Assembly: GCF_005145005.1 (NCBI RefSeq)
Contig: NZ_CP039712.1
Location: 1,656,501 to 1,720,500 of the forward strand
Source: Vagococcus zengguangii
Lineage (GTDB): Bacteria > Bacillota > Bacilli > Lactobacillales > Vagococcaceae
Direction of reading: 5' to 3'
DNA length: 64,000 nucleotides
Part shown: in pieces, positions 1 to 64,000 of the stretch
How positions within the stretch are numbered: position 1 is the stretch's first letter
How the letters are laid out: the number at the start of each line of letters is the position of its first letter
Notes under the pieces: generated by a model
What the model saw: only the letters and a program-made list of their open reading frames with translations
Database searches by the model: none
What the model was told of the DNA's origin: nothing
Made by a program: the position numbers and the translations under genes

Positions 1-756
1 AAAACGGTCTAATATCCCACCGTGCCCTGGTAATAACTTACCAGAATCTTTGACACCATAAAAACGTTTAAACGCTGATTCAACTAAATCACCCATTTGA
101 CCAGCAATCGATAAAACAATCGTAATTGGAATCATTACCGGCCAACTATAAGTTAATGTTGTTGCGCTAGGATTCAAGGTGATCACAAGTAGCGCTGCTA
201 CAATGGCACAAATAATCCCACCAATTGAGCCTTCAATTGTTTTATTAGGTGAAATATGTGGGGCTAATTTATTTTTTCCTAATTTACGACCTACCATATA
301 CGCGCCAATATCAGTACTCCAAACCACTGCTAACCCATAAATAATAAATAAAAATTGTGAATCATTGCCACGAGCTAACACAAAATGTTGGAAACCGACC
401 CCGACATACAGACTAGTTAAAATCGGAAACGCCACGTCTTCAAAACTAAATTCATTTTTTGAAAAAACAGTCACACATAATAGCAACATCATCATGACAA
501 TAAACAAATGAAAATTATTAATATTATAGGGTAAAAATTCAAACCAATTTTGTCTTGGCAAGATTAACGAAACTACCGCCAAGGCTGATAAAACGCCCGG
601 CACGCTTAACATAGATAAACCTTTCATTTTAAATAACTCATATACCCCTACGACTCCCATTAACGCCACCACTAATTGAAAGACGGGACCACCGTACCAA
701 ACAACTGGCACGAAAAACAGCAACGCAATGATCGCTGTAATAACACGTTGTTTCAT
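1..756 (-). CDS. cdsA: Phosphatidate cytidylyltransferase (partial, C-terminus off the window)
   Basis: The enzyme makes CDP-diacylglycerol from phosphatidic acid and CTP in the membrane, the entry point to phospholipid synthesis. The reading frame starts with ATG at 756 and stays open to base 1. It encodes a chain of hydrophobic segments and then the family signature: SAFKR, then KDSGKLLPGHGG and ILDRF at the window edge. The start codon directly abuts the uppS stop codon, and its ribosome binding site (AAAGGAGAG) lies inside the end of uppS, so the two genes are translationally coupled. The uppS-cdsA order is standard in Firmicutes. The last few residues are missing because the window ends. 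Confidence 0.95.
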   Translation of the reverse strand, partial: MKQRVITAIIALLFFVPVVWYGGPVFQLVVALMGVVGVYELFKMKGLSMLSVPGVLSALAVVSLILPRQNWFEFLPYNINNFHLFIVMMMLLLCVTVFSKNEFSFEDVAFPILTSLYVGVGFQHFVLARGNDSQFLFIIYGLAVVWSTDIGAYMVGRKLGKNKLAPHISPNKTIEGSIGGIICAIVAALLVITLNPSATTLTYSWPVMIPITIVLSIAGQMGDLVESAFKRFYGVKDSGKLLPGHGGILDRF

Positions 757-1557
757 TTATTTACTCTCCTTTGTCTCATTTAAACCACCAAAACGGCGAT
801 TACGCGCTTGGAAACTACCAAACGCTTCTTCTAAGTGACTTTCGCTAAAGTCTGGCCAATAGACTTTAGAAAAGTATAACTCACTATAAGCAATTTGCCA
901 TAATAAAAAGTTACTGATACGTTCTTCACCGCTTGTACGAATGACTAAATCAGGATCTTGATAATCTTCTGGTAAAATCGCTGTCATCAAGTGTTTTGAA
1001 AACATGTCTTCAGTAACCTCTTCAGTTAACTCACCACTTTTTGCCTCCTCAACTAGTTGATTAACCGCCGTCAACATCTCCGCACGACTACCGTAGTTAA
1101 GGGCAAAGTTTAGAATCATCCCGGTACAATGCGCCGTTTGTTCAATCGCAGAATCTACTGCCTGTTTAGTATGTTCCGGTAAAGCATCGGTATAACCAAT
1201 GACTTGAACTTTAACATTTTCTTGAATTAACTCAGGCACAAATGTATCAAAAAAATCAACCGGCAATTGCATCAAAAAGCTCACTTCGTCGTTCGGACGA
1301 CGCCAATTTTCAGTAGAAAAAGCGTATAACGTCAATACTTTCACACCCATTTGACTCGCTTTTTTTGTTATTTTTTTGACATTATTCATGCCTTCTTTAT
1401 GTCCCGCAACACGTGGTAAACGTCGATTATTTGCCCAACGTCCATTCCCATCCATGATAATCGCAATATGATTAGGAACTGGCAAATCCCGATTAAACAC
1501 GTTGGGGATTTCTTCTATATGATATTTATTTTTTTGAGGAAAAAAACGGAACATCAC
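757..1557 (-). CDS. uppS: Isoprenyl transferase (undecaprenyl diphosphate synthase)
   Basis: It condenses isopentenyl diphosphate units onto farnesyl diphosphate to make the C55 lipid carrier for peptidoglycan and teichoic acids. The 266-residue product has the active-site motif IIMDGNGRWA near residue 33 and the C-terminal signature DLVIRTSGEERISNFLLWQ. The start is either GTG at 1557 or ATG at 1554; both follow the site AAAGGAAGG. It is the first gene of a uppS-cdsA unit. Normally frr lies just upstream, but here a surface-protein locus intervenes, so uppS must have its own promoter. Confidence 0.96.
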   Translation of the reverse strand: MMFRFFPQKNKYHIEEIPNVFNRDLPVPNHIAIIMDGNGRWANNRRLPRVAGHKEGMNNVKKITKKASQMGVKVLTLYAFSTENWRRPNDEVSFLMQLPVDFFDTFVPELIQENVKVQVIGYTDALPEHTKQAVDSAIEQTAHCTGMILNFALNYGSRAEMLTAVNQLVEEAKSGELTEEVTEDMFSKHLMTAILPEDYQDPDLVIRTSGEERISNFLLWQIAYSELYFSKVYWPDFSESHLEEAFGSFQARNRRFGGLNETKESK

Positions 1558-1589
1558 TCAACATCCTTCCTTTAATTACTATCCCTCTT

Positions 1590-1598
1590 ATTGTAGCA
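1590..1598 (-). promoter_or_regulatory. Candidate extended -10 promoter of uppS-cdsA
   Basis: On the minus strand the sequence TGCTACAAT (a TGn extended -10) lies about 35 bases before the uppS start. No good -35 hexamer is visible. A promoter is expected here because the upstream surface operon ends in a terminator. Confidence 0.45.
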
Positions 1599-1692
1599 AA
1601 AAACAAGGAAAAAACCTATATAAAGTAAAGAATCAATAAACATATGGTCTAGTATTTAATAAAAGATTAATGTTTTGTTTATTAAAAGACAA

Positions 1693-1723
1693 AAAGAGAT
1701 CTAGCCAGATGCTAAATCTCTTT
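1693..1723 (-). terminator. Rho-independent terminator of the WxL surface operon
   Basis: The inverted repeat AAAGAGAT...ATCTCTTT, with inner TAGC/GCTA pairing, lies directly after the last surface gene. On the minus strand it is followed by a T-rich stretch. Confidence 0.75.
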
Positions 1724-1728
1724 AATAA

Positions 1729-2517
1729 TTAAACTGAAGTTTCTAATTCCCAAGTAATTGTCCCTGAGTATTCAGTGTTATTTGTGACAGTATTACGAGG
1801 AATTTCAATTCTAACACCATTCGTTATATCATATGTTACATCTTCTAATACTGAAGCATCTTCTTGAGTTGGTAATTGTGTTGTAAATTCTTTAACATTA
1901 CCTAAAGCCATTGACCATTGACCAGCACCAGTTTCAGCAGTAGTGTTCGCTAGAACTTGCTTCCCAGCACTAATGTTCTTATCTCCTTGAACAGCTTGAG
2001 GCGCTAACTCACTATCATTGTATGACGCGTTCGATAGAATGATTTGTGCCCCTTTTAATTCATTCTCATTTTCATCTGTTAAAACAGAAGCCGTTGCAGA
2101 TAGTGTCCAACCATTCCCGCGCTCAGTTCCGCGATTATCAATCGTTGAAACGAATGGTGCTACGTCTTGCACCTCACCATTTGTTAAATAAATCGGTTGT
2201 GCTTTCGCATAAGCCGTAATATTATTGGTGGTACTTCCCCATGTCCCAAAGTCGAAGTTTGATACATAGTTAATACGTAATAAGTGGTTCTCCGGATTTG
2301 GATTTGGAGAAGGATTTTCTGGATTTTCTGGATCAACGATTTCAGGATCAGTAATACCCGGAATCTCAATATCTTCTTCTTCCAAAGACTTTACAAAGTT
2401 AATTTTAGCTTCTGATGTTGCTACATTATAATCATTGCTTTCAGCAAAAGTAACGGTTCCACCTAATCCTACTGTACCCAATAAAACGACTGTCATCATA
2501 TTTTTCATAGTTTTCAT
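1729..2517 (-). CDS. WxL-domain surface protein
   Basis: The 262-residue exported protein has a signal peptide (residues 1-25, ending VTFA), an acidic segment, and a proline/asparagine-rich spacer at about 60-77. A C-terminal WxL domain follows, with its two Trp-x-Leu motifs at W137 (WTL) and W256 (WEL). WxL domains bind peptidoglycan non-covalently and belong to Csc surface complexes of enterococci and lactobacilli. It is the last gene of the minus-strand surface operon, 59 bases after a second WxL gene and just before a terminator. The fold and motifs are clear; the ligand is unknown. Confidence 0.9.
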   Translation of the reverse strand: MKTMKNMMTVVLLGTVGLGGTVTFAESNDYNVATSEAKINFVKSLEEEDIEIPGITDPEIVDPENPENPSPNPNPENHLLRINYVSNFDFGTWGSTTNNITAYAKAQPIYLTNGEVQDVAPFVSTIDNRGTERGNGWTLSATASVLTDENENELKGAQIILSNASYNDSELAPQAVQGDKNISAGKQVLANTTAETGAGQWSMALGNVKEFTTQLPTQEDASVLEDVTYDITNGVRIEIPRNTVTNNTEYSGTITWELETSV

Positions 2518-2576
2518 AATTAATTTCTCCCTTAATTTATATTGTACTATTTTATTAAATATTTTATATCTTTATA

Positions 2577-3311
2577 TTATGGTCCAACTGACAAATTCCA
2601 CGTAATGGTAGACGTATATTCAACACCATCGTTGATTACGATATTTGAAGGAATTCGTAACTCAACGCCGTCAGTTAATGTCTCATCTTCATTTTTGTAG
2701 CCCATTGCTAATGACCAGCTACCTACACCTGTATCTTGTGTACCATTTTCTTCAGAATAAGCAGTTGCAGTTGCTAATGTTTGAGGGCTATAACCTAATG
2801 TAATCTTACCTGCTCTTGCTTGTGGGGCACGTTCAGAACCACTAGCATAGTTTAAATTAGATAATGTAATTTCAGCACCACGTAAAACATGTCCACTTCC
2901 ATCTTCAAGAGGTGTAGTCGAAGCTTCTAATTTCCAATCAGAACGCTCAGTTGCGTTTCTCATATCATACGTTGTAACCCAAGGAACACGTTGAACTTGA
3001 TCTAGACTTTCAGAAGTGGTAACTGCTAATGTTTTCGCCTTAACTACTTGTTCTTTGGCAGTTGCTTCTACTTCACCAAATTCTAAGTTAGAAGCATGAA
3101 TGACTTTGAAGCGATTTTCACCAGGAGGGGTAATTGGAGGTTCAATAATTTCTCCAGGTCCTTCAGGGTCAGGGTTCTCAGGTTCAACTTGGGTTAATTC
3201 TTTCACACTTACTCGACCGGTACTTGTTATACTTGTATCTGCATTAACAACAGCACCTCCTAATAAACTACTTGTTAATAATCCAATCGATAATAAATTA
3301 ATTTTTTTCAT
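2577..3311 (-). CDS. WxL-domain surface protein
   Basis: The 244-residue secreted protein has a signal peptide of about 24 residues (ending VNA), a proline-rich linker (about 43-64), and a WxL domain with motifs at W126 (WKL) and W238 (WNL). It resembles its downstream neighbour in layout, so the two are probably paralogues by duplication. Its ATG lies inside the end of the LPXTG gene (14-base overlap), and the site AAGGAAAAG lies within that gene, which indicates translational coupling. It is likely part of a Csc-type cell-surface complex. Confidence 0.9.
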   Translation of the reverse strand: MKKINLLSIGLLTSSLLGGAVVNADTSITSTGRVSVKELTQVEPENPDPEGPGEIIEPPITPPGENRFKVIHASNLEFGEVEATAKEQVVKAKTLAVTTSESLDQVQRVPWVTTYDMRNATERSDWKLEASTTPLEDGSGHVLRGAEITLSNLNYASGSERAPQARAGKITLGYSPQTLATATAYSEENGTQDTGVGSWSLAMGYKNEDETLTDGVELRIPSNIVINDGVEYTSTITWNLSVGP

Positions 3312-3678
3312 GTTCTTTTCCTTCTTTCTTTTTTATTATTAAAGCAATTATAATGACAATTAATCCCATTAGAACTACTAATTTAGACTGTCTAAAACCC
3401 GTCTTCGGTAAATAACCCGGAGTCTGATTTCTATCACTAGTTAGTGAAGAATTCTCCTGTTTCTCTGATAAATTAACGGAGTCTCTGTCATTAGTAAACG
3501 AATTATCTGGAATATTTTCATCAGTTGGAAAATTTGTAATCGTTTCTTCTACCACTATGGGTGCTTTATTTTCCTTATAAAATCTAATCGAACTTTGGCT
3601 CTCTGCTGCACTCATAAACGGAGAAAAAGCACTTGATATGATTAATCCTATTGCTAATACTAAACTCATTTTTTTCAT
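3298..3678 (-). CDS. Small LPXTG-anchored surface protein (CscD-like)
   Basis: The 126-residue protein has a signal peptide, a short polar middle part, and a complete sorting signal: LPKTG at residues 90-94, a hydrophobic stretch, and a Lys-rich tail. Sortase would link it covalently to peptidoglycan. Small LPXTG proteins of this size are a standard member of csc clusters, where they accompany WxL and DUF916 proteins. It is tightly packed, 9 bases after the preceding gene and overlapping the next. Confidence 0.88.
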   Translation of the reverse strand: MKKMSLVLAIGLIISSAFSPFMSAAESQSSIRFYKENKAPIVVEETITNFPTDENIPDNSFTNDRDSVNLSEKQENSSLTSDRNQTPGYLPKTGFRQSKLVVLMGLIVIIIALIIKKKEGKEHEKN

Positions 3679-3687
3679 TTTCTCCCC

Positions 3688-5970
3688 CTATGGTGCGTCA
3701 ATCAAGTCAAACATGATCTTCACTTGATAGTCACTATTTTCTTTTAACCCAGTGATTTGATTTAACATAATACCTAACTTTTGCTCTTCTCCAACAGGTA
3801 TTACTTGTTCTTTAGAATCTAATGGTTTTTCTTTAATTGGATTATGTTCATAAAGAACAACTCCATCCTTAGCATTACACCAACTACCATCAGTTGTTTG
3901 TCCTAATAATTGGAACAAACCTCTATCGCTTTTGCCTTCATCATTAATAAAGACGTTATCGGTTGAAACTTCCACACGCCATGATGAACGATTTCCTTGA
4001 ATGCCATTTTCTTCAACATCATTTGAGCCTCGTAAATCTTCAACTTTCAATTCAAAAGATCGTGATTGCACAGTGATTTCGTCCAGCATTAGATTATCCC
4101 ATTCTTTAAATCCAATAACTTCAGGTGCTTTTGATATAAATCGTATACGTCCGTTATCTACTGTTAAAGAATTAACACCCGTCCATACATAATTAGTGAT
4201 TTCTGTCCCTTTTTGATTTAACATCACTTTTATATTATTATCATAATATTCATTATTTACACCCAGTAAGTCGTAAGAAAACTCGACGATACTATTTTTT
4301 GGAATAACAATACCCTCGATTAGGTTTTGATAGTTCAACTGTGAAATCTTACCATCTATTTTCACTTCAATCGTCTCTTCTAATAATTCTATTCCTTCAA
4401 ATACTCCATTCACAAGTTCTACCGTTACTTCAACATCATCATAGCCGGTCAAATTTTCAATTGTGGCATTCACTTTCGTTGTTTCTCCAATTGTAATTTT
4501 ATCGTCAGTAAGTTGGACATTTACTTCTAACTCATGCATGTATTCAACTTCCGCAATGTAGGTCCCTGCTAATAAATCACCTTCACCATATTTTTGAGTA
4601 AATTCAGTAGGCGTGTATGCTTTTGAATTACCATCTTGTCTCATCCATTTACCCGTTAAATAACCAGGAAATGAAGATTCCAACATCCCAGGACTTGACA
4701 AATTTGAATTATCTCCAAACTTGAAACTTTCTCCCAAAATCAATTGATTAATTTTCGAGCATCCTTTAAACATAGCAGACATATTCTTAACTTTTTTTGT
4801 ATCAAATGTGGTTAAGTTGATTAAGTTTAAATTTTCACACTTCTCAAACATATAAGACATATTTGTAACATTATTAGTTTCAAAAGAGACTAAATTTGCT
4901 TCTTTCATGTTTTTGTTTCCACTAAACATATAAGACATATCTATTACATTATTTGTAGTAAAAGAACCAAATATTATGTTTTCCAATTGATAACAGTTCC
5001 TAAACGATGATCTCATACTAGTAACTTCAGTAAGGTCAAAACTAGAAACATTTAATTCCACCAGTAGCTTGCATAGATTGAACATATAACTTATGTTAGT
5101 CACTTTTGATGTATCAATCATTGATACATCAATTGTTTTTAAACTTTCACATCTATTGAATAGATAAGACATATCCGTTACATTACTAGTATCAAGACTA
5201 TTAATATCAATGTTAGTTAAAGAGCGGCAATTTGAAAACAAGTTGGACATATTGGTCACTTCAGTAGTATTAAATCTATCTAATCCTTCAATAGTAGTGA
5301 CCTTAGTTAACATTGTAAATAAGTAAGAAATGTTACCAAGTCCTTTTACGGAAGATGGCGTATTCGTGTCATAATTCCAGAAATTTACTTTTGTAACTAT
5401 TTCACTGTAGTCTTCCCAAAATCCTCTTCCTTCAACTCCAACTTCAAATTTAGGAGTTGATATTTCCCCACTCCCAATTTGTAATTCGCCCGTTTCAAGA
5501 ATCCACCAAGTTGATGTACCAATTTCTCCTTGATGAATAACTTTACTATCACTCTTTGATGCTATCGGATTGGTATTGGCCGCGCTCTCTTTTAATTCAA
5601 TTGAATTTTCATCATTTTCAACAACTACTTCTTCAATATTTGATTCCAAATCAAGAGATGAGGAACTCTCTATTGAAATTTCTTCTTTAATTTCATCTAA
5701 ATTATTAATTGTAAGTGTTTGTTTTTCTGAATCTAACTCTGTATCTAGTTCACTACTTGTCTCTATGTTTTCTGTTTGAAATAATTGCTCAGACTCATTC
5801 AAATTAACTTTTTCAAGAGTGTCTTCTATATAGGATACTTCAATAGGAACTTCCACTTGAGCTGTTTTAATCTCATCTTCATCCATCTGTATTTCTTCAG
5901 CCACTACGTTTAAAGGGATACTCTGCAGTACTATACTAGCAATCACACCATAAGTAATTGTTTTTTTCAT
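3688..5970 (-). CDS. BspA-like (DUF285) leucine-rich-repeat surface protein of the csc operon
   Basis: The 760-residue exported protein has a signal peptide (1-24) and a Glu/Ser-rich low-complexity region (about 25-130). It then has about eight copies of a roughly 24-residue repeat of the BspA/DUF285 type (N-x-T-x-M-S-x-[LM]-F pattern with Leu/Ile ladders, about 215-410). A beta-rich region and a C-terminal domain with WxL-like features follow (SSWRVEV near residue 660). BspA-type repeats bind host or matrix proteins in other bacteria. No LPXTG or transmembrane anchor is visible, so attachment presumably goes through the C-terminal WxL-like domain. In csc operons this position is held by the large WxL protein (CscC). 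Confidence 0.82.
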   Translation of the reverse strand: MKKTITYGVIASIVLQSIPLNVVAEEIQMDEDEIKTAQVEVPIEVSYIEDTLEKVNLNESEQLFQTENIETSSELDTELDSEKQTLTINNLDEIKEEISIESSSSLDLESNIEEVVVENDENSIELKESAANTNPIASKSDSKVIHQGEIGTSTWWILETGELQIGSGEISTPKFEVGVEGRGFWEDYSEIVTKVNFWNYDTNTPSSVKGLGNISYLFTMLTKVTTIEGLDRFNTTEVTNMSNLFSNCRSLTNIDINSLDTSNVTDMSYLFNRCESLKTIDVSMIDTSKVTNISYMFNLCKLLVELNVSSFDLTEVTSMRSSFRNCYQLENIIFGSFTTNNVIDMSYMFSGNKNMKEANLVSFETNNVTNMSYMFEKCENLNLINLTTFDTKKVKNMSAMFKGCSKINQLILGESFKFGDNSNLSSPGMLESSFPGYLTGKWMRQDGNSKAYTPTEFTQKYGEGDLLAGTYIAEVEYMHELEVNVQLTDDKITIGETTKVNATIENLTGYDDVEVTVELVNGVFEGIELLEETIEVKIDGKISQLNYQNLIEGIVIPKNSIVEFSYDLLGVNNEYYDNNIKVMLNQKGTEITNYVWTGVNSLTVDNGRIRFISKAPEVIGFKEWDNLMLDEITVQSRSFELKVEDLRGSNDVEENGIQGNRSSWRVEVSTDNVFINDEGKSDRGLFQLLGQTTDGSWCNAKDGVVLYEHNPIKEKPLDSKEQVIPVGEEQKLGIMLNQITGLKENSDYQVKIMFDLIDAP

Positions 5971-5986
5971 TAAATTCTTCCTTTCA

Positions 5987-6970
5987 CTATTTTTCTTTTT
6001 TTACCGCCCAAATCACGGTTGTTACACTCAGTAACACTGCTGAAATCGCTATCCACATCCAAAGTTTGATTGCAGGTTCTTCAATAAAAATAGCTTCTTT
6101 ATTATGAGTTTTGGCTTCTTTACCTGAAATTTCAAATTCTTGATTCCAACTAAATTCTTCACCATCAGCATTAGCTGTTAACTTTAGTTGGTATTTACCT
6201 GGTTTAAAAGCCGTTTCTTGTGTTGAAATCCCATAGTTAAAACTTGAATTTGGAGCCATTCGTAATTCTTGACTACTTGCTGTGTAAATGGGTTGATTGC
6301 TTCCCAACTCATAAACTTCAGCTTCAATCATCATCTCATCAATAATTCTAGGCATATCATTTTGTAAATTAACTAGAATATGATTACGATAGTTAACTTG
6401 ACCCGTTGTAATATCCAGTAGATTCAAATTTACTGGTATATCTTGTTCTTGATTGCTTAATAAAATACCAACAGTATACGCAAAACGATTTTCAATACCC
6501 ACTATTTCGTTATCTTTTTCTGCTAAAGTAAAGCGAAAACCACCTAACACAACACCATCAAAACTTTCTTTCGGCATATTAATATCCCATTTAACTACCT
6601 CGGACGATTTTGGTTTAAGTACAACACTTTCAATTTCATTTGTCACAATTTCTTCAATATTATTAATAACACTCTCATCAACCAATTCAGTTGTTTGATA
6701 AGTAATATTTCCAACATCAGAAGTAGTCGCTCTATTTAATTCAGTCATTACTTCAATTTCTTCATCTGAATCATTAAATACTTCAATTTCGATTATTTGT
6801 TCTTGATTAGGTTTCAATTCTAAATCAAAATAACTCGTACTATTCTTTTGATTTTCAGGAATTTTTGGTTGAACAGAAAAATTGGCACCTGATGATGCAA
6901 ATGTTACTTCTTCTGTTACAAACACACCTACACCTATCACTGCTACCATCAAACTAATCAATTTTTTCAT
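5987..6970 (-). CDS. DUF916/DUF3324 peptidoglycan-binding WxL partner protein (CscA-like)
   Basis: The 327-residue membrane-anchored protein has a signal peptide (1-25, ending TFA). A DUF916 domain (about 30-145) contains a typical FSVQPKIPENQ start, and a DUF3324 domain follows (about 150-285). There is one C-terminal transmembrane helix (about 300-322) with a KKEK cytoplasmic tail. Such proteins bind peptidoglycan and WxL proteins and hold the surface complex near the membrane. It is the first gene of the five-gene minus-strand operon, and the noncoding region in front (6971-7255) holds candidate regulator sites. Confidence 0.9.
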   Translation of the reverse strand: MKKLISLMVAVIGVGVFVTEEVTFASSGANFSVQPKIPENQKNSTSYFDLELKPNQEQIIEIEVFNDSDEEIEVMTELNRATTSDVGNITYQTTELVDESVINNIEEIVTNEIESVVLKPKSSEVVKWDINMPKESFDGVVLGGFRFTLAEKDNEIVGIENRFAYTVGILLSNQEQDIPVNLNLLDITTGQVNYRNHILVNLQNDMPRIIDEMMIEAEVYELGSNQPIYTASSQELRMAPNSSFNYGISTQETAFKPGKYQLKLTANADGEEFSWNQEFEISGKEAKTHNKEAIFIEEPAIKLWMWIAISAVLLSVTTVIWAVKKEK

Positions 6971-7049
6971 TGTTCTTATCTTCCTCTCTATATCTGTATC
7001 ACTTAACTACTTATCAACTATAACATCTTACGATTCTATAAAATTTTAT

Positions 7050-7079
7050 GTTTTATCTCTTTTGGAAAGAATATAAAAC
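7050..7079. promoter_or_regulatory. Inverted repeat upstream of the surface operon (candidate Mga-like operator 1)
   Basis: GTTTTAT (7050-7056) and ATAAAAC (7073-7079) form an inverted repeat about 80-110 bases before the first surface gene. A second copy of the same motif pair lies 108 bases further upstream. They are candidate binding sites for the adjacent Mga-type regulators. This is inference from position and repetition. Confidence 0.4.
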
Positions 7080-7156
7080 GAATTATTTGACTATTATTTA
7101 GAACCAGCTCTTTGCTACTAATCAAATATAACATGCTAAAAATAATCTGGATTTTA

Positions 7157-7188
7157 CGTTTTATCCTGAAATTTAAAAAAATAAAACG
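7157..7188. promoter_or_regulatory. Inverted repeat upstream of the surface operon (candidate Mga-like operator 2)
   Basis: CGTTTTAT (7157-7164) and ATAAAACG (7181-7188) form a perfect 8-base inverted repeat with a 16-base spacer. It matches the repeat at 7050-7079 in arms and spacing. The centre-to-centre distance of about 108 bases is roughly ten helical turns. Confidence 0.4.
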
Positions 7189-7194
7189 AGGCAT

Positions 7195-7258
7195 AAAAAA
7201 AGCTAATCAAACATGATAATCCTTAATCGTTGGAATATCATTTATAATTAGCTTTTTA
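7195..7258 (-). terminator. Rho-independent terminator of the Mga-like gene at 7256-8698
   Basis: AAAAAGCTAAT and ATTAGCTTTTT form the outer stem, with an inner ATGATA/TATCAT pairing. On the minus strand the stem ends in a T-rich stretch. It separates the regulator gene from the surface operon. Confidence 0.7.
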
Positions 7259-8698
7259 TTTTATTAAAACCATTTGTTCAAATTCTTGCCAGAATTCATT
7301 ACTAGGGTAGCGAGAATAATATAAATATTTACCTTCAAAATCTTCTAAATAAATATCAGAAATAATCACATCATAGTTTTTCACTTGGTAATCGTTATAT
7401 AAAATGTTGATATAATCAATAGTTATTTTATATTGATTTTCATATTTATCTTTCAAAATACTTTCAAAAATTTCAGAGTAAATATTATTTTCTGAATAAT
7501 ATAGTAAGATTCTAATATTTTCAGATTGATTGATACCAAAGTAATCTTTACGCACCTCATCAATAATGGTTAAAAAGAAGATACAAAATTCATACTTTAA
7601 GCTCTCTCTATCTGTTAAAAAAAGCTCTGAACTAGCTATCACTCGGTATAAGAAAGATGATTTTTCTAAATTAATTTCAGCCAGTTTTTTATAGTTAATA
7701 TCAAAATCTCTTAAAATCACCTGATTAATCGGACCAATTGTCACCAATTGATTAGTTAGAAATTTAATATAGCGCTCTTGTTTCTTGAGTGGAATGCATA
7801 AACCGTACTTCCTTAAATAACATTTGAGGATATCTGATATTTTATGTTCTTTATCATCATTTAACATATAGCCTTCTTTAAGAAACAAAATTTCTTCTAT
7901 ATATTCTATTGGGATAATATTGGCAATTAAATATGGAGAAAATATGACATTATAAGTAGACTCAATAAAATTTACAAAAGGTTTTTTTTGAACCAACGTA
8001 TTATAAATTATCATTACTTCGGTTTTAATCTCACCATCAAGTTGTTCTAAATCATCATGTAAATAATAATGTTTCGACACACGATTTAATGCAATTAATA
8101 AGTAAGTATCAATCATCAATGATTCATGCCTTGTGTGATAGTCACGATAATTTTTTTTAAAAAAAAGATGGACCTCATTAAATATTATTTGATTTTCTCG
8201 AAGTACTTCATAATCACCCATTTCAAGAAGTAACACTCTAAAAAAATGTCTCACTATTCTCTCATGACCAGTTATTTCATAATAGTCATTATAGACAATT
8301 TGAATATCTAATGCTTCCCTTTCAAAATACTTATTAATATGGTTAATTTTATACAAAACGGTAGGCTTGGTCATATAAAGTTGTTGAGATAATTCTGTTA
8401 AATTACATTGATCAAAAAAAATAGAAAGTAATAACTTCAAATTAATGGAATCACCTAGTAGTAATTTAGATACCATAATAGAATTTTGACGATAATCTGA
8501 TATCAAATGAATCGTGCTACCTTTAATGACTATTTCATAACTATCCGTACTTGTATTAATTTCTTTGATATATTTTTTTAACGTCACAATAGTTGTATCT
8601 AAAAACTTTAGGAGATCCTCTGTAGAAGCTTCTCCACCATAAGCTTCTAAGTAATACATCAACTCTATTTTTTTAGAAATATTTTTTTCAATAAACAC
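7256..8698 (-). CDS. Mga-family transcriptional regulator (PRD/EIIB-like virulence regulator type)
   Basis: The 480-residue protein is built like Mga/AtxA regulators. An N-terminal helix-turn-helix lies at about 15-45 (YLEAYGG to YIKEIN). A second helix-turn-helix (about 95-125, with MTKPTVLYKINHIN) is followed by long helical PRD-like regions. The C-terminal segment resembles EIIB (ILLYYSENN, then DVIISDIY). Such proteins activate surface-protein genes and may respond to phosphotransferase phosphorylation. The start is GTG at 8698. It lies directly upstream of the WxL operon on the same strand, so it is the likely activator of that operon. A paralogue follows at 8845. Confidence 0.85.
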   Translation of the reverse strand: MFIEKNISKKIELMYYLEAYGGEASTEDLLKFLDTTIVTLKKYIKEINTSTDSYEIVIKGSTIHLISDYRQNSIMVSKLLLGDSINLKLLLSIFFDQCNLTELSQQLYMTKPTVLYKINHINKYFEREALDIQIVYNDYYEITGHERIVRHFFRVLLLEMGDYEVLRENQIIFNEVHLFFKKNYRDYHTRHESLMIDTYLLIALNRVSKHYYLHDDLEQLDGEIKTEVMIIYNTLVQKKPFVNFIESTYNVIFSPYLIANIIPIEYIEEILFLKEGYMLNDDKEHKISDILKCYLRKYGLCIPLKKQERYIKFLTNQLVTIGPINQVILRDFDINYKKLAEINLEKSSFLYRVIASSELFLTDRESLKYEFCIFFLTIIDEVRKDYFGINQSENIRILLYYSENNIYSEIFESILKDKYENQYKITIDYINILYNDYQVKNYDVIISDIYLEDFEGKYLYYSRYPSNEFWQEFEQMVLIK

Positions 8699-8819
8699 CC
8701 ATTCTCTTCCCTTCTATTTATTTACTTTTCCTTACATATAGACATCTCCCTTTTTTTAAATATATCATGTATATTTTTTCTCATATTTTTTTTTTTTTTA
8801 TAATCAATAAAATAAAAAA

Positions 8820-8844
8820 AACACATGAAAATAATTCATGTGTT
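8820..8844 (-). terminator. Terminator of the second Mga-like gene
   Basis: AACACATGAA and TTCATGTGTT form a 10-base stem immediately after the stop codon at 8845. On the minus strand it is followed by a run of T residues. A long A/T homopolymer-rich stretch (about 8760-8820) follows. Confidence 0.75.
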
Positions 8845-10293
8845 TCATTTCCCTTTAATTAAATCCTCAAAGCTCTTCCAAAAAAATGTACTTGGCAATT
8901 TTGTGAAATATAAATACTTATCCTTAAAACTATCCAAATAAATATCCGAAATAATAACGTCATAATCATCGACATTATATGTATCATGTAAAACGTCTTT
9001 ATAATCCATCACCACCGAAAAATAGGCACTGTAACGATCTTTCAAAATATACTCAAGTACTTCCGAATAGACATTATGCTTAGCAGAATAAAGTAATATT
9101 TTAATTTTTTTAGACGGATGAATATGAAAATAATCTTTCCTAACTTCAGAAACTACAACTAAAAAATATATGATAAATTCTTGGTAAATACTTGGCACTT
9201 CATAAGTAATAATACCTGACTCTTGTACTAATTTATAAAGATAATCTAATTTTTCTTCATTTTCTCTTCTCAAAGCACGATAATGAATCTCGTAGTCTTC
9301 GAGTAGTATTTGATTAAGCGGCCCATACATAAGAATCTGAATGGATAACAACTTGACGTAATAATCAAAATCATTTTTTAGCATATCGATATTATACTTA
9401 TCTATATATTGTTTAATAATATTTCCAACCGATGATTCTAACGGATCCCCAATCTCAAAATTTCCATTTAAATACATAATTTCATATAAATATTCTATTG
9501 GAATTATATTAGCTAGTAATAACAAATCAAATTTCACTAAGTACTTGCTCTCAAGAAAACTAACAAAAGGTGTTTTCTTTTTTAAATGTTCAAATAAATA
9601 CTCTAGCTCAATTCTGACTTCTTTAGGAACTTCTTCAAAACTGTCAAATAAATAAAAACCCCGTGATGCTCTTCTTAAACCAATAAAAACATACGTATCT
9701 ACTGTCAGCGCTTCATTTTGAGTGTAATGTTCATTAAAATGATTATCTAATTGTTCATGAATTTCTTTAAAAATGGGTTTGTTTTGCAAATAAATATCAT
9801 AGTAATCGATTTCCAATAATAAAATTTTAAAAAAATGTCTAATTTCCCATTCCTCACCAACTATTTCATAACTTTCATTATCAAGATAAATAATTTCAAT
9901 TTCTAATTCTTGATTCTTAAAGTACTCATTCAACTGTTCAACTTTGTAAATAACTGTTGATTTTGTAATAAACAAACGTTCTGCTAATTCTGACAGATTA
10001 TATTTTTTATATAAAATACTTAGTAAAAGAGTGATATTAAGAGACTCCCCAATTATTCTCTTAGCAATCAACAAACTATTTTCCCTATGGTCACTTTTTA
10101 ATTCTATACTGTTACCTTTTATAATTATTTCATACTCTTGTGCCATTTCATTGATTTCTTTAACATATTTTTTTAACGTTATTTTAGAAATATTTAAAAA
10201 CTCTAATAACTTATCAACAGTAATATCATTTCCAAAAAATTCTAAATAGTATAATAGATTTAGTTTAGTGGTAATATTTGTTTCAGCAAACAA
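8845..10293 (-). CDS. Mga-family transcriptional regulator (paralogue)
   Basis: The 482-residue product is similar along its whole length to the neighbour at 7256-8698. It has the same N-terminal helix-turn-helix (YLEFFGNDITVDKLLEFLN) and the same second helix-turn-helix (LAERLFITKSTVIYKVEQLN). It also has the same EIIB-like end (ILLYSAKHN, DVIISDIY). The two probably arose by tandem duplication. The start is TTG with the strong site GGAGGAG upstream. It has its own terminator, so the pair are separate transcription units. Its target is presumably the same surface operon; whether the paralogues act together or in competition cannot be told. Confidence 0.83.
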   Translation of the reverse strand: MFAETNITTKLNLLYYLEFFGNDITVDKLLEFLNISKITLKKYVKEINEMAQEYEIIIKGNSIELKSDHRENSLLIAKRIIGESLNITLLLSILYKKYNLSELAERLFITKSTVIYKVEQLNEYFKNQELEIEIIYLDNESYEIVGEEWEIRHFFKILLLEIDYYDIYLQNKPIFKEIHEQLDNHFNEHYTQNEALTVDTYVFIGLRRASRGFYLFDSFEEVPKEVRIELEYLFEHLKKKTPFVSFLESKYLVKFDLLLLANIIPIEYLYEIMYLNGNFEIGDPLESSVGNIIKQYIDKYNIDMLKNDFDYYVKLLSIQILMYGPLNQILLEDYEIHYRALRRENEEKLDYLYKLVQESGIITYEVPSIYQEFIIYFLVVVSEVRKDYFHIHPSKKIKILLYSAKHNVYSEVLEYILKDRYSAYFSVVMDYKDVLHDTYNVDDYDVIISDIYLDSFKDKYLYFTKLPSTFFWKSFEDLIKGK

Positions 10294-10388
10294 TACAAAT
10301 CACTCCTCCATATTTCATGATCTCTAATGTTATTCTAATACATAAATATCCAATTAACTACTATTTAATAGTTTTAAGTTAACAAAAA

Positions 10389-10443
10389 AGCATTGAAATA
10401 GAATTGATCGATTTTAATCGGACAATTCTACTATCAATGCTTG
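10389..10443 (-). terminator. Terminator after frr
   Basis: A long inverted repeat has outer arms AAGCATTGA/TCAATGCTT and inner arms AGAATTG/CAATTCT. It follows frr and has a T-rich tail on the minus strand. It closes the rpsB-tsf-pyrH-frr block, so frr is not co-transcribed with uppS here. Confidence 0.8.
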
Positions 10444-10448
10444 CTTTA

Positions 10449-11006
10449 TTACACTTCCAATAATTCTTGTTCTTTTGCTTTTGTAATGCTATCAATTTTA
10501 GCAATACTGTTATCTGTCAATGTTTGAACGTCTTTTTCGTAAGTACGTAATTCATCTTCAGAAATTTCTTTGTTTTTCTCTAATTTTTTCAATTCATCAA
10601 TTGCATCACGACGAATGTTACGAACCGCTACTTTTGAAGATTCAGCGATTTTGCCTACTTCTTTCGCTAATTCTTTACGGCGTTCTTCCGTTAATTGAGG
10701 AATCACTAAACGGATAACAGAACCGTCGTTTGATGGGCTTAAACCTAAGTCACTGGCCATGATCGCACGTTCGATATCTTCTAAAGCTGTTTTGTCGAAT
10801 GGTGTAATCATTAACATACGTGCTTCTGGTATGTTGATTTGAGCGATTTGATTCAATGGTGTTGGAGCACCGTAATAATCAACTTGTACGCGATCTAAAA
10901 TGCTAGCGTTAGCACGACCAGCACGAATGTAACCTAGTTCACGTTGTAAGTTTTCTTCAGACTTAATCATTCTTTCTTTAGTACTATTTAATACTGCTTG
11001 GACCAT
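10449..11006 (-). CDS. frr: Ribosome recycling factor
   Basis: With EF-G it splits the post-termination ribosome. The 185-residue protein is full-length and shows the family patterns [18 protein letters not shown] and VRNIRRDA. Its ATG overlaps the pyrH stop by one base (TAATG). The site AAGGGGG lies in the end of pyrH, which indicates coupling. In most Firmicutes uppS follows directly; here a terminator and the surface locus come next. Confidence 0.97.
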
Positions 11007-11731
11007 TATTTTTTCCCCCTTACCGTTGTTCCGATGTTTTCACCTTCAACAACGCGTTTAATATTTCCTGGTTCATTTAAGTTAAAGACAACTAATGGAA
11101 TATCATTATCCATACTCAATGAGCTTGCTGTAGAATCCATTACCGCTAATCCTTTAGCAATCACGTCTAAGTGAGTTAATTCTTCAAATTTAACCGCATC
11201 TGCATCTAATTTAGGATCAGCAGAGTAAACACCGTCAACATTATTTTTCGCCATTAAGATAACGTCAGCATTGATTTCAGCTGCACGTAAAGCAGATGTT
11301 GTATCTGTTGAGAAGTAAGGATTACCTGTTCCCCCAGCAAAGATTACAACACGACCTTTTTCTAAATGACGTACGGCACGACGACGAATGTATTGTTCAG
11401 CGATTTGACGCATTTCGATTGATGTTTGAACACGAGTTGGTAGCCCAACGTTTTCTAACACATCTTGTAAAGCTAAAGCGTTCATCACCGTTGCAAGCAT
11501 TCCCATATAGTCAGCTTGTGCACGTTCCATGCCCATTTGTTCACCGACTTGACCACGCCAGATGTTTCCGCCACCGACAACGATTGCGATTTCAACACCT
11601 AAATCATGAACTTCTTTGATTTCTTTACAAATTTCTTCGATTACTGGTGGTTTAATTCCAAAACCAACATCTCCAGCTAATGCTTCTCCACTTAATTTTA
11701 ATACCACGCGTTTAAATTTTGGCTCCTCCAT
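11006..11731 (-). CDS. pyrH: UMP kinase
   Basis: It phosphorylates UMP to UDP and is regulated by GTP and UTP. The roughly 241-residue product shows the amino-acid-kinase fold motifs [22 protein letters not shown] and [14 protein letters not shown]. An ATG at 11746 is in frame but lies within the ribosome binding site, so the ATG at 11731 (MEEPKFKR), spaced correctly from GGAGGG, is the likely start. It is followed by frr with a one-base overlap. Confidence 0.97.
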
Positions 11732-11803
11732 GATAACACCCTCCATTAATTTCTGTACTTATTCTAGCATAAATCTAGTCTTACGACCATTTTCTAATTT
11801 TGC

Positions 11804-11840
11804 CTAAAAAAAGGGAGCGCACTTTTTACAGTTGCGTCCC
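11804..11840 (-). terminator. Terminator after tsf
   Basis: The imperfect stem GGGACGCAAC...GTGCGCTCCC (minus strand) is followed by seven T residues, just after the tsf stop. pyrH-frr must therefore be transcribed by readthrough or from a promoter in 11732-11803. Confidence 0.75.
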
Positions 11841-11862
11841 CAACTATCAGATGATAGATTAA

Positions 11863-12741
11863 TTATTTCATTTGGCTTCTTACTTCGTCAGCAAAGTTTT
11901 CTTGACGTTTTTCGATTCCTTCGCCTACTTCGAAACGAACGAATGCTTTAACTTCAGAGTTTTTGCTTGCTAAGTATTTAGAAACTGTCATATCTGGATC
12001 TTTAACGAATGGTTGGTCCACTAAGCAGATTTCTGCTAAGAATTTTTGCATACGGCCGATAACCATTTTTTCAACGATGTTAGCTGGTTTGCCTTCGTTT
12101 AATGCTTGCTCAGTTAAAACTTTTTTCTCGTGTTCTAATTCTTCAGCAGGCACTTCTTCTTTTGTCATGTAACGAGGGTTGATAGCTGCAACGTGCATTG
12201 AAACGTCTTTAGCTACTGCTTCGTCAGCACCAGAAACTACTGATAATACAGCGATAGTTCCGCCAGCATGTAAGTAAGCTCCGAATACTTCATCGTCAGC
12301 TTTTTCAACGATTTCGAAACGACGGAAAGCAATTTTTTCTCCGATAACTGTAGTAGCTTCTAAGATTTCTTTCTCGATAGTTCCGTTTTCTGTTTCGATA
12401 GCTAAAGCAGCTTCCATATCAGCTGGTTTGTTTTCAGCAACTAATTTAGCTACACGTACAACTAATTCTTTGAATTGGTCGTTTTTAGCAACGAAGTCAG
12501 TTTCTGAGTTGATTTCTACGATTGCAGCAGTATTGCCGTTAACGTAAACGTTAGCTAAACCTTCAGCAGCGATACGGTCACCTTTTTTAGCAGCTTTTGC
12601 TAAACCAGATTCTCTTAAGTGATCGATTGCTTTGTCCATGTCTCCGTCAACTTCTACTAATGCGCGTTTAGCGTCCATCATACCAACGCCTGTTTTGTCG
12701 CGTAATTCTTTTACCATAGCTGCAGTAATTTTTTGTGCCAT
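11863..12741 (-). CDS. tsf: Translation elongation factor Ts
   Basis: It is the nucleotide exchange factor for EF-Tu. The 292-residue product has the N-terminal UBA-like domain with the signature [16 protein letters not shown]. The EF-Tu contact motif follows ([10 protein letters not shown], about residue 79). The site AGGAGGC lies before the ATG. It follows rpsB, separated by a 118-base spacer with a terminator-like hairpin. Confidence 0.97.
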
Positions 12742-12773
12742 TTTATATGTGCCTCCTAGAGTATTTTTCTTTG

Positions 12774-12839
12774 TAAAAAAAGTCTCAAAGGTACAAGACG
12801 GGCTACTTTGTTCGCCTACTACTTCATAGCCTTTGAGAC
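12774..12839 (-). terminator. Attenuator/terminator hairpin between rpsB and tsf
   Basis: The arms GTCTCAAAGG and CCTTTGAGAC (12782-12791 and 12830-12839) are followed on the minus strand by seven T residues. The large loop holds further short complementary segments. Termination here would set the S2 to EF-Ts ratio. The structure is clear; partial readthrough is inferred. Confidence 0.65.
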
Positions 12840-12859
12840 ATTTAATTATTTAACTAAAA

Positions 12860-13642
12860 TTATTCAGCGTTGCTTCCTTCAACAACTTCAACGATTTCTT
12901 CCATTGAATCTGCTGCTGGAGCTTCTTCAGCTGTAAAAGTTTCTTCTACAACTTCGTCTTCACCTTGACGGCCTTCGATGAAAGCGTCAGCCATTTTACC
13001 AGCGATTAATTTAACCGCGCGGATAGCATCGTCATTTGATGGGATAACTACGTCGATCTCATCTGGATCACAGTTAGTATCTACCATAGCAACGATAGGA
13101 ATGTTTAATTTATGAGCTTCTTGTACCGCAATACGCTCTTTACGAGGGTCTACGATGAACATTACGTCTGGAATTCTTGGCATATCAGCGATACCGCCTA
13201 AGAATTTTTCTAAACGTTCACGTTCTTTGTTTAATACAGAAACTTCTTTTTTAGGTAAAACAGAGAAGATTCCTTCTTCTTCCATTTTGTTAATTTCTTT
13301 TAAGCGAGCGATACGTTTTTGGATAGTATCCCAGTTAGTTAAAGTTCCACCTAACCAACGGTGATTCACGTAGAATTGACCTGAACGTGTAGCTTCTTCT
13401 TTAACAGCTTCTTGAGCTTGTTTTTTAGTACCTACGAATAAAGCGATACCGCCGTTTTCAGCAACATCCTTCATGTAGTTGTAAGCGTCGTCTACTAAAC
13501 GAACTGTTTTTTGTAAGTCGATGATGTAGATCCCGTTTCTTTCAGTGAAGATATATTTCTTCATTTTTGGGTTCCAACGACGAGTTTGGTGACCAAAGTG
13601 TACACCAGATTCTAGTAATTGTTTCATTGAAATTACTGCCAT
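12860..13642 (-). CDS. rpsB: 30S ribosomal protein S2
   Basis: The 260-residue S2 protein has the typical start [20 protein letters not shown] and the signatures [10 protein letters not shown] and PDVMFIVDP. An in-frame ATG 15 bases upstream (13657) overlaps the site GGAGGAAAC and is not the start. The acidic C-terminal tail is normal for enterococci. It is the first gene of the rpsB-tsf block, with a clear promoter and a structured leader upstream. Confidence 0.97.
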
Positions 13643-13694
13643 TTTTGTTTCCTCCATTTGGTTTTTAATTTTTCCTCTCCACTATTCAACTTCA

Positions 13695-13726
13695 CAGAGA
13701 ACTTTGTCAGACAAAGCACCGCTCTG
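13695..13726 (-). promoter_or_regulatory. Structured 5' leader hairpin of rpsB
   Basis: In the rpsB leader the outer arms CAGAG/CTCTG enclose a 7-base stem (CTTTGTC/GACAAAG) with a one-base loop. There is no T-run after it, so it is not a simple terminator. Position and shape suggest a ribosomal-protein autoregulation site, but no known consensus was matched. Confidence 0.4.
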
Positions 13727-13775
13727 AAAATCGTAATGGATGTGGTTTTTGTTAGTTATTTGCATAACCTTGAAT

Positions 13776-13804
13776 AGTATATAATAGATTCCCATAAATT
13801 TCAA
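13776..13804 (-). promoter_or_regulatory. Promoter of rpsB-tsf
   Basis: On the minus strand TTGAAA (-35, 13799-13804) is separated by exactly 17 bases from TATACT (-10, 13776-13781). It is a close match to the vegetative consensus and lies about 130 bases before rpsB. Confidence 0.75.
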
Positions 13805-13841
13805 GTGTTTTACCACAAAATCTAGATTAACTATTCGTTTG

Positions 13842-14447
13842 TTAAGCCTCTTTCACACTTCTCAAAATCAAGTAGCCTTTTTCTTTCGTCACAATCTCGC
13901 AGTTTCCGAAAACTTCTGCCATCTTCTTCTGAGCGCTTGGTGCCCCTTGTTTCTTTTGAATGACAACCGTTAAGCTACCGCCTTCTTTAAGTAATGGATA
14001 GGCCCCTTCTAAAATACCATGCACCACTTGTTTACCAGCACGAATGGGTGGGTTGCTCACAATCCCTGCGTAACTTTCTTGATTAGTTACTTCATATATA
14101 GAAGAAACATGGATATCTACTTGTTCAATACCATTAGCTGCTGCGTTTTCTTTTGCTAAACCTAAAGCACGCTCGTTCACATCCACCATCTCGACAAAAC
14201 GTCCCGTACTATATGCTAGTGACAAGCCCATTGGACCGTAACCACAACCAACATCTAGCAACGCGCCTTCTGGTAGTTCGCTATCGTCAAACGCGTCGAT
14301 TAGCACACGACTGCCAAAATCAATCGTGTTCTTTGAAAAAACATGGCTATCCGTATTAAAAATAAATTTTTTGCCTTTTAGCTCAAAAGTAAATTGCGCT
14401 CGCTCATGAGCGGTTTCTGGTGAATTACTAAAATAATGCTCTGTCAT
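13842..14447 (-). CDS. Class I SAM-dependent methyltransferase, RsmC/YbxB-like
   Basis: The 201-residue protein resembles 16S rRNA guanine-N2 methyltransferases. It has the SAM-binding motif LLDVGCGYGPMG (about residues 62-73), an acidic residue after the next strand (VDVN), and the catalytic-type motif SNPPIRAGK (about 132). The start MTEHYFSNSPET is typical of this subfamily. Its start overlaps the stop of the preceding SGNH hydrolase by four bases, so the two are co-transcribed. The substrate is inferred from family resemblance. Confidence 0.85.
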   Translation of the reverse strand: MTEHYFSNSPETAHERAQFTFELKGKKFIFNTDSHVFSKNTIDFGSRVLIDAFDDSELPEGALLDVGCGYGPMGLSLAYSTGRFVEMVDVNERALGLAKENAAANGIEQVDIHVSSIYEVTNQESYAGIVSNPPIRAGKQVVHGILEGAYPLLKEGGSLTVVIQKKQGAPSAQKKMAEVFGNCEIVTKEKGYLILRSVKEA

Positions 14448-15034
14448 AAAACTTCCCTCTTCTTTTTAATTTCTTGATTAAATAATTTTGCAAGTTCCTC
14501 ATAACCATAACTTGAAAAATGGAGACCATCTGCTTGGAACCAATCATCACGTCTAGTGTCATTCATCATGATTTCTAATAAGTTAACAAACGGAACATCC
14601 AACTCCCCCGCTAGCGTTTGCGCCACTTCTACAAACTGTTCGATACGTGTTAACGGACGGTCTTGAAATCTTAAACGTTGATTAACATATGGTGCAGAAA
14701 AAACAATTACTTTATCATAGCCTATTTGCTCGACGATTGATTTGAGGTGCGCTTGATAATCCATCACGGATACATCACGGTGCAACGCTAAATCATTTAC
14801 CCCGAAGAAAACAGTGACAACCTCCAATTTATTTGTTTCATCCGCTTTATATTTTAACACATGTTCCTCTATTCGCTGAAGGCCTTGTTCGGCCGCATCT
14901 CCAGGTATTCCAGCGTTAATAACGTCTAATTCTGGGAAAGCGGCTTGCACACGGCGCGTCAATTCGTCCGTAAACATTTCTTCTGGATTATAACCTGCTG
15001 TTAAGCTATCACCAAATAAAATTATCCTTGCCAT
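14444..15034 (-). CDS. SGNH/GDSL-type esterase or lipase
   Basis: The 196-residue hydrolase shows all four SGNH blocks: GDSLTAGY (Ser at residue 9), the Gly in block II (NAGIPGD), the Asn in FFGVNDLALH, and DGLHFSSYGY with Asp and His near the C-terminus. No signal peptide is visible, so it probably acts in the cytoplasm on acyl esters. It forms an ATGA overlap with the methyltransferase and is divergent from the thioesterase gene. Confidence 0.88.
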   Translation of the reverse strand: MARIILFGDSLTAGYNPEEMFTDELTRRVQAAFPELDVINAGIPGDAAEQGLQRIEEHVLKYKADETNKLEVVTVFFGVNDLALHRDVSVMDYQAHLKSIVEQIGYDKVIVFSAPYVNQRLRFQDRPLTRIEQFVEVAQTLAGELDVPFVNLLEIMMNDTRRDDWFQADGLHFSSYGYEELAKLFNQEIKKKREVL

Positions 15035-15072
15035 TTAGGTTGCTTCCTTCCTATTCTATCCCCTGTTTATGG

Positions 15073-15106
15073 TATAATCAGAGTGCTATTTTATCTATCA
15101 TAGCAC
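15073..15106 (+). promoter_or_regulatory. Extended -10 promoter and leader hairpin of the thioesterase gene
   Basis: TGGTATAAT is an extended -10 (TATAAT at 15073-15078). The transcript would start just before a stem (GTGCTA at 15083-15088, TAGCAC at 15101-15106) that directly precedes the site GGGAGGAAG. Confidence 0.5.
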
Positions 15107-15124
15107 GGGAGGAAGTTTTTTTAT

Positions 15125-15649
15125 ATGAATGAAGTTAAACCAAATCAAAAATTTTGTCATGAGTCACGTACGGTTCAAACCCATTTAGTGTTACCTCAAG
15201 ACACAAACAGCCACAACACGTTATACGGTGGCCAATTAATGTACTATATTGATAGTTGCGCAGCAATGGCAGCGATTCGCCATACGCGTCAACCAGTTGT
15301 AACGGCTTCGACTGATCGTTTAAACTTCTTAGCACCGATTCCAGCTGACTATGCCTTAACATTGGATGCCTTTGTAACAGGTACTGGAACCCGTTCGTTA
15401 GAAGTTTTTGTAAAAGTAACTGGTGAAAATTTAACAACCGGAGAGCGCTATTTAGCGGCAACTTGCTTTATGACTTTTGTGGTAGTAGGAAAAGAAATTG
15501 ACAAAGGTTATGTCGTGCCCACTGTCGTTCCTGAAAGTACTGAGGAAATTAGTATTTCTAAAGACTACTCGGAACGCAAACAAAATCGTTTACGCGATTT
15601 AAAACTTGAAAAAACATTTGCAGCCGACATTTCTTTAACCACTTTTTAA
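15125..15649 (+). CDS. Acyl-CoA thioesterase (hotdog fold, YkhA-like)
   Basis: The 174-residue single hotdog protein has the pattern NTLYGGQLMYYIDSCAAMAA (about residues 32-51), which holds the helix and acidic residue of BFIT/YciA-type thioesterases. It also has the following ASTDRLNFLAPI. It hydrolyses acyl-CoA to CoA and fatty acid in the cytoplasm; chain-length preference cannot be read. It has its own promoter and is divergent from the SGNH hydrolase. Confidence 0.88.
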   Translation: MNEVKPNQKFCHESRTVQTHLVLPQDTNSHNTLYGGQLMYYIDSCAAMAAIRHTRQPVVTASTDRLNFLAPIPADYALTLDAFVTGTGTRSLEVFVKVTGENLTTGERYLAATCFMTFVVVGKEIDKGYVVPTVVPESTEEISISKDYSERKQNRLRDLKLEKTFAADISLTTF

Positions 15650-15688
15650 TTTTGAACATTTTAAACTATGAAAAAAATTTAAATGTGG

Positions 15689-15694
15689 TATAAT
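15689..15694 (+). promoter_or_regulatory. -10 element of coaA
   Basis: TATAAT preceded by TGG (extended -10) lies 38 bases before the GTG start of coaA. No strong -35 is visible. Confidence 0.5.
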
Positions 15695-15731
15695 TCTTTC
15701 TACACCCTATTCTTAGGAGGAAATAAACATC

Positions 15732-16661
15732 GTGCAAGCGAAGGAATCAAAGAAGTATCATCACTTCACACGTCCAGAGTGGGAAAGTTTTTATCTAAAT
15801 GGTATACCTCCATTAACCGAGGAAGAGCTTCAAGAAATTAAAAGTTTCAACGATAAAATTTCTTTACAAGACGTGCAAGACATTTATATGCCCTTAACAC
15901 ATTTAATTAAGCTGTATATGAAAGAATACGATTCGTTGCAACAAAGTAAAGGCTTGTTCATGCAGAAGTACCAAGAAACCCCACCTTTCATTATCGGCAT
16001 TGCAGGTAGTGTCGCGGTCGGTAAAAGTACCACTGCACGTGTCTTACAAATGATGTTGTCACGTATTTTTAAACGTCGCAACGTTCATTTAATTACCACT
16101 GACGGTTTCTTGTATCCTAATGAGTATTTGCTTGAAAATAACATGATGGATCAAAAAGGATTTCCAGAGAGTTACGATATGGAACGGCTAATCGGCTTTT
16201 TAGAAGACGTTAAACGTCGGAAATCGCCATTACAAATCCCAATATACTCTCACGAGGTTTACAATATTATTCCGGATGAATTTCAAGAAATATGTGAACC
16301 TGATATTTTGATTGTTGAAGGAATTAATGTTTTACAATTACCCGCAAACCAACAAATCTATGTTAGCGACTTTTTTGACTTTTCAATTTTTGTTGATGCC
16401 GATCCTAAAACAATTGAGAAATGGTACTTAGATCGCTTTGAAGCGCTTCTTGATTCAGCCTTCTTAGAACCAAATAATTATTATTATTCATATGCAACCG
16501 GCCCTCGTGAAGAAGCGATGGAAATGGCGCGTGGCGTATGGAAACGAGTGAATTTACGCAACTTAGAAGACTATATCTTACCAACTCGTCATCATGCTGA
16601 GTTGATTTTGCGTAAACAAGCTAACCACCAAATTAGTGATGTCTATTTGACTAAATATTAA
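15732..16661 (+). CDS. coaA: Pantothenate kinase, type I
   Basis: It performs the first committed step of coenzyme A synthesis. The 309-residue protein has the P-loop [12 protein letters not shown] (residues 89-100) and the type I motif TTDGFLYPN. It also has the C-terminal [10 protein letters not shown] and YYYSYATG region. The start is GTG with the site TAGGAGG. guaA starts 20 bases after its stop, so the two are probably co-transcribed. Confidence 0.96.
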
Positions 16662-16681
16662 TAACAGAAAGAGGGAACAAC

Positions 16682-18226
16682 GTGACTAATCCAACACTAG
16701 AAACCATTATCGTTTTAGATTTTGGTAGCCAGTACAACCAATTAATTACTCGTCGTATTCGTGAGTTTGGTGTATTCTCTGAATTACTAAGCCACAAAAC
16801 AACTGCTGAAGAAATCAAAGCAATGAATCCAAAAGGAATTATCTTCTCTGGTGGACCAAACAGTGTCTATGAAGAAGATTCATTCAAAGTTGATCCAGAA
16901 ATTTTCAACTTAGGCATTCCTGTCTTCGGTATTTGCTACGGTATGCAATTAATGACTGACCACTTCGGCGGAACAGTTGAAGCAGCAGCGAAAAAAGAAT
17001 ACGGACAAGCCTTCATCGATGTTCAAAATACAACATCTGGTTTATTCCAAAACCTACCTGCGCAAGAACAAGTATGGATGAGCCACGGTGACTTAGTGAC
17101 TAAATTACCGGAAGGTTTTGACGTAACCGCGACAAGCGCTGACTGTCCGGTAGCTGCTATGGCTAACGAAGCTAAAAACTTCTACGGCGTGCAATTCCAT
17201 CCAGAAGTACGTCACTCTCTAAACGGGAACGACTTATTGAAAAACTTTGCCTTTGAAATCTGTGGCTGTAAAGGCGACTGGTCAATGGAAAACTTCATCG
17301 AAAACGAAATCGCAAAAATCCGCGAAACAGTTGGCGACAAAAAAGTTTTACTTGGTCTTTCAGGCGGTGTGGACTCTAGTGTTGTTGGGGTTCTTTTACA
17401 AAAAGCAATCGGCGACCAATTAACTTGTATCTTCGTTGACCACGGTTTATTACGTAAAGGCGAAGCAGAACAAGTAATGGAAAGTTTAGGCGGAAAATTC
17501 GGCTTAAACATCATCAAAGTAGACGCTAAAAAACGTTTCTTAGATAAATTAGCAGGTGTTTCTGATCCAGAACAAAAACGTAAAATTATCGGTAACGAAT
17601 TCATTTACGTATTCGACGATGAAGCAACTAAATTAGACGGCATCGAATTCTTAGCACAAGGTACGTTATACACTGACGTGATCGAAAGTGGAACTGATAC
17701 TGCTGAAGTTATCAAGTCTCACCATAACGTAGGTGGTTTACCTGACGATATGCAATTCAAACTAATCGAACCATTGAATACATTATTCAAAGATGAAGTT
17801 CGCGCTTTAGGAACTGAATTAGGTATGCCTGATTCACTTGTATGGCGTCAACCATTCCCAGGACCAGGATTAGGTATCCGCGTGCTTGGTGAAATTTCTG
17901 AAGAAAAATTAGAAATCGTTCGTGAATCAGATGCTATCTTACGTGAAGAAATCGCAAACGCTGGTTTAGACCGCGATATCTGGCAATATTTCACAGTCTT
18001 ACCAGGCATCCGTTCAGTTGGTGTTATGGGTGACGGCCGTACGTACGATTACACAATCGGTATCCGCGCTATCACATCAATCGACGGTATGACGGCTGAC
18101 TTCGCACGTATCGATTGGGATCTATTACAAAAAATCTCAGTTCGTTTAGTAAACGAAGTGGCACACGTTAACCGCGTCGTGTATGACATTACCTCTAAAC
18201 CACCAGCGACTGTAGAGTGGGAATAG
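16682..18226 (+). CDS. guaA: GMP synthase (glutamine-hydrolysing)
   Basis: It converts XMP to GMP with glutamine and ATP. The 514-residue protein is complete. The class I glutamine amidotransferase domain has nucleophile C85 in FGICYGMQ and the FHPEV motif. The ATP pyrophosphatase domain has LSGGVDSSV, and the dimerisation domain ends KPPATVEWE. The start is GTG. The final codons (GAG TGG GAA) form the attachment site of the integrated element. The stop is TAG, supplied by the element, while the copy at the far end reads GAGTGGGAATAA, so the original stop was probably TAA. Confidence 0.97.
18215..18225 (+). repeat. attL core (end of guaA)
   Basis: GAGTGGGAATA is identical to 26177-26187. It encodes the last three residues of GuaA (E-W-E) and the first bases of the stop codon. 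Confidence 0.8.
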
Positions 18227-18315
18227 CCTAAAATCATAAAGTTCAATTGGTTCAAGGATTTTTAAGGCGTTTGTAGAGGTATAAAACAGCTTGAAAACGG
18301 GTTAGTTTTGGTTAA

Positions 18316-18335
18316 GTGTCCCCAAAATGTCCCCC
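18316..18335 (+). repeat. Arm-type integrase site repeats, left end
   Basis: Two tandem copies of TGTCCCC separated by AAAA lie about 90-110 bases inside the left end. The same pair (TGTCCCCGAAGTGTCCCC) occurs near 26093-26110 at the right end. Such repeats are typical binding sites of the N-terminal domain of tyrosine integrases. Confidence 0.5.
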
Positions 18336-18403
18336 ATTACTATCAAATGCTGGCTTGTTATTTTGACAGGTCAGTGTTTTCATTTTCCTAAAAATTTACA
18401 AGG

Positions 18404-18440
18404 TAAAAAACAGACTGACTATATTTGTCAGTCTGTTTTA
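18404..18440. terminator. Bidirectional terminator inside the left end of the element
   Basis: AAAACAGACTGAC and GTCAGTCTGTTTT form a 13-base stem with A- and T-runs on both sides. It can stop coaA-guaA transcription and the converging lipoprotein gene. Confidence 0.85.
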
Positions 18441-18462
18441 TTTTTTCTATATCGATATAACT

Positions 18463-19500
18463 CTACTGTAGCGGATAATAAACATCCTTAATTTCTGAAG
18501 CTCCTTGTCCTATGATGATTCTATCTCTAGTTATGTCTGTACTACCTAAAACAAGTGTTTCTGTAAATTCTATACCTTTAGGAGCTATTGCAATTCTTGC
18601 TCCAGTCATTCCGAAACTCACACTCCCTAAAAGCACTTCATTTTCTACTTGTAATCCACCTGTCGAAAGTTCAACTATGTCACCAGAAGATAAATTTATA
18701 CTAGCACCCGCTATACTTATCATGTCTCCAGCTTCATTTACCCATGAATGCGAAATACTTGAATAATCACCTTTCTGAACCGCTGCAATATCCACTTCTC
18801 CGCTGGTACCTTGTTGTTCTGGCGCATCAGTTTTAACGGATTGCCATTTTAATATGGATAAATCAACAGATTCTCCAATCTCTATCGACTCGCCTTCTAC
18901 ATTCGTACTTTCTCTAGTACTGTAAAGCTGTATTCCTTGTTGATTAAATTCATAGATTTTGTAGCTTTGGCTGTTAGCTCCGCTACTTCCTATATAGTAT
19001 AATGTGCCATCCTGAAGGGGTATTAATCGCATTCTTTCCCCAATAGCATTCAACTGATTTTCTTCCGTTGTTAAACGAATCAATTCATTGTCAGATGAAA
19101 TAGTGTACATATCTAATAACGTATATGCCCCCTCCTGATTACCTAACGCAATCAATAACTCCTGAGTTCCGTTATTATCCACATCCAATGTTGTATGAAA
19201 AACTCCAGTATAGAAATATTGAGTAGCTAAAAATGCCATGCTATTTATATCCGCTCGTTGAACATTTGTATCTTCTAAAAAGGTTGCATAGTTTCCAACA
19301 ATTTGGTTATATTGACTCATATCAGCTTTACGTCCTGATTCAGTTGTACTCTCTGACGTAACTGTGGAGCTTGTGCTTGCTACAGAAGTGCTTTCTTTTG
19401 TAGCAGCTATGCTAGTGCTAGAATCTTCATTTTTCTTCTCATTTTCCCCACACCCGACTAACACCGTAACTAATAATAACAATAGAACTTTATTTTTCAT
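18463..19500 (-). CDS. Putative lipoprotein, cargo of the guaA element
   Basis: The protein of about 345 residues has a lipoprotein signal (MKNKVLLLLLVTVLVGCG, lipobox LVGC) and a Ser/Thr-rich linker rich in TSS repeats (about 30-60). A globular region with no recognised domain follows (middle part DVDNNGTQELLIALGNQ, resembling a calcium-binding-type loop of FG-GAP-like proteins). The frame can be extended 20 codons upstream, but the ATG at 19500 follows GAGGATGGG and starts the signal sequence. It is the first gene inside the left end. Function unknown; it acts outside the membrane. Confidence 0.75.
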   Translation of the reverse strand: MKNKVLLLLLVTVLVGCGENEKKNEDSSTSIAATKESTSVASTSSTVTSESTTESGRKADMSQYNQIVGNYATFLEDTNVQRADINSMAFLATQYFYTGVFHTTLDVDNNGTQELLIALGNQEGAYTLLDMYTISSDNELIRLTTEENQLNAIGERMRLIPLQDGTLYYIGSSGANSQSYKIYEFNQQGIQLYSTRESTNVEGESIEIGESVDLSILKWQSVKTDAPEQQGTSGEVDIAAVQKGDYSSISHSWVNEAGDMISIAGASINLSSGDIVELSTGGLQVENEVLLGSVSFGMTGARIAIAPKGIEFTETLVLGSTDITRDRIIIGQGASEIKDVYYPLQ

Positions 19501-19648
19501 TTTTCCCATCCTCTGGTCAAATTTTGTCATGTTACTAATGATACTTTTTAAAACTACCATTCAAACGCACATTTCTATATGATCAAAAAAACTAGCACAA
19601 GACTACTTAACCTATATCTTGTACTAGTCACTTTTATTATGTGAACGC

Positions 19649-20233
19649 TCACTTTTTTTTAGAGGTATTATAAGCTGTAATAACTGAGGTTATAGCTGAA
19701 ACTCGTGTATTTCTTTCTGCAGCTTCCGAAGCTTTAAGATTCTGTTCTGCCAAATGATTTTGATATTCAGCGTTTAATTGTAATTCTAGTAAATTGAATG
19801 CTTCTTGAAGAGTATTCGCTCTGCTTTCACTTACTAGATTATATAGTCGATACGTAGAATCAAAATCATAAAATTTCACAGGAAAATTATGTAATCCTTC
19901 AAGATATTCAGGTTTACTCATTTCATTTTTTAATAATTGCTCTGTCTCACTAACTTTATTTGCACATACCTGTACTTTATTTCTTCTCAATAGGAATAAT
20001 CCAATCCCTAAAACATACAAAAAAGTAGTGAACATCATGTAATTATTATATGGATAATACATAATTCTCAGCAGTGTAGCTACAATAATTGAGGCGTAAA
20101 TTGTTCCATTCCATTTCTTTTTCATATCCGCTTCTACATTTTTTTGATTTCTAAGTGTTTTTTCTAATTTAGTAGCTACCTTTGTTCTTTTTTGCTGATT
20201 CAACAAATAATTCAAAAGCTCATTCTTGTCCAT
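19649..20233 (-). CDS. Hypothetical membrane protein, cargo of the guaA element
   Basis: The 194-residue protein has a basic N-terminus (NQQKRTKVATKLEKTLRNQK), two adjacent transmembrane segments (about 44-82), and a helical C-terminal region with coiled-coil character (QLNAEYQNHLAEQNLKASEA). The site GGAGGG precedes the ATG. I do not recognise the family. It lies between two other unknown genes on the same strand. Confidence 0.65.
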   Translation of the reverse strand: MDKNELLNYLLNQQKRTKVATKLEKTLRNQKNVEADMKKKWNGTIYASIIVATLLRIMYYPYNNYMMFTTFLYVLGIGLFLLRRNKVQVCANKVSETEQLLKNEMSKPEYLEGLHNFPVKFYDFDSTYRLYNLVSESRANTLQEAFNLLELQLNAEYQNHLAEQNLKASEAAERNTRVSAITSVITAYNTSKKK

Positions 20234-20476
20234 TTTTCCCTCCTATTTTCCAAAAAGATACACTGCTATTATATACGAATAACAATCATATCACAATGCA
20301 AATATTAATAATTCAGAATAAAAAATATAAGCGAACAATTTTTCTGAAAAATTATATTACGGTTGTAAAATCAACCCTAGAACTAGATTTTTATGATACA
20401 AAATTAACATAAACAAAGGCAAGCTCATAAATATTCGTATTTTTCTTTTGTGATATTTACTATGAAATTGACTCAA

Positions 20477-21343
20477 TTACTTTTTATTTTCTAACTCTTT
20501 AAATTTTTTTTGAAACATAGCCAATTTTTCAATATGATTTATAGAATATGTTGTGTATTCATCTAATAGTGTTGTTATATCATTTTCCCCTCCATGAAGC
20601 TGCTCTTTTATACCATTGAGTTTATCGTAATTAATATCAACTTCTTTTTGATATCTGAATGTTTGCTGTCCAAAAGAATTTTCCTCTGGGATAAATTGTT
20701 GTAAAAATTCTTTTAAAAATTTATCTAAAAAATATGAAAGTTTTTGATTAAATTTATCTAGCTTCGTTCCAGTAAATTCTTTTAAAAATGATTTTTTGAG
20801 TTCTTTTACATATGTCTCAGTAGAATCAAAGTAGCTCCATTTAATAGCTTTATTTGTTATATCTTCTTTTTCTTGCTTTTCATATAGTCCCCATACTTTA
20901 CCATATTCCGTTACTTCATAATAATGTAGTTTAGAATACGGCACATAATCAATAAGGTTTTTTTTAAATGTTTCTTGCAAGTCGTTTGACACGTTACCTT
21001 TACTCAAATCCTCTATAACTGCACTATACATGTCTTGCCATCTAATATGTCCCCACAGCATTTCATCACTATTAGTATAATTTAGTGTCTTAGTTAATAC
21101 ATCTACTTCATTACTACTCATAAGGTAAGGATAACTTTCTGGTCTATTATTGTTAAGAATTCGGCTAACACGTTTATTTCGTGAATTTTGTTGTTTAACA
21201 ACGAATTCTTTGGGAATCTTAAGTCCATTCTCTATTTCATCAGCAGGAAAAATTTCTCTATTTTTTTTCTTGCTTTCTTTTTTACGTTGTTTTAATGACA
21301 AAGAAAGACTTTTATAAAAATAATTTCTTGTAACTTCGTACAT
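20477..21343 (-). CDS. Hypothetical protein, cargo of the guaA element
   Basis: The 288-residue soluble protein is rich in Lys, Glu, Phe and Tyr. A very basic stretch near the N-terminus (LKQRKKESKKKNR) precedes a mostly helical body. The strong site GAGGAGGTGG precedes the ATG. No family or catalytic motif is recognised. It is divergent from the replication module, with the control region 21344-21533 between them. Position in the cargo zone of a small element makes a defence or interference role possible, but nothing in the sequence proves it. Confidence 0.65.
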   Translation of the reverse strand: MYEVTRNYFYKSLSLSLKQRKKESKKKNREIFPADEIENGLKIPKEFVVKQQNSRNKRVSRILNNNRPESYPYLMSSNEVDVLTKTLNYTNSDEMLWGHIRWQDMYSAVIEDLSKGNVSNDLQETFKKNLIDYVPYSKLHYYEVTEYGKVWGLYEKQEKEDITNKAIKWSYFDSTETYVKELKKSFLKEFTGTKLDKFNQKLSYFLDKFLKEFLQQFIPEENSFGQQTFRYQKEVDINYDKLNGIKEQLHGGENDITTLLDEYTTYSINHIEKLAMFQKKFKELENKK

Positions 21344-21466
21344 AAAACCACCTCCTCAAAACTCATTATACTATAAATAGATAAGAGGTGTATTATTTTT
21401 GTTAATTAAATACGCTAAAAAGAAGCAATTGCAATACACTTTCAGTCTGTTAAACTTATATCAGTT

Positions 21467-21507
21467 AGTTAATTAACTTATAAAGTTGTTTAGTGCACGT
21501 AAACAAC
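21467..21507. promoter_or_regulatory. Palindromes in the divergent control region of the element
   Basis: A perfect 12-base palindrome AGTTAATTAACT (21467-21478) is followed by an inverted repeat with 8-base arms GTTGTTTA (21485-21492) and TAAACAAC (21500-21507). They lie 27-67 bases before the first module gene. They may be operator or origin sites; no regulator gene is obvious in the element. Confidence 0.4.
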
Positions 21508-21533
21508 AAAAAAAATGAAAAGGCGGTTTTCAA

Positions 21534-21965
21534 ATGGAAAATCAAAAATTAAAATTAACTGGGACAAAACTAGGAATATTAGTTGCAAAAGCTAGTGAAA
21601 CAAATGTCGAGATTCCAACACAAATTCAAATCATTACAGCAACTACGCGGAATGAATATGTAAATGGTATTGCTACCGATACTATCTCAAAAATCGCTTT
21701 GACGGCACTTGATGAAAAAGCAGTCCAAGCAGCTACTGCTGCGGAAATTGACTTAACAGATATGCCTGCTTTCATCGTAGAAATTCAAGATAAGAATTTA
21801 GTTAATAAACTAGCTACACAAACCGAAAAATTAATCGGTCAAAAACTTTCAACTGAAAACTCACTAATTGCCTTACGTTGGGTTTCTAAGGGACAATCTG
21901 GCTCATGGAATGGCTTGAAACTTATTCTTACACAAATAAAAACAGCCATATCAAGCCGAGGGTAA
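21534..21965 (+). CDS. Hypothetical protein, first gene of the mobility module
   Basis: The 143-residue soluble protein is rich in Ala, Thr and Ile, with alternating short strands (TQIQIITATT, MPAFIVEIQ). There is no recognised domain. The site AAGGCGG lies before the ATG. It is followed after four bases by a membrane-protein gene with its binding site inside this gene, so it belongs to the same operon. A DNA-binding accessory role would fit its place before replication genes; this is only a guess. Confidence 0.7.
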   Translation: MENQKLKLTGTKLGILVAKASETNVEIPTQIQIITATTRNEYVNGIATDTISKIALTALDEKAVQAATAAEIDLTDMPAFIVEIQDKNLVNKLATQTEKLIGQKLSTENSLIALRWVSKGQSGSWNGLKLILTQIKTAISSRG

Positions 21966-21969
21966 AAGT

Positions 21970-22530
21970 ATGAAACAACGAGAATACACTTTTAAAAAAA
22001 AACGCAGTAATACTGAATCTCTGCAAAACTTGCTAGTCATCATTTCTTTGATGATTAGCGTAGCTTTTGCGATTAGTTTTTTACTAGAAATCAAATATGT
22101 TGATAATTTAAATCAGCTTTCAACTTTATTTGGGAATTCTGTGATTTTTGGATTTATGATGACATTTTCAATTATTTATATTTTTGTAATTTGTCTATAC
22201 TTACGTTCGCCTTGGTGGTACGAACTTTTTTGTTGGCGATTAAACACTCTATTTGAAAATGTTGGAAAAAATGAAACATTATCAAAAAAGCTAGTCTATC
22301 CAATTGTTAAAATGTCTGAAAATAAGAACGACGAGATATTTTTAATAAAGTTCATTTGGCAGGCTTCCATGACTAAAAGTATTCAGAATGAGATAAAAGA
22401 GCACTTATTAGAAGAACTTTTATTTCCTTCCAAAGATTACGTTATTGAAGAAATAATAGAAACTACAACAGACACAACTTTTATCTTCCAAAAAAAAGCG
22501 AAAAGGTTAGTGATTAACTATGAACAATAA
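21970..22530 (+). CDS. Membrane protein, possible transmembrane half of a split FtsK/TcpA-like coupling protein
   Basis: The 186-residue protein has a basic N-terminus, two transmembrane helices (about 20-42 and 56-78), and a soluble C-terminal region. FtsK-type and TcpA-type coupling proteins have an N-terminal membrane part followed by the ATPase. Here the membrane part is a separate gene overlapping the ATPase gene by 11 bases. That pairing is an inference from gene order; the sequence itself shows only the two helices. Confidence 0.7.
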   Translation: MKQREYTFKKKRSNTESLQNLLVIISLMISVAFAISFLLEIKYVDNLNQLSTLFGNSVIFGFMMTFSIIYIFVICLYLRSPWWYELFCWRLNTLFENVGKNETLSKKLVYPIVKMSENKNDEIFLIKFIWQASMTKSIQNEIKEHLLEELLFPSKDYVIEEIIETTTDTTFIFQKKAKRLVINYEQ

Positions 22531-23338
22531 CATTCCCCTAAATAACAAATACTCATGGAATTTAGATACTCAACCTCATTGCGTAGTTACGGGAAAAACT
22601 GGTTCTGGTAAAACACAATTTATTTACTATCTTATTTTAGAAGCGGCAAAATTAACCAATGAAATTTTGATTTTTGATGGAAAAAATGGCGATTTAAGTA
22701 ATCTAACAGCAGTTACGATCGCACAAACAACAGAAGAGGTTGTCACTGAACTTCAACAATTAGTTCTTATAATGAAACAACGAATTACTACTATTAAATC
22801 AAAGAAATTGGGGAACGTTACAGCTTCTGAAATTGGACTATCTCATATTTTCTGTTTTGTCGATGAGTTAGCAGCGATTATGATTAATGCAAAAAAAACA
22901 GATAGAAAAAATAAAATTGCGAATAAAGAGAACTCTAAAAATACTGCTTGGAACAGACTAAAAGAAGACAATACTACGGATATTCTTGATTCATTAACAG
23001 AACTAATTTTAGTCGCTCGTCAAGCTTCTATTCATCTCGTACTTTCAACACAACACTTTGATGCTAAACTATTGGGGGATTCACAAATTAGATCGAATAT
23101 TTCAATGAAAGTTTTATTGGGGCAACAAACAGCACAAGAATACAATATGTTGAATCTGACTCAAGAACAGTTACCGAACGTTGATTTCTCTAAAATTGGT
23201 GCTGGTGTATTAATGCTTGATGGGCTCGGATGGGTTAGAGCTAAAGCGTATGAAACTCCATTTATTCGATTTAGTAATTGTACCCCAAATGATATTTTAC
23301 GAACACAGATCAATAATCATCAGTTGAACAATCATTGA
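22520..23338 (+). CDS. FtsK/SpoIIIE-like DNA translocase ATPase
   Basis: The 272-residue ATPase shows the Walker A motif GKTGSGKT (residues 25-32), an early motif IFDGKNGDLS, Walker B FCFVDELAA, and the RQASIHLVLSTQ segment typical of FtsK/SpoIIIE and TcpA proteins. It lacks transmembrane segments and the long N-terminal region, so it is much shorter than FtsK. It probably pumps or delivers element DNA to a conjugation pore or replication complex. It lies between a small membrane-protein gene and rep, as in other mobilizable elements. Confidence 0.85.
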   Translation: MNNNIPLNNKYSWNLDTQPHCVVTGKTGSGKTQFIYYLILEAAKLTNEILIFDGKNGDLSNLTAVTIAQTTEEVVTELQQLVLIMKQRITTIKSKKLGNVTASEIGLSHIFCFVDELAAIMINAKKTDRKNKIANKENSKNTAWNRLKEDNTTDILDSLTELILVARQASIHLVLSTQHFDAKLLGDSQIRSNISMKVLLGQQTAQEYNMLNLTQEQLPNVDFSKIGAGVLMLDGLGWVRAKAYETPFIRFSNCTPNDILRTQINNHQLNNH

Positions 23339-23354
23339 TTATTGTACGCAAAGG

Positions 23355-23404
23355 CAGCGCGACTCAGTCGCAGCTGCCAAGCGAGCCGCCGTTTGCGGCG
23401 GCTC
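23355..23404. promoter_or_regulatory. Two GC-rich hairpins before rep: candidate replication or transfer origin
   Basis: In the 128-base gap between the ATPase stop and the likely rep start lie two hairpins. The first (23355-23376) has the stem CAGCGCGAC with a one-base bulge. The second (23383-23404) has the perfect arms GAGCCGCC and GGCGGCTC with a 6-base loop. They are far richer in GC than anything around them. Rolling-circle Rep proteins nick next to such hairpins, often near their own gene. No T-run follows, which speaks against a terminator. Confidence 0.5.
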
Positions 23405-23466
23405 TACTTGATAATAAAGCGAAGTTTGGAACAAACGAAAAAAAGAGAAAGAGTGTTGATACAAAT

Positions 23467-24567
23467 ATGCCCAAATTTTTTGATAGCAATGGAGAAATTT
23501 TAGGTGGCAAAACAAAATGGCTTAAATATTGGCTACCACAAGAAAAAAATAAACTTCAGTATGATAAAGTGTTTAAAATTTCAGATGATTCTATCGAGTT
23601 AAAAGAATATGCTCAAACAAAAGAAATTGTGCCTTACGAATTAAAAGAAGGTTTTCAAGCTATCTCAATCCAAGACGGAAAAATCACATATATTCTTGAT
23701 AAGAAAACAAAAAATATCGTCATTACAAAAGTACTATCTGACGAAGAACACACTCATTTAAGGCTAAAGAAAAAACGTAGAAAAAGAAAAGAATTCATTG
23801 ATAAAGCATTAGCAAATCCTTGGACTCACTGGGCAACGCTCACTTTCTCACCAGAATTAGCACCTAAAATGGCTTACTCTTATGATGAAGCAAAAAAGGC
23901 TTTTATGGAATTTCGCAAAAAAATTAGGCGGAAATATAACAATAATGTAAAATATATGGCTATTTCCGAATATGGAGAAAAAAATGGACGGATTCATTGG
24001 CATATCCTTCTATATTTTGATAAAACTATCGTTTTTGAACAGGCACGAAGTCAAAAAGGCAAGCTACTTTACTTAACAAATTCTCATAATCGCAATGTTC
24101 TTGACGATAATAAAAAATCAATCCCTAAATTGATTCTTCCAAATTGGAAATATGGAAATAGTGATTTTTATCCGATTTACAATAGTTCCCAAAAAGCTGT
24201 TAACTATATGTCCAAATATATGATGAAGAACGAGGGGCGAGCTCCATACGAGGAACAAGGCAGTAAGGCAAAAGCATACCTAGCAAGCAAAAACCTAAAT
24301 AGCCCGCATAAAGAATATTTAATGAGACACGACAAAAGTAATCTATTGGATGAAAATATTCAGAAAAAAATTGAACACGCTCAAGCTACTGTTCAACTAA
24401 ATATCTATGATAAAAAAATTATGACAAAAAAAGAAGCGATTATTGATGATAACGGTACTACACACACTGTAAAAAAAAACACGTATATCATTGATATAAC
24501 TGAAAAAGCTCATCAATCATCAACTCTCACATCTCCGATTGATGAACGTCCTAATTGTGAAATTTAA
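23467..24567 (+). CDS. HUH-superfamily rolling-circle replication initiator (G2P/ORF2-like Rep)
   Basis: The protein of about 366 residues (from ATG 23467) has the HUH motif GRIHWHILLYFD (His at about 177 and 179). An upstream segment WATLTFSPELAP matches the first conserved strand of this family. The tyrosine motif YMSKYMMK (Tyr at about 247 and 251) supplies the nicking residue. Such proteins cut one strand and start rolling-circle replication, and may serve as relaxase. The frame stays open back to a TTG at 23335, but that part would encode the GC-rich hairpins, so 23467 is preferred. It resembles phage and satellite Reps more than canonical relaxases. Confidence 0.82.
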   Translation: MPKFFDSNGEILGGKTKWLKYWLPQEKNKLQYDKVFKISDDSIELKEYAQTKEIVPYELKEGFQAISIQDGKITYILDKKTKNIVITKVLSDEEHTHLRLKKKRRKRKEFIDKALANPWTHWATLTFSPELAPKMAYSYDEAKKAFMEFRKKIRRKYNNNVKYMAISEYGEKNGRIHWHILLYFDKTIVFEQARSQKGKLLYLTNSHNRNVLDDNKKSIPKLILPNWKYGNSDFYPIYNSSQKAVNYMSKYMMKNEGRAPYEEQGSKAKAYLASKNLNSPHKEYLMRHDKSNLLDENIQKKIEHAQATVQLNIYDKKIMTKKEAIIDDNGTTHTVKKNTYIIDITEKAHQSSTLTSPIDERPNCEI

Positions 24568-24589
24568 AATTCACAATTTGTATCGCGAG

Positions 24590-24628
24590 CAACTATGCTC
24601 AATCACATTATACTAAATCGCATAGTTG
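24590..24628 (+). terminator. Hairpin between rep and the DUF3173 gene
   Basis: CAACTATGC (24590-24598) and GCATAGTTG (24620-24628) form a 9-base stem followed by a T-rich segment. A smaller stem (AATTGTGAA/TTCACAATT, about 24553-24578) lies at the end of rep. They probably limit readthrough into the integrase operon. Confidence 0.5.
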
Positions 24629-24666
24629 TTTGCATATTTTTATGGAATACGAAAGGTACTGATAGT

Positions 24667-24870
24667 ATGTATAAACAAATTATCACAAAACAAGACTTAA
24701 TGAAATTAGGCTATTCTGACTATCAATCTAAAGAGATCATCAGACAATCTCGAATTTATATGATAGAATTAGGTAATGAATTTTACGATAATCGTAAAAT
24801 TACAGCAATACCTCTACACGCCATAGAAAAAGTTCTTGGATTTGAACCTCAAATTCAGGAGGCTAAATAA
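24667..24870 (+). CDS. DUF3173 family protein (small excisionase-like partner of integrase)
   Basis: The 67-residue protein MYKQIITKQDLMKLGYSDYQ has the look of a short winged-helix or MerR-like DNA-binding domain. DUF3173 proteins are regularly found directly before tyrosine integrases of Gram-positive elements, where they probably act as directionality factors. The frame can be extended upstream to 24595, but ATG 24667 with AAAGG is the natural start. The integrase begins two bases after its stop codon. Confidence 0.8.
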   Translation: MYKQIITKQDLMKLGYSDYQSKEIIRQSRIYMIELGNEFYDNRKITAIPLHAIEKVLGFEPQIQEAK

Positions 24871-24872
24871 AT

Positions 24873-26132
24873 ATGGCAATGAAAAAAAGTAAGTATACTG
24901 GCGTATACTACGATAAAGAAGCAGATAAAGTTCAAGTTCAAATATCATTGGGTACTGACCCTGTTACTGGTAAACGAAATCGGTTAAAAACAATGGTAGA
25001 TGAAAACAATAAACCTTTTTCTTCTCTTACAGAAGCAAATAAGTTTGTTGTCGTTCAAAAAGCAAAATATTTCAAGACTGGCGCTTATGCTGCTTCAAAA
25101 ATGAGCTTTGATACTTTTGTTGATAATGAGTATTTACCGCATTATAAGACAACAGTTAAACCACAAACTTATGAACACAAATTAAATGGTATCAAAGTTA
25201 TCCGCAATTTTTTTGGTAAGCGTAAGCTTAAAGATATCGATGTGAAGCTAGTCAACGATTTTCGAATCTGGTTAGTCAATTATGGCTACAAACCCAGTTA
25301 TTCTAGTGGTCTGTTCTCTACTTTTAAAAGAATTTTGTCCTTTGCGGAACAATTGGGCTATATCCAAGATAACCCTGCTCACAAAGTCAAAGCATTACCT
25401 AAAGGAAAAGCAAAAGTTGCTTTTTGGACTAAAAAAGAATTTGAAAAAGTATTAGCTCAAATTTGTATTGATGATGTGTATGAACATCTCAACTATACTA
25501 TGTTAACTCTATATTTCATGACTGGGATGCGAGTAAATGAAGCGACTGCTCTCTATTGGGAAGATATTGATTTTAAACGAAAACAAATTCATGTTTGTCA
25601 TAATTTGTTGATTAAGAATCAAAAAGAGTTTGAACGCTCAGATGACTTAAAAACAACAAATGCAAACCGTTTTATTTCATTAGATGATACGACAGTTGAA
25701 ATCTTACGAGCTTGGAAAGATAAGCAAAAAGAAATTGGATTAGGTCATAAAAAAGATTTCGTCCTTTCATTTACTGGAAAGCCATTGATAAAGAGTACTA
25801 TTTCTCGTATTATTAAGCGTTATGCTGCTTTAGCAAACATCCACTCAATTCAAGCAAAAGGCTTACGACACTCGCACGTAAGTTATTTGATTAATGAATT
25901 TAACATTGAGATTCTAAAAATTTCTAAACGGCTAGGACATTCCAGCCCAGAGATCACGTATCGACATTATGCACATCTTTACGCTGGTGCTGACCGCGAT
26001 ATTGCCAATGAAATTAATGGTACTATTAATTTTTCTAGCTCTAAAGAATCAAATGTTCATTTTCAAGGGAATCAATTTATTAAGAAAAATACTGTCCCCG
26101 AAGTGTCCCCAAAGGATACTAAGACAGCTTAG
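24873..26132 (+). CDS. int: Tyrosine site-specific integrase of the guaA element
   Basis: The 419-residue recombinase has an N-terminal AP2-like arm-binding domain (about 7-70: YTGVYYDKEADKVQVQI). A SAM-like core-binding domain (about 78-165) and the catalytic domain follow. The catalytic residues are R220 (TGMRVNEA), K329xxR332 and H333 (KGLRHSH, with Lys in place of the first His, a known variant), H356 (LGHSS) and Y366. The ribosome binding site is AGGAGG. The gene lies next to the right attachment site, and its last codons contain the arm repeats TGTCCCC. Target guaA is deduced from the flanking repeats. Confidence 0.93.
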   Translation: MAMKKSKYTGVYYDKEADKVQVQISLGTDPVTGKRNRLKTMVDENNKPFSSLTEANKFVVVQKAKYFKTGAYAASKMSFDTFVDNEYLPHYKTTVKPQTYEHKLNGIKVIRNFFGKRKLKDIDVKLVNDFRIWLVNYGYKPSYSSGLFSTFKRILSFAEQLGYIQDNPAHKVKALPKGKAKVAFWTKKEFEKVLAQICIDDVYEHLNYTMLTLYFMTGMRVNEATALYWEDIDFKRKQIHVCHNLLIKNQKEFERSDDLKTTNANRFISLDDTTVEILRAWKDKQKEIGLGHKKDFVLSFTGKPLIKSTISRIIKRYAALANIHSIQAKGLRHSHVSYLINEFNIEILKISKRLGHSSPEITYRHYAHLYAGADRDIANEINGTINFSSSKESNVHFQGNQFIKKNTVPEVSPKDTKTA

Positions 26133-26176
26133 AAATACAGTGACATCAACAGGTTATTTCCCACCTGTACAAAACC

Positions 26177-26187
26177 GAGTGGGAATA
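26177..26187 (+). repeat. attR core, also candidate attL of a second element
   Basis: GAGTGGGAATA followed by AAG gives GAGTGGGAATAA, the expected original end of guaA. A partial inverted copy (TTTCCCAC) lies 15-25 bases before it inside the element, giving the usual pair of core-binding arms. Confidence 0.75.
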
Positions 26188-26466
26188 AAGAGCTAACTTA
26201 ATATGAATGGGGAATACCGATAAATCAACGTTTTAGTACACTTAAAATGCTTGAAAATCATTAAAAATGACATAGTTCCCTACCATTTCCCTACCAAAAT
26301 TTTTGGTAGGGATTTTTTCTGCTTTTTCAAACTAAACACCTATCGAAATATTTTTGAGCCACGTAATAAGCATTTTAACTTACTTTGACAAATCACAACC
26401 ATAAAAAAAACTATAAAGTAGATTGGGAATTTTGTTTTTTCCGTGTCTACTTTATAGGGAGAATAT
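26188..26466. other. Noncoding region: apparent left end of a second guaA-type element
   Basis: No gene is seen here. About 63 bases after the core is the motif CTTGAAAA, followed about 25 bases later by two tandem TTCCCTACC repeats and then a terminator hairpin. The left end of the intact element has the same layout: CTTGAAAA 65 bases after the core, then two TGTCCCC repeats, then a terminator. This suggests a second, related element that had inserted at the same site and lost its remainder. A 12-base inverted repeat (CTATAAAGTAGA/TCTACTTTATAG, 26411-26457) is also present. Confidence 0.5.
26289..26317 (+). terminator. Rho-independent terminator
   Basis: CCCTACCAAAA and TTTTGGTAGGG form a perfect 11-base stem followed by ATTTTTT. 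Confidence 0.8.
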
Positions 26467-26530
26467 CACTTTTTATCCGTTTCGGATTTTCCATTTTAAA
26501 CTAATAACACTAACTTTTGTCACAAGCTCT
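26467..26530 (+). mobile_element. Remnant of an IS1182-type right end
   Basis: About 64 bases closely match the right end of the IS1182-type element at 39518-39580. They share TTTCGGATTTT and CTAATAACACTAACTTTTGT, in the same orientation. No transposase remains. It directly adjoins the last gene of the defence island. Confidence 0.8.
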
Positions 26531-27359
26531 ATTTCATAACACGTTCATCACTTGATAATTCATCGTCTGCCTCTTTCTTATAATGGCTATAAAATTGAAT
26601 AAATCCTAATACTATAGAAGTTTCGTTCGTCAGGTCGTTAGGAAAATCATCATTCATTGTCTCTTCCAATAAATATTCATCCATAAAGTCAAACCCTTGA
26701 AATTTTTCTATATCCAACCATAATTTTACTGTAAGAATTAGAACATTGGCATATTCGTCATGATTATCGATAGATATCTCCTTATTATAATCATAATACT
26801 TATACGAACTAAAATATTTCATAACTTCTTCTTGTAATAAATGTTTATTACTATCTGTCACTTTTTCGTTTAATATAACATAATATGTAAATTCGGTCTT
26901 TTCAAAAAGTGATTCACCAAATATCCTTTTTAAAATATCATATTCCATTTTCTCCGTAAATTTACTAATCAATTCTAAATCATTTTTCTCAAATTCATCT
27001 GCTCCTACTATATAATTTAGCTCAGGTTCTTCATAAGTACTCTCTCCTCCTGAGTAATATTCTGTCTGAGTACCTATATAAAAAGCACGTGCTCCATACT
27101 TTCTAAAAATATCACTAATTTTTGTCTCTCCATTATACATTCCCTCAGTTAACCAATATAAACCGCGTTCATTGAGCAATTCTGAATAATTAACAATTGA
27201 AAATTTATCATTCAAAGTTTGATTGTCTATTATTTTTAAAGACAAAGTCTCAGCATATAATTCTTTTTGTACTTCTTTTTGTAATTCCTCAATTTTATTC
27301 GGTGTTATTTCTGGATTAAATATCATTATTCCCTCGCTTCTAAATGCACGCATTGGCAT
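26529..27359 (-). CDS. Hypothetical protein, last gene of the defence cassette
   Basis: The 276-residue acidic protein has no recognised domain, signal or membrane segment. A central beta-like part (ARAFYIGTQTEYYSGG) is followed by helical stretches and an acidic tail. ATG 27359 follows AAAGGAGAG. It lies 121 bases after the helicase gene on the same strand and is very AT-rich like its neighbours. It could be an effector or accessory part of the cassette or an immunity-type protein; the sequence does not decide. Confidence 0.7.
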   Translation of the reverse strand: MPMRAFRSEGIMIFNPEITPNKIEELQKEVQKELYAETLSLKIIDNQTLNDKFSIVNYSELLNERGLYWLTEGMYNGETKISDIFRKYGARAFYIGTQTEYYSGGESTYEEPELNYIVGADEFEKNDLELISKFTEKMEYDILKRIFGESLFEKTEFTYYVILNEKVTDSNKHLLQEEVMKYFSSYKYYDYNKEISIDNHDEYANVLILTVKLWLDIEKFQGFDFMDEYLLEETMNDDFPNDLTNETSIVLGFIQFYSHYKKEADDELSSDERVMK

Positions 27360-27480
27360 ATTTATCTCTCCTTTTCTATTTTAATCAAATTAATTTTTTT
27401 TAATAACCTTTAAATATTAATTTAGGTTTTATAAGTACTTATTTCACTAATTCTAAAATATTTTTATTGTATATGATTTG

Positions 27481-29346
27481 TCAAATTAATAAAACTTCTC
27501 CAAATATTAATTCTAAATCTTCCTCATAGGACGTTACAGACTCTAAAACATCATTATTAATTGCTTCTATCATAACAACTTCTTTTTCTTTTAAACGTTG
27601 ATAAATCTTATTACCTATGCTAACTTCTTTTCCACCGTATTCATAATATTGTTGTAAAAAGTAGTATTGTGTGTATTGATTAGATTTAAGACCTAAGCGA
27701 TGAATTCTATCTTTAGATTGCAATAAATGAACTAAGTTAAAACTATATTCAAAATAGATAGCATCATGACAGACCATATGTAAAGAGACTGACTCAGCTA
27801 ACGTATGTGGGTTAGTTATTAGCACTTCAAATTGACGATTTTTAAAATCATCAATTAGTTTCAAACGTTCATCTAATTCAACTTCTCCATATATACACTT
27901 AACTTTTATTCCTTTTTTAGATAATCTATTTTCTAACGTTTTTATGGAAGACACAAACGTACACCAAATAATTACAGGTTTATTTTCTCTAACTAATCTC
28001 TCAGTCAGTTCAATTGTCTTCTTAACTTTTACTGGTTCCTTAATTTGTTCTATTAGGACATTTACATCTTCAGAGTAATCCACTACCTCTACATCAGCTG
28101 ATTCGTAAGATTCATCATCAATTATTCCTCTTAAATCACTGTAATCAATTTTTTCAAGTAGCTTTTTTGGATTACTTTCTAACTGCATTACTCTAACTAA
28201 TAATCCAAACAGATTATTTTGATAAGATTGTTTAATAATTTTAAATAGTTGGTTTTCAGCCTCTGTAGCGTGAACTTTTAATAATTCATCCTCTTCGGCC
28301 TTTGGTACACCTAAATCATCCTTATTCATCCTACAAAAAAATGGTTTAATCTTTTCATTGATTTCATCCATAGTGTCAATATCAACTTTTTTTAGTTCAT
28401 TTTTAGTAAAACCAAAGAAATCTTTATAGTCTTCTGGATACAACATATTTAACAGATTATATATATCAACATATGAATTAGGAATAGGTGTCCCAGTTAA
28501 GGCAATAATTCTACCCGCATTCTTACTAATTTCTTTAGATGCATCAGCACGCTGTCCTTCTGGATTTTTAATCTTATGAACCTCATCAAAAACTAACAAA
28601 GTTTGATTATCTATTATTTCTAACAACTCATTTTTCAATGAGTTAACAGATTCATAATTAACTAAAATAAGCTCTTTATTTCCACTATCAAATTTTAACG
28701 AAAACTTTCTTTTTTCTACTGAATTAGTTTCTTTTGAATGAATATTTAAGTAAAATCTTTTCGTCTCGGTAGGTAAACAAATAGTAAATTCATCTATCCA
28801 TGACCCAAATGCATTTTTAGGGCCTATCATTACAATTTTATTAGCAAGGTTATTAGCTTTTAAATAGGCATACGTTCCTAGAACAGTAGCTGTCTTACCT
28901 GACCCTGGAACTGAAAAATTGGATGTGTTTTTCATATTTAGTTGATAGAATGCATGCCACTTTTGTTCTATCTTTAATTTCCTAAGCATTATAGCGTCAA
29001 TTGTATGGCAAAATGTATTGAAAGAACTCTCTACTTCAACTACTTGTTTTTTTATATCATTTCCAAGGCGATATCTGTTTTCTATATAAAATTGACGATT
29101 ATTAATATAATCAAATACAGAATTATCAATATCAATATCGGGAAATTTATTACGTAGCTCTCCTTCTACTCTTTTTATCTCATGGATAGATATATCTTCT
29201 TTAAAAAAAAGACAACTTTCCAAGTCATGAGATACAAAACGTTTAATTCTCATTTTATACGGTATCGATTTAGTAAAAGCTATACGTTCTTCGATACATT
29301 CGAATTCTAATATTAATTGATTGTTATTATCAATAAATAAACCCAA
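27481..29346 (-). CDS. SNF2-family DEAD/H helicase of the defence cassette
   Basis: The 621-residue superfamily 2 ATPase shows motif I VPGSGKTAT (147-154), motif II DEVH (254-257), motif III LTGTPIPNS, and C-terminal motifs V and VI (about residue 510-550: ITNPHTLAESVSLH and QSKDRIHRLG). The first 125 residues are a distinct N-terminal region without a recognised fold. SNF2 ATPases translocate on double-stranded DNA and are frequent parts of defence systems. Its TTG start lies three bases after the ParB-like gene's stop, without a strong binding site of its own, so translation is probably coupled. Confidence 0.9.
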   Translation of the reverse strand: MGLFIDNNNQLILEFECIEERIAFTKSIPYKMRIKRFVSHDLESCLFFKEDISIHEIKRVEGELRNKFPDIDIDNSVFDYINNRQFYIENRYRLGNDIKKQVVEVESSFNTFCHTIDAIMLRKLKIEQKWHAFYQLNMKNTSNFSVPGSGKTATVLGTYAYLKANNLANKIVMIGPKNAFGSWIDEFTICLPTETKRFYLNIHSKETNSVEKRKFSLKFDSGNKELILVNYESVNSLKNELLEIIDNQTLLVFDEVHKIKNPEGQRADASKEISKNAGRIIALTGTPIPNSYVDIYNLLNMLYPEDYKDFFGFTKNELKKVDIDTMDEINEKIKPFFCRMNKDDLGVPKAEEDELLKVHATEAENQLFKIIKQSYQNNLFGLLVRVMQLESNPKKLLEKIDYSDLRGIIDDESYESADVEVVDYSEDVNVLIEQIKEPVKVKKTIELTERLVRENKPVIIWCTFVSSIKTLENRLSKKGIKVKCIYGEVELDERLKLIDDFKNRQFEVLITNPHTLAESVSLHMVCHDAIYFEYSFNLVHLLQSKDRIHRLGLKSNQYTQYYFLQQYYEYGGKEVSIGNKIYQRLKEKEVVMIEAINNDVLESVTSYEEDLELIFGEVLLI

Positions 29347-29349
29347 TAA

Positions 29350-30564
29350 TTATTCACCCATTTCAAAGTTATTTTTAACTTTTTGTATTTCAACTTCACA
29401 TTTCTTCAGTTGATCTAAAAATAGCTCTTTTTCACTATCATTTAACACACTTAGTGTATGGTAATCGATAGATGACAATAATAGTTGGCAACGTTGCAAA
29501 TCTTGTATCGGTTTTGTTCTAGTACTATCTTTTTTAGTTTTAATTTCAAACTTTTCTACAGATGCCTTCATTTGATTTTTTAGTTCTTCATCTGATCGGA
29601 GATGCGTATTAATTTCCTTAGTAGTTATTTCTGGTAAATCTTCTAATTTTTCAAGTGTCGATTCTGCATACTCTAGTTGTTCTTCAATAAATTCCTCAAA
29701 ATGATTAGAATCTACCACATTTTTAATTTTCCTTACAAATCGTGTGATATCTCCCTGTGGTTTCATTGCTAAGTTGCTAAAAATGATTAGCTTCAAATTT
29801 TCTTTTTCATCTTCAGTTTTTACACGTTTTAATAAACTAGGAACCTCTGCTAACGGACCATCTAATTCTAAATCTCGAGCTATATAAAATTGTTCAGGTG
29901 CGTTAATAAATTCTAAGAATTCCACCATTAATTTTGCTTGCTCAATTTTCTTATTAAGTGAAGCAGCTGATTCATTTACTGTCTTTTGATATTCATCAAA
30001 TGTAATAAATTCATTCTTTATTACATCATTATATAAGCCAACCAATCGATCAATTGGATTGTAATCTACCTTACCTTCCTCTCCATGTTGGATAGATAAC
30101 TCTAACAATTTAATTTCCTTTTTATTTTCTTGGATGTCTCGCTCTAAAATTACTGCCTCAAAATGATTAATTGTGGAATTCTTTTCATGTAATTGTCGCA
30201 AACAAGTATAACGACGATTCCCATCAATAATTCTACCATCATTTAGCACTACTCCAGCTTCACGCTGTCCAACTAATTCAATATTACTTTTTGTTTTATC
30301 AATTGCCTTGGGATTACTCTCATAGATAAAATTTTCAATTAAGTCATTATACGATTTATCGGCTGTATCCATATCTTCTACGTGATTTTCTGCTTTGTAT
30401 TTGCTAATCCAAGTAGCAATTCTATCATTCTGATCATTATAAAAAAGTTGATCTAATCTTATTTTATAAACTTGATATGACTCTGTATGACCATCAATTG
30501 TAAGCTTTCTTGTATATTCTGTTGGGATAACATATCCCTGCTTAATTCCTTCTGTTAGTAGCAT
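29350..30564 (-). CDS. ParB/DGQR-like protein of the defence cassette
   Basis: The 404-residue protein has an N-terminal ParB-like domain (about 20-150). It carries a conserved-type motif VVLNDGRIIDGNRRYTCLRQ near residue 85-105, as in ParB/Srx and DndB-like nucleotide-binding folds. The rest is helical and charged (KLEDLPEITTKEINTHL). Such domains bind or hydrolyse CTP/ATP or nick DNA; which applies here is unknown. It starts two bases after the stop of the large HhH protein and is followed at once by the helicase, so the three form one translational unit. Confidence 0.75.
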   Translation of the reverse strand: MLLTEGIKQGYVIPTEYTRKLTIDGHTESYQVYKIRLDQLFYNDQNDRIATWISKYKAENHVEDMDTADKSYNDLIENFIYESNPKAIDKTKSNIELVGQREAGVVLNDGRIIDGNRRYTCLRQLHEKNSTINHFEAVILERDIQENKKEIKLLELSIQHGEEGKVDYNPIDRLVGLYNDVIKNEFITFDEYQKTVNESAASLNKKIEQAKLMVEFLEFINAPEQFYIARDLELDGPLAEVPSLLKRVKTEDEKENLKLIIFSNLAMKPQGDITRFVRKIKNVVDSNHFEEFIEEQLEYAESTLEKLEDLPEITTKEINTHLRSDEELKNQMKASVEKFEIKTKKDSTRTKPIQDLQRCQLLLSSIDYHTLSVLNDSEKELFLDQLKKCEVEIQKVKNNFEMGE

Positions 30565-30566
30565 AT

Positions 30567-33176
30567 TTAATCCTCCATCATTTCATAAAATTCATCTAAA
30601 TCTTGGTATATCATTTCCATTACAGGATGATAATAAAGACTTGTTTGCTCTATTATCGATATTATTTTTTCTTTAGACCAAACAATTCCATAGTAATCTT
30701 CAAGGTAATCAATTAAATCAAAAATATCAATTGATTTGAACTTAGAAACTATTTCTTCTAAAAAAGTATAACTGTAAAATTTATCCTTGGTTTTCCTGAA
30801 AATTGTTGTTGTTCCCATGTTTTGATACCTTAATCCTTCTACTCCTTTCAAAATTGATTCATAAAAAATTGCATCAAAACCCAGATTATTTAGTTTACTG
30901 TTCTCCACAATATGTTCAATCATCAAGTATGAAAAATATTTATCATTCATTTGTTCAGTAATGTCTGAAACTATTTCTAATATCTGTTTTTTAGTTATTC
31001 CTGTATGAGAAGTTATTTTATCCATGCTTATATATTTGTAACAATCATATTCGAAAATATCTAAATTACGTACTTTTTCGGATATTAGATTTCTAAATGA
31101 ACCCGTTGATAACAATCTAACATCATCGATTTCAAACAAATCTTTACTGAAGTAATTTTCTTCAAAATAATAATCTGCTCTATTATATTCATTAGATAAA
31201 ATGAATTCTGAAAATGGTTTATATCCTAACTCATTGAAAATATAATCAGGGAATTTAGCTTTACCAAATCTTTTCTCATACCTTAAATAAATATCTTTTT
31301 TAAAATAGAATTGTTCTGTAAGAATTCCTTTTAAATTCTTCAAAACCTCCTTCTCTATGATTGGAGTATCCGCATTATAAATATCCTGCTGTTCATATTC
31401 AACTAATAATTTTAAATAATTAGCTTTTACGGTTTGAATACTAACGCCATACTTTCGTGAGTATTCTAATGCAAAATCTTCTTTTGATACTGGGCTCATT
31501 TCTATTAGTAAATCTAGCAACTGTTCTTCTCGACTTGCTGACCCTACTTCTAATAAAGGCATTCTTTTCAATATAACTTCTTCAGATAAAATGCTTTCAT
31601 ATTTTTTCAAAAGATTATGTAACTCGTATTCATCATTAATATCAATTTCTTGCATTAGGACTGGATAATCATCTAATAGTTTTTTTGCAGATATTTCTGA
31701 ATTATAATAATTACTAAATGAAATACCTTTAATAGCTTCAATCACTTTATCTTCATCTATAGGATAGTATCTTAATTTTTTACCGTATTTCCAAAGTAAA
31801 CTAGACGCTCTAGAAATAATTCCTTCCATTGCCCTTTCATTACCAAAATCAATATCTAAATGATACTGCTTCGTAAAATCATTTACTAAATTGTAAAAAT
31901 CATTAAAGGAAATTTCTTCCTTTGCAAACAACTCAATACAATAATTAATTATACCAACTCTATTTTTCTTGATTTTCTTGTTCTCAATTATTAAATAGCC
32001 TTCATTCAAAAATTCTAACAACGATTCTTTTTCTTTTCTTGAAAGCAGTCCACTGTCTAATAATTCTTCTGCAGTATGTTTCTTAGCACGTTTATCGATA
32101 TTTGAAAACATCTTTAAAAAATTGTATTCATAGTTTCCTATATCAAAAACCTTACAAAAAACTTCAGGTGATAATTCATATTTTTCAAAAAATTCGGAAT
32201 ATTTCCATTCAAAAATTTCTTTATATGGAATAATTTTTTTTAAATTTCTCTCTTTTTGACGTATCCTTTCTCGAGTAACTTGATAATCTTCCCCTATTTC
32301 CTCCAATGTTTTTCCTTTTAACCTCTTATCTAGAATATCTGCTTTGTACCCCAATACATCAATATATTCTCGAATATAAGGATTTTGGTATTTAACCCCC
32401 TGAGAAGTGAATATCACAAAACCACTATTAACTAAATCATTAATTAATGGCATTAAATTATCTTTCTCAATTAAATTCAACTTGTCAATTCCTTTTGATA
32501 ATTGAAAAAAAGAAACCTCTCGATGCTGTTTTTTTAAATATCTAGATAGTATTTTTAAAGAAATATCTGGGATTTTATCTTGAAGCACTTTCTCTATTTC
32601 AAGAGAATCCATAATTAACTCAGAATACATGTCAACGTCAACATCTGTAAAATCAAGTAAATCTAGTTCTTCTTTTATATATCTAGACAGATTCACATAT
32701 TCTTCTTCTAAAAGATAATTTCTTATTGGATTTAAGAAATTATCTTTTAGTTTGCTTACTACTTCTTCTTTTTTTATTGGAGAAGAACTTGTATAATTTA
32801 CTTTTTTAATTAAACTTTTTCTTTTTAATCCATTAAAACTATTTATCAGCTTATTATTCATTTTATTATTTTTTTCAAGTTCATCCAATTTTATTGATAG
32901 TATGTTGTCTTCATTTATATTATTTTTACTAAAAAAAACTTCTACATTAGTAGTATAATAACATTTTCCTTTGTCATTTTTAAAATCATTAAATAAGTCA
33001 GATTTAATTTGACATTGTTGGATTTTTAGAATAGCTTCTATTTTTTTCTTCCCCAATCCTTTTATATTCATAAGATCATCCAAAGTCAAATCCATTAATT
33101 TTTCATTAGTATCTATCCCAAATTTATAAACTGCTTTGAGAGCATTTTCTGCTTGCGGAATGTTAAAAAAATCCAT
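30567..33176 (-). CDS. Large helix-hairpin-helix and sigma-4-like protein of the defence cassette
   Basis: The protein of about 869 residues starts with a helix-hairpin-helix region like the RNA polymerase alpha C-terminal domain (about 8-60, with MNIKGLGKKKIEAIL). A sigma-70 region-4-type helix-turn-helix follows at about 286-316 (GKTLEEIGEDYQVTRERIR). Several hundred residues of helical sequence with further possible winged-helix repeats make up the rest (VSKEDFALEYSRKYGVSIQT). No catalytic motif is visible. ATG 33176 follows AAAGAAAGGGG; the frame is open a little further. It could be the DNA-sensing or scaffold part of the cassette. It follows the restriction endonuclease gene by about 85 bases. 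Confidence 0.75.
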   Translation of the reverse strand: MDFFNIPQAENALKAVYKFGIDTNEKLMDLTLDDLMNIKGLGKKKIEAILKIQQCQIKSDLFNDFKNDKGKCYYTTNVEVFFSKNNINEDNILSIKLDELEKNNKMNNKLINSFNGLKRKSLIKKVNYTSSSPIKKEEVVSKLKDNFLNPIRNYLLEEEYVNLSRYIKEELDLLDFTDVDVDMYSELIMDSLEIEKVLQDKIPDISLKILSRYLKKQHREVSFFQLSKGIDKLNLIEKDNLMPLINDLVNSGFVIFTSQGVKYQNPYIREYIDVLGYKADILDKRLKGKTLEEIGEDYQVTRERIRQKERNLKKIIPYKEIFEWKYSEFFEKYELSPEVFCKVFDIGNYEYNFLKMFSNIDKRAKKHTAEELLDSGLLSRKEKESLLEFLNEGYLIIENKKIKKNRVGIINYCIELFAKEEISFNDFYNLVNDFTKQYHLDIDFGNERAMEGIISRASSLLWKYGKKLRYYPIDEDKVIEAIKGISFSNYYNSEISAKKLLDDYPVLMQEIDINDEYELHNLLKKYESILSEEVILKRMPLLEVGSASREEQLLDLLIEMSPVSKEDFALEYSRKYGVSIQTVKANYLKLLVEYEQQDIYNADTPIIEKEVLKNLKGILTEQFYFKKDIYLRYEKRFGKAKFPDYIFNELGYKPFSEFILSNEYNRADYYFEENYFSKDLFEIDDVRLLSTGSFRNLISEKVRNLDIFEYDCYKYISMDKITSHTGITKKQILEIVSDITEQMNDKYFSYLMIEHIVENSKLNNLGFDAIFYESILKGVEGLRYQNMGTTTIFRKTKDKFYSYTFLEEIVSKFKSIDIFDLIDYLEDYYGIVWSKEKIISIIEQTSLYYHPVMEMIYQDLDEFYEMMED

Positions 33177-33261
33177 GAAGAATCCCCTTTCTTTTTTTAT
33201 AAGTATAACATAGCCCATATTTTCCTTACCAACTAATATAATTTTGTATCGAAATTATACT

Positions 33262-34716
33262 TTAACTGTTAATAATTCTTTCAAGATACTTATTATTTAA
33301 CCAAAAACATTGTTTCACCATTCTATCTCCATTTGGTAATTCATCTGAATCCCTATGAAGAGTACCATTACCAAAAACTTGTCCATTTATTTCATATACA
33401 GATTTGCTAGCATGTGGACGTAAATGGAAAATTTTAGTATCTTTTGCTTTTGGTAAATTATTTAGAACTCTATTCCCTTTTGGTATAAGCTCTACCCCTT
33501 CTTTGACTACTTTTTGGTTAGCTAACCATTCTTCTTTTCCTATATCTTCTAAGTCGGTCATAGGCATATTCCAAAACATTGCTTTATCTAATTTGTATTC
33601 TGTACCGTCATGTCGATACACAACGAATAAGAATCTTTTCTCACTAAAGTATTGATATATTTCAGACTCTTCCCACTCTTCTTTAGCAAACTCTTTAAAT
33701 TTAATTGCAGGAAACGACATACTCTCTCTGATTTTTCCATTGGCTTCCACTCTAATAGTTTTGACAATCGTATCTGATTTGATAAATTCTTCTACATTAT
33801 TAGATTTCACACCTAAAATAGAGAAAGATAACCTACTAAATAAATTTAAACTATTACTACTTTCTAACTGAAATTCACTTCTAAGTTGAGATTCTCCCCA
33901 ACCTTGATACTTACTAAATTTACCGATAACCATTTTTTCAAAAGATTCTTTATCTAAATCATGATTCGTCAACGGTTCATAGGTGTCCACATCTTCAAAA
34001 ATATACTTATTTAAAATATAAGTCATATATCCTTGCTTTAATGAAAAAGCACGTCTTTTTGCTGGAATTTCTGCATTATAGTATTGTGGCTTCAAACTTG
34101 AACTAGCAGTCGCCCCTTTGGTACAAGCTCCCAAATACATCGTATCTGACTCTGATAACTCATGAGCTTTACCTTCCATGATTTTATCAGTGATTATTTT
34201 ATAATCAGATTTAATTATTTCTAAATCGTTTTTACACTCTTCCCCTAAGATAGAAAATAATTTGGAATAATTAATTTTAAAGTTTAATCTTTCGATGCCT
34301 TTCTCTCTTAAATATAAAACCAATAGCACTAATTTTAGCTTATCTAAGACATGAGAATTATTAAAATCTGCTTCAACAGGCTCATTATTAGGTATCATGC
34401 CGATAACCAAACGTTCCCCCGCCTTAAACTTATTATTTTTTAACGCTTCATAAGGGGTTACTTTTAACTCTACCCCTGCTTTTGGAAAGTCAGGTTCAGG
34501 ATTACTATTAGGCTCATAATAGAAAAAATATTTTTCAATTAAATTACCTAATCCCCCTTTTGAACGAGGATTGTTATAGTATTTCTTTAATTCTAATAAT
34601 TCTTCTTGATTAACTATTTCGTCTTCTAACACATCAGAAAAACTTTTGCCGATTAATTTTTTAGAATAGTTTTCGATTGATAGTGGATTACTTTCATCAT
34701 AAGGTAATTTTTTCAA
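33262..34716 (-). CDS. Type II restriction endonuclease, Sau3AI family (GATC)
   Basis: The 484-residue protein has the MutH/Sau3AI catalytic motif D76-x6-E83-L-K85 (PDFPKAGVELKVTP). It also has a series of segments I recognise from Sau3AI: EGKAHELSE, CTKGA, AFSLKQGYMT, RPHASKS and the C-terminal KQCFWLNN. Sau3AI-type enzymes have a catalytic N-terminal domain and a related non-catalytic C-terminal domain. They cut GATC without needing methylated sites. The start is TTG after AAGGGTG. It is divergent from its methyltransferase, and the promoters overlap (34767-34820). Confidence 0.93.
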   Translation of the reverse strand: MKKLPYDESNPLSIENYSKKLIGKSFSDVLEDEIVNQEELLELKKYYNNPRSKGGLGNLIEKYFFYYEPNSNPEPDFPKAGVELKVTPYEALKNNKFKAGERLVIGMIPNNEPVEADFNNSHVLDKLKLVLLVLYLREKGIERLNFKINYSKLFSILGEECKNDLEIIKSDYKIITDKIMEGKAHELSESDTMYLGACTKGATASSSLKPQYYNAEIPAKRRAFSLKQGYMTYILNKYIFEDVDTYEPLTNHDLDKESFEKMVIGKFSKYQGWGESQLRSEFQLESSNSLNLFSRLSFSILGVKSNNVEEFIKSDTIVKTIRVEANGKIRESMSFPAIKFKEFAKEEWEESEIYQYFSEKRFLFVVYRHDGTEYKLDKAMFWNMPMTDLEDIGKEEWLANQKVVKEGVELIPKGNRVLNNLPKAKDTKIFHLRPHASKSVYEINGQVFGNGTLHRDSDELPNGDRMVKQCFWLNNKYLERIINS

Positions 34717-34766
34717 ACTAACACACCCTTCTTTTAAATGATTTCTTGATTAATTCTTGTATATTA

Positions 34767-34820
34767 TTATATCATTTCTATTACTTTGATCTTGATCTTT
34801 TTTATGATTTAGTGTATAAT
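34767..34820. promoter_or_regulatory. Overlapping divergent R/M promoters with two GATC sites
   Basis: For the methyltransferase, TTGATC (-35, 34792-34797), a 17-base spacer and TATAAT (-10, 34815-34820) form a near-consensus promoter. For the endonuclease, TATAAT lies on the minus strand at 34767-34772, with its -35 zone at about 34790-34795. Two GATC sites (34788-34791 and 34794-34797) fall exactly in the shared -35 region. These are the recognition sites of the system itself, so their methylation could control transcription. The sites are seen; the control is inferred. Confidence 0.7.
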
Positions 34821-34850
34821 ACTATTAGAAATCGAAAGGGTGTTCGCTTA

Positions 34851-36140
34851 ATGACAAAAGAATTTAAAATTTTAGAGCTATTCGCAGGTGTAGGTGGTTT
34901 TCGTATCGGGTTAGAAAATTCAAATCCAGAATTATACCAAACTAAATGGGCGAACCAATGGGAGCCTTCAAGAAAATCACAAGATGCTTTTGAGGTATAT
35001 AATTATCGCTTTCCTAATAGCCAAAATATAAATAAAAATATTGAAGAAATAACTGATGAAGAATTTAAACAAATGGATGCCGATATCATTGTTGGTGGTT
35101 TTCCATGTCAAGATTATTCAGTCGCTCGCAGTAAAAAACATGAAATGGGTATTGAAGGTAAAAAAGGCGTTCTTTTTTGGCAAATTATTCGTGCCATTAG
35201 TCAAATTAAACCTAAATACTTAATACTAGAAAACGTTGACCGTTTATTAAAATCACCTTCAAAACAACGTGGTCGTGACTTTGCGGTTATGTTAGCTGCT
35301 TTTAACCAACTAGACTATTCAGTAGAATGGCGAGTTATCAATGCGGCTGATTACGGTCGTAGCCAACGTAGACGTCGCGTATTTTTCTTTGTTTATCGAA
35401 ACGATACTAACTTTGCAAAACAAATGGATGAAAAATATGAAACTGATTTAATGGATACTTTGTTTGATGAACATGCTTATGATGACTATATTTTCCAAGA
35501 AGGCTTATTTGCTAGACAATTTCCAATCAAACAACTTCCAGTTAAAAACAGACAAGCTTCTTACGAACTATCAGAAGATATTGTAGAAGTTTCTGATTCC
35601 TTTACTGGTCAAGTATGGAATACAGGTATCATGCGTCATGGTCGCTATTTTACTATTGATACTGAACCTACTGGTGATGAAAAACCAATCACACTAGGAA
35701 AAATTATTCAGTCTGAAAACGAAGTAGATGAAAAACATTATTTAACAGACCCTCAAAAAATTGAAAAATTTGAATACTTACGAGGACCTAAAAAAATCGA
35801 ACGTACTTCTGCTGAAGGATTCACCTATACATTCTCAGAAGGTGGCATGTCGCCTTATGATGATTTAGAATTACCTGGACGCACGATGTTAACCTCTGAA
35901 GGCTCTGTCAATCGGTCAACTCACTTATTAAAAATTAATGGACGTTATCGTCTTCTAACACCAATTGAAGCTGAAAGACTGCAAGATTTTCCTGATAATT
36001 GGACTAAATACAAAAAAACTCCTACCAATGAAATAGTAGAAGTTTCTGATCGTATGAGAATGTTCTTTATGGGAAATGCATTAGTTACTGAGATTGTAAA
36101 AAGAATTGGTGATGAATTGAATATAATTGAAAATAGCTAA
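34851..36140 (+). CDS. DNA (cytosine-5) methyltransferase, Sau3AI type (GATC)
   Basis: It protects GATC sites from the neighbouring endonuclease by cytosine-5 methylation. The 429-residue enzyme shows motif I LELFAGVGGFRIG, motif IV GGFPCQDYS (catalytic C86), motif VI ENVDRL, motif VIII QRRRRVF, a variable recognition region, and motif X FMGNALV. The frame is open to 34746, but ATG 34851 after AAAGGG is the start. A 3'-terminal second copy of this gene lies at 47930-48445. The pairing with a Sau3AI-type nuclease makes the specificity assignment strong. Confidence 0.94.
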   Translation: MTKEFKILELFAGVGGFRIGLENSNPELYQTKWANQWEPSRKSQDAFEVYNYRFPNSQNINKNIEEITDEEFKQMDADIIVGGFPCQDYSVARSKKHEMGIEGKKGVLFWQIIRAISQIKPKYLILENVDRLLKSPSKQRGRDFAVMLAAFNQLDYSVEWRVINAADYGRSQRRRRVFFFVYRNDTNFAKQMDEKYETDLMDTLFDEHAYDDYIFQEGLFARQFPIKQLPVKNRQASYELSEDIVEVSDSFTGQVWNTGIMRHGRYFTIDTEPTGDEKPITLGKIIQSENEVDEKHYLTDPQKIEKFEYLRGPKKIERTSAEGFTYTFSEGGMSPYDDLELPGRTMLTSEGSVNRSTHLLKINGRYRLLTPIEAERLQDFPDNWTKYKKTPTNEIVEVSDRMRMFFMGNALVTEIVKRIGDELNIIENS

Positions 36141-36171
36141 TTAAATAAAGTAATTATGTATAATAATCAAT

Positions 36172-36219
36172 AATCCATGTCTAACATTCTTCATGTTGAG
36201 GTATGGATTTTATTTTTTT
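36172..36219 (+). terminator. Terminator after the methyltransferase gene
   Basis: AATCCAT (36172-36178) and ATGGATT (36203-36209), with an inner CAT/ATG pairing, form the stem. A T-rich run follows. Confidence 0.7.
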
Positions 36220-36355
36220 CACCATTCGATTCAATTTTAAGGAACGGGTAGTCATCAAAATCTACATTGTTATATACTTCACCATAAAAATCCCATAATA
36301 AATAATAAGATAGACTGCTTCTTATATTACTAGTTATTACTCTAATAAAATTCAC
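36191..36355 (-). pseudogene. Possible small or truncated reading frame (about 54 codons)
   Basis: A minus-strand frame with a plausible coding composition begins at GTG 36355 (VNFIRVITSNIRSSLSYYL) and ends at 36191 inside the terminator hairpin. The run GAGGGGG touches the start codon, which is too close for a normal binding site. It may be a fragment of a former gene. No family is recognised. The rest of 36220-36445 holds only the promoter area of the next gene. Confidence 0.25.
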
Positions 36356-36445
36356 CCCCTCAACAACAATCTTTAAATTCGCTTATCGTTCGTTTATTTT
36401 CTGATATAATATATATAACTAAAAAATAATAAAAGGAAAAATAAT

Positions 36446-37075
36446 ATGTACAAAATAAAAAAATGGTTTATTAGTATGTGGGGGAATATAGGTAATATGA
36501 GTCGTGATACAACAATCGTTCTAAATTCTATCACTTATAAAAAATACTATGTTCTTGGATTTATATACATTGCTTTATGTTTACTTTCAATAATAAAAAA
36601 TAAGTCTATCTTATTATTTATTTTTTCTCTTTTAAACACATACAGTATCTTATATGGAATATATTACTTCTTCAAAAGAAAAAAAAATAATTTAGAACCT
36701 AACAATAAAAATCTCAATTTTCTTTCAATATTTACTATAAGAATGGCTTTTCTGTTAGAAAATAAGTTAATAAAAAATAATAACAGATTAAAAATCAAAG
36801 TTAACGTGTTTAGAAGTATCGCATTAATATTTAGCATTTTAATATTTTTTTTACAAGCATACGTCTTAATATATACCATTGAAAATTCTATTATTACTAA
36901 ACCTAAATTAATATCTATAATACTTAAGATTACTAATGGTGATATCCATAACATAAATATATTAATATATTTATTATTAATGTTTTTATTTCTTATAAGT
37001 ATATGCTCATATTTTATTAGATGTCTAAAATTTATAATCATACGTCAAAATGACTATAATCAAATAAAAAAATAG
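36446..37075 (+). CDS. Hypothetical multi-pass membrane protein
   Basis: The 209-residue protein is very rich in Ile, Asn and Lys. It has about four transmembrane segments (about 33-52, 54-75, 118-140, 170-192) and the site AAAAGGA. Its codons are even more AT-rich than the surroundings, a sign of separate origin. No family is recognised. It lies between the methyltransferase and the resolvase. Confidence 0.65.
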   Translation: MYKIKKWFISMWGNIGNMSRDTTIVLNSITYKKYYVLGFIYIALCLLSIIKNKSILLFIFSLLNTYSILYGIYYFFKRKKNNLEPNNKNLNFLSIFTIRMAFLLENKLIKNNNRLKIKVNVFRSIALIFSILIFFLQAYVLIYTIENSIITKPKLISIILKITNGDIHNINILIYLLLMFLFLISICSYFIRCLKFIIIRQNDYNQIKK

Positions 37076-37110
37076 TTAATAAAATGTAGTGACAATAGCT
37101 TTAATTATCA

Positions 37111-37698
37111 CTATATTTTATTAACCCCCATTCTCTCCCGATATCTCCTAAACGTCCTTCTATTTATCCCTGTCTTCTCTTCCACTTCTTTATCTGTACA
37201 ACCACTCAAATACAACTCAAACCCCAGCTGCAATCGCGGATCATCATCCTTAAATTTACGTTGACCACCTTTATACTTTCCTTTTGCCTTTGCAATTTCA
37301 ATTCCTTCACGTTGTCGTTCCTTAATTTTTTGTCGCTCGGATTCCGCCTGATACTTATAAATTTCAATCATCAAATTATTAATCAATCGTCTTAAATTAT
37401 CATCTTCTATTCCTGATAGAGTCGGTAAATTTAAAACTTCAAGCGTTGCGCCTTTTTGCTGAATTTGATTCATGATATTAGTTAAATCCTCATTATTTCT
37501 TCCTAATCGGTCCAATTCCGTTACAACCACTATATCACCTTCACGAATGTAGTCTAACATCGCTTTTAATTGCGGTCGTTCGATGGATTGTCCACTTAAT
37601 TTATCTGAAAAGAGCTTAGAAACGTCCTCTAACGCACTGATTTGTCTATCTAACTGCTGATCTTTACTACTAACTCTCGCATATCCAATTTTCGCCAT
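37111..37698 (-). CDS. Serine recombinase (resolvase/invertase, plasmid type)
   Basis: The 195-residue protein has the resolvase catalytic N-terminus IGYARVSSKDQQLDRQI (Ser at residue 10 or 11). It also has the arginine-rich region TELDRLGRN and a C-terminal helix-turn-helix (SGCTDKEVEEKTGINRRTFRRY). Such proteins resolve plasmid dimers or transposon cointegrates and are common on enterococcal and lactococcal plasmids. The site AGGAGG lies before the ATG. It suggests that part of this island was once on a plasmid. No typical res site was identified. Confidence 0.9.
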   Translation of the reverse strand: MAKIGYARVSSKDQQLDRQISALEDVSKLFSDKLSGQSIERPQLKAMLDYIREGDIVVVTELDRLGRNNEDLTNIMNQIQQKGATLEVLNLPTLSGIEDDNLRRLINNLMIEIYKYQAESERQKIKERQREGIEIAKAKGKYKGGQRKFKDDDPRLQLGFELYLSGCTDKEVEEKTGINRRTFRRYRERMGVNKI

Positions 37699-37778
37699 AA
37701 TATTCCTCCTAATATAAAAATTACAATGCCCAACTTACTTGTCCTTTTAATAATTCAATTATATCAATGTATGCCAAA

Positions 37779-39580
37779 AAGAGGCTGTGACATAAGTCTC
37801 TAAAAAATCCCTGATAAATTTGGCAATGAATCCAAATTTATCAGGGATTTTGGTATAATAAAATAAAAAAAGAAGCACGGTTGCACCCATGCTTCAAAGA
37901 ATCCTAGAAAGGACCCCAAAAATGTATAATAATTATAACATGAATCAGTTAAGTTTGGATATCACAACTTCATATATTCCAGAAAAAAATAATACCGCTT
38001 GGTTTATTAACGAGTTGGTTGAAGCACTACAAATCAATGAACCCTATTTATTCGGAAGACCACGTCAATATGATTTAGCTGCTATGTTGAAACTGGTCTT
38101 ATTTGCGTACACTCGAAGTGTTTTTAGTAGTCGTAAAATTGCTCAATTGGCTGAAGAGAGCCTACCGGCTCGCTGGTTAACACAAGAAATGATGCCTTCT
38201 TATCGAACTATTGCGCGCTTTAGAATATCTAATGAATTAGAAGGTCTTATTAATCAAGGATTGGATAATCTAACCGCTTATTTACGTCAACAAAATATGA
38301 TTGATGATGCCATTTTTATTGATGGGACTAAAATTTTAGCAGATGCCAATAAATTTAGTTTTGTTTGGAAAAAAATACTATTCGTTTCGATGCGATGAAT
38401 CGAGAAGCAACTGTCTCTTTAATGAATGAATTAAAAGAGGCTTATTCGTCGTCTCATATACCAGAGGGATCTAATCTGTCTTTAGATATGGTCGATGAAG
38501 TTCTGACTCGTTTAGAATTAAGATTAGAAGAATTAGAAAAACAAATCGAAGCAGAACCAAAACTGTCACCTAACCCTGCAAAACAAGAACGTCGTTCTTT
38601 AAAATCAACTAAAAGAAAATTAGCTGCACGTCGAGCTAAAATGGTAGAACATCAAAAACAATTTAAGACATTTGGAAAACGAAATAGCTATTCAAAAACT
38701 GATCACGATGCCACTTTCATGAGAGTAAAAGAAGACTACATGAAAAATGGTCAGCTTAAACCTGCCTATAATTTGCAAATTGCTACGAGTAAGCAATTTA
38801 TCGTAGGGTATGATGTTTACCAAAATCCAACAGATACTAAAACGCTAATTCCTTTCTTAGAAAAAATGAATCTTTCAGAAAAAGAGGGCATGCATATAGT
38901 GGCAGATGCAGGTTATGGTTCAGAAAGTAACTATCAATATTTAGAAGATAAATTATCTCAACATACATCATTAATCCCGTACGGGACAATGTTAAAAGAA
39001 AATAGTAAAAAATGGCAGTCAGATGATAGAAAAGTAATGAATTGGATTTACGAAGAAAAAGAGGATTATTATATTGACCCGAAAGGAGTCCGTTTTAATT
39101 TTAATACGTATAGAAAACGCACAGACAAAGACGGTTTTACGCGTGATTTCAAGGAATATATAGCAGAAAAATATGATGAAAATCGTGAAGAAATACCTGA
39201 TGCGTTAACAGCTAAGGGCTACACAAGAAAAATAATGATTAATCCTTCATGGGAATATTATAAAGCGAAGCAACGAGATTTGCTTTCAACCAAAGAAACT
39301 GGAAAAATATACGCTAAACGTAAGATAGATGTTGAACCAGTTTTCGGACGGATGAAGGCTTCTTTAGGTTTCACTCGTTTCTCTGTGAGAGGACTTGGAA
39401 AAGTTCTCAAGGAAACCGGAATTGTTTCCTTGGCACTAAATATGATGAAATTAGCGTCTTTGGAGACGCAAAAAGACGTAGAAAATAGAAAAAATCCGAA
39501 ACAAACGAAAAATAACACTTTTCGTCCATTTCGGATTTTTTATTTTAGACTAATAACACTAACTTTTGTCACAGCTTCTT
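37779..39580 (+). mobile_element. IS1182-family insertion sequence
   Basis: The 1.8-kb element is bounded by imperfect inverted repeats: left AAGAGGCTGTGACATAAGT and, read inward from the right, AAGAAGCTGTGACAAAAGT. Directly inside the left end is a strong stem (about 37804-37853, TCCCTGATAAATTTGG and its complement), which probably shields the transposase from outside transcription. The transposase gene is broken in one place (see next entry). Confidence 0.85.
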
Positions 39581-39609
39581 ACATAATTTTTTATTCTAAT
39601 TTAATTTGA
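37889..39609 (+). pseudogene. IS1182-family transposase, interrupted by a one-base shift
   Basis: Two overlapping frames (37889-38398 and 38365-39609) together encode a DDE transposase. The first holds the N-terminal region (RPRQYDLAAMLKLVLFAY) up to FIDGTKILADANKF. The second holds the rest, including VADAGYGSESN and KIDVEPVFGRMKASLGF. The break is at a run of seven A (38369-38375), and eight would restore WKKNTIRFD. The simplest reading is a one-base deletion; ribosomal slippage on the A-run is possible but not typical of this family. The frame reads through the right inverted repeat. Confidence 0.85.
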
Positions 39610-39693
39610 AAATTCATATAATTTAAATTAGGAGAGAACAACTCGAGTCATAGTGCCTATTATTTATTTAAAAATAAATAGTCTATTCATGCA

Positions 39694-41706
39694 TTATTTC
39701 CCCCGTCTTACAATTTGATAATATTTCCTTGAAGTCAATTTAAAAATAACATAGTAGATTGCTAAGAAAACCACGCATGTTACTACTGCTACTTTAATGG
39801 TCAACCCTACATCTTTAAGAGAAAATAGACGCAACAACTTATTAATCATTGGCATTGCAAAACTTAGATGAAGAATAGCCAGTCCAATTGGAAAAAAGAA
39901 AATCCCTAACATCTGCTGATTAATCGTCGCTTTCACTTCACTCTCACCCATCCCAATTTTTTGCAACACGTCAAATTGTCGTCTATCTTGACGACCTTCA
40001 GTAATTTGCTTATAGTAAATAATTAAAGCTGTGGCTAAACAAAATAATATACCAAAAATTAAGCCAATAAATAAGAACCCTCCTGTAAAACTTAGTGCCT
40101 CTTTTTTATTGAAATCGTACGAGCTAAACGATAAAGACCTCCCATCAAAAAATGTCTTCACCCCTTGTGCAAACATTAAACGTTGATCTTCTTTCCCTTC
40201 AAAATTAAAACCAATATACTCTCGCATGATTGGTTGGGATAACTGCCTATCACTTTCATCACTATCTGACGGAAGTAATTCCTTGTAAGAATTAGTTACT
40301 TGCTTCTCAGATGATAACACCATCACAACATTGTCAAAAACACTATCATTTATATTAATTAACGCACCACCACTAGTACTCGGCAATTCCTTTGATGCTA
40401 ATGTTAAAACTTCATAGTGTTGCTGTCCTACTTTAAATTCCGCCCTATTAAAAATCTGATTATCACTTAAAATAGCTACTTGATTAGTTTTTAAATCAAT
40501 TTTTTCTTTAGCTATTTTTTGGTAGTCAGTGGCTGTCATTAAGGTTAACTGCCACGCGTTTGATTGATCATATACCCCTAGTCCATTCGCATGAACTGGT
40601 TGTACCCCTTTTTCATTAATGGTTACCAGTAACCTTTTTGTCGATCTATAACTCTTAATCGAGTCTATAGTTATGTCATGATTATTGGCTAGTTGATGCA
40701 ACTTATCAAAATCTTCTGATGAGACAGTAGGCAATTCTAAACTAATATCTTCCGGACTTCGATTACGAATCATGGAATCAATACCGAAATAAAGACTAGC
40801 CGTCGTCACAACCGTTACTAAAACCATTGTACTTAATAATGAAATATTAGCTAGACCCATCGCATTTTGCCATAACCGCTTGATCATGGTCGAAATCATA
40901 ATGAACATTTCCGGTTGATAATAAAGCTCTCGTTTTTGTTTTAATTGATTAAGTAGCCACACTGAAGTTGAGGTAAAAAGTAAATAAGTCGCTATCACCA
41001 CTAATAAAACGGCAATAAAAAACATAAAGAACGCTTGTAGAGGTGACTGAATCGTAACAGATAAGTAATAAGCTATACCTAATAGTAAAATACCGATTAC
41101 CCCTAACAATTGATGCCTTTTTGGTGAAGATTGATTTTGTTTCGCTTGACTAAATAAATCAATCGGTGAAATTTTACGAAGCTTCAAACTGTCAATCATC
41201 AATAGCATTACAAACAATAATGCCACTAATAGGCTAATTTTTAAAATAACCGATCCTTCCACATGAAAGAAAAAATCTTGTCCTACACCCATCATCTTCT
41301 TCAAAACTAAAAACATCAGATTAGATAAATAAATCCCCATAAACAAACCACCAATGAGACTAGCAAACGCTAGTATTAGTTTTTCAAACATCAAAACATA
41401 ACGTAGTTGTTTTATCGAAAGGCCTAATAAATTATACAGTCCAAATTCTTTTTGACGTTCTTTAATCAAAAAACTATGGGTATAATAAGCAAAAATTAAT
41501 GAAAAAATCAATAAGATATTACGACCAAATGAAAAAATCATTCTAACATCACTCGCCCCGGGCATTTTATCCATTCCCGGATTAACGAGTAACAAATATA
41601 AGACTGTATTCAGACTAATCAAAAAAATCATGGAACAAAGGAATGGTAAGACTACGGCTAAATTCTTTTTTAAGGAATTAATAGCTAATTTCAAATAAAT
41701 CATCAC
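39694..41706 (-). CDS. BceB-type ABC transporter permease (peptide antibiotic resistance)
   Basis: The 670-residue membrane protein has the Bce layout. One N-terminal helix and FtsX-like membrane groups lie at about 50-310. A large extracellular domain of about 210 residues (about 320-530) and three C-terminal helices follow. Bce transporters sense and detoxify bacitracin, nisin and other lipid II-binding peptides, and signal to the partner histidine kinase. Its ATG overlaps the stop of the ATPase gene by four bases. Confidence 0.92.
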   Translation of the reverse strand: MMIYLKLAINSLKKNLAVVLPFLCSMIFLISLNTVLYLLLVNPGMDKMPGASDVRMIFSFGRNILLIFSLIFAYYTHSFLIKERQKEFGLYNLLGLSIKQLRYVLMFEKLILAFASLIGGLFMGIYLSNLMFLVLKKMMGVGQDFFFHVEGSVILKISLLVALLFVMLLMIDSLKLRKISPIDLFSQAKQNQSSPKRHQLLGVIGILLLGIAYYLSVTIQSPLQAFFMFFIAVLLVVIATYLLFTSTSVWLLNQLKQKRELYYQPEMFIMISTMIKRLWQNAMGLANISLLSTMVLVTVVTTASLYFGIDSMIRNRSPEDISLELPTVSSEDFDKLHQLANNHDITIDSIKSYRSTKRLLVTINEKGVQPVHANGLGVYDQSNAWQLTLMTATDYQKIAKEKIDLKTNQVAILSDNQIFNRAEFKVGQQHYEVLTLASKELPSTSGGALININDSVFDNVVMVLSSEKQVTNSYKELLPSDSDESDRQLSQPIMREYIGFNFEGKEDQRLMFAQGVKTFFDGRSLSFSSYDFNKKEALSFTGGFLFIGLIFGILFCLATALIIYYKQITEGRQDRRQFDVLQKIGMGESEVKATINQQMLGIFFFPIGLAILHLSFAMPMINKLLRLFSLKDVGLTIKVAVVTCVVFLAIYYVIFKLTSRKYYQIVRRGK

Positions 41707-42464
41707 TTACCTCCATTAGTTTGTAATAAAGAGAGTGTTTGATTAATTTTAATTAAAAAATCATCAGTTGATAACGTACCTCGGTATAGTTGATGGAATA
41801 ATTTGCCATCTTTTATAAAAATCACGCGATTAGAATGGCTAGCGGCTAATGGACTATGTGTGACCATTAATATCGTTTGCCGTTGTTGGTTCAAATCTTC
41901 AAATAACGTTAATATTTCACGTGATGTATTAGAATCTAACGCTCCAGTTGGCTCGTCAGCTAATAATAACTTAGGTTGATTAATTAATGCTCGGGCGATG
42001 GCCACTCGTTGTTGTTGTCCTCCAGACAATTCATAGGGATACTTATCTAACCACTCTTCAATAGCCATCCTATCACTTACTTGATTCAAAGCACTCTCCA
42101 ACTCTGCAAGTGAACGATTATTTAAAACAAGTGGTAATAATATATTATCCTTCACATTGAAATTATCTAACAAATTAAAGTCTTGAAAAACAAAACCTAA
42201 ATGTTGTCGTCTAAATACGGCGCTCTCTTCTTCTTCAATTGTCATTAGAGACTGGCCTTCTAATAAAACATCCCCAGTAGTTGGTTTATCTAATGTAGCT
42301 AAAATATTAAGTAAGCTAGTTTTACCTGAGCCTGATTCCCCCATAATTGTAACGAACTCGCCACTTTCAATTGAAAAACTAATGTCTTTTAACGCCTGTA
42401 CCTCAAGACTAGTTGCTTTGGTGGCATAAATTTTTTTAACATGTTGAACATCTAATAATGTCAT
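41703..42464 (-). CDS. BceA-type ABC transporter ATPase
   Basis: The 253-residue ATPase has Walker A GESGSGKTS (about 39-47), the Q-loop FVFQDFNLL, signature LSGGQQQR, Walker B LLADEPTGALDS and the H-loop VTHS. It drives the adjacent BceB-type permease. It is separated from the kinase gene by a 98-base gap containing a hairpin and a candidate regulator site, so the ABC genes can be controlled separately from the regulators. Confidence 0.94.
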   Translation of the reverse strand: MTLLDVQHVKKIYATKATSLEVQALKDISFSIESGEFVTIMGESGSGKTSLLNILATLDKPTTGDVLLEGQSLMTIEEEESAVFRRQHLGFVFQDFNLLDNFNVKDNILLPLVLNNRSLAELESALNQVSDRMAIEEWLDKYPYELSGGQQQRVAIARALINQPKLLLADEPTGALDSNTSREILTLFEDLNQQRQTILMVTHSPLAASHSNRVIFIKDGKLFHQLYRGTLSTDDFLIKINQTLSLLQTNGGK

Positions 42465-42526
42465 CTAATCACTCCTTCTAATTCAGTTTAGCTTCCATCT
42501 GACTAAAAGGCTACTAACAAAATAAA

Positions 42527-42557
42527 GAGGCAACCTAACAAAATTGTAAGGTTACCT
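42527..42557 (-). terminator. Hairpin before the ABC genes, with candidate response-regulator motif
   Basis: Imperfect arms GAGGTAACCT and AGGTTGCCTC (minus strand) are followed by TTTATTTT, so it can terminate the regulator operon. The left arm contains GTAACCTTACAA, a 12-mer that also occurs upstream of the operon at about 45229-45240. BceR-type regulators bind TTACA-containing inverted repeats, so this segment may also be an operator. Confidence 0.55.
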
Positions 42558-42562
42558 CCAAC

Positions 42563-43546
42563 TCAAACATGATTTTTTGGAAATATCAAGCGAACAGATG
42601 TCCCTTTTCCAACAGTTGATTCTATTATTAACTTAATATTTAATTCATCTGCTAGTTTTTTTACCATATATAGACCTAGTCCAGTTGCCTTATGTTGCGT
42701 TCTACCGTTGTAACCTGTATAACCTTTTTCAAATACACGTGGTAAATCTTCCGGTAAAATTCCAATGCCGGTATCAATGATTTCAAGTTGTTGAAACTGA
42801 GATGAACGTATAGTAATAGCACCTTGCAAAGTATATTTTACCGCATTAATTAAAAGCTGCTCTAGGATAAATCGTAACCACTTTTCATCAGATAGTACCT
42901 GCAATTTTCGCACGTCAAGGTTAACGGTTAAGTCGTTTTGAATGAAGAAATGTGCATGTTCACGTAATAGTGACTTGATAATTTTATCGACCTCAATATT
43001 CGTTAAAGCAATGTCGTTTGAAAGATGGTTGGCTTTCAGATAATAAATCATCATTTTAACATAATGTTCAATTTTGTTAACTTCATTTTTAACACTAGCC
43101 TTTGAGAGATTGTCAGTATCCGCTTGTAATTGTAACGATGCTAGTGGCGTCTTAATTTGATGACTCCAAACACTATAATAATCTTCCCATTCTGCAATTA
43201 ACCTATGTGCTTCTTGTTCAACATCACGGATGTGCTGCTGTTGCTGTGTAATAATCGTATGACTCAATGTTTCTATCGAAGTTATATAATCCCGCTGCTC
43301 AGATGTTACGTTACCCCAAAAAGACTGATAACGCATTATCTTTCGATAAGTTTGCCACCCTATATAAAGGGAAATACTAATTAGAGGTAAAATTAGGACA
43401 TAGGCTAGGGTTTGCCAGACCTCCACAGTGGCTTCGCTTAACCATAAACCAAAAAAGCAGCTCAATATCAGGATAACATAAATACACCATAACCTTTTAA
43501 GTTGCTGCCAAATAATCCGCACTATCATTTTTTTATTCACTGGCAT
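42563..43546 (-). CDS. BceS-type sensor histidine kinase
   Basis: The intramembrane-sensing kinase of about 327 residues has two transmembrane helices close together (about 15-35 and 42-62) with almost no external loop. It has the H-box WSHQIKTPLASL, N-box NAVKYT, and G-boxes DTGIGILPEDLPRVF and GLGLYMVKK. Kinases of this type detect antibiotics through the BceAB transporter. An in-frame TTG at 43561 is part of the binding site; ATG 43546 (MPVNKK) after GAAGGA is preferred. It overlaps the response regulator by 14 bases. Confidence 0.92.
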   Translation of the reverse strand: MPVNKKMIVRIIWQQLKRLWCIYVILILSCFFGLWLSEATVEVWQTLAYVLILPLISISLYIGWQTYRKIMRYQSFWGNVTSEQRDYITSIETLSHTIITQQQQHIRDVEQEAHRLIAEWEDYYSVWSHQIKTPLASLQLQADTDNLSKASVKNEVNKIEHYVKMMIYYLKANHLSNDIALTNIEVDKIIKSLLREHAHFFIQNDLTVNLDVRKLQVLSDEKWLRFILEQLLINAVKYTLQGAITIRSSQFQQLEIIDTGIGILPEDLPRVFEKGYTGYNGRTQHKATGLGLYMVKKLADELNIKLIIESTVGKGTSVRLIFPKNHV

Positions 43547-44240
43547 GTCCTTCCTTCTCAAGCAAGTAACCTTTTGCTTTTACCGTTGCAATTTTATCTT
43601 TCAATGGCGTTTCCACTATTTTTTTTCGGAGACGATTCATATTTACGGCCAATGTATTTTGATCAATATAACAATCATCACGCCATAAATATTCCAAAAT
43701 ATGTTCTTTAGGTACTACTTCCCCAAGATGCCGGAATAAAATCATTAACAATTTATTTTCGGTTGGCGTTAGATGAATGGTTTGCTGATTTTCTAACATT
43801 ATTTGACTTTCATTTGGAACATACCTTAAGTTCCCATAAGTGTAGTAAGTAGTCATAACTTTGTTAGCTTGAAATTCATAGGAACGGCGTAATAAAGCCT
43901 GAACCTTTGCCGTAAAAACAGCTAAATCAAGAGGTTTAGCGACGAAATCATCGCCCCCGTTATTAAGCGCTGTTACAATACTCATCGAGTCATCAGCTGA
44001 TGAGAGAAATAAAATCGGAACCTTTGAAAACTGTCTTATTTGTTGTGTCCAATAAAATCCGTTTTGATAAGGCAACATGATATCCATAATAATCAAGTCA
44101 GGTTGGATATTTCGTGCTTCTTCAGCAACTTGAGAAAAGTCCTCTATTTCAGTAACTTGATAACCCCATTGTCCCAAATGTTGCTTTAGCAAACGGGAAA
44201 TTGTTGCATCGTCTTCGACAATTAAGATATTGTGTATCAT
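43533..44240 (-). CDS. BceR-type response regulator (OmpR family)
   Basis: The 235-residue regulator has a receiver domain with the phospho-acceptor Asp in DLIIMDIMLPYQNG (about residue 54) and the conserved Lys in FVAKPLDL. The C-terminal winged helix has HLTPTENKLLMILF and VNMNRLRKKI. Phosphorylated by the adjacent kinase, it would activate the ABC genes. It overlaps the AraC-type gene by four bases (ATGA). Confidence 0.94.
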   Translation of the reverse strand: MIHNILIVEDDATISRLLKQHLGQWGYQVTEIEDFSQVAEEARNIQPDLIIMDIMLPYQNGFYWTQQIRQFSKVPILFLSSADDSMSIVTALNNGGDDFVAKPLDLAVFTAKVQALLRRSYEFQANKVMTTYYTYGNLRYVPNESQIMLENQQTIHLTPTENKLLMILFRHLGEVVPKEHILEYLWRDDCYIDQNTLAVNMNRLRKKIVETPLKDKIATVKAKGYLLEKEGHASE

Positions 44241-45121
44241 CTATTTGCCACTCCATTCTGATACTGTTTAATTCTGACTGGTAACCAAATCTCACTATAA
44301 TAATTGTTATCTAGCGTTCCTTGAGGATAACCAGTGGGATCATCATACCTTTCAATAGTATAACCAGCCGCAATTTCATAGTTGGATGTATTAGGTAGCC
44401 ATTCTTGATAAATTTTTTGATTAATGTCAGCTAACTGTTGATCTGCTCGCCCACGACAAGGAAATACAGCCCAAGTGTGCGCGGGAATTTCTTGAATCTT
44501 TGCCTCTGAGAAAGGTAACATATTTCCATTCAAATCATCGGCAATCATATAATCAAAGTCAATTCCTGTCATCTCCAAATCAGCATTCACTCCATATTTA
44601 GGACAAAAATCAACTGTTTGATGTTTAGACATAAGCAGTTGCCAAAACAGTGGTACTTCTTTGTACGCTGCTTCATAGGCGATGGTTTGACAAATACCAG
44701 CGACTTTGAATGCTGGTTTTTCTTCAATACGATATTCCATTAAATAACCACCTTTTAACTCCAAATTAACCTTTAAAGGAGCAAATTCTTGAATGGTTGC
44801 TTCACCAGTGCGGACTGAAATTGGAGATGAACCATGAAATCTCTTAAAAGCACGTGTAAAATTATCCGGTGACTCGTAGCCATATTTAAGTGCAATATCA
44901 ATAATTTTTTCATTACTATTCATTACATCAAACCCTGCCAAGGTAAATTTACGTTTTCGAATATATTCGTTTAAAGTATAACCACACAGCATCGAAAAAC
45001 CTTTTTGTAAAGACATTGGCGTGAGATAAACATGTTTCGCGATTTTTTCTATCGTTAAATCATCCTGTATATGCTCTTCAATAAAATGTAACGTCTTACT
45101 AATTGATTCAATAAATTCCAA
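44237..45121 (-). CDS. AraC-family regulator with GyrI-like effector domain
   Basis: The protein has two AraC helix-turn-helix units in the first 110 residues (LTIEKIAKHVYLTPMSLQKGF and IIDIALKYGYESPDNFTRAF). A GyrI/SoxS-type small-molecule binding domain follows (about 130-290: YRIEEKPAFKVAGI to YYSEIWLPV). The frame begins with GTG at 45130, but the strong site AGAGGTG fits a TTG start at 45121. It is the first gene of the BceRS operon, an uncommon companion that adds a second input signal. Homologues of this shape often sense cationic drugs. Confidence 0.9.
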   Translation of the reverse strand: MEFIESISKTLHFIEEHIQDDLTIEKIAKHVYLTPMSLQKGFSMLCGYTLNEYIRKRKFTLAGFDVMNSNEKIIDIALKYGYESPDNFTRAFKRFHGSSPISVRTGEATIQEFAPLKVNLELKGGYLMEYRIEEKPAFKVAGICQTIAYEAAYKEVPLFWQLLMSKHQTVDFCPKYGVNADLEMTGIDFDYMIADDLNGNMLPFSEAKIQEIPAHTWAVFPCRGRADQQLADINQKIYQEWLPNTSNYEIAAGYTIERYDDPTGYPQGTLDNNYYSEIWLPVRIKQYQNGVANR

Positions 45122-45228
45122 GTCTTTCACCTCTTTCTTTCATAAACAATAACTATAGCTCTATTAAACCAGTAATACCCGACTTTTTAAAGATTATTTT
45201 AGCATATTCAATTTATTTAGTATCAATA

Positions 45229-45252
45229 TGTAACCTTACAAAATTTCATTAA
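45229..45252. promoter_or_regulatory. Candidate operator upstream of the araC-bceRS operon
   Basis: TGTAACCTTACA forms a 5-base inverted repeat with a CC spacer. The stretch GTAACCTTACAA recurs in the gap before the ABC genes (about 42540-42557). Shared short sequence in both control regions points to a common regulator, probably the BceR-like protein. Confidence 0.45.
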
Positions 45253-45295
45253 ACAACTTCTTTGTGTAAAACAGAATGAAAACTTCCCGAACTAA

Positions 45296-45330
45296 AAAAC
45301 TCCCCAGTCAAACGACAAGGGAGTTTTGTT
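45296..45330 (-). terminator. Terminator after the UvrA-like gene
   Basis: AAAACTCCC and GGGAGTTTT form the stem, and a T-run follows on the minus strand. It closes the uvrA-like gene before the araC-bce operon. Confidence 0.75.
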
Positions 45331-45411
45331 AGTCCATTAAAACGTTAATAAGGTATTCCAGATTCTAAAAAGTATATATCAATATCATGTTGCTTACTAA
45401 ATCACAGCTGT

Positions 45412-47664
45412 CTACAACGATTTTCTCAAATAATCTGCTGTAATGCTTTGTGATTGTTCGACCATCTCATGAGGCCTACCACAGAAAACCACTTGACCAC
45501 CGGCTGTTCCACCGTCTGGACCGATATCAATGAGATAGTCAGCGTTTTTTATCACGTCCATATTATGTTCAATCACAATCACGGAATTACCACGGTCAAC
45601 AAATTTATTCAACAAGTCCATAATCGCCAACACATCCGATGCGTGTAGTCCCGTTGTTGGTTCATCGAGTACATAAATATTTCCTACACCTAGATGTAAG
45701 TATTTAGCCAACTTCATTCGTTGACGTTCCCCGCCAGACAATGTCGATAATGGCTGACCTAATGACAAGTAGGACAAACCAACTTCCACCATCGCTTCTA
45801 ACCACTTGCGAATCTTAGGTTTCTCAGCAAAAAAGGCCACGCCTTCTTCTGCTGTTAATTCTAGAATTTCGACAATATTTTTTCCTTGAAAAGTATGTGC
45901 TAAGGATTCCGCGTTAAAACGACAGCCTTCACAGTCTTCACAAACCGTAATGACTGGATCCATGAAGACCAGCTCCGTGACAATAACTCCTTTCCCCTTA
46001 CACGTTGGACAGGCACCTTTACTATTAAATGAAAACAAAGAAGCCGAAACGTTATTTTCATCAGCTAAACATTTACGAATCGCATCGAATACACCTAAAA
46101 ACGTGATCGGCATCGAACGACCGCGCGCATTAATTGGCGACTGATCAACCATGATGACACGCTCCTCGTATTGTTTAGCAAACACATCGCGAATTAGCGA
46201 ACTTTTTCCCGAACCAGCTACGCCTGTGACCACCGTCAAAATATTTAGCGGGATATCGACCGAAACATTTTTTAAATTATGAAGCGTTGCACCACGAACT
46301 GGTAAAAATGCATGCGGTACACGCGGATGAGATTTAAGTGGCATCTTGGCTTTCATTGCTTTACCGGTTAAAGTATCTGTTTCAAGCAAAGTCTCATAGC
46401 TACCTTGATACAAAATCTCCCCTCCATTACGCCCCGCAAGCGGACCGACATCAATCACTTCATCGGCAAGCGCAATGACATCCTGGTCATGTTCCACCAC
46501 AAGTACCGTGTTCCCCTTATCACGCAAACTACGCAATAATGATGTCATGCGGTGGACATCACGTGGATGCATTCCTGTACTCGGTTCATCAAAAATGTAA
46601 ATCATATCTGTTAACGAACTGCCCATATAGCGTACTAGCTTCAAACGTTGCGCCTCACCACCTGATAATGATGACGACTCTCGATTCAGCGACAAATAAG
46701 GTAAGCCAATCTCAATCATTCGTGTCAATGACGTAGCCAGATTATCAACGATCGATTGACTACGTGAATCATCAATGGTCGCAAGGACATTTCGTAATTC
46801 AGTAAATTCCATTTCGCATAACTCATCAATACCATAACCAGCCACCTTAGACCCCAACGCCTGTGGATTCAATCGCTTGCCTTGACACGCCTTACAACTT
46901 TCCTCATGGATTAAACTTGTTAGTCGTTTCATTGACGCCTCACCCATCTCCGAACTATCACGTTTCAAAAGCAAACGACTCATCATGTTTTGCACGCCTT
47001 CAACCTTCTTCGCTACTTGCTTACCACCTGGTACTTCCGACCCGTAAAGCAATAAATGACGCTCACGTTCACTGTAGTCGTGCCACTTCTTATCAAGATC
47101 GAACAATCCACTACCGGTATAAACTTTCCAGTACCATTTCCCCACTGAAAAAGCTGGCAACGACACCATACCTTCATTCCAACTCTTATCGGCATCAATC
47201 ATCGGCAAGACATCTACCTTCATAACTTTTCCTAGTCCAAAACATTCTGGACACATACCATTTGGATCGTTGAATGAAAAATAAGAAGCTGTTCCAACGT
47301 ATGGTTCTCCAATACGTGAATAAAGCAAACGCAAAGCTGAATACATATCACTAATCGTCCCGACCGTCGAACGCGCATTGCCACCTAAGCGCGTCTGATC
47401 AATAATAACTGACGCCGATAAATTCTCAATTTGCTCAACATGTGGTTTTTCATACTTAGGCAAGCGACCACGAACAAACGCTGAATAGGTTTCATTCATC
47501 TGGCGCTGACACTCCGCCGCAATTGTTTCAAAGACAATACTTGATTTGCCTGAGCCTGATACTCCGGTAAATACGACAATCTTACGTTTTGGAATTTCAA
47601 GCGAGATATTTTTTAAGTTATTTTGTTTCAATCCTTTAATGATAATCTTATCCTGAACTGACAT
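45412..47664 (-). CDS. UvrA-like ABC ATPase (class II, drug-resistance type)
   Basis: The 750-residue protein has two ABC domains with Walker A GVSGSGKSS and GVAGSGKSS. It has zinc-finger Cys clusters (CPECFGLGKV; CPTCKGKGV), signatures SLSGGEAQR and TLSGGERQR, and Walker B DEPSTGMH and DEPTTGLH. It is about 200 residues shorter than the repair protein UvrA, lacking most of the UvrB-binding region. This matches the second class of UvrA proteins tied to DNA-binding antibiotics. The housekeeping uvrA would lie elsewhere. The start ATG follows GAGGAG. It stands next to the peptide-resistance module. Confidence 0.88.
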   Translation of the reverse strand: MSVQDKIIIKGLKQNNLKNISLEIPKRKIVVFTGVSGSGKSSIVFETIAAECQRQMNETYSAFVRGRLPKYEKPHVEQIENLSASVIIDQTRLGGNARSTVGTISDMYSALRLLYSRIGEPYVGTASYFSFNDPNGMCPECFGLGKVMKVDVLPMIDADKSWNEGMVSLPAFSVGKWYWKVYTGSGLFDLDKKWHDYSERERHLLLYGSEVPGGKQVAKKVEGVQNMMSRLLLKRDSSEMGEASMKRLTSLIHEESCKACQGKRLNPQALGSKVAGYGIDELCEMEFTELRNVLATIDDSRSQSIVDNLATSLTRMIEIGLPYLSLNRESSSLSGGEAQRLKLVRYMGSSLTDMIYIFDEPSTGMHPRDVHRMTSLLRSLRDKGNTVLVVEHDQDVIALADEVIDVGPLAGRNGGEILYQGSYETLLETDTLTGKAMKAKMPLKSHPRVPHAFLPVRGATLHNLKNVSVDIPLNILTVVTGVAGSGKSSLIRDVFAKQYEERVIMVDQSPINARGRSMPITFLGVFDAIRKCLADENNVSASLFSFNSKGACPTCKGKGVIVTELVFMDPVITVCEDCEGCRFNAESLAHTFQGKNIVEILELTAEEGVAFFAEKPKIRKWLEAMVEVGLSYLSLGQPLSTLSGGERQRMKLAKYLHLGVGNIYVLDEPTTGLHASDVLAIMDLLNKFVDRGNSVIVIEHNMDVIKNADYLIDIGPDGGTAGGQVVFCGRPHEMVEQSQSITADYLRKSL

Positions 47665-47929
47665 TAGTTTCTCCTCATCTTTGTTATTGATAAGTTGAGT
47701 ATAGCAGTTAACTTAGACACTGACCATGCACTTTCAGGACAAAATTTGTTAAAAAATAGTTTTCAAAGCAATATTTGAATCGATTTCATAATCGTAGCGC
47801 TTTGAGTTTCAGGAAATTGTATATACAAAAAATAAGAACATGCCCAATTGACATTAGCACTATTTTAAACTTATTCCAAAAAAATTCACGTGTTGGACCA
47901 CCTATCTCAATTAATTATGTAGCACTGGT

Positions 47930-48445
47930 ATCATACGCCACGATTGCTATTTTACTATTGATACTGAACCTACTGGTGATGAAGAACCCATCAAACTAGG
48001 ACAAATTATCCAGTCTGAAAACGAAGTAGAGGAAAAATATTATTTAACAGATCCTCAAAAAATTAAAAAATTTGAATACTTACGAGGACCTAAAAAAATC
48101 GAACGTACTTCTGCTGAAGGATTCACCTATACATTCTCAGAAGGTGGCATGTCTCCCTATGATGATTTAGAATTACCTGGTCGTACTATGTTAACCTCTG
48201 AAGGCTCTGTCAATCGTTCAACCCACTTGTTAAAAATTAATGGACGTTATCGTCTTCTGACACCAATTGAAGCTGACAGACTACAAGATTTCCCTGATGA
48301 TTGGACTAAATACAAAAAAACTCCTACTGGTGAAATAGTAGAAGTTTCTGATCGTATGAGAATGTTCTTTATGGGAAATGCATTAGTTACTGAGATTGTA
48401 AAAAGAATTGGTGATGAATTACAAAAAATAGATATCATATTGTAA
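47930..48445 (+). pseudogene. Truncated second copy of the GATC cytosine methyltransferase gene
   Basis: From GGTATCAT near 47930 to the stop, the sequence follows 35624-36140 closely at DNA level (roughly nine bases in ten). It covers the last 170 codons, including PGRTMLTSEGS and FMGNALVTEIVKRIGDEL. The first 260 codons, with the catalytic motif IV, are absent, so it cannot be active. The sequences before and after the two copies differ. The substitutions show that it came from a related system rather than a recent copy. Confidence 0.88.
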
Positions 48446-48457
48446 CAATCCAATCAT

Positions 48458-48489
48458 AAGTACTCTGAATTCAGAGTGCTTATTTTTTT
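48458..48489 (+). terminator. Terminator after the methyltransferase remnant
   Basis: AAGTACTCTG and CAGAGTGCTT form the stem, followed by ATTTTTTT. Confidence 0.8.
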
Positions 48490-48512
48490 ACAGTACTAAT
48501 GGAGGACTTATG

Positions 48513-48628
48513 TTATATTTTTTTATTTCTTCCTCTATATGTTCTAGAATCTTCAAAAGTTCCATTAAGTAATTCATCAATTGTTGTGCCTATCTCTAAA
48601 AAATTAAAATAATCTAAATTGCAATATT
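48513..48628 (-). pseudogene. 3' end of an unknown gene cut by IS30
   Basis: A minus-strand frame ending at 48513 (IGTTIDELLNGTFEDSRTY, then RGRNKKI and stop) runs without start codon into the IS30 left end. Its composition looks coding, so it is probably the tail of a gene whose front was removed with the insertion. No family is recognised. Confidence 0.4.
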
Positions 48629-49834
48629 AAGTTAGCCACTTAGGTAAAAAAATCTAAATATCAATGTTATTTTAACCAAAACCTCTTTTACTATCAGGTT
48701 TTGGTTTTAATTTTTTCCAATTCTTCTAAAAATAGTATGACTGGTTGTCGATAGTTTAACAACTTACGTGGTAAAAAATTGATACTATCAGTAGCTTGCT
48801 GAATAAATTGTTTTGAATACTTATATATCGGTGTTCCTTTCGGAACAAATCTCCTAAGTAATCCATTATGCCGTTCATTTGTTCCACGTTCCCATGAGGA
48901 ATACGGATGAGCAAAGTAAATATCAGTCGCATGGTTTAAGGTGTCTTGTAATGAGCTAAATTCACTTCCGTTATCAGCGGTGATTGATTTAAACACATGA
49001 GAAAACAAATGACCAAACTGCTTTTCTAGTTGTTTTAACGCATAGCAAACAGACTCTTCAGTATGGTCATCTAAAATAGCGGTCACCATGTAGCGTGTTT
49101 TTCTTTCAACGAGAGTGAGTAAAGCATTGTCATCTTTTGTTTTGGCTCCAAGAACACTATCTATTTCCCAATGACCAAAAGATTGTCTACTATCAATCGA
49201 AGCTGGCCGTAGATCAATTGATTTTCCTAGCTCTTTTTTATGTTGATGGCTTTTCTTTTTCTTCGGTGATAACCTAAGCTTCATTTTAAGATGGTGGTTT
49301 CTTATTGGTAGAATGCCACTATCTATGTAGTTATAAAGTGTTTTAGTGGAGACTGTAGGTTTGTCAAAATCCTCTAAGGATTTAACAAACCCAACAATCG
49401 CATCTGGTGACCAATTAAATTCAATGATTTGTTTACAAGCATAATTAATAAAGTCAAAGGCACTTATTAATTTGGATTTAGCTCCACAACGCTTCCTGTT
49501 TTTTATATAAACGGCTTGTCCTGTATCAGCAAAATAGAGTTGTCTAACTTTTCTATTTTCTTTAATTTGAGTTGTGGTACCACGTTTAAGCTCGTTAGCA
49601 ATCGTTTGGTGATGACGACCTAACCGTTTACCAATTTCTCTATTTGATTTACCATTCTTATGCCAGGATTCAATAAGTTGTCTTTCCTTGAAGGAAAGGT
49701 GTTTATAGGTTGATTTTTTTGTGTTACTCTTAATTTGAGCCATGGTAAAAATTCCTTTCATTGTTGAGTGAGTACTTCAATGATACATGATTTTTTACCA
49801 TGGTGTTTTTTATTTATCTTAGGGTGGCTAACTT
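48629..49834 (-). mobile_element. IS30-family insertion sequence
   Basis: The 1.2-kb element ends in the inverted repeats AAGTTAGCCAC (left) and GTGGCTAACTT (right). It carries one transposase gene and a hairpin terminator (ACCAAAACCT/AGGTTTTGGT) inside the left end. Its right end cuts a metallophosphoesterase gene. No clear target duplication is visible, so flanks may have been rearranged. Confidence 0.85.
48694..49761 (-). CDS. IS30-family transposase
   Basis: The 355-residue transposase has an N-terminal helix-turn-helix (LSFKERQLIESWHKNGKSNR, then EIGKRLGRHHQTIANEL). The DDE core has SFGHWEIDSVLG, ITADNGSEF and HPYSSWERGTNERHNGLLR (the catalytic acidic residues). It is complete and apparently functional. 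Start and stop lie within the inverted repeats. Confidence 0.95.
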   Translation of the reverse strand: MKGIFTMAQIKSNTKKSTYKHLSFKERQLIESWHKNGKSNREIGKRLGRHHQTIANELKRGTTTQIKENRKVRQLYFADTGQAVYIKNRKRCGAKSKLISAFDFINYACKQIIEFNWSPDAIVGFVKSLEDFDKPTVSTKTLYNYIDSGILPIRNHHLKMKLRLSPKKKKSHQHKKELGKSIDLRPASIDSRQSFGHWEIDSVLGAKTKDDNALLTLVERKTRYMVTAILDDHTEESVCYALKQLEKQFGHLFSHVFKSITADNGSEFSSLQDTLNHATDIYFAHPYSSWERGTNERHNGLLRRFVPKGTPIYKYSKQFIQQATDSINFLPRKLLNYRQPVILFLEELEKIKTKT

Positions 49835-50158
49835 GATTCTACAACTAGCCATTTCAGAATAATCTTTTATTGATTCAAATAAGCTAGCATCAAACTCTGG
49901 GTCTTTCAAATAGTGTTCATGATTGCCCTTGATTAAATATTTTTTGCCATTTAATTGTTGTAATATTTTATTCGCTTCCTCACCCGAGCCCCTTACAATG
50001 AAATCGCCTAAAATATAGACATCATCCTTTGGAGTTACTACTTGATTCCAGTTATGAATTAAAGTGTCATTCATTTCTTCGACATTAGCAAACGGTCTCT
50101 CACAAAATCGAATGACATTCTCATGATATAAATGTAAATCAGCGATAAAGTATTTCAT
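49814..50158 (-). pseudogene. Metallophosphoesterase truncated by IS30
   Basis: The frame has the calcineurin-type metal motifs FIADLHLYHENVI, LGDFI and KGNHEHY in order. After KDYSEM, about residue 101, the sequence runs into the IS30 end (KLATLR). The normal length is about 170 residues, so the C-terminal His motif is lost. Its ATG overlaps the stop of the HD-domain remnant by four bases; the two were one operon. Confidence 0.85.
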
Positions 50159-50745
50159 ACTCCCTTGTCCTCTCCTTCAACTTTTTCTAAGTAAAACATC
50201 GCGGATCGATACTTCTCAAAACGCTGTCTATCCCGTTGCATGATTTTTCTATTTTTTATTCGAGAGAGTTCACTATTATGACTAAGCTCTGCGAGTTTCA
50301 CTATTCGAGCCCATTCATTAGTTTTCACTCGTGCTAAATAATCTTGATAAGATTCATATTTGGGTTTGGTCAATACTTTGACAGCCTCGACAATTTCTTG
50401 AGAAAACTTAATTATAAGCTGAGATTCATCAACTTTTGTATCTTCAAGAATATCATGCAGATACGCGACCGCAATAACCGCCTCCTCATGTTGCTGTTCT
50501 TTTACGATGTTCCCCACTGTGATTAAATGACGAAGATAGTTCTCTCCCGCAAGATCTACTTGACCATTGAGCTTCAAAAGTCAACGTTAACGCACGACTT
50601 AACACCGTATCTTTCTTAGCGAGTAAATGTAAGCGATTCTCTGTTTCTAAAACATTTTTAACAGATAGTTTTGTGGTTCAAACCAGATATCATAAGCTAT
50701 CGGTTAGACCATGAGATTGATTGGTTGTAGATTCAGCTCTTTCAT
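50155..50745 (-). pseudogene. HD-domain phosphohydrolase-like gene, decayed
   Basis: The longest frame (50155-50577) encodes 140 residues with the HD motif YLHDILEDT and a GxxxLAG-like start, similar to ppGpp-hydrolase-type HD proteins. Its proper front can be seen upstream: AAGGAG and ATG at 50745, then KELNLQPINLMV before a stop, a further stop, and ALTLTFEAQ in a different frame that would join NGQVDLAG after a two-base gain. So the gene carries at least two stops and a frameshift and is inactive. Confidence 0.75.
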
Positions 50746-50851
50746 GGTACTAACTCCTTATTGATATATTTTTTCATTCTAAATTCGTAATTCGTATAAT
50801 TTTGTTAATAAAATAATTCTCACATAACCTAAACCCAGCATTTTTCACAAT

Positions 50852-51589
50852 TTAATTAAAGGTAAACCCTTGCTCCTTCAAAAACTCTGCCACTTCTGCT
50901 CGTCTTACTTCTCCAAAGAAGTTCGCATTTTTAAACGACCATGATGTTTCTTGCGCATTGGTTGCGCGACCACCATAATATTGGTGGGTGATTTCTTCAT
51001 AAGCTGTTAAGTCCGTTAATTTCTCACGGTCATACGTATTTTCTGAGACTTGATTAGCAATTGGTAATCGTGGTTTGACTTGATTTTTAGCTTTAGGGAT
51101 ACCAACTGTCAAACCAAATAGCGGCACAGTAAATGGTGGTAAATCTAAAATTTCCGCCACTTGTTTCATATCATTACGAATCCCACCAATATAACAAATC
51201 CCCAAGTCCATTGATTCAGCAGCCACTGACATATCCTCAGCTGCAATGGTCGTATCGACGACGGCTACTAACAAACTTTCCATATTTCTAATGCCATCTA
51301 ATGATTTCTGATGTGTTTCTAAAATGGTTGCATGACGGTATAAATCCGCGACAAACACATAAAATGTGCCTGTATTTTTGACATATTCGGCACTGTTGGT
51401 AATGTTGGCCAAGGCTTCTCGTTTTTGTGGATCAGTTATTTCAATAATCGAAAAGGCTTGGACAAAATTCGAAGACGAACCACTCTGAGCCGCTTCTATT
51501 AAGGCTTGTTTCATCTCTTCTGAAAGAGGCGTTGTCTCAAACTCTCTCACTGAGACATGTTCTTTCATTTTTTTAATCACTTCATTCAC
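50852..51589 (-). CDS. NADPH-dependent nitroreductase/flavin oxidoreductase (NfsA/FRP type)
   Basis: The 245-residue FMN enzyme has the nitroreductase start HVSVREFETTPLSEEMKQAL, a Ser-rich FMN loop AAQSGSSSNFVQAF, and the region AAESMDLGICYIGGIRND followed by GLTVGIP. These enzymes reduce flavins, nitro compounds and quinones. The start is GTG at 51589 after GGAAG. It lies 25 bases after the ASCH-domain gene and may be co-transcribed. Confidence 0.9.
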   Translation of the reverse strand: MNEVIKKMKEHVSVREFETTPLSEEMKQALIEAAQSGSSSNFVQAFSIIEITDPQKREALANITNSAEYVKNTGTFYVFVADLYRHATILETHQKSLDGIRNMESLLVAVVDTTIAAEDMSVAAESMDLGICYIGGIRNDMKQVAEILDLPPFTVPLFGLTVGIPKAKNQVKPRLPIANQVSENTYDREKLTDLTAYEEITHQYYGGRATNAQETSWSFKNANFFGEVRRAEVAEFLKEQGFTFN

Positions 51590-51614
51590 TTGCGGACACT
51601 TCCTTCATTTTTTA

Positions 51615-52055
51615 TTATTTCCAAACGACTTGAAACTCTTCGCAGACAACGCCCATCTCTTCCTCATAATCTGCTCCCCAAAAATCCTGATGTACTTCTC
51701 GCCAGTAGGCTAATGAGCGGTCACCTTCGCCTTCTTTATACGCAAATTCTGGTGTGATTTGGTTGAAGGTTATCACACTAACGTTGGTAATTTTCAAAAT
51801 CGCGATGGGTTTTCCTCTGCCATCCAATAATATATCATACGTATTTTCTTTGACTGTTGGGATAGGCTCATTCGCTTTTTGATAAGCATCCAACGCACTG
51901 CTCGTTGCTGTTTTGATACCTTGTAACACTAATTCCCCTAATTCATCCGCCGTCTCTTCTGAATTGCCAAAACGCCATGATTCACCCAATACTGCCTGCT
52001 GATTACCCGTTGCTTCAATAAACTTATTCCAAAACGTTCTTTCAGCTTGATTCAT
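51615..52055 (-). CDS. ASCH-domain protein
   Basis: The 146-residue protein has the ASCH pattern: WRFGNSEETADELGELVL, GIKTATSSAL and YDILLDGRGKPIAILKITNV, and ends in AYWREVHQDFW. ASCH domains resemble PUA RNA-binding folds, and some members act on modified nucleosides. The substrate is unknown. It lies directly upstream of the nitroreductase gene. Confidence 0.88.
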   Translation of the reverse strand: MNQAERTFWNKFIEATGNQQAVLGESWRFGNSEETADELGELVLQGIKTATSSALDAYQKANEPIPTVKENTYDILLDGRGKPIAILKITNVSVITFNQITPEFAYKEGEGDRSLAYWREVHQDFWGADYEEEMGVVCEEFQVVWK

Positions 52056-52265
52056 CTAACAACCCTCCTTATAAAAAACCTCTACACTCATCATACCATT
52101 AATTATTCTAGCTACCTCATTCTTATTATTCAACAAGGTTTAAAAAATGGTTCTTTAAAGAGAGAGTGGTATACTTTAAATATATAAATACGTTTTTTTA
52201 CCATTATTCTTGTCACTAACTCATTAATAAAAAAACAGTTTAATAGCATCTCGAGGAGGAACTTT

Positions 52266-53256
52266 ATGAAAAAATTTGATTTTACCAAAAATATTGAAAA
52301 GTTAGTAGATCCAATAAACGTGGGTTCTATTCATTTTTTACAACAATTTTTAACGATGTTACCAACTAAATATCAGAATAAAATTATTGAAAAAAATGCC
52401 AACAAAACACCTTATATGGGCTTTGTCGTTGAACCCTATAGTTCATTTTTATGTTATAAAGTCCATGATGTAGAAAAAGCCAATGCCTTACTTTCTGATA
52501 ACTTTGAAATGGTTAAAAGTCGTGTAATAAAGGATGAAGAACCTCAGTACTATGCGCTTTTTGGCTCGTTCAATGTACATACCAGTGCTTTTTTGGGGAC
52601 AACGGATGGAGTTTTACTTAGTCGCACGTGATAAGACAACCGGTCTTTTGACATGGGTAATTGTAGATTATGATACGAATACAATCAGCTACGATAAAAA
52701 AGGTGGTTTGATTAGTCCGACTACTGAACGCTCTATTATCACAACTGATTTCGATGGTCATGTTATTGTCGACGTCAAACGAGCAAATGCTACGAATGAA
52801 CTCGTTTATGATTGCAATATTCCAAGTGGTATTTCAACCCAAATGGATGAAGAACTATGGCTATATGGTAACCTTTCGATTGGATACGGCAAGGAACTAT
52901 CGAACAATAGTCCTGACGTTTTTTCATTAAAATTCGATCCAAAAGAAGTCGGAAAAGCTCTAAAAATCCCTAAGGAACACTATCAAATAGATGTTAATAC
53001 CTGGTATCAAGATATGTTACATGCCGAACCAGAGCATGTTTTAGTCTTCCCCTATGCTCAACATATGTTATCTGACTCGCCGGGAAATGCTAGTTTATTA
53101 AAAGATGTCGAAACGATGCTAAAGGCGAAAGATGCGGTAAAATTCGATGATATAGAGGTTTACAATCCGAAAGAAACCACTAACTTGATGAAAAAAAGCA
53201 GTGCTATGATGCTATTAATTATTATAGGACTCATAATTGCCCTAATTATCAAATAA
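52266..53256 (+). pseudogene. Uncharacterised C-terminally anchored protein, split by a one-base shift
   Basis: Two overlapping frames (52266-52631 and 52534-53256) form one gene of about 329 codons. The strong site GAGGAGG precedes the first ATG. The break is at a run of six T (52580-52586 region); five T would join SFNVHTSAF to WGQRMEFYLVARDK. The joined protein has no signal peptide, a mixed alpha/beta body, and one C-terminal transmembrane helix after MKKSSAMMLLIIIGL. I do not recognise the family. A base-calling error or phase variation at the T-run cannot be excluded. Confidence 0.7.
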
Positions 53257-53263
53257 AACAAGT

Positions 53264-53309
53264 AAACACGCTAAGATTAAGGTATAAACGCCTCAATCTT
53301 AGCGTGTTT
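53264..53309. terminator. Bidirectional terminator between converging genes
   Basis: AAACACGCTAAGATT and AATCTTAGCGTGTTT form a perfect 15-base stem with a 16-base loop. It serves the plus-strand gene and the minus-strand activase gene. Confidence 0.85.
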
Positions 53310-53315
53310 AGTTAT

Positions 53316-56300
53316 TCAGACTTCAATATGTTTATTCGCTGTTGCCATCATTAATTTAATACGGTTCAACTGATTAACAATTGACGCGCCAGGGTCATAG
53401 TCAACGGGCGTAATGTTAGCCATTTGATAGCGTGAGCGTAGCTCTTTAATTACGCCTTTACCAACGACATGATTTGGTAGACAGCCGAATGGTTGTAAAC
53501 AGACAATATTATGGACACCTTTGTTCAGTAACTCAATCATTTCACCTGTTAGGAACCAACCTTCACCGGTATGATTACCAATGGATAAAATCTCACTAGC
53601 TGCGTCAGCTAATGCTTCAATTTTGGTTAAACCAGTAAATCTCGCTGATTTTCTCAACGCTTTATCCATTGGTTTTTGACATTGCTCAACTGCTTTAATC
53701 GCAAATTCGGCAATCCATTTACTTTTCAGCGAGCCACCGATATTAGCTTGTCGCCACACGTTATTATAAAGTGAATATAATAAGAAACCTGCGATATCAA
53801 GAACGACCGCTTCAGCCCCTTCATTTTCTAGCACACGGACAATATCGTTATTGGCAACAGGTGAGTATTTCACTAAAATCTCCCCAACAATGCCGACTTT
53901 TGGTTTGACTGTGTTAGTTAGCGGAATCGTATCGAAATCTTCGATAATCGCTTGCATATTTTTTCTGAATTGTTTGTAGGAACCACTACGAATACTCGGC
54001 TCGATTTGCTTTAACCATTTTTGATGTAGCGCATCAACGGAACCTGGTGCGACTTCATATGGGCGCGTGCGATAAACGACGCGTTCAAACAAATCACCAT
54101 ATAAAAAGGCAATCGCTAGACTTTTTAAAATTGGGAGTGTCAATTTGAAACCAGGCTGATGTTCAACTCCTTTATTGCCCATTGAAATTGAGACAACAGG
54201 GACTTGGCCAAAACCAGCATCTTTTAACGCTTTTCTAAGTAGCGGAATGTAGTTGGTTGCCCGACAACCACCACCTGTTTGGGTCATCATAACACTAACA
54301 TTATCTAAGTCATACTGCCCGCTCTGCAAAGCCTTTATTAATTGACCAATTGAAATAATCGCTGGATAACACGAATCATTATTAACATATTTTAGACCAA
54401 CATCGACTGCTTGGCGATCTTCTGACGGTAAACAAACGACATAATAGCCTGCCTCTTGCAAAGCTAAATCGACCAATCCTTTTTGATGAATTGGGCTTAG
54501 CATTGGCAGTAATAGGGTATGCTTCTTACTCATTTCTTTTGTAAAAATAATTTTTTCTTCCGTTTCAAATTGTTTAGTCGGTACGTAATGACGTTTGTCG
54601 CGTTCTTTAACTGACGCTTTGAGTGAACGCAAACGAATACGAATCGCACCTAGATTAGACCCTTCGTCGATTTTTAGTACGGTATATATACGATCATACT
54701 GGGCCATAATTTCTTCAACTTGGTCAGTGGTTACGGCATCAATCCCACATCCAAATGAGTTAAGTTGCACAAGTTCTAAGGCTGGTGTTTTAGCCACTAG
54801 TTTTGCTGCTGCATAGAGACGCGAATGGTAGGTCCACTGATTAACCACACGTAAATCTCCAACATTTTCTAAATGCGAAACAGCATCTTCGGTTAAAACG
54901 TGGAAACCTTCTTGATTGATAATGTTAGCAATCCCGTGATTGATTTCTGGATCGATATGATAAGGTCTGCCAGCTAAGACAATTCCTTTTTGATTGTTGG
55001 CAATTAGCTTTTCTATTACGGCTTCACCTTTTTGCTGAATATCGGCCTTAAACTGGGCCATCTCCTTTAAGCCATGCGCGACTGCGCTAGCCATTTCTTC
55101 TTTAGTAATCCCTAAATCTTTAAACGTCTCACTTAATACGTGAATCACTGACTTGGGATTCGCTAAATTTAAGAACGGACGACGATAATCGACTTTCCCT
55201 TCACGAATTTCATCGACGTTATTTTTAATCACATCAGGATAACTTTGGACAATCGGGCAATTAAAATGATTATCTGCCCCTGCAAATTCTTCTTGCTCAA
55301 AAATAACACCTGGATAAAAAATGAGTGGTACATCTTGATTAATCAAAGCTTGAATATGACCATGTACCAATTAAGCTGGGTAACACACAGTATCGCTTGA
55401 AATGGTTTCAATTCCTAGTTCGTACAATTCTTTATCTGAACGTGGTGATAACACGACTCTAAATCCTAAATCAGTAAAAATCGTATGCCATAAAGGATAA
55501 TTTTCATACATATTTAAGACACGTGGAATCCCAATCACTCCACGGGTTTGTTTTTTATTCGTTAATGAGCGGTACTTAAACAAACGGCGATATTTATAGT
55601 CAACTAAGTTTTCACGTCGATCATCACGGGCAACTTTAATTTTTGCCCCGCGTTCACAACGATTACCTGAAATAAATTGACGGCCATCAGAAAACATCGT
55701 CACTGTTAACATACAGTTATTTTCACACAAACCACAATTTGTATGGGTGTTCTCAGAAGTAAAATCAGCCATCTCCTCTAAACTAATTAGCGAACTCACC
55801 TCATTAGGTTCATAATTTTCTAAGGCAATTAAGGCTGCCCCGTATGCACCCATTAAGCCGGCAATCGACGGACGGACGACTTCTTGACCGGTTGTTAATT
55901 CGAAGGCTCGCAAAACCGCTTCGTTATAAAACGTCCCGCCTTGGCACACTATCTTCTGTCCTAAATCTTCGGGCCGACGAACTTTAATCACTTTGTAAAT
56001 CGCGTTTTTGATAACCGAATAAGACAAACCAGCTGAAATATCACCGACTGTTGCGCCTTCTTTTTGAACTTGTTTGACTTTCGAGTTCATAAAGACCGTA
56101 CAACGCGAGCCTAAATCAACCGGATTACGTGATTGAACTGCCAACTCAGCAAACTCTTCTACGCCATAGTTTAGTGACTTCGCAAATGTTTCGATAAATG
56201 AACCACAGCCTGACGAACAGGCTTCATTCAATTGAATCGATGTCAAAACACCCTCTTTGACTTTCATCGCCTTCATATCTTGACCACCAATATCGAGAAT

Positions 56301-57554
56301 AAAATCAACGCCTGGATAAAACTTATTAGCCGCTTTGTAATGGGCCATCGTTTCGACTTCACCAAGATCAATTTTAAGCGCATGTTTAATCAAATGTTCA
56401 CCGTAACCAGTGACCGCTGCTTTACCAATAAAGACTTGTGTCGGTAACTGTTGATAAATCTCGCGAATTACGCGCATCGTTGTCGCAAGCGGATCTCCTT
56501 CATTATTGCCATAATGTTGGAATAACATACGCCCCTCGTCATCAAGTAACACGACTTTAGTAGTCGTTGAACCCGCATCAATTCCTAAAAAAACTGGTCC
56601 TCGATATTTCGCCAAATCAGCTGTTTCAGCTTGTGCCAAAGCATGTCGCTCTCTAAAAATTTTTAATTCTTCCGTACTTTTGAACAGTCTCGGTAAACCT
56701 TCGACTTCTTCGACGACAATATTCGTTTCTTCCGCCAAACGTGCTAATACTTCTTCAAGCGTAAGTGCACCTTCTGACATCTGCGTTTGACACATCAAAG
56801 CCGCTCCAATTGCCACGAATAATTGGGGATTATCAGGAAAGACAACGTCCTCTTTTTTAATATCAAGCGTCTCGATAAAACGGCGACGTAACTCACTCAT
56901 GAAATAAAGTGGCCCACCTAAAAAAGCTATTTTGCCTTTGATTTTGCGACCCGCAGCTAAACCGGCTATCGTTTGATTGACCACTGCTTGAAAAATACTG
57001 GCAGCGATATCTGCTTGATCCGCGCCCTCATTAATTAATGGCTGAATATCCGTTTTTGCAAAAACCCCGCAACGTGAGGCAATCGGATAGATGGTCTGAT
57101 AGTTTTTAGCTAGTTCATTTACGCCATTGGCATCGGTTTTTAAAAGAGCGGCCATCTGATCAATAAACGCGCCCGTTCCACCAGCACACGTACCGTTCAT
57201 GCGTTGCTCAAGTGAACCTTCAAAAAAAGTAATTTTAGCGTCTTCGCCACCTAATTCAATCACGACATCAGTTTCTGGAATCAATTGCTCCACCGTCGTT
57301 GTACAGGCGATCACCTCCTGAACAAAAGGAGCATTAATTGAATCTGCTAGCCCCATACCAGCTGAACCCGTCATTGTCAGCGATACTTCTTGATTGTGAA
57401 ACGTTTGTTTTATTTCTTTTAATACCGCTATTATCGTCGCTTTAACATTAGAAAAGTGGCGTTCATATTTAGAAAACACCATTTGATTATCTTGATTAAA
57501 TGCAACTACCTTAACCGTGGTCGAACCGGCATCTATTCCCAATCTCAACATCAT
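53316..57554 (-). pseudogene. 2-hydroxyacyl-CoA dehydratase activase-like protein, interrupted by one stop codon
   Basis: Read through one TAA at 55371-55373, this is a single gene of about 1412 codons. The first part (55374-57554) has two ASKHA ATPase units ([13 protein letters not shown] and [13 protein letters not shown]). It also has Fe-S cysteines of the activase type ([19 protein letters not shown]) and a Cys cluster [10 protein letters not shown]. The second part (53316-55370) is the DUF2229/HgdA-like region with CYPA, GGGCRATNY and LQPFGCLPNHVVGKG. The break falls inside CYPA-LVHGH, where a Lys codon AAA would differ by one base. No binding site precedes the TTG that follows, so separate translation is unlikely. 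Confidence 0.82.
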
Positions 57555-57729
57555 ATTATTCCCACCTTTTTATATAACCCAACAACTTGTTGATTACCCA
57601 ACACTGCGTTTGTTATAATTATCTTAATACATGTGAAAATAAATACAATGATCAATCTTAAGCAGTTTGTCAGATAACCAACACAGCGCAATCATCTGTT
57701 GGATAACTTCCCAAAAAGGTGGCAAAAAA

Positions 57730-58341
57730 ATGAAGAAAAAAATCGATTTACGCGTTTTACGTACAAAAAAAATGATTGTTGAATCATACGTGGCGCTCTG
57801 CCAAGTTAAAGATGAGGACCATATCACGATTCAAGACATTACTGATCGTGCAATGATTAATCGGGGCACGTTCTATGCTCATTTCAAAGACAAACAAGAA
57901 TTGTCCGAGTATATTCTAGATATCATTGTGAAAGGCTTTGTCGATATTCTCGACACAGAACCACTACTGAACGGCAATACCGTCAAAATCAAAAATTTAG
58001 AAGAGTTGTTAACTAAAATCTTTCAAGAAATATACGAAAACAAACATTTTTTCCTGTCTTATACAGAGAGCAACTCGGCGTATTTATTCCGTAAACAGAT
58101 GATGACTTTATTGGAACAACGCTACACCGTTATCTTTAATAAACTGAAAATCACTGAAAACGATATCGAAGTGCCGATTAGTTTTATCATTGAATACATG
58201 ACCTCGATTTTCTTAGGCGTCGTCCATTGGTGGATTACTTCAGACAGCCAGTTCCCACCTGATCACATGGCACGCTTAGTCATTAAATTAGTCGGAAATG
58301 GACATCTAACCGTGATGGGCGTGACGATTGAACAAGGTTAA
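57730..58341 (+). CDS. TetR/AcrR-family transcriptional regulator
   Basis: The regulator of about 203 residues has an N-terminal helix-turn-helix (ITIQDITDRAMINRGTFYAH, then FKDKQELSEYIL) and a C-terminal ligand domain of the TetR_C-8 kind. ATG 57730 after AAAGGTGG is preferred over an in-frame TTG at 57667. It is divergent from the activase gene, and the gap (57555-57729) presumably holds its operator, so it probably controls that gene. It appears intact although its neighbour is interrupted. Confidence 0.9.
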   Translation: MKKKIDLRVLRTKKMIVESYVALCQVKDEDHITIQDITDRAMINRGTFYAHFKDKQELSEYILDIIVKGFVDILDTEPLLNGNTVKIKNLEELLTKIFQEIYENKHFFLSYTESNSAYLFRKQMMTLLEQRYTVIFNKLKITENDIEVPISFIIEYMTSIFLGVVHWWITSDSQFPPDHMARLVIKLVGNGHLTVMGVTIEQG

Positions 58342-58407
58342 AAAAACTATGAAACAAGGACTACACTTATCTCACAGGTTGATTTTAGTTAACAGAATAT
58401 CTTATTT

Positions 58408-59052
58408 TTAATGACTTTGTTTAGAACACATCAATACTTGCCGTTCATATGTCGTTTCATCATTCAAAAGACTAAGCATGACCTGTGCAACATCGACACG
58501 ACGCGTGGTTGAATTGATTGGCATTTTAAGATTCGTTCTTGATAAAGCCACATAAGGTTGAACCGTTTTTTGCTTATCCACTAGAATTTCTGGATGAAGT
58601 GTTGTCCAATTAAGTGAGCTGCTCATTAACAGCTGTTCTCCCCGCTCATGATCGGTAAAAGCTCCCTTCAAAAAGGTTTTCGCTGCGATCTTATAATGTA
58701 GCGGGGCATTCACAAACGTCTCTCCCACGCCCATCGCTGACATCTTAATAATCCGCTTAAGCCCTACTTGTTCCATTGCGTTAATTATGACTGGCATCAC
58801 TGTTTCAAACAGAGGGGCACTTTTGTTAGACTTTGGATTGCCTAAGGTCACTAAGACAGCATCCTGTTGACGCATAGCCGACACAAGTTTGTCTTTTTCT
58901 GTCAATTGACCCGTAATAATTTTAAGATCGGCATGTGTTAGTAATGGCCAAGACTTTCTAATATAAACCGTCACTTGATGACCACTTGCTAAAGCTTGTG
59001 TGACAAGTTCCTGACCAGTCTGACCCGTTGCCCCAATAATTAAAAGATTCAT
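58408..59052 (-). CDS. NAD(P)-binding atypical SDR (NmrA/SDR5-like) protein
   Basis: The 214-residue Rossmann protein has the dinucleotide motif IIGATGQTGQEL (residues 5-16), VLVTLGNPKSNKS, and a region MSAMGVGETF. It lacks a clear YxxxK catalytic pair, as in SDR5-type redox sensors or oxidoreductases. The site GGAGAG precedes the ATG. The substrate is unknown. Confidence 0.87.
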   Translation of the reverse strand: MNLLIIGATGQTGQELVTQALASGHQVTVYIRKSWPLLTHADLKIITGQLTEKDKLVSAMRQQDAVLVTLGNPKSNKSAPLFETVMPVIINAMEQVGLKRIIKMSAMGVGETFVNAPLHYKIAAKTFLKGAFTDHERGEQLLMSSSLNWTTLHPEILVDKQKTVQPYVALSRTNLKMPINSTTRRVDVAQVMLSLLNDETTYERQVLMCSKQSH

Positions 59053-59211
59053 TGTTCTCTCCTTCCTAACATTTCAATTTAACTCATTTCTACTATCTTG
59101 ATACTATCACGTTTGAATCGATTTTGTCTTTAACTGAAATTCCTAACATTTTCATCCCTCATTCTTCATTCTTCTATGTGTTCAAATTTTACAACTAACC
59201 TTTTTATCGTT

Positions 59212-59580
59212 TACTTTTTTCCATTTGTCGTTTATCTTTTGCAAGTGGTAGTTCTAGCTCTAATTTATGATTAATTAAGGCCATCGCCTGCTTGACACCT
59301 TGATATTCTTATGGATAAATTCGTTTCACTTCTAAATGAAGTGGATGATTTGGCACTTCAATTCCTTGTTGATGACGCGCAATCGCAAAATCAAGATGAT
59401 CCGCTAGCGATAACAACAAGCTATCTTGAAATTCACACTGCCATTCTCGTTTCGCCCAATCAATAATTTCAGTGGTGACTTAAATGACACATTCATCAAC
59501 TTTTTGTAAAAACGAATCGAACCTTTCAACCTGTTGCTCATCGTTCATCACAAAGGTTGCTTCAATTTTTCGGTTGGAAT
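59212..59580 (-). pseudogene. Remnant of a PRD-domain transcriptional antiterminator (BglG/LicT type)
   Basis: Translation of the minus strand gives recognisable PRD sequence: IEATFVMNDEQQVERFDSF, LLLSLADHLDFAIARHQQGI and LEVKRIYP, then EYQGVKQAMALINHKLELEL. At least two in-frame stops interrupt it. The N-terminal RNA-binding domain and the second PRD are absent. No sugar-PTS genes lie nearby. The rest of the gap 59053-59716 shows no gene. Confidence 0.7.
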
Positions 59581-59675
59581 GACAGCTCCTTGTAATGATA
59601 TGTTTATATTAACAACACAAGAAAACGCTATCAATAAAAACATAATAATAGTTTATATTTTTCTTGTTATTTAAC

Positions 59676-59705
59676 AAAAAAACGCCCTTCAACGGACGTT
59701 TTTTA
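59676..59705 (-). terminator. Terminator after degV
   Basis: An AAAAAACGTCC/GGGCGTTTTTT stem-loop (minus strand, one mismatch) lies 12 bases after the stop. Confidence 0.8.
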
Positions 59706-59716
59706 GTGATAATGAT

Positions 59717-60607
59717 TTATTCGCCACGCTCATCACCAAAGAAAAAGACTGCGACAGTTCCTGGTCCAGTATGTGAACCAATCACTGTACCAACACTGTT
59801 AATTTGCACATTACCATCTAAATTTGGGAATGTTGCTTCGATTAAACCAGCTACTTCTTGGGCATCTTTAATGCAATCAGAATGTGAAATATAACATTTA
59901 CCTGAATAGTTTTCACCATTTTGTGCATGTTGTTTCACTTCATTAACGATAGCTTTAATAACTTTTTTCTTACCACGAACTTTAGTACGTGGAATTAATT
60001 TTCCTTCATTATTCATATTCATTAACGGACAAATATTTAATAATCCACCGATTGCAGCTGACGTGGCACTAATCCTACCACCACGTTGATAATGCGTTAA
60101 ATCTGTCGAGAAGAACCAATGGTGTAAGTTTAAACGATTATCTTTCACCCACTTAGCCACCTCTTCCAATGGTTTGCCTTGATCACGCATATCAGCAGCC
60201 GTTGCAACGAGTAGACCGTAGCCTGATGAAGCACCCAGAGTATCAATCACAACTATTTGGCGTTCAGGATATTGATCAGCTAATATTTCTTGAGCAATAC
60301 ATGCTGATTGATAATCCCCTGATAAACCTGATGAAAATGATAAATGTAAAATATCTTGGCCTTGTGCTAAAAATGGTTCAAAGAATTTTGTGTAGTCATC
60401 TGGATTACTTTGAGAGGTAATTGGCATTGAACCGGCTTTTATTTTCTGATAAAACGCCTCAAATGACATTGATTGACCTAAATCATCCAAGTATTCTTGA
60501 CCATCAATCGTAAAATGGAAACTTGAATAGTGAATGTCACGTTCGTCAAAAAATTCTTTTGGCATATCGGCTGTTGAACCGCATGTTAATGTATAGCTTT
60601 GTTGCAT
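59717..60607 (-). CDS. DegV family fatty-acid-binding protein
   Basis: The 296-residue protein has the DegV patterns GSTADMPKEFF, TSQSNPDDY, LSFSSGLSGDYQSA and DTLGASSGYGLLVATA. DegV-type proteins (FakB-like) bind a fatty acid and present it to the FakA kinase for entry into phospholipid synthesis. It stands alone with its own terminator. Confidence 0.93.
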   Translation of the reverse strand: MQQSYTLTCGSTADMPKEFFDERDIHYSSFHFTIDGQEYLDDLGQSMSFEAFYQKIKAGSMPITSQSNPDDYTKFFEPFLAQGQDILHLSFSSGLSGDYQSACIAQEILADQYPERQIVVIDTLGASSGYGLLVATAADMRDQGKPLEEVAKWVKDNRLNLHHWFFSTDLTHYQRGGRISATSAAIGGLLNICPLMNMNNEGKLIPRTKVRGKKKVIKAIVNEVKQHAQNGENYSGKCYISHSDCIKDAQEVAGLIEATFPNLDGNVQINSVGTVIGSHTGPGTVAVFFFGDERGE

Positions 60608-60653
60608 AATATGTTATTCCCCTTATCTCTTTAAAAAACTAATATGGATAGAT

Positions 60654-60680
60654 AAAAGGCACCCATTTTGGGTGCCTTTT
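60654..60680 (-). terminator. Terminator after ndh
   Basis: AAAAGGCACCC and GGGTGCCTTTT form an 11-base stem with a T-run. Confidence 0.9.
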
Positions 60681-60701
60681 AGTTAAACCGATTGATTGAT
60701 C

Positions 60702-61910
60702 TTAGTGATATAAATCGAAACGTCCTTTAGCAAACATTTGTTTCATACCACCTGTTGCAGCAAGTGATTTATTCATGATGATTTTTTTCAAGAATGATGC
60801 TGGGTAACCTTTAACTGATGTGTTACCAACTTGACCTAAACCGATAGTGTTACCGATTGACGCAACAGATCCTTGAGACTTGAATGTGAATGTTTCAGTT
60901 GCTTGATTATTTAATTGGCGTAAAATGTTGTGTGCTGTGAAATCACCCATTTTTAAAGCGATTTGCGCTGTTGTTGGGAATGGACGACCTGATTCTGGAT
61001 CCATAACTGCTGACACATCACCGATAATATAAACATTTTCATGATCTGGATCACGTAAGTCTTCGCCAACCATTACGCGGCCACGACGTTCTGCAAACCC
61101 TGATTCACCCATAACAAAGCTTCCGCTAACACCTGTTGTCCAAATAATTGTTGCTGCTTCTAATTCAGCTAATTCTTCTGTTTCAGCGTTGTCTTGATAA
61201 ACAACTGTTTCTGGTTTGATGCCTTTAATTGGTTTTCCTGTTAATAACTTAACGCCTAAACCTTCTAATTTACCAATTGCAAAGTTCGCTAATTTTTCGT
61301 TGAACATTGGTAATAAGCGTGTAGCTGCTTCCACACAGTAAATTTCGATTTCTTCTGGTTTAACGCCAGCTACTTTCGCATATTTAGGTTTCATTTCAGC
61401 TAATGAACCTAATAACTCGATTCCTGTGAAACCTGCGCCACAAACGACAAATTTCAAGTATTTTTTATCTTGTGTTTCTTTATATTTTTTCAACATTGCA
61501 TTGATATGATTGTTGATGTTAACAGCTGATTCAATGTTAACCATTTCTAAAGCATTTTCTTCAGCACCTGAGATACCAAATGTTTCAGAACGGAAGCCTA
61601 ATGCCACAACTAAATAATCATATTTAAGAGCAGTGTTGTTTTCTAATTCTACTTCTTGTTTATCAGTATTGATTTTAACAACGCGGTCTTGTAAGAAAGT
61701 TGTCACTTTAGTGTTTACAACTTCTTTGATAGGATAAGTAATTTTTTCTTTTGGTACTGTTCCTGCAGCCACTTCGTGTAAAGCAGTTGCTTCATAGTGA
61801 TAATCATTTTGATCCACTAACGTAATATGGAAATCTCCTGCTTTTTTTTGTAGAGCTTTCAGTGTACTTAAACCAGCATAACCGGCTCCTAAGATAACTA
61901 CTTCTTTCAT
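60702..61910 (-). CDS. ndh: Type II NADH dehydrogenase (NDH-2)
   Basis: The 402-residue flavoprotein has an FAD-binding motif VILGAGYAGLSTLKAL (residues 5-20), a second Rossmann motif for NADH VVCGAGFTGIELLGSL (about 165), and IWTTGVSGS and YIIGDVSAV. It passes electrons from NADH to menaquinone (or demethylmenaquinone) on the inner face of the membrane without pumping protons. The C-terminal amphipathic part mediates membrane attachment. It is a single-gene unit. Confidence 0.93.
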   Translation of the reverse strand: MKEVVILGAGYAGLSTLKALQKKAGDFHITLVDQNDYHYEATALHEVAAGTVPKEKITYPIKEVVNTKVTTFLQDRVVKINTDKQEVELENNTALKYDYLVVALGFRSETFGISGAEENALEMVNIESAVNINNHINAMLKKYKETQDKKYLKFVVCGAGFTGIELLGSLAEMKPKYAKVAGVKPEEIEIYCVEAATRLLPMFNEKLANFAIGKLEGLGVKLLTGKPIKGIKPETVVYQDNAETEELAELEAATIIWTTGVSGSFVMGESGFAERRGRVMVGEDLRDPDHENVYIIGDVSAVMDPESGRPFPTTAQIALKMGDFTAHNILRQLNNQATETFTFKSQGSVASIGNTIGLGQVGNTSVKGYPASFLKKIIMNKSLAATGGMKQMFAKGRFDLYH

Positions 61911-62279
61911 AACTAAATTCCACTTCTTTCTATTATATTGATAATGTTATAAAATCCTCGAATAAATGCGTACCGATTTTTAGATGCTTCTCCAAAAATA
62001 GTCTAGTTTGCTAATCAATGGTTATTTAATCACTTCACGACATGTTTTCACAAAGTTCTCGATCCGACTACTGCTTTAGCAATCCACACTACATTCGGCA
62101 AAGCAATAACTATACTACTAAAATAAAGCATCAAATTCAAATAAAATGCCTATGATTATGTGAATAAATTACAAACCAAATTAAAAACGTTTACATTTTG
62201 CGTAATGTTTTAATAACAATAAAAGTATGACTATTAAAAAGTAAATGGCATAAGCCTAAAACAGGAATTAACATCTCTA
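61911..62279. other. Noncoding region upstream of ndh with a cre-like site
   Basis: No gene is seen. At 62181-62196 the sequence TTAAAAACGTTTACAT matches the catabolite-repression (cre) consensus except for one position. It is about 270 bases before ndh, so its effect on ndh is uncertain; it could also belong to an unseen promoter. Confidence 0.35.
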
Positions 62280-62801
62280 TCAAGAACTTTCATGACTATA
62301 CATAAGTATATATATCCCTCGCCATTGACCAATTGCGTTTTCTATTCGAATGTCCTCTCTTTCTGATTTCAACCACTTCATCATTTCTTTTTTTAGGCTT
62401 TTACTACCCCCGTGATAGCATTTTTTCCATGTCTGATGAAAAAATTCAAATGTTTCTTTGTTATAGTTGATAAAATAGGGCTGCATTCCAATTGGCAGTA
62501 GTTTATTATACAAATATTTAGAAACTTCAAACCCTAAGCTATAATTTTCATCATACATAATAGCTGCCATCTCTTCACTAAATAAGTGGCTCAGCGTTGA
62601 AAATAAGTGTTCAAAATCTTGCTGTTGCCACTCTTTATTGCCATCTAACCCTGTAAATTCCGAAAACTCTTCTAACTCAATATCAATTCTGCGTTTGATA
62701 CCTGTTTGGGTTAAATCTGATATAATCTGTTCAAATAAATCAATATTCTCTTTAAATAAGTCCATCAGTTTATCAAATTCTTGATCAAAATTTTCTTTCA
62801 T
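62280..62801 (-). CDS. Hypothetical protein, resembling a TetR-type C-terminal domain
   Basis: The 173-residue, mostly helical, acidic soluble protein has no membrane segment. The order of amphipathic helices recalls TetR ligand-binding domains, but the helix-turn-helix that should precede is absent. GAGG precedes the ATG. It may be a stand-alone regulatory or binding protein. It follows the efflux-pump gene on the same strand but behind a terminator. Family not recognised. Confidence 0.65.
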   Translation of the reverse strand: MKENFDQEFDKLMDLFKENIDLFEQIISDLTQTGIKRRIDIELEEFSEFTGLDGNKEWQQQDFEHLFSTLSHLFSEEMAAIMYDENYSLGFEVSKYLYNKLLPIGMQPYFINYNKETFEFFHQTWKKCYHGGSKSLKKEMMKWLKSEREDIRIENAIGQWRGIYILMYSHESS

Positions 62802-63138
62802 GATTGAACCTCATCTCTTTAATTGTTCTTTTATTATAACAACAATATAATTAAATTATTAGAGTTTTTATATAATAATTTAATTGGTCTTTGAATAAGA
62901 CGGATTTAAAGTAAGTCTTATATTATTCATCACTATTGTATTAGGGCTGACGATAATGCCTAAAGAAACTTCTTGTTAGTGATAGAAAACTCGTTCTTTT
63001 TCATCAAATTTTTCATTATATAAAATAGGATTTTCAATAATACAACATAGCAACTTAATCTTCTTCATAACATAATAATTAAAATAGGAGCTAAATCCAT
63101 TAGATTAAGCTCCTATAAATATATGAATGGATAAGATT
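62802..63138. other. Noncoding region with inverted repeats and a possible gene remnant
   Basis: It holds a -10-like TATAAT for the downstream gene. A 12-base inverted repeat AATTAAATTATT/AATAATTTAATT lies at 62849-62885, and a second repeat ATAAGAC/GTCTTAT at 62895-62921. The stretch about 62925-63040 reads on the minus strand as a short coding-like segment with one stop (IENPILYNEKFDEKERVFYH), perhaps a decayed gene. Otherwise nothing is recognised. Confidence 0.35.
63081..63115 (-). terminator. Terminator after the MFS gene
   Basis: AATAGGAGCT and AGCTCCTAT arms, with further A-T pairs, are followed on the minus strand by a T-rich tail. Confidence 0.8.
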
Positions 63139-64000
63139 TTAACGTTTTTTATTAGGGATAACAAAAACAATTGAAATAACCGCTAAAATACAAAATACTA
63201 CATTAATCATCAAGCCCATTGTAGCCCCATTAGCATGATTCCCTGATTGACTTATGCTATTGTAGATTGTTGATGAAATAGCAACACCTAGTGCTCCTCC
63301 TAGTGAACTTGCCATTTTGTAAATACCAGAAGCGACACCCGCTTTTTCCATTGGGACACTTGAAAGAGCCGTATCAGTTGAAGGTGTTGCATAGATGCCT
63401 AAACCAATACCGTATAAAGCATAGCCTACAAATACTAATCCTAAGAACAATGTTCCTTCAATAAGGGTCAATGACATTAAAGAAATTCCGATACCAGCGA
63501 TAATAGCTCCTGAAATCATAGGTTTTTTAGCTCCCATTTTTTGTAATAGCTTTTCGCCAATTCTAATGGTAATTAATACTGTTACTAAGTATCCAATCGA
63601 TAGCATTCCAGTTTTACCCGCAGATAAACCTCGTCCTTGTTGCACATAAGAATTAATGACAATCATTGTTCCAGCTACAGCATTTAACAGAAAATTAGAA
63701 ATGGTAGCTCCCAAATAACCTTTGTTTTCAAATAATGAAAAATCTACAAAACTATTATCATTAGCCTTTTCGACTTTAATAAACGTAAACAATCCTACTA
63801 ATACAACGACTGCTAAACCTAGCGTTTGAACACTTGTCCATCCCATTGCTGAACCTTTACTTACAATGATATTTAACGATAACATAGAAACAACAAATAA
63901 AATTAAGCCGACATAATCAAAGCGACCGTTTGATTTTTCGTTTGAAACTGATTCTGGCGTCCCCATTATTAATAAGCCACTAAGAATTGAAATAATAATT
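63139..64000 (-). CDS. MFS efflux transporter, DHA2 type (partial, N-terminus off the window)
   Basis: The frame is open to the window edge. It covers about 286 residues with eight or more transmembrane helices, among them GLILFVVSMLSLNIIVSKGS, LGLAVVVLVGLF, GAIIAGIGISLMSL and LMINVVFCILAVISIVFV. The motif ATPSTDTALSSVPMEKAGVASGIYKMASSLGGALG matches the motif C/D zone of 14-helix drug/H+ antiporters of the QacA/LmrB kind. It probably exports drugs or other amphiphiles. The substrate is unknown. Confidence 0.88.
   Translation of the reverse strand, partial: IIISILSGLLIMGTPESVSNEKSNGRFDYVGLILFVVSMLSLNIIVSKGSAMGWTSVQTLGLAVVVLVGLFTFIKVEKANDNSFVDFSLFENKGYLGATISNFLLNAVAGTMIVINSYVQQGRGLSAGKTGMLSIGYLVTVLITIRIGEKLLQKMGAKKPMISGAIIAGIGISLMSLTLIEGTLFLGLVFVGYALYGIGLGIYATPSTDTALSSVPMEKAGVASGIYKMASSLGGALGVAISSTIYNSISQSGNHANGATMGLMINVVFCILAVISIVFVIPNKKR

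Follow-up and report, generated by a model that had tools for sequence, protein, structure and literature searches.

How a restriction system enters a new host and then safely keeps its lethal enzyme is a long-standing question. The locus described here, a restriction endonuclease gene (R) and a DNA methyltransferase gene (M) of Vagococcus zengguangii, poses it through two GATC sites that lie in the -35 region of the predicted M promoter. What do these sites control, and are they the only control sites of the locus? We analysed the locus in a 64,000-nucleotide stretch of DNA (the window) together with its relatives in other genomes. With a probability of roughly 0.7, the M gene is under two cis-acting sites: a GATC whose methylation would weaken M and thereby free R, and a LexA box through which DNA damage, by removing LexA, would raise M.

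The Sau3AI-type locus

As shown in Table 1, both parts of a Sau3AI-type restriction-modification locus are present as a divergent, adjacent pair. R matched the NCBIfam equivalog NF040973 with 535 bits (cut-off 300) over residues 13-483, which is its whole length. A Pfam match to MutH showed its N-terminal domain to be MutH-like, and Sau3AI itself (PDB 4pxg) was matched with an E value of 7e-66. The alignment with 4pxg gives D76, E83 and K85 (PDF...GVELK) as the putative catalytic residues. The Sau3AI family also includes Sth368I and LlaKR2I. In M, motif I is found already near residues 6-8 and PF00145 is the sole domain match; the domain search detected no N-terminal helix-turn-helix (HTH) or other DNA-binding extension of the Ecl18kI and SsoII type. 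No small HTH ORF of at least 60 aa, as for a C-protein type controller, lies beside the R/M pair.

Of all 256 tetramers, none is as strongly depleted in the 64-kb window as GATC, with 100 occurrences against 215 expected (ratio 0.46), which fits restriction at GATC. Together with membership of the Sau3AI family, this depletion suggests GATC as the probable target of the enzyme. The second most depleted tetramer in window 1-64000 was GGCC (36 seen, 58.9 expected). Dam-type host methylation of the promoter GATC was rejected, as this genome yielded no gene of the dam family.

A scan of genome contigs with R as query gave a single distant match, R was absent from three congeneric genomes, and a search for phage copies of the locus found none. 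Just past the R gene, 69 bp (window 33200-33268) are 98.6% identical to the Enterococcus casseliflavus plasmid NZ_CP141641.1, a sign of recent exchange. On the minus strand, window 30567-33218 encodes an 883-aa protein in which a helix-turn-helix like that of sigma-70 region 4 was recognised, along with weak HHH/alpha-CTD-like matches; its neighbour is a 404-aa protein without family, and the 883-aa protein is possibly in the same island. Window 37111-39609, which holds a gene for a resolvase together with an IS1182-type transposase divided between two frames, may mark a mobile island boundary.

Table 1. Features of the locus and of related loci. Positions are those of the window.
Feature	Position	Strand	Basis or loci
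R, Sau3AI-family type II restriction endonuclease, 484 aa, TTG start	33262..34716	(-)	NCBIfam/Pfam/PDB matches
R promoter (predicted): extended -10 TGaTATAAT (34774-34766), -35 zone CAAGAT (34794-34789)	34759..34794	(-)	sequence
GATC, upstream one of doublet GATCTTGATC	34788..34791	.	sequence
GATC, second of doublet, inside M -35 hexamer	34794..34797	.	sequence
M promoter (predicted): TTGATC (34792-34797) - 17 - TATAAT (34815-34820)	34792..34820	(+)	sequence and conservation
Probable LexA (SOS) operator CGAAAGGGTGTTCG, overlapping the M ribosome-binding site	34833..34846	(+)	9/10 to CGAACN4GTTCG
M, Sau3AI-type C5-cytosine DNA methyltransferase, 429 aa, ATG at 34851	34851..36140	(+)	TIGR00675, PF00145
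Doublet GATCTTGATC in relatives			L004, L014, L019, L020, L030, L035, L038, L129, L134
LexA-like box before unrelated m5C M (about 30% identity to Sau3AI M)			L204, L205, L208, L210, L213, L215, L217
LexA-like box before dam-type methyltransferase			L142, L150, L157

The divergent promoters of R and M

Among the sequences upstream of M, TTGATC-17-TATAAT most resembles a promoter, as had been proposed in the first-pass annotation of this DNA, and the M transcript is expected to start near 34827. The two GATC sites described there in the -35 region are present as well, with a gap of two bases (TT) instead of the three given. The pair is notable in a window depleted of GATC, where only one more pair of GATC sites within 10 bp occurs.

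The same annotation placed the -35 zone of R at this position. Placed by a 17-base spacer, that zone does span both GATC sites, but CAAGAT is a poor -35 match, so R probably relies on its extended -10, TGATATAAT, with a transcript start expected near 34759. The -10 elements of R and M lie about 43 bp apart and two polymerases should therefore exclude each other. The likeness to CfrBI seen earlier holds in this respect, the R and M promoters being divergent and overlapping here too.

Conservation of GATC in the M promoter

Relatives were collected by Sau3AI-family searches of whole genomes (order, class and phylum) and of plasmid records, with start codons taken from alignment or from a simple rule. 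Deduplication at 0.85 similarity left 58 M genes whose upstream regions differ. A GATC lies within 100 bp upstream of M in 50 of the 58, and in 45 of them it stands 16-18 bases before a TATAAT-like hexamer. The exact hexamer TTGATC occurs in 41 of 58 relatives and the spacing is exactly 17 in 40. The same register was found upstream of 0/30 dam-type and 1/30 other dcm-type methyltransferase genes (1/60 in total), and its frequency in a Markov null was 5%. The difference between 45/58 and 1/60 gives a Fisher value of 1e-19 with relatedness ignored. A tree of M proteins with 50 tips shows only 5 changes of the GATC state, so the site is ancient and has been retained. Throughout the Bacilli, and in other classes of the phylum too, both the hexamer and the 17-base spacing persist, which rules out chance, and the -35 hexamer stays TTGATC although the consensus is TTGACA. 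The conservation of GATC within this hexamer argues strongly for control of M by its own methylation, and it is for M that the earlier proposal of control through a methylated promoter site stands.

The earlier proposal went further and let one pair of sites switch both genes. Most relatives have a single GATC, so a pair is not needed; the doublet GATCTTGATC occurs in ten loci including this one. The element is found in 24/29 divergent loci, in 4/6 loci with R upstream on the same strand, in 8/12 with M upstream of R and in 4/4 convergent ones. Since it is thus kept in 16/22 loci with R convergent or on the same strand, and so is present whatever the position of R, it is primarily an M-promoter element and not a shared R/M switch; a shared R/M site as the cause of GATC conservation is ruled out. 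Divergent loci usually have an R promoter with an extended -10 overlapping the same DNA (in divergent doublet loci the R extended -10 lies at 25-27 bp from GATC in 7/8), and a polymerase at one promoter should therefore exclude another at the other.

In four loci without a promoter GATC (L010, L131, L128 and the near-copy L140), a small HTH-type gene stands just before M, as though control had passed to a different regulator. In L136 and L138, the same kind of M lies beside an endonuclease of the BglII/BstYI family, and its promoter has TTGATC too.

A probable LexA box before M

The earlier account of the control sites was incomplete, because it overlooked a probable LexA box between the M promoter and the M start codon. 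The box fits the Firmicutes consensus CGAACN4GTTCG (PMC4551915, PMC1592510), and its predicted centre lies near +13 of the expected M transcript. In phage GIL01, promoter P1 is repressed through a LexA box with its centre at +17 (PMC4551915), so that the position before M is workable. The genome encodes a LexA (219 bits, G000:C1:901963-902559). It contains no perfect LexA box; among its boxes with one mismatch are the ones upstream of recA, uvrB, lexA and two Y-family polymerase genes. The M box shares its C-to-A substitution with the uvrB box, CGAAAGTATGTTCG. A matrix trained on lexA upstream boxes and on the SOS boxes of this genome, with the 99% null as threshold, exceeded that threshold in 36/58 M upstream regions versus 1/54 upstream regions of other ORFs in the window. 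The M box scored 13.4, below the genome's own SOS boxes (15.3-19.5). Two marks of a LexA regulon member are found here, namely conservation of the box in relatives and a host LexA with the same type of box at SOS genes.

The CGAA..TTCG element might instead serve as a conserved ribosome-binding site or fold into a small RNA hairpin, so that the -35 GATC would be a real self-control acting alone and LexA would play no part. The Shine-Dalgarno sequence (GAAAGG) does lie inside the element in most loci, the box centre AAAGGGTG is constrained by the ribosome-binding site, and the arms could pair as a stem of 3-4 bp. Because the box holds the ribosome-binding site in most loci, exceptions were sought. 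Four loci, L012 (GGAACATACGTTCC), L024, L025 and L123, keep a LexA-like box and have the ribosome-binding site elsewhere, the first three of which speak directly against this reading. Perfect boxes, CGAACGATCGTTCG, lie far upstream of M in L117, L118 and L122. The outer pair is left unpaired in L020, L036 and L046 (C..T, G..G and C..C) whereas GAA..TTC is nearly fixed, and the substitution shared with the uvrB box also counts against a mere translational element. We consider self-methylation without LexA rather unlikely. Two further candidates for the element were rejected: a hairpin whose loop would hold the ribosome-binding site, as the outer pairs are not conserved, and a leader peptide (ATG-TTC-GCT-TAA) before M, whose frame is not kept in L004, L006 and L030.

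The perfect boxes of L117, L118 and L122 have GATC at their centre, and a TATAAT-like hexamer pointing towards M comes within a few bases after each of them. In L117 the box (L117:3472-3485) lies between M and a divergent gene, and likewise in L118 and L122. Judged by eye from the translations, the divergent gene is Vsr-like in L118 and L122 and of HNH type in L117. A point against our model is that 5mC within a LexA operator left lexA expression unchanged in E. coli (PMC9210283).

Four genomes lacking LexA (G160, G247, G276 and G751) have kept the GATC and have no box. The box is present in 0/4 of the LexA-less versus 30/42 of the LexA-bearing genomes (Fisher 0.011), a comparison that becomes weak once relatedness is counted, as there are only these four LexA-less genomes and two independent tree pairs.

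A model for the control of M and R

The recurrence of GATC and LexA box in dozens of relatives suggests an antidote that is lowered by its own product and raised by damage. In a new cell, GATC would be unmethylated and M strongly transcribed. M would then methylate TTGATC, placing methyl groups on the C at -30 and, in the template strand, on the C that pairs with G-33. Sigma region 4.2 contacts the -33 pair. We infer that sigma region 4 would bind the methylated -35 poorly and that M would fall. With the M promoter weakened, the divergent R promoter, which would depend less on its -35, could be freed from competition and R would rise. Methylation would thus lower M directly and raise R indirectly, the effect on R probably being exerted through promoter competition, as in CfrBI.

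In a healthy cell, LexA on the box at the M transcript start and ribosome-binding site would keep M down. If protection lapsed and R cut the chromosome, the RecA-driven SOS response would remove LexA and M would rise as an antidote. Killing by restriction systems is known to induce SOS (PMC3874152). A methylated -35 would then report complete protection, and bound LexA would report intact DNA.

M might also repress as a protein, by sitting on the -35 GATC and sterically blocking RNA polymerase, in which case a catalytically dead M would be equally repressive. The anatomy of the site would be identical, and the Ecl18kI and SsoII methyltransferases do repress as proteins (PMC12707154). Those enzymes act via an N-terminal HTH extension, which this M is without. 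A methyltransferase would be expected to leave sites that it has methylated, so stable occupancy by M would be unlikely, and we regard repression by bound M as improbable. That GATC and box were carried along by descent or chance with no function is least credible of all: the loci are related, yet their upstream DNA has diverged beyond 0.85 similarity while hexamer and spacing were kept, and GATC is otherwise avoided in the window.

LexA-like boxes before other methyltransferases

LexA-like boxes were also detected before methyltransferase genes unrelated to the Sau3AI-type M, in 7/19 other m5C genes and 3/30 dam-type genes (Table 1). The box of L213, CGAACGGAGGTTCT, contains the ribosome-binding site. 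These boxes suggest that the habit of LexA control is wider than the Sau3AI family. There is perhaps an even chance that SOS/LexA control of the methyltransferases of restriction-modification systems is general and little recognised in Bacilli, so that cuts by self-restriction would trigger the antidote. In the Sau3AI family such control would act alongside self-methylation of the -35; L117, L118 and L122 would have the box and the methylation site in one sequence, CGAACGATCGTTCG.

Comparison with known systems

In the literature searched, we found no published account of regulation in the Sau3AI family, no report of LexA control of any restriction system and none of promoter methylation combined with LexA. 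The BsuMI methyltransferase genes ydiO-ydiP of B. subtilis are reportedly included in the SOS regulon list of Au et al. from 2005. A 2025 review of the regulation of restriction-modification systems describes four modes of control, namely promoter methylation, HTH-fused methyltransferases, antisense RNA and C proteins; it judges promoter methylation to be logical yet apparently seldom used, and LexA does not figure in it (PMC12707154). Promoter methylation is apparently the rule for the whole widespread Sau3AI-type family, and the LexA box on the antidote gene, if true, would close a second loop, by which damage from the toxin would increase the antidote of the same system.

Like other members of the family, the present system combines an R that is a full-length Sau3AI equivalog with an m5C methyltransferase. 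Its M box resembles those of the Firmicutes LexA (DinR) regulon in its fit to the consensus and is placed comparably to the box of GIL01 P1. In LlaDII and AhdI, promoter methylation acts on the methyltransferase gene only (PMC12707154). Such an effect on M only is the best-supported part of our model for the non-divergent loci; LlaDII and AhdI differ in their recognition sites, and no LexA element is mentioned for them.

In CfrBI, methylation of a cognate site in the promoter overlap blocks the M promoter and frees R (PMC12707154). Like CfrBI, the present locus appears to have divergent R and M genes with overlapping, mutually exclusive promoters and a cognate site in the overlap. The two systems differ in their enzymes and site; here the locus has a predicted LexA box in addition, and the GATC lies in the M -35 hexamer throughout the family and is kept with a non-divergent R. 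Control by promoter methylation is thus already known from CfrBI, LlaDII and AhdI, and the predicted family-wide case is new.
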